Positions 1 through 46,492 of a stretch of DNA of 46,492 nt are shown here, piece by piece. Under the pieces are notes generated by a model. The model did no database searches. It was not told where the DNA came from and was given only the letters and a program-made list of their open reading frames with translations. Source of the stretch: a virus; IMG/VR virus record IMGVR_UViG_3300049216_000331, positions 1 through 46,492 of that record; one strand, written 5' to 3'. Each line of letters starts with the position of its first letter. Position 1 is the first letter of the stretch. The position numbers and the translations under genes are program-made.

Positions 1-243
1 CGACGAGTCGCTTTGGCTGGCACCTCGGGGTCCGGAGGAGTGGGTCGGGGTTCCATGCGTGAGACCTTTCACGCCCTCAGTAATTATGTCCGGTTCGCTG
101 GTCTCACGCTAAACTGAAACGGAGGGCAGCGCCGGAAGAACTACAAGGCATCCGGTGTCCAGTTGTCTACGAGGGCGATGCTCGTTACCAGCGCCCGCGC
201 GGTCACGCTGGAGAGCACCAAACGCTTATATGCGCGCAATCGA
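1..243. other. left-end non-coding region with inverted repeat
   Basis: No convincing gene is seen before about position 163-244. The stretch holds a perfect 10-bp inverted repeat, GCGTGAGACC at 57-66 and GGTCTCACGC at 100-109, with a 33-nt spacer. A further direct copy of the same 10-mer lies at 46383-46392 near the other end of the window. If the molecule is circular, or its ends are joined, this is the gap between the last right-hand gene and the first left-hand gene. No clear promoter was found. Confidence 0.5.
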
Positions 244-582
244 ATGGGGACCGTAAAATTGCAACTGTCATTTGAAGATTTGGTCGCAGAATTGCGCGAA
301 GAAACCGCGCACGAGATTCTTCTAGGGCGCGGTACGCGAGCCGCCGCTATTTCTAACGACGATCTCGTTCGATTGCTGGCCGCTCTCGCCCAACAGGCGC
401 AGCCGCGACGAGTGCGCGTGCCCTCGGCCGTGTATCAGTTTGCTCTTAATAGATTAGACAAAGAACGCGCGGTTATCGGCGACCTCAACGATCCCGAGGC
501 GCAGCGGAATTACGCAACGAGCATCAAGCGACTTCGCGACTTCTTGTCCGAGGCGACGGAGGTTCACGATTTCTATGACTGA
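244..582 (+). CDS. hypothetical protein, accessory
   Basis: Not recognised. A 112-residue mostly helical acidic/basic protein that begins MGTVKLQLSFEDLVAEL if the ATG at 244 is used. The frame is open further upstream, with alternative starts TTG 163 and ATG 178, and no start has a clear Shine-Dalgarno, so the N-terminus is uncertain. Codon use is less GC-rich than most of the window. It overlaps the next gene by 8 bases, so the two are probably co-transcribed. It contains one of the QAQP tetrapeptides that recur in the next gene. Function unknown. Confidence 0.6.
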   Translation: MGTVKLQLSFEDLVAELREETAHEILLGRGTRAAAISNDDLVRLLAALAQQAQPRRVRVPSAVYQFALNRLDKERAVIGDLNDPEAQRNYATSIKRLRDFLSEATEVHDFYD

Positions 583-1102
583 CAGGCAGGCGCAGCCGCT
601 GACGGACGACGATCACGGCTTAGTCGGCTGCGTCAAGTGTGCATACGATGCTGGCGCTCGCGACCGGATGGCCCATCAGGCGCAGCCCGAGATGCCGACG
701 CGCCATATTACCGCTCTGATCGAGCGCATCGAGCACGGCGAGATTCAACCAGCGCAGGACAAGTCAAAGGCTGAGGCCGTCCGCGTCCCTATCGCTGAGG
801 CGATGAACAAAGCGTTTGTCCGTGAGTTGAAAATCTTGCTGGCGCTTTTCGCGAAGGGGACGACGCAACCGAATCCGCCAGGATGGGATGATTGCCAGCA
901 CCGCTTTCGCGGAGAGAACCGCGAGTGCGTGAATTGCGGCAAGCCGCATCCCGAGGAACAGGCGCAGCCCGTGAGCGACACCCAAGATGACGCGCTGTAC
1001 GGCACGGGCGAGGCGAAGCCGTGTAGCGGAGAATACGACGACATCCCTGACCGCAAAGACTGCCTTCGCGCTGGCGAACACGTCTGCGGCAAGCAACGAT
1101 AA
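575..1102 (+). CDS. hypothetical protein with CxxC motif and QAQP repeats
   Basis: Not recognised as a family. 175 residues. An N-terminal CVKC pair and a later C-x(n)-CVNC cluster (residues about 106-120, CQHRFRGENRECVNCGKPH) look like small zinc-binding sites. The tetrapeptide QAQP appears three times, near residues 5, 36 and 131, each encoded by the same 11-bp DNA word. This mosaic composition resembles the patchwork Ea-type accessory proteins of phages, which is inference. The start ATG overlaps the upstream gene. Confidence 0.6.
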   Translation: MTDRQAQPLTDDDHGLVGCVKCAYDAGARDRMAHQAQPEMPTRHITALIERIEHGEIQPAQDKSKAEAVRVPIAEAMNKAFVRELKILLALFAKGTTQPNPPGWDDCQHRFRGENRECVNCGKPHPEEQAQPVSDTQDDALYGTGEAKPCSGEYDDIPDRKDCLRAGEHVCGKQR

Positions 1103-1115
1103 CGAGGATTATGAG

Positions 1116-1235
1116 ATGAAGCAAATTACGGAAGTCCCCTGTTCGTCTTCGCGACCGTGCGGCGAACCGTCGCACGACGCTTACAAGCAGCGTGCGGTCA
1201 AGCGAAAGCCCCGAAGCCGGATGAGCCCGCGATGA
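1116..1235 (+). CDS. small hypothetical protein
   Basis: A 39-residue basic protein beginning MKQITEVPC. The start is supported by GAGG at 1105-1108, about 8 bases upstream. Its TGA overlaps the ATG of the following ORF, a typical coupled phage arrangement. Function unknown; support is context and ribosome-binding site only. Confidence 0.45.
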   Translation: MKQITEVPCSSSRPCGEPSHDAYKQRAVKRKPRSRMSPR

Positions 1236-1339
1236 TGCCTCCCGATGCGCGGGCTCAATACGAGAAGTGGGTCGCGGCGCACGCAGGGTTCACACGCGGA
1301 TGGAACGCCGCACACGCGATTGACGCGGCGTCGTCGTGA
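1232..1339 (+). CDS. small hypothetical protein
   Basis: A 35-residue peptide beginning MMPPDARAQYEKWVAAHAG and ending with GWNAAHA. Spaced aromatic and alanine residues of this kind are common in short phage accessory proteins. It is linked to the upstream ORF by an ATGA overlap and to the downstream ORF by a GTGA overlap, which is the main evidence that it is real. A longer frame opening at 1157 exists, but the overlap start fits the operon better. Confidence 0.45.
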   Translation: MMPPDARAQYEKWVAAHAGFTRGWNAAHAIDAASS

Positions 1340-1449
1340 CCGAGCGTAAAGGGAAGCGCGGCATAGAAGCGATGCTTACCATGCACGAACGTCAAATGAA
1401 AAGCCCGACGCGTGAGCGCCGAGCTGTTTCTCGTTTCCTAGAAAACTAG
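1336..1449 (+). CDS. small basic hypothetical protein
   Basis: A 37-residue basic peptide (VTERKGKRGIEAMLTMHE...) starting with GTG in a GTGA overlap with the previous stop. Its last codons run through the 1433-1454 hairpin, and it ends 4 bases before the stop codon of the convergent minus-strand late operon. Last gene of the plus-strand left cluster. Function unknown. Confidence 0.4.
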   Translation: MTERKGKRGIEAMLTMHERQMKSPTRERRAVSRFLEN

Positions 1450-1454
1450 GAAAC
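1433..1454. terminator. hairpin between convergent operons
   Basis: GTTTCCTAG (1433-1441), AAAA, CTAGGAAAC (1446-1454): a perfect 9-bp inverted repeat with a 4-nt loop, exactly where the plus-strand cluster and the minus-strand late operon meet. Neither side has a good U-run, so it may be a bidirectional transcription barrier or RNA end protector rather than a classic intrinsic terminator. Confidence 0.45.
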
Positions 1455-1732
1455 TAGGGCTTCGCGGACGAGAGCGCCGTCGAAGCCGTTGCGAGTGCGG
1501 TCTCGGCCGCCTGCACTTCGGCATCTTCCGACGCGAGGTTCGGAGCTGCGGTCGCGACCGCGGCGGTGTAGGTGTTCACGGCGGTCTCGTACGCCGAAAC
1601 GGCGTTGAGGAACGTCGAGAGGTCGGTATCGAATTGATCCTGGGGAACGTCGGTGTTCGACATGTTGAGCTGGGCCTCCACAAGATTCGCGAGTGCTTTG
1701 TTGAGATCGGAACGGAGTTTCGCGAGGGACAT
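1454..1732 (-). CDS. hypothetical helical protein, end of late operon
   Basis: 92 residues, Ala/Thr-rich and strongly helical (MSLAKLRSDLNKALANLVEA...), without cysteine or membrane segments. A good GGAGGG ribosome-binding site precedes the ATG. Last gene of the long minus-strand late operon, next to the lysis genes. It could be a small virion or lysis accessory; no family recognised. Confidence 0.7.
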   Translation of the reverse strand: MSLAKLRSDLNKALANLVEAQLNMSNTDVPQDQFDTDLSTFLNAVSAYETAVNTYTAAVATAAPNLASEDAEVQAAETALATASTALSSAKP

Positions 1733-1753
1733 CCTGACCCTCCGAGGGTGAGC

Positions 1754-2074
1754 TCAGGTCGCCGCGGGGACGACCTTGGTGAACATGGTTCCGTACCACG
1801 TATTCCCAATTTTCTCCGCGATCGAGAACGTGCCGCCCTGAGCGATCGTCTCGTAGTCGGAGAGCACGATACCGAGAATCGTGAGGATCGACCCCGAGAT
1901 CACTTGATACGGAGCGACCGGGCCGTTGGCGAGATGGACGAACGAGACGGAATACTGCGAGGGTCCGAGCGTGATCGGCGGCGCGGTGACGGGCTGACCC
2001 GAAGCGAACGCTGCGACATCACCGAGGACTCCGGCGATACCGCCGACCTCCTCGAATACGGTTCCGAAGTTCAT
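1754..2074 (-). CDS. hypothetical protein with one hydrophobic segment
   Basis: 106 residues beginning MNFGTVFEEVGGIAGVLGDV. A hydrophobic stretch around residues 58-71 (VISGSILTILGIVL) could be a membrane segment. The ATG overlaps the stop of the upstream holin-like gene (ATGA), so this start is preferred over the longer open frame reaching 2350. Position after the holin-like and lytic transglycosylase genes suggests a lysis-module or virion accessory role. This is inference. Confidence 0.65.
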   Translation of the reverse strand: MNFGTVFEEVGGIAGVLGDVAAFASGQPVTAPPITLGPSQYSVSFVHLANGPVAPYQVISGSILTILGIVLSDYETIAQGGTFSIAEKIGNTWYGTMFTKVVPAAT

Positions 2075-2376
2075 GGGGTTCCTTTCGGCGAGTTGGCAGG
2101 AAGAGCAACGACTCGGGAGTACGCTCGCTGGCTTCGGAGCCCTGCCGCGATCCCCGCGGTGATGAGCTGCCACCAGTTCGCCGAGAGCCAATCGCAGAGC
2201 GGACCAACGCCGTGCGAAAACGCTCCCTGTTGCGCGCCACCAGATGCGACGATGCCCATCCCGAGTAAGGCGGAATATCCGAACGCGTAGGCGGCTTCGG
2301 TGAACGCCGGGTGCGCCGTAAACCACGCGGGAAGAATCTCTTGGAGCCAAGCGGGAAGCGCGCTCGCGTCGTTCAT
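2071..2376 (-). CDS. holin-like small membrane protein
   Basis: 101 residues beginning MNDASALPAWLQEILPAW. Two candidate membrane segments: around residues 28-46 (AAYAFGYSALLGMGIVASG) and 68-79 (WWQLITAGIAAG), followed by a positively charged tail (LRSQRAYSR). Size, two hydrophobic segments, basic C-terminus and a direct overlap (ATGA) with the lytic transglycosylase gene upstream all fit a holin that times lysis. No specific holin family was recognised, so this rests on topology and context. Confidence 0.6.
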   Translation of the reverse strand: MNDASALPAWLQEILPAWFTAHPAFTEAAYAFGYSALLGMGIVASGGAQQGAFSHGVGPLCDWLSANWWQLITAGIAAGLRSQRAYSRVVALPANSPKGTP

Positions 2377-2879
2377 GCCGTTCGCGTCGCGTTCGCGCAG
2401 TACCACTCGTAGGCGGAGCGCACGCTCGGGATGTACCACGGGCGGAACGTGACGGTCGTGAGGTCGGTGTTATTGCGCAGCGCGGCTTGGACGACGCCGA
2501 TGCCTGCGTTGTAGGCGGCGATCACCGCGTCGATGTTCTCGCCGAACGCCGCGATGCTCGGTGCGATGAAGTCGCGGCACGCGATCTTGATGTTCGCCGA
2601 GGGATCGAAGATCTGACCCGGCGCGGTCGTCCCGTGTGCGCTCGTATAGATCCAATTCCCCTGCGCGTCTTGGTAGGTGCCGTAGTCGATCTGCATGAGC
2701 CCGCAGCCGCGCCCGCTCGAACCGATCGCGTTGGGATTGCCGTCGCTCTCGTACTCCATGTGCGCTTTGACGAGGTTGGGCGGCACGTCGAACGCCGATG
2801 CCCAATCGTTGATCAACGCATCCCAAGTATCGAGCGCGGGGTGGTTACTCGAGACGGCGGCGATGAGGTTGAGGCTCAC
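2373..2879 (-). CDS. lytic transglycosylase (SLT-like endolysin)
   Basis: 168 residues. Shows the goose-type/SLT lysozyme pattern: catalytic Glu in MEYESDG (residues about 42-48), then GLMQID at about 60-65, and AYNAG at about 120-124, in the family order. Such enzymes cleave the glycan strands of peptidoglycan with formation of 1,6-anhydro-muramic acid. No signal peptide is visible, so export would depend on the neighbouring holin-like protein. A second, virion-type muramidase domain lies in the 6329-8392 gene. Confidence 0.85.
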   Translation of the reverse strand: MSLNLIAAVSSNHPALDTWDALINDWASAFDVPPNLVKAHMEYESDGNPNAIGSSGRGCGLMQIDYGTYQDAQGNWIYTSAHGTTAPGQIFDPSANIKIACRDFIAPSIAAFGENIDAVIAAYNAGIGVVQAALRNNTDLTTVTFRPWYIPSVRSAYEWYCANATRTA

Positions 2880-2888
2880 GACAATCTC

Positions 2889-3173
2889 CTATCCGGTGTG
2901 GTGCGCGAACAACGACAAGAGCGTGTCGATGCGCGGCATGCCGAGTTCGCGTAGCAAGACGATGGTTCCGATGACGCGCAGAATCCAAGAGTCGATGACG
3001 CGGTTGATCGCCATGTATTCGGCGAGTTTTGCGACGCTGGGCACAAGGCCGCCCTCCATTTTTCCGGTCTTGGGGTTGAGCTCGCCGATCAAGATCGACG
3101 CCCAATCGAGGTCGTCAGTAACGCGACGATCATGCGCCACGTTCGTTTTCAACCCGAGCTCCGAGTCGTTCAC
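2889..3173 (-). CDS. hypothetical protein with C-terminal membrane segment
   Basis: 94 residues, GTG start overlapping the previous stop (GTGA). The N-terminal two thirds is soluble and charged. A hydrophobic segment near residues 56-78 (NRVIDSWILRVIGTIVLLRE) is a candidate transmembrane helix. It lies directly between the large ejection-type protein and the lytic transglycosylase, so it may be a spanin-like or second holin-like lysis accessory. No family recognised. Confidence 0.65.
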   Translation of the reverse strand: MNDSELGLKTNVAHDRRVTDDLDWASILIGELNPKTGKMEGGLVPSVAKLAEYMAINRVIDSWILRVIGTIVLLRELGMPRIDTLLSLFAHHTG

Positions 3174-6100
3174 GGGGTCGTCTCCGTTCCTTGAGGTGCG
3201 GACGCATCTGCGGCCGGGGTGGTCTCGGGTTCTTTGAGCGCCTCTTTTTCGTCGGCGTTTTCGGGCGTGACGACCGGCATCGGATTCACTTCATCCGGCT
3301 TCTCGGGATTCTTGACGAGCGGCTGCGCGGAAAGACCGCCCGCGACGAGCGCCTTTTGCATCATCTGGAAGTACGTCCACGCTTGCTGCTTGTTGCCGCT
3401 CTTGAGCGCACCGTCGATCGCGCGATAGTATTTCGCTTTGAGGTAACTCTCGAGCGCCTTCTGCTGCGGCGTAACGCCGACGTAGCCCGTACCGCCAACG
3501 AGCTCGCCCGCGATCACATCCGGCGCGAGCTCCTCGCGCCCAAAGAGCACGTTGACCGCATCGTATGCTGCCTTGACGGGCGCGGGCACGAAGTCGCCGA
3601 GACCCTCAACGGCCTGCTTCACGCGATCAACGATCGGCGCGTAGCCGAGCGCGCCCGTCGGTTGCTGCGTGCCCGCGAGGAGGGCTTGCCCCGCGCCCAC
3701 GCCGCCCGCGACCGCAGGGTTGAGCCGGTTGAGAAGCAGCCCCTTGAAGCCCTTCTTCGCCATGTCTTGATCGTTCGTGGTGAGACCGCCGACGAGATTC
3801 CCAATCTGGTCGAGGATGCGCTGCACGACGGGCACCGCGTAGTATTCCGGGCGCGGACGCGCGCCGCCGCTCATGCCCGTGTACGCGGTGAACGCGCCCT
3901 CGCTCCCGTTGCCGAAGTTTGAATCGCCCGCGAGCTCGTTGTGCGTTTGGAGCCCCTGCGTGATCGGGTTCCACGTCTGTGGTTTCGTGAGCCCGTTCTT
4001 CACCCAGAACGGCAAGATCGTCTTGAGCCACGGGTAAAAGAAAAACGCCTGCGCGAACACCTTGTCGATGCCCGCGTTGCTCACGTTCGCGTAGTCGCCG
4101 AGCGATTGACGCACGCGGTTTCCCGCCTCCTCAGGCGTCATGCCCTTGCGCACAAACGTCTTGAAGAGCGCTTCGGCATACCGCTTTTCGGCTTTGTCGA
4201 ATACGAGCTTCGCGTTCCACTCCTGCGCATCAGCGCCGAGCCGCGATGCCTTCTCGACCGGGTTGAGGTCGGAGTACGGACGCGACGCATCAGCGATCGC
4301 GGAGCCCCCGCCGAGCGTACGCGGTGCCCCGCGCGCGGTTACGGCGCCGTAGCGTTCTGCGTCCTCGGCGAGCTGCTTGTTGATCCCCGCGAGGTAGCGC
4401 ACATCGCCGCCCGAGGAGAGGTACTGGCCCATGAGGTTCCAGCCCGCATGGATGATCGGGTTCGCGATCACCGACTGGCGGAGAAGGCTTTGTGAGGTCT
4501 GGTAGGCTTTCGGGAACGCGCGCGCTGCGCGGCCGAGGAACGAGGTTGCCGTCGCGAACGCCGACGCATCGCCCTTGGTCGCGCCTGCCTCCTCGAGAAA
4601 CGTGACGACGTGCTGATGCACGGCCTGCTCGCGCAGCGTCGGTGAGCCGAACATGCGCGCGGCCTGCACGTCGCCGACGTTGGCGAAGTGGTCGCCGTTG
4701 GCGCGTTCGGCTTCGGGCTTCGCGAGCTTCATGCCGACGAGATCGCCCATCGCTTCCTCGAAGCCAACGTTCTTGTTGCGCTGCGAGGTGAAGCGGTAGT
4801 AGGCGTCGGCCGGGCTCCAATCGGAGCGCACGCCGCGCGTCGAGTTCTCTTCCGCTTCTTGCAGCGTCGCGTAGCCGCGGCGCGGCGCGCTCTTCGCCGC
4901 CGTGCCCAGACGCACGGCGTTGCGCGTACCGCCCGAGCCCGTGTGCGCGTCGAGGAACTCTTTGTACTCGGCATCGACGCCGGGCTCGTTGAACGCTCCG
5001 GCCATCGGGAAGAACGTGAAGTTCTTGTTCGGTGGATCCTCGCTCTCGAGGTGCTTCGCGAGCACCTCGGCGCGTTCGTTGATCTGCTCGTTGAGCTCGG
5101 CCTTGCGCGCCTCTTGATCATCGAAGTGCTCGCGTGCGTTCGCGATCTCATCGGGCGTGCCGTGCGCGGTATCGGCGTACGTCTGCGACTCGTAGGCGGG
5201 GCGCTCGCCCGTACGCGCGCGCTCGGCGATCTGCTCCTCTTCGGGGTTCGTGAGCCCACGCTCGACGGCACCCTGCTTGACGGGCGAGAACACGCCAGGG
5301 AACATCTCGTCGCGGCCGTAGATTTTGGCCGGGGAGAGCACGCCTGCTTTGAGTTGATCCCGCGTCGTCGTCCAAATCGACTTGCCGAGGAGCTGGGCGC
5401 GCGCGTCGATCGTCGCGTTCTTCGCGCCGAAGTCGCGCGGCTTCGTGCCCTGCATCCGATGCACGACCTCTTTTTGCTCATCCGCCGTGAGATCGCGGAA
5501 GATCGTCATGGCGTTGTTGTAGGCTTCCTCGTCGCCTTTCTTGCCGGTGTTGACGATGCGGCGGCCCCAATTCTCGGCCGCCTGTGCGGCGTTGTGGAGA
5601 TCGCGCGCACTCGCGCTCGGGTTCGCTTGGCGCGCAACGTCGCGCCCCGCGACGCGTAGGCCCGCGAAACGAGATCCGATGCGCGAGAACGCCTGCGCCT
5701 CATCGAGCGTGTTGGCGACCTGTGGGATGCGGCCGACCGCGCTTGCCGCGCGCCCCGCCCCGCCGAGTACGAAGTTCGACGGGTTGGCGAACTCCGTGAT
5801 GAAGTCGGCCGCGCCCGCCGCGGTTGGATGGTCAATGAACCATTGGGCCGTGCGCTTCTGGTCGGGCGATGCGGCGGGGTCCTTGAGCACGCGCTCGAGC
5901 GAGCCCTTACGGAAGTACACGTCGTTCTCGGCGACGTTCGAGACGGCGCCGGGGAAGTCGCGCATCCCCCCGCCCTCTTGGAAGTCCTGCGCAATCTGGT
6001 GGAGCCGCCCGTGCGCGCCGCCGAGATCAGCGAGCGCGGCTTCGCCCGCGGCCATTGGCACGTCGAGGGTGTTAGAGACCGTCCCGAGCGCGGAGCCGAG

Positions 6101-6322
6101 GCCGCGCCCAATCCCGGCGATGCCTCCGCCCGATCCGCCGATGAGGGGAACGGTCACGTCAAACGCCGAGGGGTCCGTCTTAGGGGCCGCGCGGTCCGCA
6201 GGAGCCGCGGAAGCGCGCGTTACGTCGTAGGGGTCATACGGCGGCGTGCGCGGCGTCTGAGCGGCCGGAACGGGCCGTTGCGCTGGAGGCGTATACGGCA
6301 CCGTTACATCGAACTGTGTCAC
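3170..6322 (-). CDS. large internal virion / DNA-ejection-type protein
   Basis: 1050 residues, the largest gene of the window. The N-terminus is Pro/Ala-rich, the middle charged and helical. The C-terminal half has hydrophobic stretches such as VFAQAFFFYPWLKTILPFW, resembling the large polyvalent-protein-associated (LPD38-type) domains of podovirus ejection proteins. Established context: podoviruses encode a set of two or three internal virion proteins next to tail genes, the last usually the biggest. Here it follows the muramidase-containing protein after 6 bases. The ejection role is inference; no enzymatic motif was seen. Confidence 0.7.
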   Translation of the reverse strand: MTQFDVTVPYTPPAQRPVPAAQTPRTPPYDPYDVTRASAAPADRAAPKTDPSAFDVTVPLIGGSGGGIAGIGRGLGSALGTVSNTLDVPMAAGEAALADLGGAHGRLHQIAQDFQEGGGMRDFPGAVSNVAENDVYFRKGSLERVLKDPAASPDQKRTAQWFIDHPTAAGAADFITEFANPSNFVLGGAGRAASAVGRIPQVANTLDEAQAFSRIGSRFAGLRVAGRDVARQANPSASARDLHNAAQAAENWGRRIVNTGKKGDEEAYNNAMTIFRDLTADEQKEVVHRMQGTKPRDFGAKNATIDARAQLLGKSIWTTTRDQLKAGVLSPAKIYGRDEMFPGVFSPVKQGAVERGLTNPEEEQIAERARTGERPAYESQTYADTAHGTPDEIANAREHFDDQEARKAELNEQINERAEVLAKHLESEDPPNKNFTFFPMAGAFNEPGVDAEYKEFLDAHTGSGGTRNAVRLGTAAKSAPRRGYATLQEAEENSTRGVRSDWSPADAYYRFTSQRNKNVGFEEAMGDLVGMKLAKPEAERANGDHFANVGDVQAARMFGSPTLREQAVHQHVVTFLEEAGATKGDASAFATATSFLGRAARAFPKAYQTSQSLLRQSVIANPIIHAGWNLMGQYLSSGGDVRYLAGINKQLAEDAERYGAVTARGAPRTLGGGSAIADASRPYSDLNPVEKASRLGADAQEWNAKLVFDKAEKRYAEALFKTFVRKGMTPEEAGNRVRQSLGDYANVSNAGIDKVFAQAFFFYPWLKTILPFWVKNGLTKPQTWNPITQGLQTHNELAGDSNFGNGSEGAFTAYTGMSGGARPRPEYYAVPVVQRILDQIGNLVGGLTTNDQDMAKKGFKGLLLNRLNPAVAGGVGAGQALLAGTQQPTGALGYAPIVDRVKQAVEGLGDFVPAPVKAAYDAVNVLFGREELAPDVIAGELVGGTGYVGVTPQQKALESYLKAKYYRAIDGALKSGNKQQAWTYFQMMQKALVAGGLSAQPLVKNPEKPDEVNPMPVVTPENADEKEALKEPETTPAADASAPQGTETTP

Positions 6323-6328
6323 GCGCTA

Positions 6329-8392
6329 CTACCTCGCCGCGACGTTCGGGGTTTGCGCGGGGAGATTGATCGTGAGGTACGCCTGGAGTTGCGGGGGCTG
6401 CTTTGCGATGAACGCGGCGCGCTGCTCGGGCGGCATGGCGCGCACGCGCGCGAGCATCTGCGCTGCGTACGCGGTGAACTGCTGCGTCTGTCCCGGCGTC
6501 GGCATTTGCCACGTCGGCCACCACGTCAGCTTCAGGGCCTCGGGCGTTGGAGGGGGCTGCTGACGCATACTAGTGAGGCCCGCGGGCGTAGGCTGTTTGT
6601 ATTTGGCGATCGCCGCGAGGTACTTGTCGGCGTCCTCTTTGGTCAGAACACCCGCCTTGACGCGCTCGGCGATGTTTTGCTCGACCGCGTTGAAGTTTTT
6701 CGCCGGATCCGCTTTGACGAAATCGACGGCTTTCGTGATGCCTGCCTGGAGCGCTTGTTGCTTCTGAACGGCCGGATCAACGTTCGGCGGTTGGTTGCCG
6801 TTCGTGCTCGTCGCGGCGCCCGGCTTATTTCCGGGCGTGCCTCCCGGTGGTGGCGGAGGGGCGAGGTACGCGCTGAGATCGGCGCCGGGCGTCGAGCCGG
6901 GGCCGGGCTGCGGCGTGACCATCGTCGACCATCCGCCGAAGGCGCCCTTGTTCGCGGAGTCGGCCCACGGCTGGAGCCCCTGCGAATAGAAAAGCTGCAC
7001 GGCTTTGCGCGCGTTCGTGAGCGGGTCCGTCCAGTTGCCCGGCCCGTGCGCTTCGGGGTTGATCTGCCATAAGCCCACGCCGGTTCCCGCAGGGTTTGCA
7101 GCGTAGCGGTTCCCCGCCGATTCGTTCGCGGCGACGATCGCGAGCGCGCGCGCGTCGGCCGGGCTCTTGGCTCCCGCGCGCATCGCGAGCTGCTCGAGCG
7201 GCTGCAAGAGTGAGGTCGGCGGCATCTGCGCGCGCGCACCCGGCGGCGGGCCGAACGTCGACTGCACGGGCGCACCGCTTCCGCCACCCGTCCCGCCGTT
7301 CGCGCGATAGAGCGCGTTCGGACTCTGCTCGGTTTCGGGCGCCGCGCTCGGACCCGCGTTGGTGTACTCGTCCGTTCCGTACGCAGCACTCGTGAGGGTA
7401 TCAGCGATCTGCCCGATCTCGGGGTGCTTGGCCGAGAGCGGCGTGATCACGGTGTCGTAGGTCTTGTCGAACGAATCGAGCAGCGATTGGACCTTCTGCT
7501 GCTTGACCTCGGGCGGATCGGTGTTGAGCGGATTCATCTCCGCGGTGATCATCGACTGCACGGCGCGATCGACGGCCATGATCTTCGCCCGGCCGTTGAC
7601 GAACGCTTGGTCTTGCGTGAAGCGCGTGTTGCGGCCGAACTCGTTCATCGCGGCGATTTGGGCCGCCTGTGCGAGGCGGTGGTCGGCTTGATCCTCCGAG
7701 AGCGCATCGTGGGTGAGCGCGAGCGCGACTTGGTTCTGGTCCTTCGTTATGAGGCGCGCGAGGTTTGAGCGGGCGAGGCCGAGGCGGATCCCCCCCTGCT
7801 GCAACCGAATTGCCGTCGCGCGCACGGAGGCAACGTTGCGGTCGTGCGCCTCTTTGAGTTGGTCTGCGCGCAGCGCAAGCGTCTGCTGCTTGTAATCCCA
7901 ATCCTCGACCTGCTTCTGCTGCCGGTCGACTGCCGCGCCCGCCGCGGCTTCCTGCCGCTCAAGATCCTCGCGCGCGTTTTGCGCGACGGTGTACTTCTGC
8001 TGCGCCGCCTGCTGCTCGCGTTCGTACCGCTCTTTGGCCCCCTCGTTGCCACCCTTGAGATAGCCCGCCGCGAGCGTCGCGATCGGCGCGCCGGGAAAGA
8101 GCACGCTCAAGAGACCCGCGACGATCTCGCCGGTTTTGTTCGGGGGCTTGTACTTCGGCGCGTCGTAGGTCGGCGCGGGTGTCGAGTCGAGCTGCTTTGC
8201 GAGATCGGCGTACTGCTGCGCGCGATCGGTGCTTTGATCGGGCGGCATGTTGGTGATGTCGGGCGGAGCCGCGACGAGCGCAACGGGCTTCGGGGTGACG
8301 ACTTGAGCAGGTTGAATCGGCGCTGCTTGCGCGGGGGCCGGTTGTGGCGTCGCCGCGGGAGGCGGAGCAACGGTCGGAGGCATGGCGCTCAT
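6329..8392 (-). CDS. internal virion protein with lytic transglycosylase-like domain
   Basis: 687 residues. Pro/Ala/Gln-rich N-terminus, then a long coiled-coil-like region (about residues 120-330). Around residues 420-490 there is a lysozyme-like domain: ANESAGN supplies the candidate catalytic Glu and GLWQIN the second motif, followed by an Asp/Trp-rich segment typical of tail lysozymes. The C-terminus is Pro/Gln-rich. Probably carried in the virion to open peptidoglycan during DNA entry, unlike the separate lysis enzyme at 2373-2879. Start overlaps the stop of the upstream gene. Confidence 0.75.
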   Translation of the reverse strand: MSAMPPTVAPPPAATPQPAPAQAAPIQPAQVVTPKPVALVAAPPDITNMPPDQSTDRAQQYADLAKQLDSTPAPTYDAPKYKPPNKTGEIVAGLLSVLFPGAPIATLAAGYLKGGNEGAKERYEREQQAAQQKYTVAQNAREDLERQEAAAGAAVDRQQKQVEDWDYKQQTLALRADQLKEAHDRNVASVRATAIRLQQGGIRLGLARSNLARLITKDQNQVALALTHDALSEDQADHRLAQAAQIAAMNEFGRNTRFTQDQAFVNGRAKIMAVDRAVQSMITAEMNPLNTDPPEVKQQKVQSLLDSFDKTYDTVITPLSAKHPEIGQIADTLTSAAYGTDEYTNAGPSAAPETEQSPNALYRANGGTGGGSGAPVQSTFGPPPGARAQMPPTSLLQPLEQLAMRAGAKSPADARALAIVAANESAGNRYAANPAGTGVGLWQINPEAHGPGNWTDPLTNARKAVQLFYSQGLQPWADSANKGAFGGWSTMVTPQPGPGSTPGADLSAYLAPPPPPGGTPGNKPGAATSTNGNQPPNVDPAVQKQQALQAGITKAVDFVKADPAKNFNAVEQNIAERVKAGVLTKEDADKYLAAIAKYKQPTPAGLTSMRQQPPPTPEALKLTWWPTWQMPTPGQTQQFTAYAAQMLARVRAMPPEQRAAFIAKQPPQLQAYLTINLPAQTPNVAAR

Positions 8393-9465
8393 TATCCGCC
8401 CGCCGCCGCCGCGGCTTCATACGAGCCGTACATCGAGGCGGCATCGCCCATCGACGCGTTCTGCTGCCCGACTGCGTTGCCATAGACCGAACCGTAGATT
8501 GAGTTCGCCGCGGTGCCGAGGTTGTTGATCGAACTCTGCACGCCGGTATTCGGCCCGTAGGAATTGAGATAGGCCGTGAGCAGCGTGTTCGCTTCTCCGG
8601 TTCCCGAGGAGTAGAGCTCGTTGAGGTAGTTGTTGTAGTTGCTCTCGTTCGATCCGAGCGCGGTCGCGTAGTAGTTCTCGTTCGCTGTGTTCGCGGTGTT
8701 CGCGATCCCAGCGTTCGTGCTGCTCATGCCGGTGAGCTCGTTTGCGTTGAACTCGCCCGTCGCTTGTCGGTTCGCCTGGTTCTGCGTGATGTCACCCTGC
8801 ACGTACCCGGCCTGCTGACCGATCGCCGCGGCGTTCATTCCAGCAAGCGTCGCGCCCTGACTCTGCGCGAGCTGATTGGAGAGATCACCGGCCGCGCCCG
8901 AGGACGAGATGCCGCGCGCCGCAAGCGAGTCTTGCAGGTTGGAATCTTGCGTCTGGAACGTCGGCGCGAGCGATGCGGCGTTGGCGCTCTCCTCTTGGTT
9001 GAGGTACGCCTGGTTGTACATGGGATTGACCGTCGCGGCTTGCGTCGTCGTGGCTTGGCCGTAGGTCGGGCTCACGCTCGGGAGCGCGCCGAAGTCTTGC
9101 ACCGGAAGCGGCGCCAAACCGTTGAGTGCGGAGGCGTTGATCTGGTTTGCAGGACCGCCGCTCACGGGCGCCGCGGTTGCTACCGTGCCGGTGTTGTTGC
9201 CGCCCGCCGCGGGAGTCGCGCTCGTCGTAGGCGCGTTGAGCGGCGTCGAGTTTCCGTTCGCACTCGGCCCGTAGTCGGGCATGTAACCATACTGGCCCTG
9301 CGCCCACGACTCGTAGTTCGCTTGCGATCCAAGCGCATCGGTCGCGTTGCCGCTGCTCCAGTTGGAACCGTTCCACGGGTCGATCGTAGAATCGTTCGCG
9401 CCGGTTGCCTCGTCGTACGCGCCGATGGATTGCGAGAGCGTCGGATCGAGTTGTGCGGTTGCCAT
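8392..9465 (-). CDS. internal virion protein (Asn/Ala/Gln-rich)
   Basis: 357 residues, very rich in Ala, Asn, Gln, Ser and Thr with little charge. The C-terminal half is predicted helical with repeated NxxN/NxxY patterns. This composition is typical of small ejection or core proteins preceding the muramidase-containing internal virion protein in podoviruses. It ends in a small-residue tail, SYEAAAAAGG. Assignment rests on composition and position; no catalytic motif. Confidence 0.6.
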   Translation of the reverse strand: MATAQLDPTLSQSIGAYDEATGANDSTIDPWNGSNWSSGNATDALGSQANYESWAQGQYGYMPDYGPSANGNSTPLNAPTTSATPAAGGNNTGTVATAAPVSGGPANQINASALNGLAPLPVQDFGALPSVSPTYGQATTTQAATVNPMYNQAYLNQEESANAASLAPTFQTQDSNLQDSLAARGISSSGAAGDLSNQLAQSQGATLAGMNAAAIGQQAGYVQGDITQNQANRQATGEFNANELTGMSSTNAGIANTANTANENYYATALGSNESNYNNYLNELYSSGTGEANTLLTAYLNSYGPNTGVQSSINNLGTAANSIYGSVYGNAVGQQNASMGDAASMYGSYEAAAAAGG

Positions 9466-9466
9466 G

Positions 9467-9838
9467 CTACATCGGCGCCCCGGAGTTAGCGGAGCGCGCG
9501 ACGGGCTGCGTCGATGTACGCCCGCCGGAGAACGCGTTCGCGGGGACGAGCTGCTGTGGCGCAGCCGGGGCGACGGGGGCTCCGTTCGCGGCCACCGTGG
9601 CAGGCTGCGTTGGGGGCGGCGTTACGGCTGCGGGCGCGGTGAGCGTCTGGGGCGCGGGCATCGCGTTCCCCGCAGCGATGTAGGGGTTGGCGCCGAGCCC
9701 TTGAATCGCACCGCGCTCTTGGCCCTCGGAGGTGTTGACGTAGTTCTCGGCCTGCTGGATGTCTTGCTGGGAGATCGCCTCGGACGCCGACGCGGCCTGC
9801 GATGCCTGCTTTGAGGGCGAGCTGAAAAGCGAGCTCAT
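9467..9838 (-). CDS. hypothetical structural protein
   Basis: 123 residues. The N-terminus is Ser/Ala/Gln-rich (MSSLFSSPSKQASQAASASE), then a helical stretch and a Pro/Ala-rich C-terminal half. Tightly packed between the acetyltransferase-like gene (ATGA overlap) and the Asn-rich virion protein (1-base gap), so probably a virion component or assembly factor. No family recognised. Confidence 0.6.
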   Translation of the reverse strand: MSSLFSSPSKQASQAASASEAISQQDIQQAENYVNTSEGQERGAIQGLGANPYIAAGNAMPAPQTLTAPAAVTPPPTQPATVAANGAPVAPAAPQQLVPANAFSGGRTSTQPVARSANSGAPM

Positions 9839-10233
9839 GGCTGAAACTCCTTGGCGAGCACTTCGGCGACGACGGTGTATCCGCGTCGCTCGAGCACGTT
9901 CTTGTGGCGGGGGTTATCGAGGCGGACAATGCCGCCGAGCTTGAGCACGACGCCGCGCTCGCGTGCGAGCCGCGCCATGAGATCCTCCATCCAGTCGGCG
10001 AGCGTCTGGAGACTGGCGATGCCCTCGCGCGTACGCTCGCACCAGAGTTCATCGACGACGAACCCGTGCGTCGTCTCGCGCAGGAGGCAGAACCCCCGCA
10101 CGCGATCACCGTCGCGCACGACCGTTCCGTGCGCGCCCGGCGAATAGTGCCAATTCGGTTGGCCGTTCTCGCGCGCGATGCGAATCATCTCGGCCGCATC
10201 GTCGGGGCGCAGCGCGTCGATCGTGGCACTCAT
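9835..10233 (-). CDS. GNAT-like N-acetyltransferase
   Basis: 132 residues beginning MSATIDALRPDDAAEMIRIA. Ordered elements fit the GNAT fold: N-terminal strand-helix, central strands (RVRGFCLLRE, FVVDELWCE), a helix after the acetyl-CoA site (ASLQTLADWMEDLMARLARE), and C-terminal strand-helix-strand with NPRHKNVLERRGYTVVAEV. The usual Q/RxxGxG/A loop is only weakly recognisable (ERTREGI). GNAT genes inside podovirus tail clusters are known; the substrate cannot be inferred. Both ends overlap neighbours by 4 bases. Confidence 0.75.
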   Translation of the reverse strand: MSATIDALRPDDAAEMIRIARENGQPNWHYSPGAHGTVVRDGDRVRGFCLLRETTHGFVVDELWCERTREGIASLQTLADWMEDLMARLARERGVVLKLGGIVRLDNPRHKNVLERRGYTVVAEVLAKEFQP

Positions 10234-10547
10234 CCGACGAGGATGCTCGCAACGGTCGCGGTGAGCGATCGACACACGAACGAGAGCGGCGTCGTCGAGG
10301 CCACATCGGCGGCTGTTTGGTAGACGATGTTGCCGGTGCTCGAGTTCATCGTGAGACACCCCGAAGGTTTGCGCGGGAGCTGAATCGGCACGGCCGTTGC
10401 GCCGGTTCCGATCGCGTAGCCGACGCGGCACCAGAACGATCCGATCGGCGTGTTGTCAACGAGCGGGGTCGTCAAAGGCAACCCCACCGCTTGCGTGGCG
10501 CGTAGGGCCTGGTTTGCGATCGCGAGCGCTTGCCCGATCCCAGCCAT
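10230..10547 (-). CDS. small virion-type protein
   Basis: 105 residues beginning MAGIGQALAIANQALRATQA, followed by a beta-rich Thr/Ser/Val region (LTTPLVDNTPIGSFWCRV...). Probably a small structural or fibre-associated protein, judged by composition and location in the tail gene block. First minus-strand gene after the plus-strand pair at 10629-11038; about 70 bases separate it from that divergent promoter. No family recognised. Confidence 0.6.
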   Translation of the reverse strand: MAGIGQALAIANQALRATQAVGLPLTTPLVDNTPIGSFWCRVGYAIGTGATAVPIQLPRKPSGCLTMNSSTGNIVYQTAADVASTTPLSFVCRSLTATVASILVG

Positions 10548-10592
10548 AGGGCGGTTGCTTCCCTCTCGGCCAGCATGATTCCGCCGATCGCC

Positions 10593-10621
10593 TTGACAGA
10601 TGCCTCATTGTGAGTTATGTG
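10593..10621 (+). promoter_or_regulatory. sigma70-like promoter for the Arc-like repressor gene
   Basis: TTGACA at 10593-10598, exactly 17 bases, then TATGTG at 10616-10621. Transcription would start around 10628-10629, at the ATG of the Arc-like gene, so the mRNA may be leaderless. An in-frame upstream ATG at 10617 lies inside the -10 element and therefore could not be used from this promoter. Confidence 0.6.
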
Positions 10622-10628
10622 TGAGGCG

Positions 10629-10769
10629 ATGCTCCTCCTCAAGTTTTTCCGCATCCGCATCCCTGCCGCCGCACACGCAGCGATCGTTGTGCGCGCGCAG
10701 AAGAACCACCGCTCGATCAACGCAGAGATCGTCGCGATGCTCAAAGCTCAACTCACCGAGGAGAACTGA
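10629..10769 (+). CDS. Arc-like ribbon-helix-helix DNA-binding protein
   Basis: 46 residues: MLLLKFFRIRIPAAAHAAIV followed by VRAQKNHRSINAEIVAMLKA and a short tail. The order beta-strand (FRIRIP), helix, turn with NHRSINAEI, helix is the Arc/MetJ ribbon-helix-helix pattern. Such proteins bind operators as dimers or tetramers. It is plus strand within a minus-strand late operon, has its own promoter, and overlaps the next ORF by one base (TGATG). It could repress late genes or its own pair. An antitoxin role is possible but no recognised toxin is adjacent. Confidence 0.75.
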   Translation: MLLLKFFRIRIPAAAHAAIVVRAQKNHRSINAEIVAMLKAQLTEEN

Positions 10770-11038
10770 TGCCTCGTAAACCCACGCTCCGCGCCGTGCC
10801 AACGAAGCACACGATTCCGCCCGAAACGATCGCCGAAAAAGTCGAGAGCGCCGAGCGCAAACTGACGCGCGAGAGCTACGAAAAAAAGCTCACCGCGTGG
10901 GCGGCCGAACTCGAACGGCACCGCACGATCGCGCGCGAAGCGCAGACGAACATCGACCGCTGCGAAGGCGGTATTCTCGCCGTGCGTTTGCTGCTCGATG
11001 AACTCAACGCAGCTAAGAAAGCCGCCAGCACGCCCTAG
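10769..11038 (+). CDS. coiled-coil hypothetical protein, partner of Arc-like gene
   Basis: 89 residues, highly charged, with a long helical/coiled-coil region (residues about 20-80). Starts at ATG overlapping the TGA of the Arc-like gene, so it is translationally coupled. Ends in a 4-base convergent overlap with the fibre gene on the other strand. Function unknown. It could be a partner of the repressor or a small moron protein. Confidence 0.65.
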   Translation: MPRKPTLRAVPTKHTIPPETIAEKVESAERKLTRESYEKKLTAWAAELERHRTIAREAQTNIDRCEGGILAVRLLLDELNAAKKAASTP

Positions 11039-12375
11039 CTGCCGACCGCGATCCACGTATACGGCGAGCCGTTCGTCACCTGGATGGTGAAGTACGAGCC
11101 CGAGCCGTTACTCACAAGGTTCTGCGAGCCCGTCGTGCCCACCGTGACCGCGTACGACGCTGCGCTTGAGAACACGGCGCTGCCGGAGAGCGTGATCGTC
11201 TGCGAGCCGCCCGTGCCCGTGCCGCTGCCGATGACGATGTGCGTTGACGCGCCACCGGATACGCCGTTCTGACTGTAGACCGGCGGCACATATCCTAGCG
11301 TCGATGAATTACCCTTGACGGCGAGTGCGCCCGTGTTCGAGAGGGCCGCGAGTTGCGTGCCAGCGTTGTTGCCACTCCAAGAAAAACCGCCCGCGCCGTC
11401 GTTATTGAAATAGTTGCCGTACGGGCCGAAGAAAACGAAACCCGACGACCCCGCTCCGGTCCCGTTGCGCGACACGTGAATATCGCCGTTCGGAACGTCG
11501 AACGCGCCCGTGATGGAAGTGCCGTTGTTCGAGATCGACGCCGACGCGATGAGCTTTCCGGTGACGGTGAGCGGTCCGCTGGCGGTCGCAACGCCCGATG
11601 TGGTTTCGCCGAAGTCGAGTCCGAAGTGCGCTCCGGTGCCGCCGAGCCACAAACCGCCCGACGACGCGCCGCTGCTGCCGTATACGTCGCCGCTGCTGCC
11701 ATACGTGAATCCGCCCGTCGTGCCGCCGACGACCGATCCGCCAGCTAAAAAGGTACCGGGGATCGACAACGCGCCCGCGTCGGTGAGCGTGAGGATTTGC
11801 GTCGTAAACGCGCTGTTGACGATCCCGAATTGCCCGCTCGAAACGCGCAGATACTTGTTGGGCGTCGGTGCAGCGCCCGTCGTATCCGTTAGTTCAAGCT
11901 GGAACGCCGAGCCGAGAGCGGCGATCGTTGCGGCACCGGATTGAATCGAGCCCGAGACGTTAATCGAACCGCTCTGCTGCGAACTCGGTGAGAGTTGCAC
12001 GTAGCCCGACGTGCCGCCGAAGATCGGGGCTTGCGCGGTATGCAACACGCCCGACGAATCGACCCACACTTCTTTCGTGCCGCCGCTTGTGAGCGTGATG
12101 TCGAAGATGTCTACCGACTGACCCGCAACACCGGAAACCGTGAGCGGCACTTGCCCCGACGCGCCGGGATAGAACGTGTAGCCGAACGATCCGCCGAACG
12201 TTGCCTGCCCCGTCGAGAGCGGCTTGAGCTGAGATGCGTAGAACCCGAGCGATCCGACGTTCGTGTTGTCGATGTTGTTGACCGCGGTGACGACGGCCGC
12301 GAAGTCAGCGTTGACCTGCCCCGATTGCGCGGTCGTTCCCGGCGTGAACGAATAGGGGATCGCCAAAGTCGACAT
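11035..12375 (-). CDS. tail fibre / receptor-binding protein
   Basis: 446 residues. The N-terminus (IPYSFTPGTTAQSGQVNADF, then AAVVTAVNNIDNTNV) is the characteristic start of many phage tail-fibre proteins, probably the virion-attachment part. The rest is Gly/Ser/Thr-rich beta-repeat sequence, and the C-terminus (SYAVTVGTTGSQN...WIAVGS) resembles fibre-tip domains. It should determine host adsorption. Immediately follows the tail protein gene at 12376. Confidence 0.8.
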   Translation of the reverse strand: MSTLAIPYSFTPGTTAQSGQVNADFAAVVTAVNNIDNTNVGSLGFYASQLKPLSTGQATFGGSFGYTFYPGASGQVPLTVSGVAGQSVDIFDITLTSGGTKEVWVDSSGVLHTAQAPIFGGTSGYVQLSPSSQQSGSINVSGSIQSGAATIAALGSAFQLELTDTTGAAPTPNKYLRVSSGQFGIVNSAFTTQILTLTDAGALSIPGTFLAGGSVVGGTTGGFTYGSSGDVYGSSGASSGGLWLGGTGAHFGLDFGETTSGVATASGPLTVTGKLIASASISNNGTSITGAFDVPNGDIHVSRNGTGAGSSGFVFFGPYGNYFNNDGAGGFSWSGNNAGTQLAALSNTGALAVKGNSSTLGYVPPVYSQNGVSGGASTHIVIGSGTGTGGSQTITLSGSAVFSSAASYAVTVGTTGSQNLVSNGSGSYFTIQVTNGSPYTWIAVGS

Positions 12376-14019
12376 CTAGGTTCTTCCTCTCTGCGAGTAC
12401 ACGCCGGTGCCACCGGACCAGATCCACGGCGCGAGCGGTGAGCTCATGCTCACGCCAAACGCAAACGACTCACCTTGAATACCGGGGAAGTCGATGCGCG
12501 ATGAGGGTGAGCCGAACGGAACGAACGTCGAGAGCCCGCCCCACGCGGCTTGATCCCAAAGCGATCCGGCCGTATCCCACATGAGCGATGTGAGCGACGT
12601 GACGGGGTTCGTCGTCTCGGCGTTCTGCGTCGAGAGACCGTAGTCGGTCGACACGGTGAACACCGTCGAGAACGTGCCTGAGACCAAGAACTCCGGGTAG
12701 AATCGTTGCAGCGCCTTGTTCGTTCCGGGCACGCCGAGCTTGAAGTATTTCGATTGCGCCTGCGCATAGACCGGCGTCGTGCCGTCGTACACCGCGGTCG
12801 TCGTCGAGGGTGGCACGTAGTCCCACGTGTACGCCTGCCCGCTCGTCGCCGAGCCCGCAAGACACCCGTAGGGGCTTGGATCATTCGGTGCATCGAGCAG
12901 CACCATCGAGGAGAGGCCAGGCGTCGTCTGCGCGACCGTCCACGCGTTGAGGTTGAGGTCGTAAACGAGGATCGTGTTCGGCAGCGTCGCGTTCGAGCAG
13001 TAACCAAGATGGAGGCGGTTGTTGTAGATGCACGACCAGGAGAGCCCGCGATTCCCCGTCATCGCATATCCCGGCGTGAACGGATCGTCGAGGATCCACG
13101 GCTCGACTTTCACGGAAGTCTGCGTCGGTACGGTCTGCGCGTTGAACGTGTAATGCGCGTTGCGCCCGAGCCAATAGACGACACCGTTCGCGGAGATCAT
13201 CGTGCGCCCGGCGGTGACGCCATCTTGGAACGGAACGTCTTGCAAGAAGAACGTCGAGGGTCCCGTTCCAAAGAGCACGCTCACGCCTTGGTTGCGACCG
13301 ATGACGAGCGTTGCCGTTGCGCCCGTGCCCTGCGCGACAAGACCCGTCACCGGAGCCGAGAGCACGAAATTGCGATACGCGGGCAGCGATTCCATCGAGG
13401 CGATGATCCCGTCGCCCGTGCCAAAGATCTGATTGGGGAACGCGGGGATGCCGCCGAACCAGAGAATGCCGTTGACAACCGCGCACCACGACGCGCCCGA
13501 CGCCTGACTCCATCCACTCGGCGTGTAGAGGTTCGTTCCGTCGTAGATGTACGGGCCGCCGACGCCCGTGCAGATCACCGTGCAGTCGGTGAGCCCACTC
13601 ACGAAGTTTGGATCGTTCGGGTCTTGGATGCGCGCGAACGTCGCCTGCGTCGATCCGTTGCCGATCGAGCCGATCGTCGTGGGTGAGCCGCTCGATGGAA
13701 TCGAGTAGAGCGTTCCGTTGAATTGACCGAGGACCGCGTTGACCTCCGCGATCGACGTGCCGTTCTTGACCGTCTGGTAGAAACGATCGAGGATCAACTG
13801 CCCCGTGCCGGAGATCGCCGTGCCGTACGTCGCCATGCCGTTGCGCATTTGGAACGCTCCGTCAGGCCGCAAGTAGCCCTGGAACGCAACGGTGAGGTCC
13901 TCATCGCCAACGAGCTGCGGCGCGGCCTTGACGTTGAGCCCACCGCGGAAACCGTAAAAGCCGAACTCGAGTGAGTCGGCTTCGCCGGTTTGAAGTTTGC
14001 CGAACGTCTTGATCGCCAT
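12376..14019 (-). CDS. tail tubular / nozzle-type or stabilisation protein
   Basis: 547 residues beginning MAIKTFGKLQTGEADSLEFG. The N-terminal FYGFRGGLNVKAAPQLVGDE pattern and subsequent beta-rich sequence with Trp/Tyr-containing blades resemble podovirus tail-tube-B/nozzle or head-stabilisation proteins, which begin with a statement such as GGLN. It follows the adaptor gene and precedes the fibre, the usual order. The exact part cannot be fixed from sequence alone. Confidence 0.6.
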   Translation of the reverse strand: MAIKTFGKLQTGEADSLEFGFYGFRGGLNVKAAPQLVGDEDLTVAFQGYLRPDGAFQMRNGMATYGTAISGTGQLILDRFYQTVKNGTSIAEVNAVLGQFNGTLYSIPSSGSPTTIGSIGNGSTQATFARIQDPNDPNFVSGLTDCTVICTGVGGPYIYDGTNLYTPSGWSQASGASWCAVVNGILWFGGIPAFPNQIFGTGDGIIASMESLPAYRNFVLSAPVTGLVAQGTGATATLVIGRNQGVSVLFGTGPSTFFLQDVPFQDGVTAGRTMISANGVVYWLGRNAHYTFNAQTVPTQTSVKVEPWILDDPFTPGYAMTGNRGLSWSCIYNNRLHLGYCSNATLPNTILVYDLNLNAWTVAQTTPGLSSMVLLDAPNDPSPYGCLAGSATSGQAYTWDYVPPSTTTAVYDGTTPVYAQAQSKYFKLGVPGTNKALQRFYPEFLVSGTFSTVFTVSTDYGLSTQNAETTNPVTSLTSLMWDTAGSLWDQAAWGGLSTFVPFGSPSSRIDFPGIQGESFAFGVSMSSPLAPWIWSGGTGVYSQRGRT

Positions 14020-15024
14020 CTACTGCCAGCCGCCAACGCCCCATCCCGGGCTCGGATACCCGCGCGCAACGATGTCGCGGACCTGACCGTGCTTGGGCGC
14101 GGTGCGACGCGTGACCGTCGTTTTCAAGTCCTCGAGAATCTCTTTGAGCTGCGGCTCGTAGATCTGCATCGCTTCACCGCCGCGACCGCGCGACTCGAGC
14201 ACGCGCGCACACGTCCAGAGGATGACGGCCTCCTGCATCGCGGGGTCGAGGTTCGTCATCGTGCCGTTCTGTGTGCCGCTGTTCGTGAGCGTCCAGAGCG
14301 TCGGGCGAGCGCGGTAGTACACGTTGAGCTGCCCGACCATCGCCGAGGGGTAGAGCTGCATCTCGAGCACGCCGCCCTGGTCGCGATAGATGAGGTACGC
14401 CGTGGGCGGCCCGAAGCCGACCGCCGGGAAACCGCCCGCGAAATCCATGAATTGCGCCTGGTCGAACGGCTCCATCGGATAGACGAGAGCGCCTTGCGAT
14501 GTCGGCGGTCCGGTCGACCATGAGCAAGAGAGGATGTCTTGCACATCGTTGTTGAGCGCCTGGATCGCCTGGTTGTTGATCGTCGGGTAGGTGCCGATGA
14601 GGCGGATGCCGCCGAGGCGACGTTCGATCTCCGTCACGCCACGGTTGAGAAGCGTGAGCATGTTGGTGTTGTTCGGGAGCGAGGGCTCATTGGTGACGAG
14701 TTGCACCATCGCAATCGCCGCGAGTGCCGTGTAACCCGTGAACACGTTTGCATCCTGCGGCGCAAGAGAAACGATGAGATACGCAACGTCACCGGATACG
14801 GAATCGGTGATCGTAACGTTGATCGTCTCGAAGGCAACCGAGGATGCAGCAACCGTCCAACTCTGCTGCGTAGCTCCGTTCGCGGTTTGCGTGAAGGTCA
14901 AGAACCCCGACGGGCTCGCGGCGAACGTCGGGGTTGTGAGGTCTCCGGCCGTCGAGAGCAGATTGATCGTCGTCGAGCTGCCGGGTGCAAGCGCGATCTG
15001 CTGCGGGAGGCAATACAGGCTCAC
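14020..15024 (-). CDS. head-tail adaptor-like protein with Ig-like N-terminus
   Basis: 334 residues. Residues about 1-90 are beta-rich and Thr/Ser-rich, resembling an Ig-like domain. From about residue 95 onward it becomes helical (LVTNEPSLPNNTNMLTLLNR, GVTEIERRLGGI) with TYPTINNQAIQALNNDVQDIL, resembling the helical adaptor/head-completion proteins between portal and tail tube of podoviruses. The C-terminus is basic, ending in a Gly/Trp-rich tail. The role is inferred from fold-like pattern and gene order. Confidence 0.55.
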   Translation of the reverse strand: MSLYCLPQQIALAPGSSTTINLLSTAGDLTTPTFAASPSGFLTFTQTANGATQQSWTVAASSVAFETINVTITDSVSGDVAYLIVSLAPQDANVFTGYTALAAIAMVQLVTNEPSLPNNTNMLTLLNRGVTEIERRLGGIRLIGTYPTINNQAIQALNNDVQDILSCSWSTGPPTSQGALVYPMEPFDQAQFMDFAGGFPAVGFGPPTAYLIYRDQGGVLEMQLYPSAMVGQLNVYYRARPTLWTLTNSGTQNGTMTNLDPAMQEAVILWTCARVLESRGRGGEAMQIYEPQLKEILEDLKTTVTRRTAPKHGQVRDIVARGYPSPGWGVGGWQ

Positions 15025-15203
15025 GTCTTGCGCGCTCGCTTCCGAGCGCTTTTGCGCCCCTCGCGTTTATTCTTTAGGGCGATTGCAATCGCCTGACGCT
15101 GCGCGCGCTTCTTGCCGAATCGCTTGCGCGTGTGCGCGTACGTCTTGCCGGTTTTCAGCTCGCGAATCGACGCGCCGCCATCCTGGCCTTTGCGGAGCGG
15201 CAC
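15021..15203 (-). CDS. small highly basic protein
   Basis: 60 residues with a Lys/Arg-rich C-terminus (KNKREGRKSARKRARKT) and a central RELKTGKTYAHTRKRFGKKR segment. Resembles small DUF6496-like basic proteins, though this is only by eye. The stop overlaps the start of the adaptor gene. Likely to bind nucleic acid or the packaged DNA. Compare the 33-residue basic protein at 20713-20814. Confidence 0.6.
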   Translation of the reverse strand: MPLRKGQDGGASIRELKTGKTYAHTRKRFGKKRAQRQAIAIALKNKREGRKSARKRARKT

Positions 15204-15207
15204 GCCA

Positions 15208-15480
15208 TCACCGGATGCGGGTGAATACGTTCACCGGCCAGGCCTGGGTCCCCGAATACTGATTGCCGATGTTCGGCGTCGTGTTGACGCTCGTCGTGAG
15301 CGAAGGCGTCGCGGCGGCGTTGAGCGTCGCGTAGTACGCGTTGCCGAGCGCGTTGATCGCCGCGCACAGATCGGAGATGAAGTAGTAGGGGTCCTCGTAG
15401 ACCCCGTTCGCGATGTTGTTCTGGATCGCCGCGGCGATGTTGAGCGCGCTCTGCGCGAGAGCTCCGGTCGTGGTTGCCAC
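15208..15480 (-). CDS. hypothetical head/tail protein
   Basis: 90 residues, Ala/Asn/Thr-rich and largely helical (MATTTGALAQSALNIAAAIQ...). No cysteine motif beyond a single Cys and no membrane segment. Lies 3-4 bases from both neighbours inside the head-tail joining block, so a small connector or virion component is likely. No family recognised. Confidence 0.6.
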   Translation of the reverse strand: MATTTGALAQSALNIAAAIQNNIANGVYEDPYYFISDLCAAINALGNAYYATLNAAATPSLTTSVNTTPNIGNQYSGTQAWPVNVFTRIR

Positions 15481-15483
15481 GCG

Positions 15484-15765
15484 CTACTCCTCTTCATCTT
15501 TCGGATGGCGGCCATCCCAAAGTGGATCGTGATACTTCAACATGCGCTTGTCGACGGTGCGCACGCCGTGGGGCGCACCGACGTGCGCTTCTTCGCGATT
15601 GAGCCCCTGCACCGCTTTGAACGGCGTCGAGACGTGGATCGCTTGCGCGAAGGGGGTGCTGCACGGATCGGCATTGAGCAACGACCCAATAGGGCGGGTG
15701 TCGGGTGGAACCTCCGGCAACCGCCCTACCAAGACCGCAGCCACTCGCCGAGACCGATCAGCCAC
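15484..15765 (-). CDS. hypothetical protein
   Basis: 93 residues with GTG start, Pro/Arg/Val-rich N-terminus and acidic C-terminus (WDGRHPKDEEE). Located between the 221-residue capsid-region protein and the 90-residue protein, with 2-3 base gaps. Probably a minor structural or assembly protein. Not recognised. Confidence 0.6.
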   Translation of the reverse strand: MADRSRRVAAVLVGRLPEVPPDTRPIGSLLNADPCSTPFAQAIHVSTPFKAVQGLNREEAHVGAPHGVRTVDKRMLKYHDPLWDGRHPKDEEE

Positions 15766-15767
15766 GA

Positions 15768-16433
15768 TTATCCTTCGACGAGTTCGAGTGCCGTGAGGAA
15801 CTCGGTATCCGGCGAGATGGGCTCGAGCTTCTCGGTGACGCGCTCGATCTCGATGAAGCCGAACTCGTTGTCGCGTTCGACGCGCTCACCGTCGAGCGTG
15901 ACGAAGCGAATCGGCGAGTGCTTGTTGGTCATCGACGTGGCGAGCCGCATCGACTCCTCGGCGCGCTCGCGCGGATCGGCGGAGTGCATGCGATCGTAGT
16001 TGCCCATGAGCAGATCCCAGACGCCCTCGGGCACCTGGATGCGCGGCGGTGGATCGCCGGGATTCATCGCGGGCGGGATGCGGTAGACCGTGTTGTTCCA
16101 GCGCGGTCCGTAGAGTACGGGCGAGATCTTCTCGGCGTACACGTTCATGTCTTGACCGTCGGCGACGGCCTCGCGCAGCGTAGCGATGTTGTAGAGCTTG
16201 CGCAGCTCTGCGTCGGCTTGGAGCGCCTGCGCCGCACCGCGCTTGAACGACACGCCGACCTTGACGAACTTGCGCCGCACGGCGGCGGAGTGGTTGATCA
16301 AGTACACGCGCGCCTGGGGGAGCGATGCGTTGAACGGAGCCTGGAAGGACGGATCGCCCTTGCCGAGACCGAGCGGGTTCTGCTTGAGGTCGAGCAAGAC
16401 CATCGCCTTGCTCGAGGGGGTGCCGAAGGACAT
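15768..16433 (-). CDS. hypothetical capsid-region protein
   Basis: 221 residues starting at ATG 16433 (MSFGTPSSKAMVLLDLKQNP). The open frame extends much further upstream, but that extension is Arg-rich shadow of the decoration gene and lacks a start that fits. Contains PPRIQVPEGVWDLLMGNYDR and a C-terminal beta-rich segment. The position downstream of capsid and decoration genes is typical of head-completion or decoration proteins. No family recognised. Confidence 0.65.
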   Translation of the reverse strand: MSFGTPSSKAMVLLDLKQNPLGLGKGDPSFQAPFNASLPQARVYLINHSAAVRRKFVKVGVSFKRGAAQALQADAELRKLYNIATLREAVADGQDMNVYAEKISPVLYGPRWNNTVYRIPPAMNPGDPPPRIQVPEGVWDLLMGNYDRMHSADPRERAEESMRLATSMTNKHSPIRFVTLDGERVERDNEFGFIEIERVTEKLEPISPDTEFLTALELVEG

Positions 16434-16449
16434 CTCTCGGTATGCCTTT

Positions 16450-17739
16450 CTACGACTGACCGACGAACACGGCGGTCGGCGTCGGGGTCGTGGTGCCCGC
16501 GGCGAGCGAACCGATCGCGCGTGCGAGGCCGGTGCCTTCCGCGGGGGTCGGCGTCGGCAAGAGGTTCTGGGTGTACGTCGTCGCGGTGATGCCGTAGTCG
16601 AAGAATCCCGCCGTGGCCTGCGCGAGCGATGCGTAGCCGATGAAGCCTTGCGTGGCTCCGCCGACGGTGCGCTGAATCGCGTACGACGACGCTCCGACCG
16701 TTGCCGTCCAGACGAGCTTGTTGTAGTTCGTCGTCGAGAGCGTCGCGTTGCCCGTCGTCGTCGAACCCGCGGTGCCCGCAGGGCTCCATAGACCGTTCGG
16801 CGCGATGGCTGCGATCGTGTAGGTGTACGTCGTGGTTCCGGCCGTACCGACGGTCGTGACGGTCGGGGCACCCGGCGTGACCGGCAAGCCGTACGGCTGC
16901 GTCGCCGTCGTGCCCGTCTGCACGCCCTGACCGAAGTCGATGAACGTGTTCGTGCCGATGCCGACCGCGCCGATCGTTCCCTGCGCAGCACCGCCCGCCG
17001 AGCGCACGATAAGATAGCCCGCCGCGTCAGCGACCGGCGTCCAGGTGATGACGTTGTAGTTCGTCGCCGAGAGGGTCGCGTTACCCGTGGCCGTCGTACC
17101 CGCCGTGCCGAGCGCGGAGTACGTGCCGTTGACCGAGATCGCAACGAGGCGGTACGAATACGAGGTCGAGCCTGCGGTGCCGCCGTTCGTGACGGTCGGC
17201 GTCGGGGCGGCCGACGGCGGCTGGAACGGCTGGAGGTTGCCCGTACCGTCCGAGGTGAGGATCGTTCCGGGAACGATGGCGCCACCGGCCGTCGGTGCGA
17301 CGCAGAGCGCGTTGACCGGACCCTCGTACACGACGAGTGCGCCGACGCCCGAACCGAGCGGCAGATCGTCGATCACGAGCGGCGAGCCGGGCTTGATCAC
17401 GATGCCGAACTGCGACTCGTAGAACGCGGCCTGGGAGCCCGCAAAGACGGGGGTCGTCCAGAGCGCACCGCCGCCGTTGTTGGCGGTGAGCGTCCAGTTC
17501 CAAGCCAGAAGCGAGCCCGTGGGAGCAGGCGTCGGGATACCCGTGATCGAGGTGGCGTCGAGCACTTCGCGCTCCGCCGCTTCGAGCTTGGGAGCACCCA
17601 CGAACGGGGTCGAGACCTGACCCGTGTTCTGCACACCGGCACCGCCGGGCAATACGAAGGTCGAGCCCCCCGCGATCTGCGGGAGCGAGGTCGGATTGCC
17701 CGACGCCTCGACGACGTTGTAGAGCGTCAGGAGAGCCAT
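16450..17739 (-). CDS. capsid decoration / head-fibre-like protein with two tandem repeats
   Basis: 429 residues. N-terminal region of about 160 residues includes VLDATSITGIPTPAPTGS-type structural sequence. Two tandem homologous beta-rich repeats of about 100 residues follow (starting near TPTVTNGGTAGSTSYSYRLV and APTVTTVGTAGTTTYTYTIA), each with TGNATLS.TNYN followed by a Trp strand. This is the layout of fibronectin/Ig-like domains. Lies one gene from the major capsid gene, so capsid surface decoration or head fibre is the likely role (inference). Confidence 0.6.
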   Translation of the reverse strand: MALLTLYNVVEASGNPTSLPQIAGGSTFVLPGGAGVQNTGQVSTPFVGAPKLEAAEREVLDATSITGIPTPAPTGSLLAWNWTLTANNGGGALWTTPVFAGSQAAFYESQFGIVIKPGSPLVIDDLPLGSGVGALVVYEGPVNALCVAPTAGGAIVPGTILTSDGTGNLQPFQPPSAAPTPTVTNGGTAGSTSYSYRLVAISVNGTYSALGTAGTTATGNATLSATNYNVITWTPVADAAGYLIVRSAGGAAQGTIGAVGIGTNTFIDFGQGVQTGTTATQPYGLPVTPGAPTVTTVGTAGTTTYTYTIAAIAPNGLWSPAGTAGSTTTGNATLSTTNYNKLVWTATVGASSYAIQRTVGGATQGFIGYASLAQATAGFFDYGITATTYTQNLLPTPTPAEGTGLARAIGSLAAGTTTPTPTAVFVGQS

Positions 17740-17961
17740 CTACTTGCCCTCCCAGAGCTCGTTGTAGCCCTTCTCGTTCACCGGAATATCCGGTTCGGTC
17801 GTGAGCCCGTTGGGCGAGTAGAGCGTCTTGCCGGTCTTGTCGCCCGACCAATGATCGTCGAACTCGACCGCGCCCCACGGCACATCGTAGAGCTGCTCGG
17901 GATAGTCGGGACCGACCTTTATCGACTTGCGGATCGAACCGCCGCCTTTGACGTTTGCCAT
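17740..17961 (-). CDS. small hypothetical head protein
   Basis: 73 residues, soluble, beginning MANVKGGGSIRKSIKVGPDY, with several Asp/Trp/Tyr residues and an acidic C-terminus. It sits between the major capsid gene (16-base gap) and the decoration-like gene (adjacent). A small capsid cement or accessory protein is possible. Not recognised. Confidence 0.6.
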   Translation of the reverse strand: MANVKGGGSIRKSIKVGPDYPEQLYDVPWGAVEFDDHWSGDKTGKTLYSPNGLTTEPDIPVNEKGYNELWEGK

Positions 17962-17977
17962 CTTGCTTCGGTTGCTC

Positions 17978-19057
17978 CTAGAGGTTCAAGAGGTCGTTGA
18001 TCGGTCCGATCCAGCCATTGAGCCGCGGATTGTCCGAGGCGTACTGGAAGCCGATCACGTAGCGGCTCGTCTTGGAGAGAACGTTCGGCGTGTCGAGCCA
18101 CGGCACGAAATCGAAGCCCTTCTCGCCGAAGTACCAGATCTTCGTGTCGTTCGAGTTCACGTAGTAGGCGTTGTACCCGATGAAGGTGTTCGAGCCCGAC
18201 GTATACGTGACCGGGAGGAAGTGGTTGTCGCCGACGACCTCCGCGTTGAGAAGATGCGGGTTGGCGAGGTAGGGGTTCGCCGAGTCGCCGGGCGAGACGC
18301 GCACCTGCGCATCGAGCGCGAACATGTAGCTCGCGACGAACTGCTGATGGCCGAAGATGTGCGTCGGCACCGCGTCGCCGACCGAGCACGCGGCGTAGTT
18401 GCGGAGCAAGAACGATCGCGGCGCGTCGTTGGAGGCGGCGCCGAGGCCGCTCGTCGAGAGCGAGATGACGTTGCCTTGCCAGTTCGCGAACGAGTTCGTG
18501 CCGGTGCGCGCGATGTTGCCGTAGACGTTGTAGAGGTTCCCGTTGTCGCAGGCCTCGATCACGCCCGTGATCGGGTTGGCCGTCTGCGTTGCCGGGCCTT
18601 TGGTGAGCGAGCAGAGGTCGTTGCCGATGAGATCGGTGAGCGAAGCGATCGCGTCCTCGATCTGCACCGTGAGGTTGTCGACGCGCATGTTCGGCCCGCG
18701 GACCAACTTGAGCGTGATGTAGTCGAGCGTGACGGCCGCCTGGTAGAACGACCAGGGGAACGCGGCGACCGAGTAGATCGACTGTGGACCCGACGCGAGC
18801 GTGTCGTACTGGCCGAAGCTCTGCGCGGTGTTGTTCTTCGCCGAGAGGATCGGGAGCGCGAGGTAGCGCCCCTCATCCATCCGCTGCGCGAAGTCCCACC
18901 CGACTCGAACGACGCGGTTCGACTGGAACACGGCGTCGGAGACGTAGGGAGCGAAGGACTCGGCTAGGACGGCGCTGAGTTGGTCGTAGCCTCCGAGGCC
19001 GCTCGTCGCGAACATCTGGAGGTCGAAGGTAAACGGGACCTGAGGCTCGTCGCCCAT
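17978..19057 (-). CDS. major capsid protein
   Basis: 359 residues from ATG 19057, which is preceded by GGGAG at an ideal distance (TTGGGAGAAAACATG); the TTG at 19069 overlaps that ribosome-binding site and is rejected. The N-terminus contains FTFDLQMFATSGLGGYDQ, the short leader typical of phage coat proteins, then helical and beta sequence of HK97-fold-like composition (QIEDAIASLTDLIGNDL; the P-domain-like central portion). Follows the scaffold gene in the order portal, scaffold, coat. Function inferred from gene order and sequence style. Confidence 0.85.
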   Translation of the reverse strand: MGDEPQVPFTFDLQMFATSGLGGYDQLSAVLAESFAPYVSDAVFQSNRVVRVGWDFAQRMDEGRYLALPILSAKNNTAQSFGQYDTLASGPQSIYSVAAFPWSFYQAAVTLDYITLKLVRGPNMRVDNLTVQIEDAIASLTDLIGNDLCSLTKGPATQTANPITGVIEACDNGNLYNVYGNIARTGTNSFANWQGNVISLSTSGLGAASNDAPRSFLLRNYAACSVGDAVPTHIFGHQQFVASYMFALDAQVRVSPGDSANPYLANPHLLNAEVVGDNHFLPVTYTSGSNTFIGYNAYYVNSNDTKIWYFGEKGFDFVPWLDTPNVLSKTSRYVIGFQYASDNPRLNGWIGPINDLLNL

Positions 19058-19243
19058 GTTTTCTCCCAAACGGAAAGCAAGCTATGCTCTCTACGTTCGG
19101 GGGTCTGCCGCTTCGGTGGTGGGGGCCCTGAGGGGGATCCCCAGAAGTGCAAGTCCTACGGTCGAGCGATGAGACCGTTGGTGATCCGCAAGCGGGCCTC
19201 CGGTCTGATACGAGTTCGTTCTACCACGGGAACCGGGCGGGCG
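19058..19243. other. untranslated gap between scaffold and capsid genes
   Basis: Largest gap within the late operon (about 186 bases). It contains the palindrome GGGGATCCCC, a 6-bp hairpin ACGGTC/GACCGT at 19158-19163 and 19173-19178 with a 9-nt loop, and the capsid ribosome-binding site. No U-run and no tRNA could be built. It may act as an RNA processing site or 5' stabiliser raising capsid expression relative to scaffold, which is inference. Confidence 0.4.
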
Positions 19244-20659
19244 TCAAGCAGCTCCGGCAGCAATCATCGCAGCACGGTACGCTTGCTGCTCGGCCATGAA
19301 CGTGCGCGGGTCTTTGCGCCGACCCTGCGCGTCGTGGATGTCGGGCGGTTTCGGCAGGGCGCGGCGGGCAGGCTGAACCGCGGCGGTTCCTCCGGCCACG
19401 GAACGCGCGGCGCCTGCTTGAACGCCTGCGGCTTGGAGCGTCGTGCGGTCGATCGCTGCGAGCATGTCGGCGGCGGGCGAGGCGGTGTCGGCGCGCTCGG
19501 CGCGGTACTGCTGCGCGGCAAGCACGACGCCCGCGCGCGGACCGTACTGCTCGACGTAGCCGCCCTCGCGCGCATAGCGCAGGATCGGCGTGAGCGCGGC
19601 CTGGTCGCGAACTGGATCGCCCGTGAACTCCGTCGGGTACATGCGAGCGAGGTCTTGGTGGCCCTGCCACACCTGGAGGTTGCGCTGCCGCTGCTGCTCC
19701 GCTGCCGCCGCCGCGCGCTGCTGCTGCTCCCGGCCGGTACTCTCGTAGGTGTCGAGCCGCGCCTGGAGCGCGCCGAACTGCTGCTGCACCGTGGCGAGCA
19801 CGGGAGCGATCACCTCAGCGACGTAGGGATCGGTGATCTCGGGAATCTGGAGCGCGGCGGCGGGCGCCGGTGCTCCGGCCGGGGGTGCGCCTGCGGGTGC
19901 CGCGGGAGCGGCGGCCTGCGGGTACATCGGTTGCCCCATCGCGCGCCGGTTGAACATCTCGATCACGGCGTTGCCGAAGTCATTGTCGGCGAGCGCGCGC
20001 TGGAGCACGGGGAGGATCGGATCGAGGCGTCCCTCGACGATGAGCGGCTCGAGCGTCGGTCGGTAGCGGGAGAGCCACGATGCGTGGCGATCGACCTGCG
20101 CCTGTCTGCGATTGAACCGCTCGATCTGCTTGGCTTCGGCGCGGCGCGCGCGGACCTGGTACTTCGAGCCGTCGTCGTGCTCGAACGTCAGGGTCTCGAA
20201 GTCGGCCCAATCATCAAGCACCTGCGCGGCTGCGGCATCGGCGGCTGCTGCGCGCTGCGCGGGAGCGGGCGTCGCTGCGGCAGGCGCGTCGGCCGCGAGC
20301 GGTTTCTCGGGAGCGGCGAACCGGCCTTGCGGATCGCGGGGAGCGTCGGCTCTACCCGCGGCGGCGGCTTCGAGCGCCGCGCCAGCGTCGGCATCGTTGC
20401 CGAGCGCGCCGGTCGCATTCGGGTCGATCGTGGTGCCGTCGGTGATCGCGGGCGCCGTGACCGCGTTGCCCGGGATGATTGGGCGGCCGGTCCGATCATC
20501 GAGCGCGAGCGTCCCCTCGGAGAACGAGGGCATCGCCGCGGCGGCGACGGCTGAGTTTGAATCGGGGACGATCGTTCCGTCCGCGATCTTCGCGTCGATG
20601 AGTTTCTGTGCGTGTGCGGCGATCGCATCGCGCGATCCGGGTCCTGCTTGCGTCGACAT
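19244..20659 (-). CDS. capsid scaffolding protein
   Basis: 471 residues, Ala/Pro/Gln-rich, no cysteine. Low-complexity N-terminal third, a charged region, and a central coiled-coil (TVQQQFGALQARLDTYESTG and following Gln/Ala-rich helix, about residues 290-340). Ends with a basic region (GRRKDPRTF...). Position between portal and major capsid and this composition are characteristic of scaffolding proteins that shape the procapsid and then leave. No protease motif was seen. Confidence 0.75.
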   Translation of the reverse strand: MSTQAGPGSRDAIAAHAQKLIDAKIADGTIVPDSNSAVAAAAMPSFSEGTLALDDRTGRPIIPGNAVTAPAITDGTTIDPNATGALGNDADAGAALEAAAAGRADAPRDPQGRFAAPEKPLAADAPAAATPAPAQRAAAADAAAAQVLDDWADFETLTFEHDDGSKYQVRARRAEAKQIERFNRRQAQVDRHASWLSRYRPTLEPLIVEGRLDPILPVLQRALADNDFGNAVIEMFNRRAMGQPMYPQAAAPAAPAGAPPAGAPAPAAALQIPEITDPYVAEVIAPVLATVQQQFGALQARLDTYESTGREQQQRAAAAAEQQRQRNLQVWQGHQDLARMYPTEFTGDPVRDQAALTPILRYAREGGYVEQYGPRAGVVLAAQQYRAERADTASPAADMLAAIDRTTLQAAGVQAGAARSVAGGTAAVQPARRALPKPPDIHDAQGRRKDPRTFMAEQQAYRAAMIAAGAA

Positions 20660-20712
20660 TTCGTTCCACTCCCAAAGAGAAAAGCCGCGAGTCTCGGTCG
20701 CGGCTTACGCGG

Positions 20713-20814
20713 CTACTTTTTGTGTGCCGCTTTACGCGCCGCCTTACGGGTGCGCTTGGGGCCCGCCTTTTTGGCGTGGCGCATGTGCTCCATGAGGCCC
20801 TTCTTTTTTGCCAT
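20713..20814 (-). CDS. tiny Lys/Arg-rich protein
   Basis: 33 residues: MAKKKGLMEHMRHAKKAGPK followed by RTRKAARKAAHKK. About 40% Lys/Arg plus several His, with (K/R)xx(K/R) spacing. A GGTGA-type ribosome-binding site lies upstream of the ATG. Located between the scaffold and the Gly/Pro-rich protein. Possibly a nucleic-acid-binding or capsid-internal peptide; no family recognised. Confidence 0.6.
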   Translation of the reverse strand: MAKKKGLMEHMRHAKKAGPKRTRKAARKAAHKK

Positions 20815-20861
20815 CGTTGATCACCCCCTCACCTAGCTAGGATCTAGATCCTGCCGGTCGC

Positions 20862-21344
20862 TTAGACGGCCGTCCCCTCGTCGCCTCCGGGCATGGCATC
20901 GGCGTCGGGGCTGAAACCGAGTCCACCCCCGCCGGTCGCTTGATCCTCGCCCGTTGATGGCGCGCTCGGTCCCGAACGACCCGACGTGTAGTGCGAAAGC
21001 AGCGTGACAGCGGTCTGCGTGAGCCGCCGAATCACGGCGTTGACCTTGCCCATGTTCGACTTCTGGAACTCGGGCGTTTTGAGCGCGGTGCGAAAGCACC
21101 GAATCCCCATGTCGATCATCTGCCAACCGGGCTCGAGATCGACCGAGAGATCGGTGAAGAGTGCGCCGAACGGTGAGCCTGCGCCGGGCAGAGTCGCCCC
21201 GGGTGGACCCCCCGGGGGTGGTCCTGCGGATGCGCCCGGAGGCGCACCGCCTGGCGGCCCCATGGGCGGACCTCCCGGGGGTCCCGGCGGCGGTGCTCCC
21301 GGAGGTGCTCCGGGCGTCGCGAGTCCTGGCGGTAGTCCACCCAT
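20862..21344 (-). CDS. Gly/Pro/Ala-rich head-region protein
   Basis: 160 residues. Residues 1-60 are almost only Gly, Pro and Ala (repeats of PPGGPP/GAPPGAPP). The remainder holds a helical segment (DLEPGWQMIDMGIRCFRTAL; MGKVNAVIRRLTQTAVTLLS) and an acidic Gly-rich tail. Lies between portal and scaffold genes. It may be a flexible virion or scaffold-associated protein; unknown. Confidence 0.6.
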   Translation of the reverse strand: MGGLPPGLATPGAPPGAPPPGPPGGPPMGPPGGAPPGASAGPPPGGPPGATLPGAGSPFGALFTDLSVDLEPGWQMIDMGIRCFRTALKTPEFQKSNMGKVNAVIRRLTQTAVTLLSHYTSGRSGPSAPSTGEDQATGGGGLGFSPDADAMPGGDEGTAV

Positions 21345-21387
21345 CTATAGGCCTCGCTGCTTCATGAGCAACTCCCGGGGCGACATC

Positions 21388-21693
21388 TTAACCCGCGCTG
21401 ATCCGGTAAAGCATCGCAATCGTGCCCGTCGGTGCTCCCGAAGGAGTCGCGACCAGACCCACGACCGGAAGCCCCGGCGGCGGATACGTGAGCACTTGCC
21501 CCGCGGCGAGCGCAGGAATCTGCGGTACGTCGGCGGCGTTCCCACCGCCGTCGGTGAGCGCGATCGTAACGGTTTGCGCGACCGCAGCGTAGTTGATGAA
21601 TCCGACCAAAAAACGCGCCGTGGGAATCGAAACTGCCCCCGCGCCGGAAATCAGCGCAGCGGTGTATGGCGAGTTGATGATCGTGTTAGCCAT
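21388..21693 (-). CDS. hypothetical small structural protein
   Basis: 101 residues, Ala/Gly/Val/Thr-rich with alternating beta-type sequence (VTIALTDGGGNAADVPQIPA, LAAGQVLTYPPPG). Located directly after the portal gene with a short gap. Composition suggests a small capsid accessory or decoration protein. No family recognised. Confidence 0.6.
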   Translation of the reverse strand: MANTIINSPYTAALISGAGAVSIPTARFLVGFINYAAVAQTVTIALTDGGGNAADVPQIPALAAGQVLTYPPPGLPVVGLVATPSGAPTGTIAMLYRISAG

Positions 21694-21723
21694 GCGCCGA
21701 CCCTATACGCCGCGAGCGGGCAA

Positions 21724-23784
21724 CTAACCCGCTCCCTGCGTTTGCGGCGACTTCGCGCGCTTCGAGTTCGGTTTCTTCGCGGATCCCTTTTGCGGCTTCG
21801 GCATCGCGCCGGGGACGAGCCACATGAGGTTCGGGTCTTTGCGCTCTTTGCTGATGCGCCGCTCAAGCTCGGGCGCGGACTCGATCGCGCCGACGGCGGC
21901 GAGCAGCTTCCAGATCTCGGGCAAATCGACGATCGGTTGCCCGGAGCCGAGCAGGTTGAGCATCGTGTTCAAGCGCGCCGTCGGCGTCGCCGACATCATC
22001 GAGCCCGGCTTCGCATCGACGCGGTACGTCTCGCTCAAGTGCGATCCGAGAAGCGGGACCATTTCCTTGTGCCCGTAGGCGTTCTTGATCTCGACGATCT
22101 GGGGCTCGGTGTAGAAACGCTCGACGAACTCCTGAAACTGCTGACCGAGCCGTTGCATGCCCGCTTTGAGCGAACGCTGCGCGTCGCGGAACGAAACGCT
22201 CGACGCTTCTTGGTTCATGAGCGAGGTGTCGGTCGAGAGCTGCGCTTTCGGCGGGACCTTGCCTTGCGATTGCTGATTGAGCCCCGAGAGATCGTCGATC
22301 TGCTCGAGGTAGAACCGAATGAGGTTCATGATGTAGTTCGGCATCTCGGGCGCGGACTCGCGCTTGCCATACCGGAGCGTCATCATGTCCTCGCGCTGAA
22401 TCGACGCGGGAGCGTTCGTGATGTCGTCGTTCTGGAGATTCGATCCCTCGGGGATGCGCCAAATGGAATTGCCCGAAAGGTTCGCCGTATCGAACACGAT
22501 CGAGACGACGCGGAGCAACGCTTCGTAGGGATCTTCGATGAGGTCGATGTCCGAGAGCCCGTACATGCGCATCGGATCGGGGTGCGCTTCGATCTCGATG
22601 AACGGCATGTAGCCGAGCGGGTTGAGCATGTCGCCCTCTTCGGGCTTGAACGCGTCATCGACGATGATGAGCAACCGCCCATCGGGATAGAGCAGCTCGT
22701 CAACCTTGTGCTCGATCACGTCCCACGCATCCATCTCATCGAGGATGCGAATACCGCCGAAGTCTTGCAGCTCGCGCAGCCCATCGACAATCGACTGCGG
22801 CAACTCGTAGACGACGTTTCCCTCGGTGACGACGCGTCGCATCGGCTCCTCGGTCCCGTCGGCGTACTCGATCATTTTCGGCGTGCAGGCGGGCTCGCCG
22901 CTCGCCGTCATCATCGGCGTCTTGACCTTTACCGTCTTGTGCGGTCGCGTCCAAAACTCGCGGATGAGGATGCCGCTCGTTCCGCCCGCATCATCGGGCG
23001 GATTGGGCGAGCCTGCGTACGGCGGGTTGTTGACCGTCGCTCCGGTCGGCATCGTGAGCGTCGCGGGCGGAGCGAGGATGTTGCCGTTCTCGGTGTCGTT
23101 GGGATCGTAGTTCTTGTCGTACTTGTGCGTGAGCTGGCGCTCGAGATCGGGGAAGCGCGCAACGATCTTGCCGAAGCTCTCCCGATACTCGTACATGATC
23201 ACTTCGGCGTCGTCGATGCTCGTCGCGTTGCGATCGACCCACACCTGGAGCCCCGGAACAACGGTGAGCTTTGGTGCGTTGCGTTTCTTCGCGAATGGGT
23301 CGGGCCGCAAGCTCATGTACGACTTCTTGAGCACGCGGCTGGAGAACACGGTGTTGCGAATCACGCGCTGCCAATTGTACTGCTCGTAGGCCTGGCGAAA
23401 TGCGGCGGTGAGCACGTCGGCGGTGCGCTGGCCTTCGGGGCGCGTGGCCGAGTACGTGATCGTGGGCTCGGAGTCGGTGAGGATCGACGCCCACTTATCG
23501 GGCACCGTGAAGCACTTGTTGAGCCGCGTGCCGATCTTCCACGGCGGGCGGTTCTTCCAGAACGGCGTGCCGCCGCGCGCGAGGTTGAGCGCGCGGTTCA
23601 TTTCGGTCGTGATGTCTTGACGTTCGCGTTTGAGAACGCCCGCGCTCTCGCGCGCCCACGTCACGATCGCATCTTCACCCGGGTTGTTGTCGTCGGTCTG
23701 GAGCACGGCAGGCGGCGGTGCGCCGCCCATCCAGCCGCCGGGATTGGGAGCGATGGGCGAGAGCGACGGGCCGAATACCGACAT
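21724..23784 (-). CDS. portal protein
   Basis: 686 residues beginning MSVFGPSLSPIAPNPGGWMG. The N-terminal third has helical wing-like sequence with FTVPDKWASILTDSEPTITY; the middle includes AEVIMYEYRESFGKIVARFP; the C-terminal region is helical with QQFQEFVERFYTEPQIVEIK. Length and order suit P22/podovirus portals, which form the dodecameric entry channel. It lies downstream of the terminase genes and upstream of the scaffold, as expected. The C-terminal tail is Lys-rich (KPQKGSAKKPNSKRAKSPQT). Confidence 0.8.
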   Translation of the reverse strand: MSVFGPSLSPIAPNPGGWMGGAPPPAVLQTDDNNPGEDAIVTWARESAGVLKRERQDITTEMNRALNLARGGTPFWKNRPPWKIGTRLNKCFTVPDKWASILTDSEPTITYSATRPEGQRTADVLTAAFRQAYEQYNWQRVIRNTVFSSRVLKKSYMSLRPDPFAKKRNAPKLTVVPGLQVWVDRNATSIDDAEVIMYEYRESFGKIVARFPDLERQLTHKYDKNYDPNDTENGNILAPPATLTMPTGATVNNPPYAGSPNPPDDAGGTSGILIREFWTRPHKTVKVKTPMMTASGEPACTPKMIEYADGTEEPMRRVVTEGNVVYELPQSIVDGLRELQDFGGIRILDEMDAWDVIEHKVDELLYPDGRLLIIVDDAFKPEEGDMLNPLGYMPFIEIEAHPDPMRMYGLSDIDLIEDPYEALLRVVSIVFDTANLSGNSIWRIPEGSNLQNDDITNAPASIQREDMMTLRYGKRESAPEMPNYIMNLIRFYLEQIDDLSGLNQQSQGKVPPKAQLSTDTSLMNQEASSVSFRDAQRSLKAGMQRLGQQFQEFVERFYTEPQIVEIKNAYGHKEMVPLLGSHLSETYRVDAKPGSMMSATPTARLNTMLNLLGSGQPIVDLPEIWKLLAAVGAIESAPELERRISKERKDPNLMWLVPGAMPKPQKGSAKKPNSKRAKSPQTQGAG

Positions 23785-23787
23785 GGC

Positions 23788-24609
23788 CTAGAGCTGCCCG
23801 AGCTTGCGCGGAAGCATCTGTTTGTCGGCTTTGAAAAGCCGGGGGCGCACGCCGTCGATCCACTTCTTCTGCGACGCGGCGTATGCGGCGTCGCGCTCTT
23901 TCACAAAGCCCTTGTCCCAGAGCGCCATGCCCTTCGTGCGATGACGATACTCCGCGCGTCCGCCGCGCATTTGCGTGCCGCCGCGAACCGTGCCGTCGTG
24001 AACGACGCGCCCCTGCGCGTCGTACTTCGGCGCACCCTTGAGGACTTTGCCGTTGAGCACAACCGGATCGTTGCCGGGAATCGTGGGGTAGTACGTGTTG
24101 TAAAAATCATCCGACGGCGCGAACTGCAAGTGCTGGATGTGCTCTACGAAGTCTTGATCGGAAATGTGCGCACGCGCTCGGCCACAAGCGACGTGCGTGA
24201 GCTTGCCGTCGCGCATTTCCAACTTCGCTTGCAGGCAATCACAATGCGGCGAGCGAGCGCGCTCTTCAACCCACCACCCGAGAACCGTCGTGTTCGCGCG
24301 AATGGCTTCCGCCATGCCCGAGAAACGCGGCGTCTCGTAGACGGGTGTGAAGTGCTCCTCGATGTAGCGCGAGGCGACGCGCATGCGACTCTTCGGAACA
24401 TCGCCGATGTTGCGCGCATCGACAAAGTACGGCGCGCGCAACATCGCGGGATCGACGGGATGGAAGTCGAGATCGCGCGCGACGTGGGGCGTCGCGATCG
24501 GCAACCCCGCGCGCTCCTTGTAGACATCCGCGGGCGAGAGCACTTCGCCGAGCGGACCGCGCGGATCGAGAAACGCCTTGACGCGGCGCAGCGACTCGAT
24601 GAGGCTCAT
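23788..24609 (-). CDS. hypothetical protein near portal
   Basis: 273 residues beginning MSLIESLRRVKAFLDPRGPL. Contains a cysteine group (PHCDCLQAKLEMRDGKLTHV, then ACG) that might bind metal, and a basic Gly/Arg-rich C-terminal half. Lies 3 bases upstream of the portal gene and overlaps the upstream gene by 4 bases. Could be a packaging or assembly factor; no family recognised. Confidence 0.65.
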   Translation of the reverse strand: MSLIESLRRVKAFLDPRGPLGEVLSPADVYKERAGLPIATPHVARDLDFHPVDPAMLRAPYFVDARNIGDVPKSRMRVASRYIEEHFTPVYETPRFSGMAEAIRANTTVLGWWVEERARSPHCDCLQAKLEMRDGKLTHVACGRARAHISDQDFVEHIQHLQFAPSDDFYNTYYPTIPGNDPVVLNGKVLKGAPKYDAQGRVVHDGTVRGGTQMRGGRAEYRHRTKGMALWDKGFVKERDAAYAASQKKWIDGVRPRLFKADKQMLPRKLGQL

Positions 24610-24845
24610 CGGACCACTTCCGTTCGGTCGCGCAGTTTTCCGATCATGCCCTTGCGCATGAACGCAACCTTGAGCTCGGTCTCCACGGCGGAGATGTGCT
24701 CGATGTTGTCGCCCTCGAGGTCAACGGTGATCGAGCCGTCCTTGTAGGCGCGGGTGATGATCGTCACGTCGGGGTGGAGGGGCGAGGTGTATTTGTCCTC
24801 GCGAATCGGCTGCTCGAGCGCGCCACCCTCCTGGTAGTGCATCAT
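24606..24845 (-). CDS. hypothetical protein
   Basis: 79 residues beginning MMHYQEGGALEQPIREDKYT; the start is chosen because ATG at 24845 overlaps the stop of the co-chaperonin-like gene (ATGA). The longer frame upstream is shadow. Alternating beta-type sequence (VTIITRAYKDGSITVDLEGD) and a basic C-terminus. Linked by a 4-base overlap to the following gene. Unknown function. Confidence 0.65.
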   Translation of the reverse strand: MMHYQEGGALEQPIREDKYTSPLHPDVTIITRAYKDGSITVDLEGDNIEHISAVETELKVAFMRKGMIGKLRDRTEVVR

Positions 24846-25420
24846 GAGAGATGCAGCCGCCGCGTTCCGTTGGGTGCGGCCGCCGCGGCCTTCGCTTCGG
24901 CTTCGAGATCGCGCTCTTCCCACGATCCGTCCTCGTTCATCTTCAAGTACATCCCGCTCGTTCCGAGACAGTCGACCTGGCTCACGAAGCGCATCGTGCG
25001 CCCCGACATCGTGAACTGGCGTCCCGAGTACCGCTCGACGAAGATCACTTCGCCCGGCTGGAAGAACATCGGAACGAGGGCCGGGTAGCGCATCACCGTC
25101 GACTCATCGCCCATCGAGGGCGTGGTGTAGCCGAGCGCGCTCATGCGGCGCTGCATCTGCTCTTGCTCGGTGAGCTTCGGGTCGGCCTTGTAGCCCTCGG
25201 GCACGACGACGATCGGATCGTGCTCTTCGAGTCGGTGGCCGTTCCCGATCGAGAAAACGACGCCGACGGCCCATCCCTTTTGCTCTTCGGACTGCTCGGG
25301 CAGGTAGATACCACCGACCTTTTCCTCGTCGACATCGAGCACTTCGATGAGGTAACGATCGCCGATCGGTCGGAGCCGACGCGGGTCGAGGTTGCGATAG
25401 CGAAAAACAAAGCGTTCCAC
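24842..25420 (-). CDS. GroES-like co-chaperonin
   Basis: 192 residues starting at GTG 25420, with GAGAGG about 8 bases upstream and an 11-base gap after the terminase gene. RPIGDRYLIEVLDVDEEKVG (residues about 17-36), then GIYLPEQSEEQKGWAVGVV and FSIGNG, matches the GroES order: first strand, mobile loop with GGIxLP, second strand and GNG. The second half, QPGEVIFVERYSGRQFTMSG, matches the VGDxVIF strand and following region. Between them an insertion of about 50 residues replaces the short GroES segment. Phage co-chaperonins (T4 gp31) help fold capsid proteins, and the terminase-portal location fits that role. The C-terminus is acidic, then Ala-rich and basic. Confidence 0.8.
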   Translation of the reverse strand: MERFVFRYRNLDPRRLRPIGDRYLIEVLDVDEEKVGGIYLPEQSEEQKGWAVGVVFSIGNGHRLEEHDPIVVVPEGYKADPKLTEQEQMQRRMSALGYTTPSMGDESTVMRYPALVPMFFQPGEVIFVERYSGRQFTMSGRTMRFVSQVDCLGTSGMYLKMNEDGSWEERDLEAEAKAAAAAPNGTRRLHLS

Positions 25421-25431
25421 AGGGGTCCCTC

Positions 25432-27447
25432 TCAGATCTGGGCCAAGGTCGGCCGATTGCGATTGGCCGCTCCCCCGGTAGTTGCTCGGAACAAACGCTC
25501 GAACTCCTCCTGCTGCTCGCGCTGGGGCTCCTCTTTTTTCTTGTGGAAGCCGCCGTACGGATCGTCGAAGAGGCACAAGCAAATGCAGAGCATGTCGAAG
25601 ATGTCGTCTTTGCCGTGTGCGTGTTTGAGGCTCCCCGAGTCGCCGCGGCGGATGCCTTGAATCTGCTTGAGCGCCTCGCGATCGGGGATGATCATCTGGG
25701 GCATCGGCTTCTGCGAATCGGGGTCGCGCCAGCACAACGCCTCGATGAACTTCGCGTCCATGATCGGGCGCGTCTGCGCGTTCGTGTACCACCCCGGATA
25801 CTTCGTCGGCTCGGGGCTGTCGATGTCGACGCGTTTGAACGAGTAGTAGTTGTGAAGCCCCATGCCGATGAGGCTGCGAATGAGCTGATAGCCCATCTGC
25901 ACGGCCTCAACGCCCGTGTAGGGGTGATAGTACCATTGGTAGGCGAGGAACGCCTGACGGCGGAGAATGTGCTCGGGCACGCGTCCGGTGTAGATCGCGC
26001 AGAGCTTGCGATCGCGGTGACGCATGATGCCCATCGCCGTAGCGTCCGCTTCTTCGGACTCGTACGCGTTGTTCGTGTCGATCGCGAACGCGTACTTCTC
26101 GCCGCGCTCGGGCGGTGCGTAGATGCGCCACTCCTGTTGACGCGAGGCGAGCGAATGGCGAACGCCGATCGTACCCTTGTCGTCGGTGTCGAGCAGGCCG
26201 CGCGCGATCGGATCGCGCTGCTGGCGCATGAGCGCTTCGAGGCAATCGCGATCGAACGGCGTCTTGTCGAGCTCGATGAAGCCGCCCTCGATCGACATCG
26301 CGAACTCTTGATGAAAGGTCGCAAGCCGCATCTCGTCGGTCGGCATCTTGTACGAGTTCATCTTCGTGCGACGCCAGTAGAGCTTCTCGGGCGCGATGCC
26401 GTAACGGCCTTGGAGCTCGAGCTCTTCCTCGCCGCCGTACTTTTTGTTTTTGCCGATGTCCGAAACGAACTCTTTCCAGATCTTCGGCGGCGGCTTGCGG
26501 CGCTCGCCGCGCGGAAACTCGCGGCAACGAACGGCGTACTCTTCGTGCCAATCCCACCGCTCGAACGCAAGCAGCCACGCCGCGTCATCGCCGTAGAGGT
26601 TTTCAGGAACGCCGATCGCGCCGGAGAGAATCTCCTCGGCCGTGTAGGACCCGGGCGAGTCCTCTAGGCGTCGAATCCACTTCGGGTTCGCATCGTACGC
26701 CTCGCGAACGAGCGGCTCGTAGAAGTCATCGAACCCGTTGGGGGTCGTGTCGATGACGACGAGGCTGTTCTCGGAGTTCGGCATACCGGGCAGGATCGAA
26801 GTCGAGACGTGAAACTGCGCGTCGCTCGGCATGTGCGAATACTCGGAAATCGTGAGCATCTGCGGGGGAATACCGCGCATTGGGCTTGGCACCGTGATCT
26901 GCAACTCCGAACCGAGCCCAGGGTTGTCCATGCGCTCTTTCGGATTCGGGTTGTCGAAAACGAGGTGCTTGATGTTCTGGATGCGGCGCATCGCTTGAAG
27001 AAAGCGCGGCAGGTTCGTGAGCATCGCGCCGAGGCGCGTCGCCATGACCGCGGCTACGTCCTCGTCGGGGACCAAGAACATCGCGCGCTTGTTCGGGCTC
27101 GAGGTGGCCTGGTGCAGCGAGCGCGCGAGCATCCACGTCGACCACCCGACCTGACGTGACTTGAATCCGACGACGCGCTGCGGGAGCCCCGCGCGGCGCT
27201 GCGTCTCGATGCAGAGATCGAGGATCGCCTGTCCCGCGAACGGCCGCAGCAACACCGGACGTTGGTTCTTGTCGGGAATCCAGAAGTAGTTCGAGATCGA
27301 GAAGATGGGAGACTTGTGGTACATCTCGATCTCACTCATCTTCCAGACGTTCTCTTCATCGCGCCCGGGCAGACGATCACCGTAGAGCGACCGCAGGTAG
27401 GCTGCGGTCGTCATGAGTTCTTCTTTGGAATAGATGCTCGTCGACAT
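25432..27447 (-). CDS. terminase large subunit
   Basis: 671 residues from ATG 27447, one base after the previous stop; a longer frame upstream is shadow. ATPase motifs: Walker-A-like FKSRQVGWSTWML (about residues 115-127), Walker B/catalytic Glu in MLTISEYSHM, coupling motif VVIDTTPNGFDDFY. The nuclease domain follows with YAFAIDTNNAYESEEADATA (first acidic residue), a basic/acidic middle, and HGKDDIFDMLCICLCLF (third acidic residue). It packages DNA into the procapsid via the portal and cuts concatemers. The following gene encodes the GroES-like protein. Confidence 0.93.
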   Translation of the reverse strand: MSTSIYSKEELMTTAAYLRSLYGDRLPGRDEENVWKMSEIEMYHKSPIFSISNYFWIPDKNQRPVLLRPFAGQAILDLCIETQRRAGLPQRVVGFKSRQVGWSTWMLARSLHQATSSPNKRAMFLVPDEDVAAVMATRLGAMLTNLPRFLQAMRRIQNIKHLVFDNPNPKERMDNPGLGSELQITVPSPMRGIPPQMLTISEYSHMPSDAQFHVSTSILPGMPNSENSLVVIDTTPNGFDDFYEPLVREAYDANPKWIRRLEDSPGSYTAEEILSGAIGVPENLYGDDAAWLLAFERWDWHEEYAVRCREFPRGERRKPPPKIWKEFVSDIGKNKKYGGEEELELQGRYGIAPEKLYWRRTKMNSYKMPTDEMRLATFHQEFAMSIEGGFIELDKTPFDRDCLEALMRQQRDPIARGLLDTDDKGTIGVRHSLASRQQEWRIYAPPERGEKYAFAIDTNNAYESEEADATAMGIMRHRDRKLCAIYTGRVPEHILRRQAFLAYQWYYHPYTGVEAVQMGYQLIRSLIGMGLHNYYSFKRVDIDSPEPTKYPGWYTNAQTRPIMDAKFIEALCWRDPDSQKPMPQMIIPDREALKQIQGIRRGDSGSLKHAHGKDDIFDMLCICLCLFDDPYGGFHKKKEEPQREQQEEFERLFRATTGGAANRNRPTLAQI

Positions 27448-27448
27448 C

Positions 27449-27733
27449 CTAGAAGCGCACGCCGATGATTGACGATCGGCGAATGGCCGTTTCGAGATCG
27501 TGGTGCAACGCGCGCAACTCTTCTTCGAGGTGGTCACTCTGGTGCGGATAGAGCGTGCGATGCACACGCGCCGTCATCGACTCTTTGCGGCCAACGCCGG
27601 TCATGTCGACCATGAGCAGCAAGTACGGTCGCCCCTGCGCAGTCTGTTGTTCGAGTGCTTGAAAATCAGCGAGCGGAGAGAGCGGTCCGATCGAGCGCCA
27701 CAGTCGGTACGCATCGTTGATGAGCTCGTTCAT
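27449..27733 (-). CDS. hypothetical protein between terminase subunits
   Basis: 94 residues, helical, beginning MNELINDAYRLWRSIGPLSP and ending IRRSSIIGVRF. Contains a central RPYLLLMVDMTGVGRKESMT. It overlaps the small-terminase gene by 4 bases and sits one base from the large-terminase gene, so it may assist packaging. No family recognised. Confidence 0.65.
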   Translation of the reverse strand: MNELINDAYRLWRSIGPLSPLADFQALEQQTAQGRPYLLLMVDMTGVGRKESMTARVHRTLYPHQSDHLEEELRALHHDLETAIRRSSIIGVRF

Positions 27734-28317
27734 GCTTCTTTGCCGAGCACCATGCGCAGATACGTTTCGTACGACGTTCCGCGATCGTGCTTGTCGCCGT
27801 CGAGATCCATCGCGAGCTTGAGCGCAACGAGGCTCACCTTCGGATCGGAATCGTAGGCATGACGGCGCAGGAGTCCGACGCGCGCCGCCTTGCCGATGCC
27901 GGAGGACTCGAGCATATCGCTCACGCTCAAGTTACTCTGCCCCGCCGCAACATCGGCGCGGTAGTCATCGAGATTCGCGAGCACCTCTTTGGGTTCGATG
28001 CCGTAGGTCTGCGCGAGCGCCGTGATCTCATCGCCGCCGCTTGCAATGAGCGCGCGAATGTAGATGTCGTAGTTGCGCCGACGGCGTTTCGTCTCCGCCG
28101 CCTGCTCTTCGGTGATCGCCGAGGGCTTCGATTTTGTCGGCCGCTTCTTCGTGCCGGGCGTGACGTTTTGGAGTGGACCCGCGAGGGGTTGCAACGGATC
28201 GTAGTAGTGCTCTTGCTGCTCGAGACCATCGGGATAGTGCAGCGTGGCGGAGCTCACCTCGGGCGGCATCTCGCCGAGGGAATCGGGGCGATCTCCGCCG
28301 TGCTGCCGTTTAGACAC
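27730..28317 (-). CDS. terminase small subunit (predicted)
   Basis: 195 residues, GTG start overlapping the upstream membrane-protein gene by 8 bases. The N-terminal 90 residues are disordered-like and Pro/Lys-rich. Then RNYDIYIRALIASGGDEITA and LAQTYGIEPKEVLANLDDYR give a helix-turn-helix (about residues 80-120), followed by a helical region. Small terminases bind the packaging site through an N-terminal HTH and oligomerise through helices. Position immediately ahead of the large terminase supports the call. Confidence 0.7.
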   Translation of the reverse strand: MSKRQHGGDRPDSLGEMPPEVSSATLHYPDGLEQQEHYYDPLQPLAGPLQNVTPGTKKRPTKSKPSAITEEQAAETKRRRRNYDIYIRALIASGGDEITALAQTYGIEPKEVLANLDDYRADVAAGQSNLSVSDMLESSGIGKAARVGLLRRHAYDSDPKVSLVALKLAMDLDGDKHDRGTSYETYLRMVLGKEA

Positions 28318-28486
28318 GAACGCCCAGATACGGCAAGAGCACCATGAATCCGATGAGCACGATGAGGATGTAGAGCACCCAGCGCGCGGGCGCGAACGGA
28401 GCGGGAATCGGAATCAGACCGACGAGCCATACGAGCGCGCCGAGAACGACGAGCACGATGATGAGGTGAACGAGGGCGTCGAGCAT
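28310..28486 (-). CDS. small two-helix membrane protein (Thivi_2564-like)
   Basis: 58 residues, not in any longer frame: MLDALVHLIIVLVVLGALVW, then LVGLIPIPAPFAPARWVLYI and LIVLIGFMVLLPYLG. Two hydrophobic helices separated by a Pro-rich PIPAP turn give the pattern of Thivi_2564-type phage and bacterial membrane proteins. It overlaps the small-terminase gene by 8 bases. Role unknown; membrane location is the firm point. Confidence 0.75.
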   Translation of the reverse strand: MLDALVHLIIVLVVLGALVWLVGLIPIPAPFAPARWVLYILIVLIGFMVLLPYLGVRV

Positions 28487-28489
28487 GAG

Positions 28490-28858
28490 TTACTCCACGA
28501 TCGGAAGATTCGCGAGCTCCTCGGGGAGCGAGGGCTCGGGAGCGGGGCGGACCAGGCGGTTCTCGTTGACGTTCCCCTTCGCGTCCATCGAGAATCCCAT
28601 CGCCGCCGCCCGGCGCTGAATCTCCTCGAGCTCGTTGACCGGCTTCGTGGACTCGGGCTGCTTCGCCGATCGCTTCTCGAAGTTGGCGAGCACCGAGCGA
28701 ATCCGATCGTCCATGATGTTGTTGACCTGGTTGAGCGCTTGGATCGCCTGCGCGTTCGGGAGGATCGAGCGGTTGAGGTGGACGAGCGTTGCAGCCCATC
28801 CCCCAAGCGCCCCGAGCGCAACGATGAGCGCGATCGCAGCGAAGATGAGGTCGATCAT
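28490..28858 (-). CDS. membrane-anchored hypothetical protein
   Basis: 122 residues with an N-terminal hydrophobic helix (MIDLIFAAIALIVALGALGG, continuing to about residue 26) and a soluble helical region with QALNQVNNIMDDRIRSVLAN. The acidic, Pro-rich C-terminus is disordered-like. The start overlaps the stop of the upstream CxCGH gene. Probably membrane-anchored with the body inside the cell; function unknown. Confidence 0.7.
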   Translation of the reverse strand: MIDLIFAAIALIVALGALGGWAATLVHLNRSILPNAQAIQALNQVNNIMDDRIRSVLANFEKRSAKQPESTKPVNELEEIQRRAAAMGFSMDAKGNVNENRLVRPAPEPSLPEELANLPIVE

Positions 28859-29088
28859 CGCGGCGCCGAGATGTGCGTGAACGCGCTATAGAACCCGCGC
28901 GCGCCGTCGGGGGGTGTGAGCGCGGCGGCGAGCTCCGACCCGTTCTTGAAGTAGATCACGTCACCGACGCTCGCGCGCGGGGCGGAGAGGAACTTCATGC
29001 AGCCGCAGCCCGCGACGATGCACGGGATCTCGCGGTGCCAAACGGTCTGGTGATGAGCGGCTTCGTGGCCGCATGCGCAGGTCGTCAT
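28855..29088 (-). CDS. small zinc-binding protein (CxCGH type)
   Basis: 77 residues. The N-terminus MTTCACGHEAAHHQTVWHRE, then IPCIVAGCGCMKF, forms the common phage CxCGH...H...CxxxxCxC arrangement: four to six Cys/His ligands suggest a zinc knuckle. The rest has a strand (GDVIYFKNGSE) and a C-terminal tail. ATGA overlap with the winged-helix gene upstream. Function unknown. Confidence 0.75.
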   Translation of the reverse strand: MTTCACGHEAAHHQTVWHREIPCIVAGCGCMKFLSAPRASVGDVIYFKNGSELAAALTPPDGARGFYSAFTHISAPR

Positions 29089-29480
29089 TGGGCCTCTCGG
29101 GCGGCGGCCTCATCACGGAGGGCGCGGGCAGCGGCAGCGTTGATCGACCGGCGCAGGAGCCCGTTGGTCGGCGGTCGACGCCAGGGCTCTATCGGTTGGA
29201 GGCCGAGCAGGTCCCACCCTTTCGAGCTCAGGATATACCGCGCCGATCCCGCCTTGCGCGCGAACCGCTCGACGTACCGCGCCGCGATGAGGTCGTTGAG
29301 ACATTCGGCGGCGGCGGGGGAATCGCAGCGCAAACGCCGGACGAGCTCTTTGCGCGTCGGCCAGTACCCGACGACGCGCACGTGCTGCGCAAGACCCTTC
29401 GCGACGGTGATGCGATCGGCGCGACGAACGAGCGCAGGATAGAGGCACTTGTATGAGATCGACGGCTTCGCATCATCCAT
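29085..29480 (-). CDS. winged-helix DNA-binding protein
   Basis: 131 residues. Residues about 38-75 read GYWPTRKELVRRLRCDSPAA and AECLNDLIAARYVERFARKA, followed by GSARYILSSKGWDLLG. This is helix-turn-helix plus wing, similar to the LexA/MarR-type winged helix. The C-terminus is Ala/Arg-rich. It lies early in the minus operon, so it may regulate late transcription. Its first 28 bases overlap, head to head, the candidate plus-strand gene at 29453. Confidence 0.7.
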   Translation of the reverse strand: MDDAKPSISYKCLYPALVRRADRITVAKGLAQHVRVVGYWPTRKELVRRLRCDSPAAAECLNDLIAARYVERFARKAGSARYILSSKGWDLLGLQPIEPWRRPPTNGLLRRSINAAAARALRDEAAAREAQ

Positions 29481-29914
29481 GCCCGCACTGCTCCGGCCCC
29501 CTACCGAAGCCGCAGTTCGTGCGCGTGCTCAAAACGTGCCCGATGTGCCGCGAGAACTTTCCACCGGGGGTCTCGATGAAGGGACCGCGGAGGCTACGAT
29601 CGCGGGGGATCGGCGTCATCGTCTGCTCGCTCACGTGTGCGATTCGGTTCGAGCGGGAGATCGGCGGCGACATCTTGCTCCACGACTTCGCGCTCACGAA
29701 CGCGCGTGCGGATCGTCGTTGTCGTGACTGTGCGACCGTCCTCGCGCCGCACGATCGTCTCGACCGTTGTCGGATGTGTCGACTCACCGTGAGCATCGAG
29801 AACCGCTTTCGGCGCGAGGCCAAACGAAGCGCGCAGTTCCGGGCGATACAAGACGCGCACCGCGTCTACGTGCGCCGCATGGGCGCCGCTCCGCTCGAGG
29901 AGATCATCGAGTAG
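29453..29914 (+). CDS. zinc-ribbon-rich protein on the opposite strand
   Basis: 153 residues. Five cysteine pairs: CPHC (about 10-13), CPMC (29-32), CSLTC (57-61), CRDC (91-94) and CRMC (106-109), all in CxxC or CxxxC spacing, which is unlikely by chance. The third-position GC is high, and an AGAGG lies about 9 bases before the ATG. The basic C-terminus (IENRFRREAKRSAQFRAIQD) suggests nucleic-acid binding. It runs against the surrounding minus-strand operon and overlaps the winged-helix gene head to head, so an antisense minus-strand ORF (29594-29860) remains a possible alternative. Confidence 0.55.
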   Translation: MRSTASHHPCPHCSGPLPKPQFVRVLKTCPMCRENFPPGVSMKGPRRLRSRGIGVIVCSLTCAIRFEREIGGDILLHDFALTNARADRRCRDCATVLAPHDRLDRCRMCRLTVSIENRFRREAKRSAQFRAIQDAHRVYVRRMGAAPLEEIIE

Positions 29915-30110
29915 GATCGGGCGCTCCTCGCCACATGCGCGTGAATCGCCCGTCGTCGTACGTTGTCCAGACCTGCTGCGTTGCGTGAGCGCGCGATTGG
30001 TTGACGCGATCGCGCTGGGCGCGCAGCGTATCCGCGAGCGTGCAACCGGCGCCGTCCCGGGTGACGATGCGTGCGGGCAGGAGCACCTGCGCTCCGAGCT
30101 CGTCGATCAA
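29904..30110 (-). CDS. hypothetical protein
   Basis: 68 residues from TTG 30110 in a TTGA overlap with the membrane-protein stop: IDELGAQVLLPARIVTRDGA, then GCTLADTLRAQRDRVNQSRA and HATQQVWTTYDDGRFTRMWR. The larger open frame (to 30272) is out of register with the upstream gene and is rejected. The overlap and helical content support a real gene. Function unknown. Confidence 0.55.
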   Translation of the reverse strand: MIDELGAQVLLPARIVTRDGAGCTLADTLRAQRDRVNQSRAHATQQVWTTYDDGRFTRMWRGAPDPTR

Positions 30111-30244
30111 CGTGCGAACACCGAGGCGAGTGCCGTGCCGAGGATCACAACGAGCGCGATACCCATGACGATCGCCGCGAGCATCCCGATCGTGCCCGCG
30201 CAGAGTATCGCGTAGCCCGCAAGACCGCGAGCGAAGTCTTTCAT
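30107..30244 (-). CDS. small membrane protein
   Basis: 45 residues: MKDFARGLAGYAILCAGTIG then MLAAIVMGIALVVILGTALA and a short basic tail SVFAR. One long or two short hydrophobic helices. Lies just downstream of the 30271-30309 terminator and is coupled to the next gene by a TTGA overlap. Function unknown. Confidence 0.6.
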   Translation of the reverse strand: MKDFARGLAGYAILCAGTIGMLAAIVMGIALVVILGTALASVFAR

Positions 30245-30270
30245 GGCCCAGAGATAACACACTTTGGGGC

Positions 30271-30309
30271 AAAAGAAAAGAGCCCCGGTCGTAGTCCCGA
30301 GGCCCCTTT
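30271..30309 (-). terminator. intrinsic terminator on the minus strand
   Basis: On the minus strand, GCCTCGG (30303-30297), 8-nt loop, CCGGGGC (30288-30282), one G-T pair, extended by further A-T/G-T pairs, followed by TCTTTTCTTTT. It follows the 30397-31510 gene group and lies about 27 bases before the small membrane-protein start, so it could separate the first three genes from the late operon or act as an attenuator. A 27-codon minus ORF (30324-30241, METSRKGASG...) runs through it and overlaps the next ATG. Confidence 0.7.
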
Positions 30310-30396
30310 CCTGGAGGTTTCCATCATGCGAATCGTCGTCGGCCGCACATTGTCGCTGGCGGTTGCTCGCAGTCTACCGCACGCACGCGACGCGCG

Positions 30397-30681
30397 TCAA
30401 GCCTGGATGACGGTTCCGGTACTCGAGGGTGTGCCGACGCTCTGGGCGGGGTGAGGTCCCGTCCAGGTGCAGTTCGGATCGGGGCATGGCGTCGTCTCGG
30501 TGATCAGGTCCCACGCATGTCCGTTTGAGCAGGTCATCGGCACGGTGTAGGTGTTCGGATCGTGAACGTGCAGCGTGTCGGCGGGATCCCAGAACACCGG
30601 GATCGAGAGCAACGTTTTGACCTCGACGCCTTGGGTGACGGTGTGCGACGCGCCGACCGCGGTGCAGTTCGGGCACCTCAC
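30397..30681 (-). CDS. small zinc-finger protein
   Basis: 94 residues from GTG 30681 (GTGA overlap with the upstream stop). VRCPNCTAVGASHTVTQGVE gives a first CxxC; later CSNGHAW and CPDPNC provide further Cys/His ligands, together a four-ligand zinc site spread over about 70 residues. The central part is beta-rich (KTLLSIPVFWDPADTLHVHD). The longer open frame upstream is Arg-rich shadow. Function unknown. Confidence 0.7.
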   Translation of the reverse strand: MRCPNCTAVGASHTVTQGVEVKTLLSIPVFWDPADTLHVHDPNTYTVPMTCSNGHAWDLITETTPCPDPNCTWTGPHPAQSVGTPSSTGTVIQA

Positions 30682-30938
30682 GTGCGCGCTTCCCGTGAAA
30701 CATTCCGACGCGCGGCCGAACGGGCCGCGCGTTCGTCGAGCGGCGCGCCGTCCGGTTCCGCGCGCTCGGGGTGCCCGGGTGGTCCGAGCGGGCCGTTCTG
30801 CCACGACACCCAGGCCGCGCTCGAGCCGCCATCTCCGCTTGCATCGGTGCCGACGCGGATCGTCGAGAACCCGCCCGCGGGGGTGGGACCCTCGGGCGTG
30901 TCGATGAGCCGATGCGTGCTCTGGAAGGCTTGGATCAC
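30678..30938 (-). CDS. hypothetical protein
   Basis: 86 residues from GTG 30938 (GTGA overlap with the upstream gene). VIQAFQSTHRLIDTPEGPTP then AGGFSTIRVGTDASGDGGSS; the C-terminus is Arg/Ala-rich and helical. Coupled on both sides by 4-base overlaps, so clearly part of this minus operon. No family recognised. Confidence 0.65.
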   Translation of the reverse strand: MIQAFQSTHRLIDTPEGPTPAGGFSTIRVGTDASGDGGSSAAWVSWQNGPLGPPGHPERAEPDGAPLDERAARSAARRNVSREART

Positions 30939-31510
30939 GCGAGCTCCGTCGCGTCGTTGCTGCTGTAGTACGGCTCGGGCGATGGGGTGAGTTCTGATGC
31001 GCGGTTGATCGTCGCGTCGGGCACATCGCCCGTAATCACGGCGTCGGGATCGGCACCCGAGGAAGCGTCGCCCGGTTCCGCATGCCAGGCCGAGACGGAG
31101 AAACTCGACCCGTTGTGCCACCCGTGCTCTTGCCCGGGCATGATCGTGTGCCCCGATGCGTGGCAGGCGAAGTACGCGGCGTTCGGCCACCGATCGGCGT
31201 AGGTCAGGATGTCGTTCTTGACGCGGCGCAGATCGCACTCAAGACGGCGCGCCCCCTCGCGCACATCGGCCGTGAGCAGGATACCGGGCGGTGCCTCGGG
31301 GGGCGTCGTGAAGTGCTGCAGCGCGTCGACCTCCTCGAGCGCCCGGGCGAAGGCATCGCGGGGGTTTTGGGGACCGAGAACGACCACGACATGCGGGAAC
31401 CTCAGGCGGGAGTGCTTGCGCGGGATGGTGCGCGCTCGACCGTACCACAGGTCCGGGGCAGCAAGCAAGATACCCAGCGTGAACCACGCCCGCCGCCCCG
31501 TGCTGTCCAA
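30935..31510 (-). CDS. hypothetical protein, first gene of minus operon
   Basis: Up to 191 residues if TTG 31510 is used; an internal start near LLAAPDLWYGRARTIPRK would give about 175. Contains RLRFPHVVVVLGPQNPRDAF (strand-helix) and CHASGHTIMPGQEHGWHNGS, with a Cys and several His that could bind metal. Coupled to the next gene by a GTGA overlap. It begins at the edge of the GGTTCCTA-rich control region. No family recognised. Confidence 0.6.
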   Translation of the reverse strand: MDSTGRRAWFTLGILLAAPDLWYGRARTIPRKHSRLRFPHVVVVLGPQNPRDAFARALEEVDALQHFTTPPEAPPGILLTADVREGARRLECDLRRVKNDILTYADRWPNAAYFACHASGHTIMPGQEHGWHNGSSFSVSAWHAEPGDASSGADPDAVITGDVPDATINRASELTPSPEPYYSSNDATELA

Positions 31511-31959
31511 TTAGGAACCAGGAACTCATTCTGTTCCTTATTTTGGTTCCTATTTTCTATTTTGTATTTTTTCGTGTGGTATGCGGGTGTGGGTGGGCGC
31601 AGTTTACGCGCAGCCCCGATCCCGGGCCCGGGCCCCGGGGGGTATCCACCCTTGCGCGCGCACGCGGTTCCTAATCGCGCGCCTGCACACGCGCACCCGC
31701 GTGGTTCCTATTTGTGCCGGTTCTGGTGCTCGGTTCCTATGCATTGTGGGCGGGGTGTGCGTTGACGTGAGAATGGGCGCTTGTGCCACGGCGTCCCGCT
31801 CCAAACGAGGCCAAACGAGCAAGCATCCGGGAGCATACAGCAAGAATCGCCCAGGATCGAGCCAGCTCGATCGTGCAGTTCTCCCCTGGTTGCCCTGCTA
31901 TCGCATCGCGAGAGTCGCTTTCACCTGGTGAAAATTGAGGGCATCTTTTTGTGGGTTTT

Positions 31960-32079
31960 GCTATCGGCTATCCACGCTCTCACGCTCTCACGTGCGCGCG
32001 CATGAACTGCTTTCCGCTATCGGCTATCCACGCTAATAACGCCCGACGATCGGGCTCCCAGCTATCGGCTATCCACGCT
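31960..32079 (+). repeat. three 19-bp direct repeats (iterons)
   Basis: GCTATCGGCTATCCACGCT is repeated exactly at 31960-31978, 32016-32034 and 32061-32079 (56- and 45-base periods). The block is enclosed by GGGTTTTGCTA (31953-31963) and TAGCAAAACCC (32079-32089), an 11-bp perfect inverted repeat that shares bases with the outer iterons. A short tandem CACGCTCT lies at 31973-31988. Irregular spacing and lack of spacer pattern argue against CRISPR. Confidence 0.85.
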
Positions 32080-32117
32080 AGCAAAACCCGATTTTTTCGA
32101 TTGGTTCCAGGTTCCTA

Positions 32118-32147
32118 TTGCACTCGAACGGTTGGGTGTGCTATGAT
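32118..32147 (+). promoter_or_regulatory. promoter of the plus-strand early operon
   Basis: TTGCAC at 32118-32123, 18 bases, then TATGAT at 32142-32147. A GGTTCCTAT word ends at 32118, overlapping the -35, and two more lie at 32189 and 32201, the last directly before the ATG at 32210. That arrangement suggests a repressor or activator acting on this promoter. Start of transcription should be near 32154. Confidence 0.6.
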
Positions 32148-32209
32148 CTCGCCGTGCGCACATCGCGCATCGGACGAACCGCCGCTCCGGTTCCTATCGA
32201 GGTTCCTAC

Positions 32210-33055
32210 ATGCCGTTCAAACTTGATTCCGCCCGTTGGGCCGAGATCGAATCGCTGCCCCTGCCGACCGGCGTCGGCGATACCGAGAGCGGGCTCTGCG
32301 CCGTCGCGCGCATCGTGTACGCCTGCACCGGCAACGTCTCGGATGCAGCCGCCGCCGATTGCATCGCGCCCACCGTGCGTAGCTATCTCATCACGCTCAA
32401 CGATGCGCTACCGCCCGAACTGCGCGCGCGCCTCGGATCGCTCGCGCTCGCCGAACGCGTGCTCGCCGCCGATACCTCGCTTGAAAGCGAACGACGCCGC
32501 GCGTTCATGTGCGCGGATGCTGCGGTGCGCACGTTCGCGGTCGTCGCGCTGCGATCGGCCAAGCTCGACGCCGAAGCGGACAAACTGGCGAGCCTCCCTC
32601 CGATCGTTGACGAACAATCCGCCGCCGACGCCGCCTACGCCGCCGACGCCGCCGACGCCGCCTACGCCGCCGACGCCGCCGACGCCGCCTACGCCGCCTA
32701 CGCCGCCGCCGACGCCGCCGCCTACGCCAACGCCGCCGACGCCGCCGCCGCCCGCGCCGCCGCCAACGCCGCCGCCAACACCGCCTACGCCGCCTACGCC
32801 GCCGACGCCGCCGCCGACGCCGCCCGCGCCGCCCGCGCCGCCCGCGCCGACGCCGCCGCCCGCGCCTACGCCGCCTACGCCGCCGACGCCGCCGACGCCG
32901 ACGCCGCCGACGCCGCCCGCGCCGCCGCCAACGCCGCCGCCAACACCGCCTACGCCGCCCGCGCCGACGCCGCCCGCGCCGCCGAAGGCTCTCATGAGCG
33001 CGCGCTCCTAGCATGGGCACCTGCGTTCGCGCTGCTCGACGCGTTGCTCGCATGA
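32210..33055 (+). CDS. Ala-rich repeat protein
   Basis: 281 residues. The N-terminal ~140 residues form a helical domain (LCAVARIVYACTGNVSDAAA, then LITLNDALPPELRARLGSLA), of a type seen in phage proteins that continue into (Y/D)AA-rich repeats. From about residue 139 to 268 it is a low-complexity repeat of Ala with Asp, Tyr, Arg and Asn (ADAAYAADAADAAYAA...), then a short helical end. The GAGGT at 32199-32203 serves as ribosome-binding site. Function unknown; the first gene of the early operon after the promoter. Confidence 0.75.
   Translation: MPFKLDSARWAEIESLPLPTGVGDTESGLCAVARIVYACTGNVSDAAAADCIAPTVRSYLITLNDALPPELRARLGSLALAERVLAADTSLESERRRAFMCADAAVRTFAVVALRSAKLDAEADKLASLPPIVDEQSAADAAYAADAADAAYAADAADAAYAAYAAADAAAYANAADAAAARAAANAAANTAYAAYAADAAADAARAARAARADAAARAYAAYAADAADADAADAARAAANAAANTAYAARADAARAAEGSHERALLAWAPAFALLDALLA
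32622..32988 (+). repeat. GCC-based triplet-like repeat region inside the Ala-rich gene
   Basis: The coding sequence consists of GCC codons alternating with GAC, TAC, CGC and AAC, so it appears as an imperfect (GCCGCCGAC/TAC)n repeat for about 365 bases. Such repeats can expand or contract by slippage, and frame-2 reading gives a long Pro/Thr shadow ORF. Confidence 0.85.
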
Positions 33056-33073
33056 TCGGCGCGCGCTCCTCGC

Positions 33074-33101
33074 AGGCGCCGCTCACGTGAGGCGCCTTTT
33101 T
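33074..33101 (+). terminator. intrinsic terminator after the Ala-rich gene
   Basis: AGGCGCC (33074-33080), 10-nt loop containing TCACGTGA, GGCGCCT (33091-33097), then TTTT. A 7-bp GC-rich stem followed by a T-run. The candidate GTG start of the next membrane-protein gene lies in the loop, so the hairpin would also hide that start. Confidence 0.75.
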
Positions 33102-33293
33102 GGTCTCGGTCTCGCAGCCGGTCTCCCGACCGGCTTTCCCCTCGCGCTCGCACTCAGCGATGGATCCCCGTGGGCGCCGTTCGTCCTCGCCTGCGTGTTC
33201 GGCGCGCTCGCTCTCGCCGCACTCGCCTGCCTCACATCCCCAGAAACGCGCGTCCCGGGGCCAGGAACGCGCGGTAGGAGCTCTCGCCGATGA
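33087..33293 (+). CDS. small membrane protein
   Basis: 68 residues (GTG start in the terminator loop). Two hydrophobic helices: FGLGLAAGLPTGFPLALAL and WAPFVLACVFGALALAALAC, then a basic tail. Its stop overlaps the ATG of the next gene, which supports the reading frame, but the odd start makes the N-terminus uncertain. Function unknown. Confidence 0.5.
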   Translation: MRRLFGLGLAAGLPTGFPLALALSDGSPWAPFVLACVFGALALAALACLTSPETRVPGPGTRGRSSRR

Positions 33294-33532
33294 ATCTACC
33301 GTCCTGGCTACGCGACCCCGCTGCGCCGACGCTCTCGCTCACGCAAGAGCAACGTCGCGCTTTCTCGCGCCCGCCGATCGCTTGGCACGAACATCCCGCG
33401 TGGACGATCTTTGCCCACCGCCATCCCGAGTTCGCCCGCGTCTCGCCTCCCCGGCCGATCACGCCTCGACGTATCGTTCGAGCGATGCGTTCGCGCCTCG
33501 TTTTCGCCTCGATTGCGGAACCAAAAGACTAG
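33290..33532 (+). CDS. small hypothetical protein
   Basis: 80 residues beginning MNLPSWLRDPAAPTLSLTQE, basic and Pro-rich, with HEHPAWTIFAHRHPEFARVS rich in His. ATGA overlap with the upstream membrane-protein gene. Followed by a 190-base control region. Not recognised. Confidence 0.55.
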   Translation: MNLPSWLRDPAAPTLSLTQEQRRAFSRPPIAWHEHPAWTIFAHRHPEFARVSPPRPITPRRIVRAMRSRLVFASIAEPKD

Positions 33533-33691
33533 GGTGGTTCCCAGGGGTTATATAAGGGGTTGGGAACGGGCGGAACCACCTCTCAAAAACCACTCACCAG
33601 ACCCACTAGGACCAATTCTTACCTGCTCTAGGGGCGTTCCTCACACCCCGTTCCCGGGCGCTCTCAAAAAATGAGGTCGGGAACGGGGTGT
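33533..33691 (+). promoter_or_regulatory. palindromic GGTTCC/GGAACC control region
   Basis: Perfect inverted repeats: GGTGGTTCC (33533-33541) with GGAACCACC (33572-33580), enclosing the palindrome TTATATAA (33548-33555) with GGGG on both sides; then ACACCCCGTTCCCG (33643-33656) with CGGGAACGGGGTGT (33678-33691), a 14-bp stem with 21-nt loop; and GGGAAC-5-GTTCCC at 33679-33695. Candidate operators for a dimeric regulator and/or an attenuator before the gene at 33725. Confidence 0.6.
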
Positions 33692-33724
33692 TCCCGCTCT
33701 TATTTCTCGAAGGGAACCGGCATC

Positions 33725-34081
33725 ATGGCAACCGAACTGACCCCCCAAGAGGCTTTGCTTTGCCCGCAGTGCGGGCATCACGTCGCCTCGATCGCAATCG
33801 CCCGCCGCAAGCGCGAACCGCGCCCGGCAACGCCCGCCGACGATCCGCGCCGCGCGCGCGTCGCCGAGCTCCTCGCCGCCGATCCCAACATGCCCGCAAG
33901 CGCCATTTGCACGGCCGTAGGCGGGCGCAAGAGCGCCGTGCTCAAGATCGTGCGCGAACTGCGCGTCGAGCCGCCTGCGCCCCCGCGCGAGCCCGAAACG
34001 ATCGTTTTCGAGGATGTCGCCTGGCCCGATGGGTTCGAATGGGCGTTCGCGGCGGGCGCCGCAGACGGCGTGCCCGGGTGA
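33725..34081 (+). CDS. zinc-ribbon plus HTH regulatory-type protein
   Basis: 118 residues from ATG 33725. CPQCGHH at residues 13-19 is a half zinc knuckle. Residues about 41-82 (DDPRRARVAELLAADPNMPA, then SAICTAVGGRKSAVLKIVRE) form a small helix-turn-helix that closely matches the C-terminal 44 residues of the prim-pol/helicase. The acidic C-terminus includes ETIVFEDVAWPDGFEW. Placed directly after palindromic sites, it is the best candidate for an early-operon regulator or a partner of the helicase. Confidence 0.65.
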   Translation: MATELTPQEALLCPQCGHHVASIAIARRKREPRPATPADDPRRARVAELLAADPNMPASAICTAVGGRKSAVLKIVRELRVEPPAPPREPETIVFEDVAWPDGFEWAFAAGAADGVPG

Positions 34082-34362
34082 GTCTCAACGATCCCGCGCG
34101 CGCCGATCGCTGCGCGCTTCCCCTACGCGTCCCGTTCTGGAGCAAGGGGCACGCGCGCAGCCGTCGGAGCGTGTGCCGGGGGAGCAGCGCGTACCTCTGC
34201 GATCTGTGCTCGCGCCCCGTTTGCGGAACGCACTCGCGCTCAGTCGCGCCGAACCACCGAACGGCGTGCGACGACTGCATCGACGAGCTCATGCGCGAAC
34301 GGTTCCGACAGGCCGGAACGGGGGGTTCCGACTTGGGGGAACCGGGTAGGAATAGGCCATAA
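34078..34362 (+). CDS. B-box-like zinc-binding protein
   Basis: 94 residues from GTG 34078 (GTGA overlap). CRGSSAYLCDLCSRPVCGTH, then SRSVAPNHRTACDDC, has C-x7-C-x2-C...C-x2-H...H...C-x2-C spacing, resembling a zinc-binding B-box/AN1-type cluster. The C-terminus is basic and the last codons lie in a GGTTCC-rich stretch. Function unknown. Confidence 0.6.
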   Translation: MSLNDPARADRCALPLRVPFWSKGHARSRRSVCRGSSAYLCDLCSRPVCGTHSRSVAPNHRTACDDCIDELMRERFRQAGTGGSDLGEPGRNRP

Positions 34363-34393
34363 CGTCAAAGGTTTGCGCCGATCGGGCTAGGGC

Positions 34394-34422
34394 TTGACGG
34401 CCGCGGCCCGAGTCGCTATTCT
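34394..34422 (+). promoter_or_regulatory. promoter of the leader RNA / prim-pol operon
   Basis: TTGACG at 34394-34399, exactly 17 bases, TATTCT at 34417-34422. Transcription would begin about 34429-34431, at the GGGACGAC that forms the closing stem of the leader RNA. Inverted repeat GTCCC-T-GGGAC covers 34425-34435, which could act as an operator. Confidence 0.65.
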
Positions 34423-34430
34423 GGGTCCCT

Positions 34431-34590
34431 GGGACGACTAACGCGAAGTCGCGAGCGCGTGAGCCGCCCGGCAGTTGTGGACGCAACCGGCGTCCTTACC
34501 ACAACGGGATTCCGGCAGCGTCATCGACGGTCGTCCCTGCGAAATTGGGAGCTCCTCGAGCCACGCTTTCGGCTCGAGGAGTTTTTCTTT
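34431..34590 (+). ncRNA. structured leader RNA or small RNA
   Basis: A perfect 8-bp closing helix pairs GGGACGAC (34431-34438) with GTCGTCCC (34530-34537). Inside it: GUUGUGG (34474-34480) with CCACAAC (34499-34505), extended by ACGC/GCGU with a CCUUA bulge; CGUC-AUC-GACG (34519-34529); CGCG-AAGU-CGCG (34442-34453). A 14-base spacer then leads to a strong terminator. No family recognised. With a promoter immediately upstream, this is either a terminated small RNA or an attenuating leader of the prim-pol/helicase gene. Confidence 0.65.
34552..34590 (+). terminator. intrinsic terminator overlapping the prim-pol ribosome-binding site
   Basis: CTCCTCGAGCC (34552-34562), loop ACGCTTTC, GGCTCGAGGAG (34571-34581), then TTTTTCTTT. 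An 11-bp perfect stem. The 3' arm contains GAGGAG, the Shine-Dalgarno of the GTG start at 34592, so the hairpin both ends transcription and hides the ribosome-binding site. Confidence 0.9.
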
Positions 34591-34591
34591 G

Positions 34592-36454
34592 GTGGCGGAT
34601 CCGCTCACATCAAACCCCCGTTTGGAAGCGGCACTCGCGTACGCCGCGAGCGGGTTTGCTATTTTCCCGACCCACGACGTTCTCGGCGGCGCGTGCTCCT
34701 GCGGTCAGGTGTGCCCGAGCCCCGGCAAGCACCCGCGCACGCGCAACGGGTTCAAAGACTCGACGACGGACACGGGCACGATCGCGTCGTGGTGGCGCAC
34801 GTGGCCGAGCGCGAACGTCGCGATCGACTGCGGGAAGAGCGGCATCGTCGTTGTCGATGTCGACGTGAAGAAGAGCGCCAACGGCAAGACATCGCTCGAA
34901 TGGCTGCGCCAAAACGATCCGGCCGCGTTCGATAGCACCTTGCTCATCGCGACGCCCTCGGGCGGTTATCACTACGTGTTCCGCGGCGCGATCAAGAGCG
35001 GACAGGGCACGCTCGGTGAGGGCGTCGATGTCCGCTCGATCGACGGCTACGTGCTCGCCCCGCCCTCGATCGCCTTCGGCGCATACGACGAGAACCGACT
35101 TCCGGTTTCGGGCTCGCAGCGACCCTACGAGGTCATCCGACCCGCCCCGATCGTCCCGTTTCCGCAGCACCTTGCGCCGCGCGCGCGTCCCGACACGATC
35201 GAGTTCGGATCGCGCGAGTTCGCCGGTCCCGAACGCGACGGCATCCCCTACGGCGAGCATCGCCAATCGCTGCTTTGGTTCGGATGGCATTTGCGATCGG
35301 TGCAAGGGCTTTCGGTCGAGGCGGGCCTTCCGATCATGCGCGCGTATCTCGCGGCGCTCGACGACTACAATCCCGCAAACCCGTTCTCCGATCGCGATCT
35401 GCGTGGCATGCTCGCGAACGTCAAACCGAACATCGCCGCAGCTCCGCCGCCGGGTCCAGTTACGCTCTTCGATGCGATCGAGTCAGCGCACACGGTGATC
35501 GCGAACGCACCGCAGCCGCGGCAAGCGATCATCTCGGGGCTCATGATCCAAGGCGAGCTCCACGTCATTTATGGGACTGACGGAGTGGGCAAGACGACCA
35601 TCGCTGCCTACGAAGTTGCGCTCGTCACGCGGCAGGGCCGCGACGTACTCGCGTTTGTAAGCGAAGATCAACCACGCGACTTCGCGATCAAAGTATGGCA
35701 CTCCGGCGGCGACATATCGCGGCTGCACCTCTACAACGCGGGCCGATCGCTGCGCGAGTTCCTCTTGCCGAAGTGCAAAGTCGACCTCGAGCAGATGCTC
35801 GCCGCACGACCCTACGGGTGCGTCTACTTCGATTCGATCGGCGATATGAAGTCGACCGACATTCGCACGAACGCTGCCGACGAGGCGCGGCAGATGTACG
35901 GCCCGCTCTCATCACTCGCGCAGCAGTACAACACCGCGATCGTCGTCACCGCGCACACAAACGCGCGCGACGTGCTCGAGGGAGCGCGTCAGATTCGCGC
36001 CAAGGCGCGCGTCGTTGCGCGCGTCGAGCGTCCCAAACAAGAAGTCGAAATGACCGACGACACGATCTCGTTTGGCGGCAGCGAACACGATCCGATGTGG
36101 TGCGCGCACGTCACAACCGAGAAGTTTTCACGCGGCGTGCCGGGGATGCGGCACGCCTTCTTTTTCGAGTCGCGCCCCTCGATGGATCCTTACACCGGCA
36201 AAGCCGATGTCGAGTTTGATCCGAACGGCGTCGCGCAGCCGAAGATGCTCTACGTCGCGACTTGGCACGAACAAATGGAGCCGGTCTCGACCGGAAAGCT
36301 CCCGTCGAGCGCGCCCGTGCGCACGGACATCGAGGCGAAGATCGCCGATATGCTGCGCGCGAACCCCGCCCTCTCCGCCTCGCAAATCTACGCGCAGATC
36401 GGGGGGCGCAAGACCGACGTGCTCTCGATCGTCAAGAAGCTCAAGGCGACGTAG
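34592..36454 (+). CDS. bifunctional primase-polymerase / RepA-type helicase
   Basis: 620 residues from GTG 34592, supported by GAGGAG 10 bases upstream; the frame is open 39 codons further but crosses the terminator. Prim-pol domain: CSCGQVC zinc motif (residues 35-41), DVD metal motif (89-91), TPSGGYH (121-127). Helicase/AAA domain: Walker A YGTDGVGKTT (327-336), Walker B VYFDSIGD, VVTAHTN sensor. The C-terminal 44 residues form an HTH module shared with the 33725 gene. It probably starts replication by priming and unwinding at the origin. Control is through the leader and terminator upstream. Confidence 0.88.
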   Translation: MADPLTSNPRLEAALAYAASGFAIFPTHDVLGGACSCGQVCPSPGKHPRTRNGFKDSTTDTGTIASWWRTWPSANVAIDCGKSGIVVVDVDVKKSANGKTSLEWLRQNDPAAFDSTLLIATPSGGYHYVFRGAIKSGQGTLGEGVDVRSIDGYVLAPPSIAFGAYDENRLPVSGSQRPYEVIRPAPIVPFPQHLAPRARPDTIEFGSREFAGPERDGIPYGEHRQSLLWFGWHLRSVQGLSVEAGLPIMRAYLAALDDYNPANPFSDRDLRGMLANVKPNIAAAPPPGPVTLFDAIESAHTVIANAPQPRQAIISGLMIQGELHVIYGTDGVGKTTIAAYEVALVTRQGRDVLAFVSEDQPRDFAIKVWHSGGDISRLHLYNAGRSLREFLLPKCKVDLEQMLAARPYGCVYFDSIGDMKSTDIRTNAADEARQMYGPLSSLAQQYNTAIVVTAHTNARDVLEGARQIRAKARVVARVERPKQEVEMTDDTISFGGSEHDPMWCAHVTTEKFSRGVPGMRHAFFFESRPSMDPYTGKADVEFDPNGVAQPKMLYVATWHEQMEPVSTGKLPSSAPVRTDIEAKIADMLRANPALSASQIYAQIGGRKTDVLSIVKKLKAT

Positions 36455-36455
36455 C

Positions 36456-36911
36456 ATGGGCGTTATTTTGCCGATGGACGCGGGCGCGCGTTTTCCGTTT
36501 GAGGATCGACCGCCGGTAGCCCAGACGCCCTCTGTCTCTGAGCACGAAACATCGTTCGCGCCATATCATTCGCAAGACGCAACCAACAGCTACGATACGC
36601 ATTTCCTGCGCCAGCTCAATTCCGGTCTCGCAAACGTAGCCGTTACCCCCACCAGCCAAGACGGGCACGACTACGCGGGATTCATCGCGTACGCGTTCGG
36701 CCAAGAGAACCTCGTTCGCGAGCTCGGTTTCCGTGCGCCGACGCAGGCCGATGTACTTGTCGCGCTTCGCGAAGCCCGTCCGTTCGCGACTCCAAGCACC
36801 TATCCGATTGACCCTGACCGGCTAATTTTTGGCGCGCGCTGCGTGACAACGGTGGCCTTCGGGTTCATCCTATGGCATTTCTTGATCCCGATGCTGCATG
36901 TTGTCCGCTGA
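36456..36911 (+). CDS. hypothetical protein with C-terminal membrane helix
   Basis: 151 residues beginning MGVILPMDAGARFPFEDRPP. Low-complexity N-terminal half, a helical domain (IAYAFGQENLVRELGFRAPT, then QADVLVALREARPF), and a hydrophobic C-terminal segment (TTVAFGFILWHFLIPMLHVV) fitting a transmembrane helix. It overlaps the helicase gene by 14 bases. It could tether replication proteins to the membrane, which is speculation. Confidence 0.6.
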   Translation: MGVILPMDAGARFPFEDRPPVAQTPSVSEHETSFAPYHSQDATNSYDTHFLRQLNSGLANVAVTPTSQDGHDYAGFIAYAFGQENLVRELGFRAPTQADVLVALREARPFATPSTYPIDPDRLIFGARCVTTVAFGFILWHFLIPMLHVVR

Positions 36912-38472
36912 TCGTCCCTACCAAGCCGCCTACAACCAGAGCGATTGGGCCTTTGCACGCGGCTGCTACCTTGCGTGGGACCCGCGCACGGGCAAGTCTC
37001 GCGGTGAGGTCGGCGCGATCGTGCGACGACAGAACGAGATGGCCGTGAAGCGCACGCTCATCGTCGGCCCGCAGAAGCCGCTCTTGCTCGCGTGGGCGGA
37101 CGAGCTTGCCGCGGCGGGGCTCACGCACGTGCAGCTCGCCTCGGGTGAACTCGTCGACCGTGCAGCGACGATCCGCGCGCTACGCAAGCGCGACGATCCC
37201 CTTGTGGTGACGATCAACTTCGATGTGATCGACGATCACTTCGAGCCGATTCCCCACAACATCGCGATCGTAGGCGAAGAGTACCAATTCGGGGCGTTCA
37301 TCTTCCGCGGCGTTCCCTACGAGACGCTCGAGGCTGCGAAGATCGCACGCGAGATGAGCTCGGCGAAGCGCATCTCCGACTTGCTCCTCGCCTGGGGTCC
37401 CGAGGCGATCGTGATCGACGAGGCGCACCTCATCTCTTCGGCAAGCGCGACGCGATCGCGCGCGCTCCGGCGCTTGGCTCGCGGCGCGAAGTGCGTGCGG
37501 TTGCTCTCCGGTACGCCCGATCCGCAGCGCGCGCCGAGCTACTACGCGCAGTATGTCGTGCTCGACCCGCGCATCTTCGGGACGAGCAAGAACGCTTTTC
37601 TCGAGCGGTACTTCAAGATCAACCCGTTCGTTCACAGCCGCGTTGAGGGGATGAAGCCCGAGAACGAGACCGAGTTCTGGGCGAAGGTGTTCTCCGTCAT
37701 GCACCGCGTCAAGGCCGAGGACTACTTCGGCCCGCAGATTCCGAACGAGGTCACGCGCGATCTCCCCTGGCCCGAGCGCGCGGGCAAGCTCTACGCCGAC
37801 CTCGCGCGCGACTCGGTGATCGCCGAGGACGATCTTGCCGTGGACGGTACGCACCGCCTCACGAAGATGCTACGCGCCTCGCAGCTCTGTGCCGGGTTCC
37901 TCGAGGACGAGGTGAGCGGCGAGGTACGCTGGATCCACGACGCCAAAACGGAGGCGATCCTCGCCGACCTCTCCGAGCCGCTCGCGATGGGGCAACGCGT
38001 GGTGATCTCCTACACGTTCACGCAGGCCGGAGAACGGCTCCTCGCCGCGGTGCGCCGCGCGTACGGCAAGGCGTCGTGCGAGATCGTCAACGGCAACACG
38101 CCCGAGAATCGCGCGCTCGAGCTCCTGCGCCTCTTCGACGTGCGCGCGACGGACGAGACGCCCGTGCGAGTGCTCATCGTTCAGGAACAGGCGGGAGGCA
38201 CCGGCATCTCTCTTGCTCGCGCCCGTCATCTTTTTTTTCATTCGTGGTCGATGGATTCAGCGACGCACGACCAGATGCGCGCGCGAATCAAAGACCCCGC
38301 GCTCACTTCAAACTACACGTACTACCAGATGCGCGATAGTCACGACGGCTACGCGCGCGCGATCGTGCGTGACAAACTCGACGCATCCGTGATGGCAGCG
38401 CGCAAAGACGCGCTCTATGCCGCGATGCGCGGAACCCCCCTTACCGAGAGAGGACCCCTTCATCATGGCTAA
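36898..38472 (+). CDS. SF2 (SNF2/DEAH-type) helicase
   Basis: 524 residues. Motif I is PRTGKS (residues 29-34), motif II DEAH (174-177) in IVIDEAHLIS, motif III SGTPDPQ (204-210), and C-terminal motifs V/VI QAGGTGISLARA and DQMRARI. The spacing matches SF2 helicases of the SNF2 family found in phage replication modules. Role: ATP-driven DNA translocation or remodelling during replication or recombination. The stop overlaps the next gene. Confidence 0.88.
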   Translation: MLSADRPYQAAYNQSDWAFARGCYLAWDPRTGKSRGEVGAIVRRQNEMAVKRTLIVGPQKPLLLAWADELAAAGLTHVQLASGELVDRAATIRALRKRDDPLVVTINFDVIDDHFEPIPHNIAIVGEEYQFGAFIFRGVPYETLEAAKIAREMSSAKRISDLLLAWGPEAIVIDEAHLISSASATRSRALRRLARGAKCVRLLSGTPDPQRAPSYYAQYVVLDPRIFGTSKNAFLERYFKINPFVHSRVEGMKPENETEFWAKVFSVMHRVKAEDYFGPQIPNEVTRDLPWPERAGKLYADLARDSVIAEDDLAVDGTHRLTKMLRASQLCAGFLEDEVSGEVRWIHDAKTEAILADLSEPLAMGQRVVISYTFTQAGERLLAAVRRAYGKASCEIVNGNTPENRALELLRLFDVRATDETPVRVLIVQEQAGGTGISLARARHLFFHSWSMDSATHDQMRARIKDPALTSNYTYYQMRDSHDGYARAIVRDKLDASVMAARKDALYAAMRGTPLTERGPLHHG

Positions 38473-38698
38473 TCCCAACCTCACGTTCAACGAGCAACTC
38501 GCCAAGGATTTCGCCGAAGCGATCGACGGCAACAACCAGGTCAACGTCTACATCCCCGGCGCAACGCTCATCGGAGCGCCGATCGAGATCGACGACTACA
38601 AGCTCGTCATCGGCATTTCGGGCGGCATGCGCGGCGGCGTGACGCGTCACGTGATCGACATCGAAGCGGTCAACGCATACACGATCAACGCCCAATGA
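38465..38698 (+). CDS. small hypothetical protein
   Basis: 77 residues from ATG 38465. NQVNVYIPGATLIGAPIEID followed by DYKLVIGISGG is beta-rich with the V-x-G-x(n)-D/E spacing of small barrel folds; an Sm/SH3-like barrel is only a guess. Lies between helicase (8-base overlap) and UDG-polymerase (4-base overlap). Function unknown. Confidence 0.65.
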   Translation: MANPNLTFNEQLAKDFAEAIDGNNQVNVYIPGATLIGAPIEIDDYKLVIGISGGMRGGVTRHVIDIEAVNAYTINAQ

Positions 38699-41091
38699 AC
38701 GAAGCCGATGCCGCATGCACCGCATGCGATCTTTGGCGGACGGCAAACCGGCAGCTCTTCATCGGCTCGGGGCCAACCGACGCGCAAATCATGCTCGTGG
38801 GCGAGGCTCCCGGGCGCGAGGAGGATGCCTCCGGTATCCCGTTCGTCGGCGAGTCGGGTCAACTACTCGACAAGATGCTCAGTCTCATCGACCTCCCGCG
38901 CGATACCGTGTACGTGACGAACGCGGTCAAGTGCCGTCCGCCCAAGAACCGCAAGCCGACGGGTAAAGAGATCAACGCCTGTCGGCCGCACCTCATCGTC
39001 GAGCTCCAGAACGTGAAGCCCGAGCTCGTCATCGCGCTCGGAAACGAACCGCTCAAGAGCCTCACCGGCAAGAGCGGCATCACGGCGTTCCGCGGTCAGG
39101 CGCAAGAGCTCCACAAGTCGATCGCGCTCGAACCGCGCCCGATCGTCATGCCGACGTTCCATCCGGCCTACGCGCTGCGCGAGCCGGTGCATGAGAACGA
39201 GATCATGCAGGACATCACGACGGCGAAGCGCCCGCTCGCGGGGGGCTTTGAGAGCACCGTGATCGAGTGGCTCCTGTTCGACTCCGCCGAGTGCGTCGTG
39301 CCGAAGAACCTCGGCATTTGGGCCGTCGACATCGAGACGAACGCGCGCGACCTCACCGATCCTGAGCTCGCCGTTCGCTTCTTCGGCATCGACGACGGCG
39401 AGTGCGTGTACGTCGTCATGCCCCACCAATTCCAAGCCGCGTTCGAGATGATGGCGGCGCATCAAAACTTCGTCGGGCACAACGCGATCTCGTTTGATCG
39501 CGCGGTGCTGCTCGAGCGGCACGCGATCGAGTTCTCGTTCCATGACACGCAGCTCCTCGCGCATCTGGTCGACGAGGAGCAGCCGCTCAAGCTCCAGGAC
39601 CTTGTGGTAAAGTACCTCGGCGTCGCTCCTTGGAAGGACGACTTCGACGTTCACTTTTGGCGCCGCGGCCCCGAGAACAAGGACGAGTGGCAGGCGGCGT
39701 TCGAGTACCTCGCGCGCGATTGCCGCTACACCCGCCTGCTCTTCCCGGTGCTCTGGGAGCTCGCGACGCCAGCCGAGCAGCGGCTCTACCTCGAGCACAA
39801 CCTCCCGTGTGCGCGCGCTCTCTCGAAGATCGAGCGCAACGGCATGTTCATTTCGATCCCGAACATCGACAAGGCGATCAACGAAACGGAGCTCGAGCAG
39901 CGTGTCACGCTCCTCATGCTCAAGCAGCTCGCGGGGCCGGAGTTCAATCCGGCATCGCACCCGCAGGTGCGCGAGCTGCTCTTCTCCGATCTCATGCTGC
40001 CCGTGCAGGGCAAGACCAAAGCCGAGGCTGCGTCGACCGACGAGGAGGCGCTCAAGAAGATTCGGGCGCTCGGCCTCGGCGGCAACGTCATCCCCTCGCT
40101 GCTTGAGTACCGCGAGAACTCGAAGCTCCTTGGCACGTACCTTCGGCCGTGGCGCGAGCGCGCGACGAGGGGCTACGAGGACAAGAAGGGGATCTTCCAC
40201 CCCAACTTCACGCCTCCGTACATCTTCCCGCGCTACTCGTTCACCGCCACCGTCACCGGCCGAACGTCGTCGTTCGACCCCAACGCCCAGAACGTGCCGC
40301 GAGATCCACGCGTGCGCTCGATGGTCGCCGCCCCACCCGGATACGTGCTCATGGAAGCGGACGCATCGCAGCTCGAGCTTCGCATGGCGGCCGAGCTCAT
40401 GGGGCCGGGCACGGCACTCTTCAACGAGTACCTCAAGCCGAACCCCGACGTTCACATGACGATGGCGATGCGCCTCACCGGCAAGAACGATCCCTCGATG
40501 GTGAGCAAAGAAGAGCGCTCGCGCGCGAAGCCGCCAAACTTCGCGTATCTCTACTATGCCGATTGGCAGACCTACCAACGTATCGCGCTCACCGACTACG
40601 ATCTCGTTGTGAGCAAAGCCGAAGCGCGTTTCGCGCAGGATGCGTTCATGCTTTGGCAACCGCAGGGGTGGTGGGACCGCACCGAAGAGGAGCTCAAGGC
40701 GACGGGCAAGGTCACGTCCATCTTCGGGCGCTCACGCCGCCTGCCGAACATTCGATCGCGCGACACGTACGCGCGGCTCGAAGCGAAGCGTCAAGGGATC
40801 AACTTTTCCGACCAGAGCGCGTCGGCCGATCTCGTCATGCTCTGGGTGCAGACGACGATCAACCGCGGCTTCCACGTTTGCGGGTTCATCCACGACGCGA
40901 TGCACCTGCTCGTCCCCGACGACGACGCGGCGATCGCGAACACCGCGGCGTGGCTTCGCTACGATTTTGCCGTAACGGTGCCCCAACTCGTCGAGTCGAT
41001 GTTCGGGTATCGCTTCCGCCTGCCACTCGTTGCCGACGTGAAAGCCGGGCGTCATTGGGGCGACGAGTCGCGCTCGCCGGTTCCCTACTAG
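38695..41091 (+). CDS. uracil-DNA glycosylase fused to family A DNA polymerase
   Basis: 798 residues. UDG family-4-like domain (about 1-190): Fe-S cysteines C8, C11, C80, C96, GEAPG (36-40), HPAYA (156-160). 3'-5' exonuclease: D212/E214 (VDIETN), GHNAISFD (261-268), YLARD (338-342). Polymerase: motif A D556 in DASQLELR, motif B R608-K612-F616-Y620, motif C HD at 733-734. Motif C lacks the usual Glu (HDA), and NFG/YG are NFA/YY. A UDG fused to polymerase would remove uracil from or near the replicating strand. SPO1-like phages have a comparable fusion. Confidence 0.9.
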   Translation: MNEADAACTACDLWRTANRQLFIGSGPTDAQIMLVGEAPGREEDASGIPFVGESGQLLDKMLSLIDLPRDTVYVTNAVKCRPPKNRKPTGKEINACRPHLIVELQNVKPELVIALGNEPLKSLTGKSGITAFRGQAQELHKSIALEPRPIVMPTFHPAYALREPVHENEIMQDITTAKRPLAGGFESTVIEWLLFDSAECVVPKNLGIWAVDIETNARDLTDPELAVRFFGIDDGECVYVVMPHQFQAAFEMMAAHQNFVGHNAISFDRAVLLERHAIEFSFHDTQLLAHLVDEEQPLKLQDLVVKYLGVAPWKDDFDVHFWRRGPENKDEWQAAFEYLARDCRYTRLLFPVLWELATPAEQRLYLEHNLPCARALSKIERNGMFISIPNIDKAINETELEQRVTLLMLKQLAGPEFNPASHPQVRELLFSDLMLPVQGKTKAEAASTDEEALKKIRALGLGGNVIPSLLEYRENSKLLGTYLRPWRERATRGYEDKKGIFHPNFTPPYIFPRYSFTATVTGRTSSFDPNAQNVPRDPRVRSMVAAPPGYVLMEADASQLELRMAAELMGPGTALFNEYLKPNPDVHMTMAMRLTGKNDPSMVSKEERSRAKPPNFAYLYYADWQTYQRIALTDYDLVVSKAEARFAQDAFMLWQPQGWWDRTEEELKATGKVTSIFGRSRRLPNIRSRDTYARLEAKRQGINFSDQSASADLVMLWVQTTINRGFHVCGFIHDAMHLLVPDDDAAIANTAAWLRYDFAVTVPQLVESMFGYRFRLPLVADVKAGRHWGDESRSPVPY

Positions 41092-41292
41092 TCATATACC
41101 GGAAGTGATATACCAGAAGTTCTTCGGCTCATCGCGCGTGGCGGGGCACTATCACGTGACGCCGCGCGGCCGATGGATCGGCGTTGCCGGTCGTGGCCCG
41201 TGCCGTCGGCGTGGTGCATGCGGCGCGCGCGGACATTTCCCAACCAACTATCGCTTGACTTAGAGGGTGAAAATGGGGTACAAATGGGTCCT
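41092..41292 (+). promoter_or_regulatory. intergenic control region with direct repeat and promoter
   Basis: ATATACCGGAAGT (41094-41106) and ATATACCAGAAGT (41108-41120) form a near-perfect 13-bp direct repeat with 14-base period. A promoter TTGACT (41255-41260), 18 bases, TACAAA (41279-41284) lies at the right end; transcription would start near 41291-41293, at the ATG of the nuclease gene. No other gene is seen in these 200 bases. Confidence 0.55.
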
Positions 41293-42387
41293 ATGAGTGA
41301 TGTAGTGGAACCCGTCGCTCTCGCGGAAGCCGTCACCGAGGGACTCGCGCCCCACGTTGAAGCGCCCGAGATCATCCCGACGAGCATGAGTGCGCTCGGC
41401 ACGTTCCAACGGTGCCGTCGGCAGTTCATGTACCAGGAGGTCCGCGGCTGGATGCCGCGCACGGCGTCGCGCGCGATGGTGATCGGCACGGCGTATCACG
41501 CGGCGCTCGCCGCGGGCTACCGCGCCGTGCAACAGTACGACGCGTGGTATCGGGGCGATGCCCAGAACGGCACGTGGAGTGCCGACGATCGCGCCGCGGC
41601 GTTCATGGAGCACGCACTCAAAGAAGTGCGCAGCGTCGATGTTGACCGCGACGGCAAGAAGCTCGGGCTCACCGACGACGATCGCGATCTGCTCGAGGAC
41701 ATGGTGAAGTATTGGTTCGAGCAGATGGGCCGTCTCGATCTCGACAACATCGACGATGTGATCGCGGTCGAAGAGCCCGTCTACATCCAGATCGGCGCCT
41801 ACCTCATTCGCAACACGCTCGATCTCGTCGTGAAGTACCGTGATCAAGATCAACCGGCGATCGAGGACCACAAGACGGGCGATCCCGACAACACGAAAGA
41901 GTTCCTCGGGCTCGACTTCCAGACGCGCTCCTACTACGTCGCGGCGCGCGGGCGTTGGGGCAAGGTGCTCCAATTCCAGCATACGTTCGTCGAGCGCGAC
42001 GTGCCGCCGGGGTTCGGGCATCGTCCGCTCACGACCGACACCGGCAAGACCCGTAGCCCCGCGGTGCTCGCCTCGATGCAGAAGCCCGAGAAGTACGTGC
42101 AGCGCACGTGGACGACGCTCAACGATGAATCGCTCGATGCGTTCACAGGCGAGCTCGTCGACTTGGTGCTCGAGATCGACCATGCGAAGGCGACGAATCG
42201 CTGGACGCGCACACCGATCAAAGTCGGTCCGTTCGCGTGCGCCCATTGTCCGTACTTCGCGCCCTGTCAAGCGGAGCTTGCGGGCAAGGAAGTCGGCGAG
42301 GGCGCCGCGGCCATGATGTATATTCTCAAGTCCTCGCCCGAGTGGGCCGACATCGAGAGCGGCAAGACCGCATTGGAGATCAAGTGA
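41293..42387 (+). CDS. Cas4/RecB-like exonuclease (PD-(D/E)XK)
   Basis: 364 residues if ATG 41293 is used (MSDVVEPVALAEAV); ATG 41284 adds three residues. TSMSALGTFQRCRRQFMYQE carries the first Fe-S Cys and the N-terminal signature of Cas4/AddB-type nucleases. LDLVVKYRDQDQPAIEDHKT supplies the PD-(D/E)XK acidic/Lys residues. The C-terminal CAHCPYFAPC gives three Cys for a 4Fe-4S cluster. It probably makes single-stranded ends for the neighbouring annealing/ATPase proteins. It overlaps the next ORF by a base. Confidence 0.85.
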   Translation: MSDVVEPVALAEAVTEGLAPHVEAPEIIPTSMSALGTFQRCRRQFMYQEVRGWMPRTASRAMVIGTAYHAALAAGYRAVQQYDAWYRGDAQNGTWSADDRAAAFMEHALKEVRSVDVDRDGKKLGLTDDDRDLLEDMVKYWFEQMGRLDLDNIDDVIAVEEPVYIQIGAYLIRNTLDLVVKYRDQDQPAIEDHKTGDPDNTKEFLGLDFQTRSYYVAARGRWGKVLQFQHTFVERDVPPGFGHRPLTTDTGKTRSPAVLASMQKPEKYVQRTWTTLNDESLDAFTGELVDLVLEIDHAKATNRWTRTPIKVGPFACAHCPYFAPCQAELAGKEVGEGAAAMMYILKSSPEWADIESGKTALEIK

Positions 42388-42497
42388 TGCAGGCTGCAAC
42401 GCTAGCGTATCTCAACAACGAGATCGACGCCGCGCGCGCAAAGTTTCCCGAGCCGACAGGGCTCACGGCCGCGCTCTTCGAGGAGTTCGGTGAGTGA
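42387..42497 (+). CDS. small helical protein
   Basis: 36 residues, MQAATLAYLNNEIDAARAKF then PEPTGLTAALFEEFGE. Starts in a TGATG overlap with the nuclease stop and ends in a GTGA overlap with the ATPase start. Helical and acidic; translational coupling is the best support. It could be a partner or a remnant of the ATPase N-terminus. Confidence 0.55.
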   Translation: MQAATLAYLNNEIDAARAKFPEPTGLTAALFEEFGE

Positions 42498-43273
42498 TCA
42501 TCTGTCATATCGACTGCGACGTGAGCGGCTCGACCTCGATCGCGCACCTCGTTCGCTCGGGCCACGTGCTCACGTTTCGCTGCCCGACGTTCAAGGACGC
42601 CGAGGGCGTCATGTGGGGTTTGCACCGCGGCGCGATCAAGGCCGATCTCGTTGTGCTCGACACGCTCACCGCGCTTGCGGGCGTCGCGCGTCAGGATCTC
42701 GTCATGGAGCCCTCGCAGACCAAGCAGTTCCCGATTTGGGACAACCGTGAAAAGCTCGTCGCCGATCGGCAGCACTACTACAAAACGGCCGACGTGATCA
42801 ACCGCCTCCTGCGTCCGCTGCGCGAGTTGCCGATGCCGAGCGTGTTCATCGCGCATGAGCGATCGACGCGCGGGATGGAGAGCCGGGTCGATCCGCTTTC
42901 GGGCACCGACAAGTTCATCCCGAACCTCCAGCGCGAGATCAACGACAACATTTTCTCTTTCGCCGACGGGATCGTTCGTTTGTTTCCTTCGTCGACACCG
43001 TTCGAGTGGCAGGGCGCGCACGTGCCGACCGGCACGCGCATCCTGCTCCTCTCCGCCACGTCCGACTCGGCTGCGGGCGTGCGCGTACCGGCGGACAAAC
43101 CGCCAGCCCCGCCGATCATGGTCGTTCCCGAAAACGACCCGTACTCGTTCGTCCGGTTCATCGAAGCCGTCGGCGGCGAGATTCCTCACAACCTCGTTGT
43201 GTACGGCCCCCCCAAGATCGGCAAGACCACTTGGGTCGCTGGCGCGGCGTATCTCACAGGAGTCGAACGCTAA
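42494..43273 (+). CDS. RecA/Sak4-like ATPase with circularly permuted order
   Basis: 259 residues from GTG 42494 (GTGA overlap). Begins with VIICHIDCDVSGSTS, which in Sak4/AAA_24-type ATPases normally follows the Walker A helix. Walker B LVVLD ends at D56, VFIAHERS (117-124) matches the sensor strand, and RILLLS comes later. The Walker A GPPKIGKTT lies only at residues 238-246, then a helix and stop at residue 259. The N-terminal linker-like VPENDPYSFVRFIEAVGG precedes that P-loop. So the fold elements are complete but rotated. Neighbours (Cas4-like nuclease, DUF669-like protein) form the usual phage recombination module. Confidence 0.8.
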   Translation: MIICHIDCDVSGSTSIAHLVRSGHVLTFRCPTFKDAEGVMWGLHRGAIKADLVVLDTLTALAGVARQDLVMEPSQTKQFPIWDNREKLVADRQHYYKTADVINRLLRPLRELPMPSVFIAHERSTRGMESRVDPLSGTDKFIPNLQREINDNIFSFADGIVRLFPSSTPFEWQGAHVPTGTRILLLSATSDSAAGVRVPADKPPAPPIMVVPENDPYSFVRFIEAVGGEIPHNLVVYGPPKIGKTTWVAGAAYLTGVER

Positions 43274-43275
43274 TC

Positions 43276-44124
43276 ATGTCGCAGCAACTCTCGCCCGACG
43301 GGCGCTTTTCGTGGGACGGAACCCAATGGGTGCCGGTCGCCGCGGCTCCCCCGCCACCCCCACCGCCGCCTGCGGCGTACGCCCCGCCCGCACCCCCCGC
43401 CTACGTCGCACCGGTTCCTCCCGCTGCCCCCGCGTATGCGCCGCCGCCGGGCTATCCCTCGGCTCCGCCTGGAGTCCCGACGGGAGCGTACGGTGCGCAA
43501 GCGCCCGCGTATGCGCCGCCCGCCGCACCCGGCTACGGAGCCGCGTCCAGCGACGTGTCGTTCGGCGAGGTCGCCTGGAATAGCGGCATCCCGCTCGGCA
43601 CCGGCTACATCATCCGCATCGACGACATCGAGGCGGGCAAGTCGCAGGCCGCCAACGACAAGCTCGTTTTCACGGGGCAGACGCTCCAACCGAACGGGCA
43701 CATCGCCGCGGCCTTCAAGGCCGTCTGGTCCTACACGCTCACCGAGAAGGCCATCGGCAAGCTCGGCCGCGATATGGTCGCGCTCGGCCTCGGGGCAAAG
43801 CGGTATCCGCGCGACGTGAACGCGCTCGCGCAGGCGCTTCTCGCCGATCTGCGCGGCATGGTCGTGATCGTCGATTCGGTCGAGTCCAAGAGCGGGGATC
43901 TGCCCAACACGAACGTCGTCGGCAAGTACACGGGATCGCCCTCACCGGCTCCCGCGGCTGCGCCCTCGCCGTTCCCGCCGCAAGCCCCCGCTCCGGTTGC
44001 GTCTGCGGCCCCCGCGTACGCGGCGCAACCGATGCCTCCGGTGTCTTTCCCCCCGGCACCGCCTCCGGGCGCTCCTGGGGCTCCGAGCGGCCTTCTTCCG
44101 CCGCCCCCGGCCCCGAGCGTCTAG
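43276..44124 (+). CDS. DUF669-like putative ssDNA-binding protein
   Basis: 282 residues from ATG 43276, 2 bases after the ATPase stop. Starts with SPDGRFSWDGTQWVPV, then a Pro/Ala-rich linker, a folded core (residues about 95-215; GTGYIIRIDDIEAGKSQAAN, LVFTGQTLQPNGHIAAAFKA) with ESKSGDLPNTNVVGKY, and a Pro-rich tail. The core resembles DUF669 proteins found next to Sak4 ATPases, thought to bind single-stranded DNA (family assignment by eye). Acts in recombination/replication with its neighbours. Confidence 0.6.
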   Translation: MSQQLSPDGRFSWDGTQWVPVAAAPPPPPPPPAAYAPPAPPAYVAPVPPAAPAYAPPPGYPSAPPGVPTGAYGAQAPAYAPPAAPGYGAASSDVSFGEVAWNSGIPLGTGYIIRIDDIEAGKSQAANDKLVFTGQTLQPNGHIAAAFKAVWSYTLTEKAIGKLGRDMVALGLGAKRYPRDVNALAQALLADLRGMVVIVDSVESKSGDLPNTNVVGKYTGSPSPAPAAAPSPFPPQAPAPVASAAPAYAAQPMPPVSFPPAPPPGAPGAPSGLLPPPPAPSV

Positions 44125-44127
44125 GCG

Positions 44128-44358
44128 ATGACCAAGCCGTTGAGCGCCAAGGAGCGCGCCGAACGGCGCCTCTCGGGCGCTCTTCGGCCGTCGGTCGCAC
44201 ATCGAGTTATTCGCGAGCGCGATCTCGCGGGGGAGCTTGTGCTCTACCCCGAGCGCGTTCCGGTGCAGGTCGTCGGTCGAGTCGGCGCGCGTGTGCGCGT
44301 TCGACTTCTCGGCGGCGATGAGTTCAACGTTCGCGTCGAGACGTTAGGAATCGCGTGA
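44128..44358 (+). CDS. small hypothetical protein
   Basis: 76 residues beginning MTKPLSAKERAERRLSGALR. Basic N-terminus, then beta-rich QVVGRVGARVRVRLLGGDEF. Could be a small barrel-type nucleic-acid binder. Followed by a GTGA overlap with the next ORF. Not recognised. Confidence 0.6.
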   Translation: MTKPLSAKERAERRLSGALRPSVAHRVIRERDLAGELVLYPERVPVQVVGRVGARVRVRLLGGDEFNVRVETLGIA

Positions 44359-44570
44359 GCATGAAAACACACATCGTCAATTTCTGGGTGCAGCGTATTG
44401 ATCGCGCGGCCTATCGCGCGTGGGCGAAGGACCTGGCGATGACGCCCGAGCAGCAGCGCGCGTTTGCGTCTGCTTCTTCCCGCGTTCGCCGCGCAGCGCG
44501 CGAGTTAGCTGCGGCCAAAAAAGAACAGATCAAAATTGCGCAGCAATTCCCTACCACGCAGATCCGATGA
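44355..44570 (+). CDS. small helical protein
   Basis: 71 residues from GTG 44355, or 69 from ATG 44361 (AGGA about 11 bases before). MSMKTHIVNFWVQRIDRAAY and a basic helix-rich region (SSRVRRAARELAAAKKEQIK). The stop overlaps the methyltransferase ATG. Probably binds nucleic acid; not recognised. Confidence 0.55.
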   Translation: MSMKTHIVNFWVQRIDRAAYRAWAKDLAMTPEQQRAFASASSRVRRAARELAAAKKEQIKIAQQFPTTQIR

Positions 44571-45076
44571 TGGCACTTCACGAACAGAGCGTCGGAGCAA
44601 CCGACGAGTGGTACACGCCCGCGCATGTCTTTGCGGCTCTCGATTGCGTGTTCGACGTAGACGTTGCCGCAGCGCGCTACCTCGATCGACGGATGGGGAA
44701 TGTTCCCGCGCGCGCTCACATCTTCGAGGAAAGTCTTGTGCGCGATTGGGGCGGTGCTTTCGTTTGGATGAACCCGCCGTTCGGCGGGCGCAACGGGCTC
44801 GTTCCGTGGCGCGAGAAGTTCTTCGTGAACGGCAACGGTATCGCGCTCGTTCCCGATCGCACGTCGGCGCCGTGGTTTCAGCAATTCGCACCGCGCGCAG
44901 ATCTCATGCTCTTCGTAACGCCCAAGCTCCAATTTATCAACGTTCACGGCAAACCGGGCAGATCGCCCGCGCAGGGTACGTGCCTCCTCGCCAAGAGAGA
45001 GAGAGGCGTTTCCGCTCTGCGCCGAGCTGCGCGCAGCGGCTTGGTTTTTTTCGCCCGACCGGAGTCGGCGACGTGA
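44567..45076 (+). CDS. dam: DNA N6-adenine methyltransferase (Dam phage family)
   Basis: 169 residues. DEWYTP at residues 13-18, CVFDVDVAAA (SAM-binding region), NPPF in FVWMNPPFGGRNG (catalytic DPPY-type motif), and FFARPE near the C-terminus, in the order of the phage Dam family (PF05869). It transfers a methyl group to adenine, usually in GATC. It may protect phage DNA or mark replication origins. GATC sites are abundant by eye in this window. The stop overlaps the next gene. Confidence 0.88.
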   Translation: MMALHEQSVGATDEWYTPAHVFAALDCVFDVDVAAARYLDRRMGNVPARAHIFEESLVRDWGGAFVWMNPPFGGRNGLVPWREKFFVNGNGIALVPDRTSAPWFQQFAPRADLMLFVTPKLQFINVHGKPGRSPAQGTCLLAKRERGVSALRRAARSGLVFFARPESAT

Positions 45077-45573
45077 ATGAGCGCGATCAGCTCAAAGCCG
45101 CGGTCGACCGCTATCTCAAGACGCTGCGACCGCACGTCTTTTCGGAAAAGCGTTGGGGGGGCGGGGTGTACGGGCGCGAGGGCGTCTCCGACTACACCGG
45201 CTGCGCGTGGGGCCACTACTTCGCGATCGAGATCAAACACCCGATCACGCGCCCGGCCGCGACCAAGGCGCAACAGATTTTCCACGGGCACGTGCGCGCG
45301 GCGCGCGGCAACGTGCTCGTCGCCTACTCCGTCGCCGATGTCGCGGAGTTCATGGCGCTCCTCTGCCCGCAGCAAGAAAGAACGCCCGTGAACGATTCGG
45401 ATAAACTTCTCAGCCTCAAAGAAATGGCCGCGCTCTTGGGGATTCATCCCGAGACGTTGCGCAAAGCGCACATCCGGGGCGAGGTGCGTGCCTACAAGAT
45501 CAAGCCCCACGTGCTTCGCTTCGACCCCGCCGAAGTGCGCGCCGATCTCCGCATTAAGAAAGAATCGAAATGA
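45073..45573 (+). CDS. VRR-NUC-like nuclease fused to excisionase-type HTH
   Basis: 166 residues from GTG 45073 (GTGA overlap). Residues about 25-95 (FSEKRWGGGVYGREGVSDYT, then GCAWGHYFAIEIKHPITRPA) give the G-x-x-D...E-x-K pattern of VRR-NUC/PD-(D/E)XK nucleases, with KAQQIFHGHVRAARGNVLVA following. Residues about 115-165 (KLLSLKEMAALLGIHPETLR, then KAHIRGEVRAYKI) match a MerR/excisionase-type HTH. One continuous frame joins them; an internal GTG before the HTH could give a second product. Role: junction or branched-DNA nuclease with DNA-binding tail. Confidence 0.7.
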   Translation: MNERDQLKAAVDRYLKTLRPHVFSEKRWGGGVYGREGVSDYTGCAWGHYFAIEIKHPITRPAATKAQQIFHGHVRAARGNVLVAYSVADVAEFMALLCPQQERTPVNDSDKLLSLKEMAALLGIHPETLRKAHIRGEVRAYKIKPHVLRFDPAEVRADLRIKKESK

Positions 45574-45625
45574 GCTGGACATTTGACGGAAGCGTATCGT
45601 GCTTGCCTAACGGAGCGGTCATCGA

Positions 45626-46279
45626 ATGGCCAACGAGCAACCCACCGCGTATCCGCTTGCGTGGCCGCGCGGCAAGAATCGGACGCCTCACAACGCTCGC
45701 TCGTTCACCCGCGTGTTCACGACGGCGAAGGATCGCGGTTTTAGCGCGTCGTCGGACGGTTACACGACGTATCGTGGCGCGCAGGCGATCACCGTCGCCG
45801 GGGCGCTGGCGCGGCTCACCCGCGAGCTCGATCTGCTCGAAGCGAAGAACGTCGTGATCTCCTCGAACCTAGAGCTGCGGCGTGACGGCCTACCACGTAG
45901 CGATCGGCGCATGCCTGAGGATCCGGGCGTCGCCGTCTACTTCCGCGTCGAGGGCGATCCGGTTGCGCTCGCGTGCGATCGGTTCAACGATGTCGCGCAA
46001 AACATCGCTGCCATCGCCGCGCACGTCAACGCCTCGCGGGCGATCGAGCGGCACGGAGTCGGATCGCTGCGCGAGATTTTCCGCGGGTACGTCGCGCTTC
46101 CGGGCGCAACCGCGCCGCAGGATTGGCGCAAAGTGCTCAACGAGCCGCAATCGCTCGACCAAGCCGAGCGCGCGTATCGTCACCTCGCGAAGATTCGCCG
46201 CCCCGATCACGGCGGATCGGAGGCCGCGATGGCCGCACTCAACGCCGCGATCTCACTTGCACGCACGGTGCTTAAGTGA
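45626..46279 (+). CDS. J-domain-like protein
   Basis: 217 residues. N-terminal ~140 residues are unrecognised (MANEQPTAYPLAWPRGKNRT...). The C-terminus has a J-domain-like helix-loop-helix: PQDWRKVLNEPQSLDQAERA, YRHLAKIRRPDHGGSEAAMA, ALNAAISLARTVL. The conserved HPD is RPD here, which should weaken the normal stimulation of Hsp70/DnaK. Phages often encode J-proteins to redirect host DnaK in replication. It overlaps the next small gene by 4 bases. Confidence 0.7.
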   Translation: MANEQPTAYPLAWPRGKNRTPHNARSFTRVFTTAKDRGFSASSDGYTTYRGAQAITVAGALARLTRELDLLEAKNVVISSNLELRRDGLPRSDRRMPEDPGVAVYFRVEGDPVALACDRFNDVAQNIAAIAAHVNASRAIERHGVGSLREIFRGYVALPGATAPQDWRKVLNEPQSLDQAERAYRHLAKIRRPDHGGSEAAMAALNAAISLARTVLK

Positions 46280-46416
46280 AGCAAGAGCGCGTGTGCCCCC
46301 TTGACGACATTATCGCAGCACACCCGACTTGGAAGTACGGGGACGAAGTGATGATACCGAACGCAGCGGAAATTTTCAGTTCGCGTGAGACCAATTGGGC
46401 TTTGAGTTTAGTGTAG
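46276..46416 (+). CDS. small hypothetical protein
   Basis: 46 residues from GTG 46276 in a GTGA overlap: VKQERVCPLDDIIAAHPTWK, YGDEVMIPNAAEIFSSRETN, WALSLV. The overlap and balanced composition suggest a real gene. Last gene in the window. Its last third includes a copy of GCGTGAGACC (46383-46392). Not recognised. Confidence 0.5.
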   Translation: MKQERVCPLDDIIAAHPTWKYGDEVMIPNAAEIFSSRETNWALSLV

Positions 46417-46492
46417 TTAGGCTGCTTCGATTTCCTTCGGTTGGTTGATATATGAGGCCACGGCAAGCTGCTGGTGTCGAGGTTTGCCGCGA
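46417..46492 (+). other. right-end non-coding stretch
   Basis: No gene recognised. GATATATGAG at 46446-46455 could act as a -10, but no matching -35 is convincing. If the molecule is circular, this joins the left-end region with its GCGTGAGACC inverted repeat. Confidence 0.4.

Follow-up and report, generated by a model that had tools for sequence, protein, structure and literature searches.

The window, by which we mean the whole 46,492-nucleotide stretch analysed here (virus record IMGVR_UViG_3300049216_000331, positions 1 to 46,492), contains a phage recombination module downstream of a DNA polymerase gene. The module comprises a Cas4-like exonuclease gene, a short ORF, the gene described below and a gene where ssb is usually found (Table 1). 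The polymerase has a 3'-5' exonuclease; its best phage homologues match at about 31%, and at least 80% of it is covered in 113 phage records. By eye, the short ORF resembled the beginning of a gene of the MazG type, but it gave no significant match in family searches. The protein encoded in the ssb position has long Pro/Ala-rich arms that flank a core of ~130 amino acids, and a profile comparison of this protein with SSB was not significant, nor did it match any family. A DNA methyltransferase gene (phrog_111) lies downstream of the recombination genes at 44420-45076.

Table 1. Positions of the genes, signals and predicted fold elements in the window.
Feature	Residues	Positions	Strand	Basis or remark
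Family A DNA polymerase with fused uracil-DNA glycosylase domain		38695..41091	+	profile matches
PD-(D/E)XK Cas4-like exonuclease		41173..42387	+	profile matches
36-aa ORF ending EEFGE		42387..42497	+	overlaps the exonuclease and permuted genes
Shine-Dalgarno GAGGAG		42480..42485	+	sequence; spacing of 8 nt to GTG
Circularly permuted Sak4-like ATPase gene		42494..43273	+	259 aa
Strand 2 of RecA-like core	3-7	42500..42514	+	canonically after the P-loop helix, here at the N-terminal end
Walker B strand LVVLD	52-56	42647..42661	+	D56 at its end
Sensor strand VFIAHERS	117-124	42842..42865	+	
Canonical Sak4 C-terminal helix, YSFVRFIEAVGG region	214-228	43133..43177	+	joined directly to strand 1
Strand 1 and Walker A, NLVVYGPPKIGKTT	233-246	43190..43231	+	includes K244
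P-loop helix	244-254	43223..43255	+	stop codon soon after
Shine-Dalgarno AGGAG of the following gene		43258..43262	+	sequence; within the 3' end of the permuted gene
Downstream gene in the usual ssb position		43276..44124	+	SSB-like by eye only

The ORF at 42494-43273 begins with a GTG at 42494 and ends with a TAA at 43271-43273, two bases upstream of the next ATG. Codon usage is in frame across the entire gene, including the part that encodes the C-terminal end, and matches the phage's own usage.

The elements of the encoded protein follow one another in the order strand 2, Walker B, sensor strand, C-terminal helix, strand 1, Walker A, P-loop helix and stop. Walker A (GPPKIGKTT) occupies residues 238-246 and leaves 13 residues to the C-terminal end. 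The helix that closes canonical Sak4 proteins (NPTLQSFIDRIYG in a canonical example) is found internally as PENDPYSFVRFIEAVGG and is directly followed by strand 1 (EIPHNLVVYGPPKIGKTT; for a canonical strand 1, compare ELPHNQNILIYGEPGSGKT in the protein of locus L067). The two ends of the chain also fit together: when the C-terminal LTGVER is joined to the N-terminal (V)IICHID, the product resembles the continuous VSGYERVLIID of Curtobacterium phage Yappy. Of the canonical protein, nothing is absent except the N-terminal extension.

Profile searches assigned the protein to the Sak4 family in the same inverted order. The PHROG Sak4 profile phrog_124 (E 2e-15) and Pfam AAA_24 (28.6 bits against a cut-off of 27) each matched in two stretches, with the later part of the profiles matching the first ~210 residues and their beginning matching the P-loop at residues 233-249. 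The same profile searches identified AAA_24/Sak4 as the best match and returned no GTPase family, and a sequence search of the PDB returned matches only to P-loop segments of AAA+ proteins.

We searched virus contigs via the neighbouring DNA polymerase, which yielded 80 loci. The polymerase nearest to that of the window (39% identity) lies on L019, the 51.5 kb contig IMGVR_UViG_3300025505_000001, where the Sak4 gene (L019:6079-6855, 258 amino acids) has the same permuted order. The two Sak4 proteins share 25% identity and are collinear over residues 12-245, including Walker A (pairwise BLAST, E 4e-21). A six-frame search with AAA_24 matched profile positions 22-195 and then 2-22 in L019, although both permuted genes scored below the cut-off of that search. 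The L019 gene has its own ATG and Shine-Dalgarno sequence, and its stop codon overlaps the start of the following gene. The order polymerase, exonuclease, Sak4 is common to the window and L019 and is conserved more widely, including at loci with a canonical Sak4. Two small ORFs (75 and 59 amino acids) lie between the exonuclease and the permuted gene at L019:5659-6086 and have no visible likeness to the short ORF of the window. No second, canonical Sak4 was found in the window or L019 records, both of which are classed as linear and may be incomplete.

Rotating the sequences in silico restored the canonical match. With a profile built from 77 canonical Sak4s, the window protein scored 67.4 bits in its native order and 84.5 bits when rotated at residue 228, the peak of the scan, where it gave a single continuous match. 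The L019 protein rose from 31.1 to 55.4 bits when cut at residue 228, and two canonical control proteins scored best unrotated. When the permuted pair was compared with ten canonical Sak4s in hhalign (probability 99.1, E 1e-18), permuted residues 3-231 aligned with canonical residues 59-269 of 274, and the residues left over, 232-259, correspond to strand 1, Walker A and the P-loop helix. A test with a tandem profile was uninformative, with the joining columns appearing as long insertions. Taken together, hhalign, the rotation scan and the AAA_24 matches place every canonical fold segment in the protein once, in rotated order. These sequence comparisons confirm that ORF 42494-43273 encodes the elements of a Sak4-family ATPase in circularly permuted order, with a predicted RecA-like fold and predicted activity.

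The permuted arrangement is rare. Walker A is on the N-terminal side in 168 of the 175 Sak4 ORFs from all loci (146 distinct sequences), and the only permuted proteins in the survey are that of the window and that of L019, which occurs four times (L019/L099/L100/L112). The L058 Sak4 has a degenerate P-loop. One further candidate, L165:5448-6242, was rejected as a permuted Sak4: it is truncated and lacks the P-loop entirely, through truncation or a frameshift in the contig. Alignments of L019 with proteins of Microbacterium phages Typher, Jera and Goodman seemed to run on into its C-terminal P-loop, yet those phage proteins are canonical. A single-query search of viral and genome contigs for close relatives of the window protein gave short matches to ordinary P-loops or none, and searches for further permuted members with the window/L019 pair gave L019 again, distant loci or none.

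The window and L019 proteins are sisters in the Sak4 tree (support 98/85), placed among canonical Sak4s, and the polymerases of the two contigs are likewise sisters (support 100); the branches of both are long in both trees. The simplest reading is that the permutation arose once, in a common ancestor of the two phages. All of the cultured phages that are nearest by polymerase, among those examined, have a canonical Sak4.

An earlier note, made from the window's sequence, had proposed a permuted Sak4-type RecA-like ATPase within a phage recombination module, and this proposal is supported and now extends to a second, distant phage with the same order. Its reading that Walker B and the sensor strand precede Walker A agrees with both the translation and the inverted PHROG and Pfam matches, and the surface loop in which it placed the break is the one that leads from the P-loop helix to strand 2. 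The note had also reasoned that homologs with an N-terminal Walker A would speak against permutation; canonical proteins occupy the same position in more distant phages, but the nearest relative is permuted.

We examined the residues expected to form the ATP site. All 130 canonical relatives have the Walker A lysine and the Walker B aspartate, and so do both permuted proteins; the window protein retains G238, G243, K244 and T245 of the Walker A GxxxxGKT, along with D56. This conservation of ATP-binding residues over the divergence between the window and L019 suggests that the ATP site is in use. Two other positions vary. The position after strand 2 that resembles the catalytic glutamate E96 of RecA is E or D in 128 of the 130 canonical relatives and E in L019, but V in the window, where D9 adjoins it. 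The sensor position, mostly Q or H in canonical relatives, is H in the window and G in L019. The earlier note's description of a complete ATP-binding domain thus stands for the fold elements and Walker A and B, but not for the RecA-E96-like position. Judging from these residues, hydrolysis may be weakened in either protein.

Binding and annealing of ssDNA by HK620 Sak4 depend on ATP and are stimulated by its SSB, and ssb adjoins up to 80% of sak4 genes (PMC5928155). From homology and the models, we consider it likely that the window protein is functional, annealing ssDNA in an ATP-dependent way despite its relocated termini. The substitutions, together with the long branches of both sequences, could instead point to a permuted and folded protein that binds ATP statically and serves as a regulatory or structural paralogue rather than as a normal hydrolysing annealase. 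We regard this as rather unlikely, given that both proteins retain K/T in Walker A and D in Walker B, that each is the sole Sak4 found in its record and sits in the usual recombination operon, that the lost residue differs between the two, and that the window has D9 beside its missing Glu.

Structure prediction gave models of moderate confidence. AlphaFold2 models of the window and L019 proteins (pLDDT 71/72, pTM 0.72/0.73) both contained the core strands, the C-terminal strand at 233-238 and the P-loop helix, while the former C-terminal tail (about residues 138-210) was poorly modelled. The underlying alignments had 40 rows, mostly unpaired fragments of canonical relatives, with a few residues per core fragment misaligned; because canonical relatives entered as separate fragments, docking was not imposed by paired rows. 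To the extent that secondary structure and pTM can show, the models suggest with moderate confidence that the P-loop docks on the core. Order-dependent Foldseek searches returned phage RecA-like and Sak4 proteins, mostly over ~120-170 columns with TMq mostly up to about 0.4, and short spans are as expected for a permuted protein. One viral protein of 248 amino acids, A0A516LUR7 (BFVD), spanned the full length of both permuted models, unlike canonical Sak4s. Its TMq values against the two models were 0.50 and 0.44 with high rmsd, and it is a candidate third permuted member.

These models also bear on a domain-swapped arrangement, in which the hairpin of strand 1 and the P-loop would enter the sheet of a neighbouring subunit and the ATP site would exist only in the oligomer. 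In the permuted chain the P-loop element sits at the end, and its tether is the stretch that used to be the C-terminal tail; in the Rad51-like filaments of 52A Sak4, which is canonical, this same tail places K229, R231 and H232 of one protomer at the nucleotide of its neighbour (PMC11846896). The single-chain models nevertheless pair the P-loop strand within a single domain, and we judge such a swap improbable. An assembly chimera, which the earlier note had raised, or a recent functionless rearrangement scar might be suspected from the metagenomic origin, the ORF immediately upstream and a short ATCAT/TGT similarity between the two ends of the gene, but either is extremely unlikely because L019, a different contig whose Sak4 is only 25% identical, has the same permutation and synteny, and the ORF, codon usage and start and stop signals are intact and the catalytic residues retained over that divergence.

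We therefore return to a permuted Sak4 annealing ATPase, in which strand 1 follows on from the old C-terminal helix and the loop that links the P-loop helix to strand 2 has become the site of the new termini, as the probable explanation of the sequence and modelling results. From homology and the moderate-confidence models, the chain would fold to an ordinary RecA-like core, with strand 1 and Walker A made last and inserting into the sheet beside Walker B. The protein would then bind ATP and, in an ATP-dependent manner, load and anneal ssDNA supplied by the adjacent Cas4-like exonuclease, with a single-strand binding protein assisting annealing. Such a gene most likely arose when, as the earlier note had suggested, a canonical Sak4 gene was duplicated in tandem and in frame, here once in the ancestor of both phages, after which the first copy would have lost its start and the second its end. 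We also considered, as an unlikely extension, that this is an established phage recombinase lineage in which the ATP loop is made last and the site can form only once translation has ended or by exchange of strands between subunits, which would alter filament assembly or escape from anti-recombinase defences.

Permuted and canonical Sak4s at the same locus form a natural pair with which to probe how far RecA-core filament assembly depends on strand order, on folding during translation and on where the termini lie. The pair also bears on how recombination-rich phages remodel essential folds. As the six-frame AAA_24 search illustrates, rules based on motif order and cut-offs for whole domains can overlook permuted proteins.

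The fold of RecA-type ATPases is among the most conserved in biology. Among 5.4 million openly available papers searched in full text, we found no published permuted RecA-like or Sak4 ATPase. The window protein is a Sak4 by descent, yet without the usual motif order. With the Sak4 family (phrog_124, AAA_24, HK620, 52A) it shares the RecA-core elements, Walker A and B and the sensor strand, a C-terminal tail with a conserved G-x-R and terminal helix, and placement between a Cas4-like exonuclease and a downstream gene. It differs in that Walker B precedes Walker A, the termini fall in the loop between helix 1 and strand 2, the old C-terminal helix is fused to strand 1, the N-terminal extension is absent and identity is below 30%. 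Its predicted folded core and Foldseek neighbourhood resemble those of RadA, RadB and Rad51, but those proteins have the sequential order, and the window protein is without an additional N-terminal domain.

The closest precedent for the rearrangement itself is provided by circularly permuted P-loop GTPases, in which motifs run G4-G5-G1-G2-G3 (YlqF/YqeH/YjeQ) or G3-G4-G5-G1-G2 (cpRAS) (PMC2430557). There, as in the window protein, a natural permutation of a P-loop NTPase shifts Walker A (G1) toward the C-terminus. Unlike those GTPases, the window protein is an ASCE/RecA-type ATPase that is cut right after the P-loop helix, leaving Walker A as the final motif.
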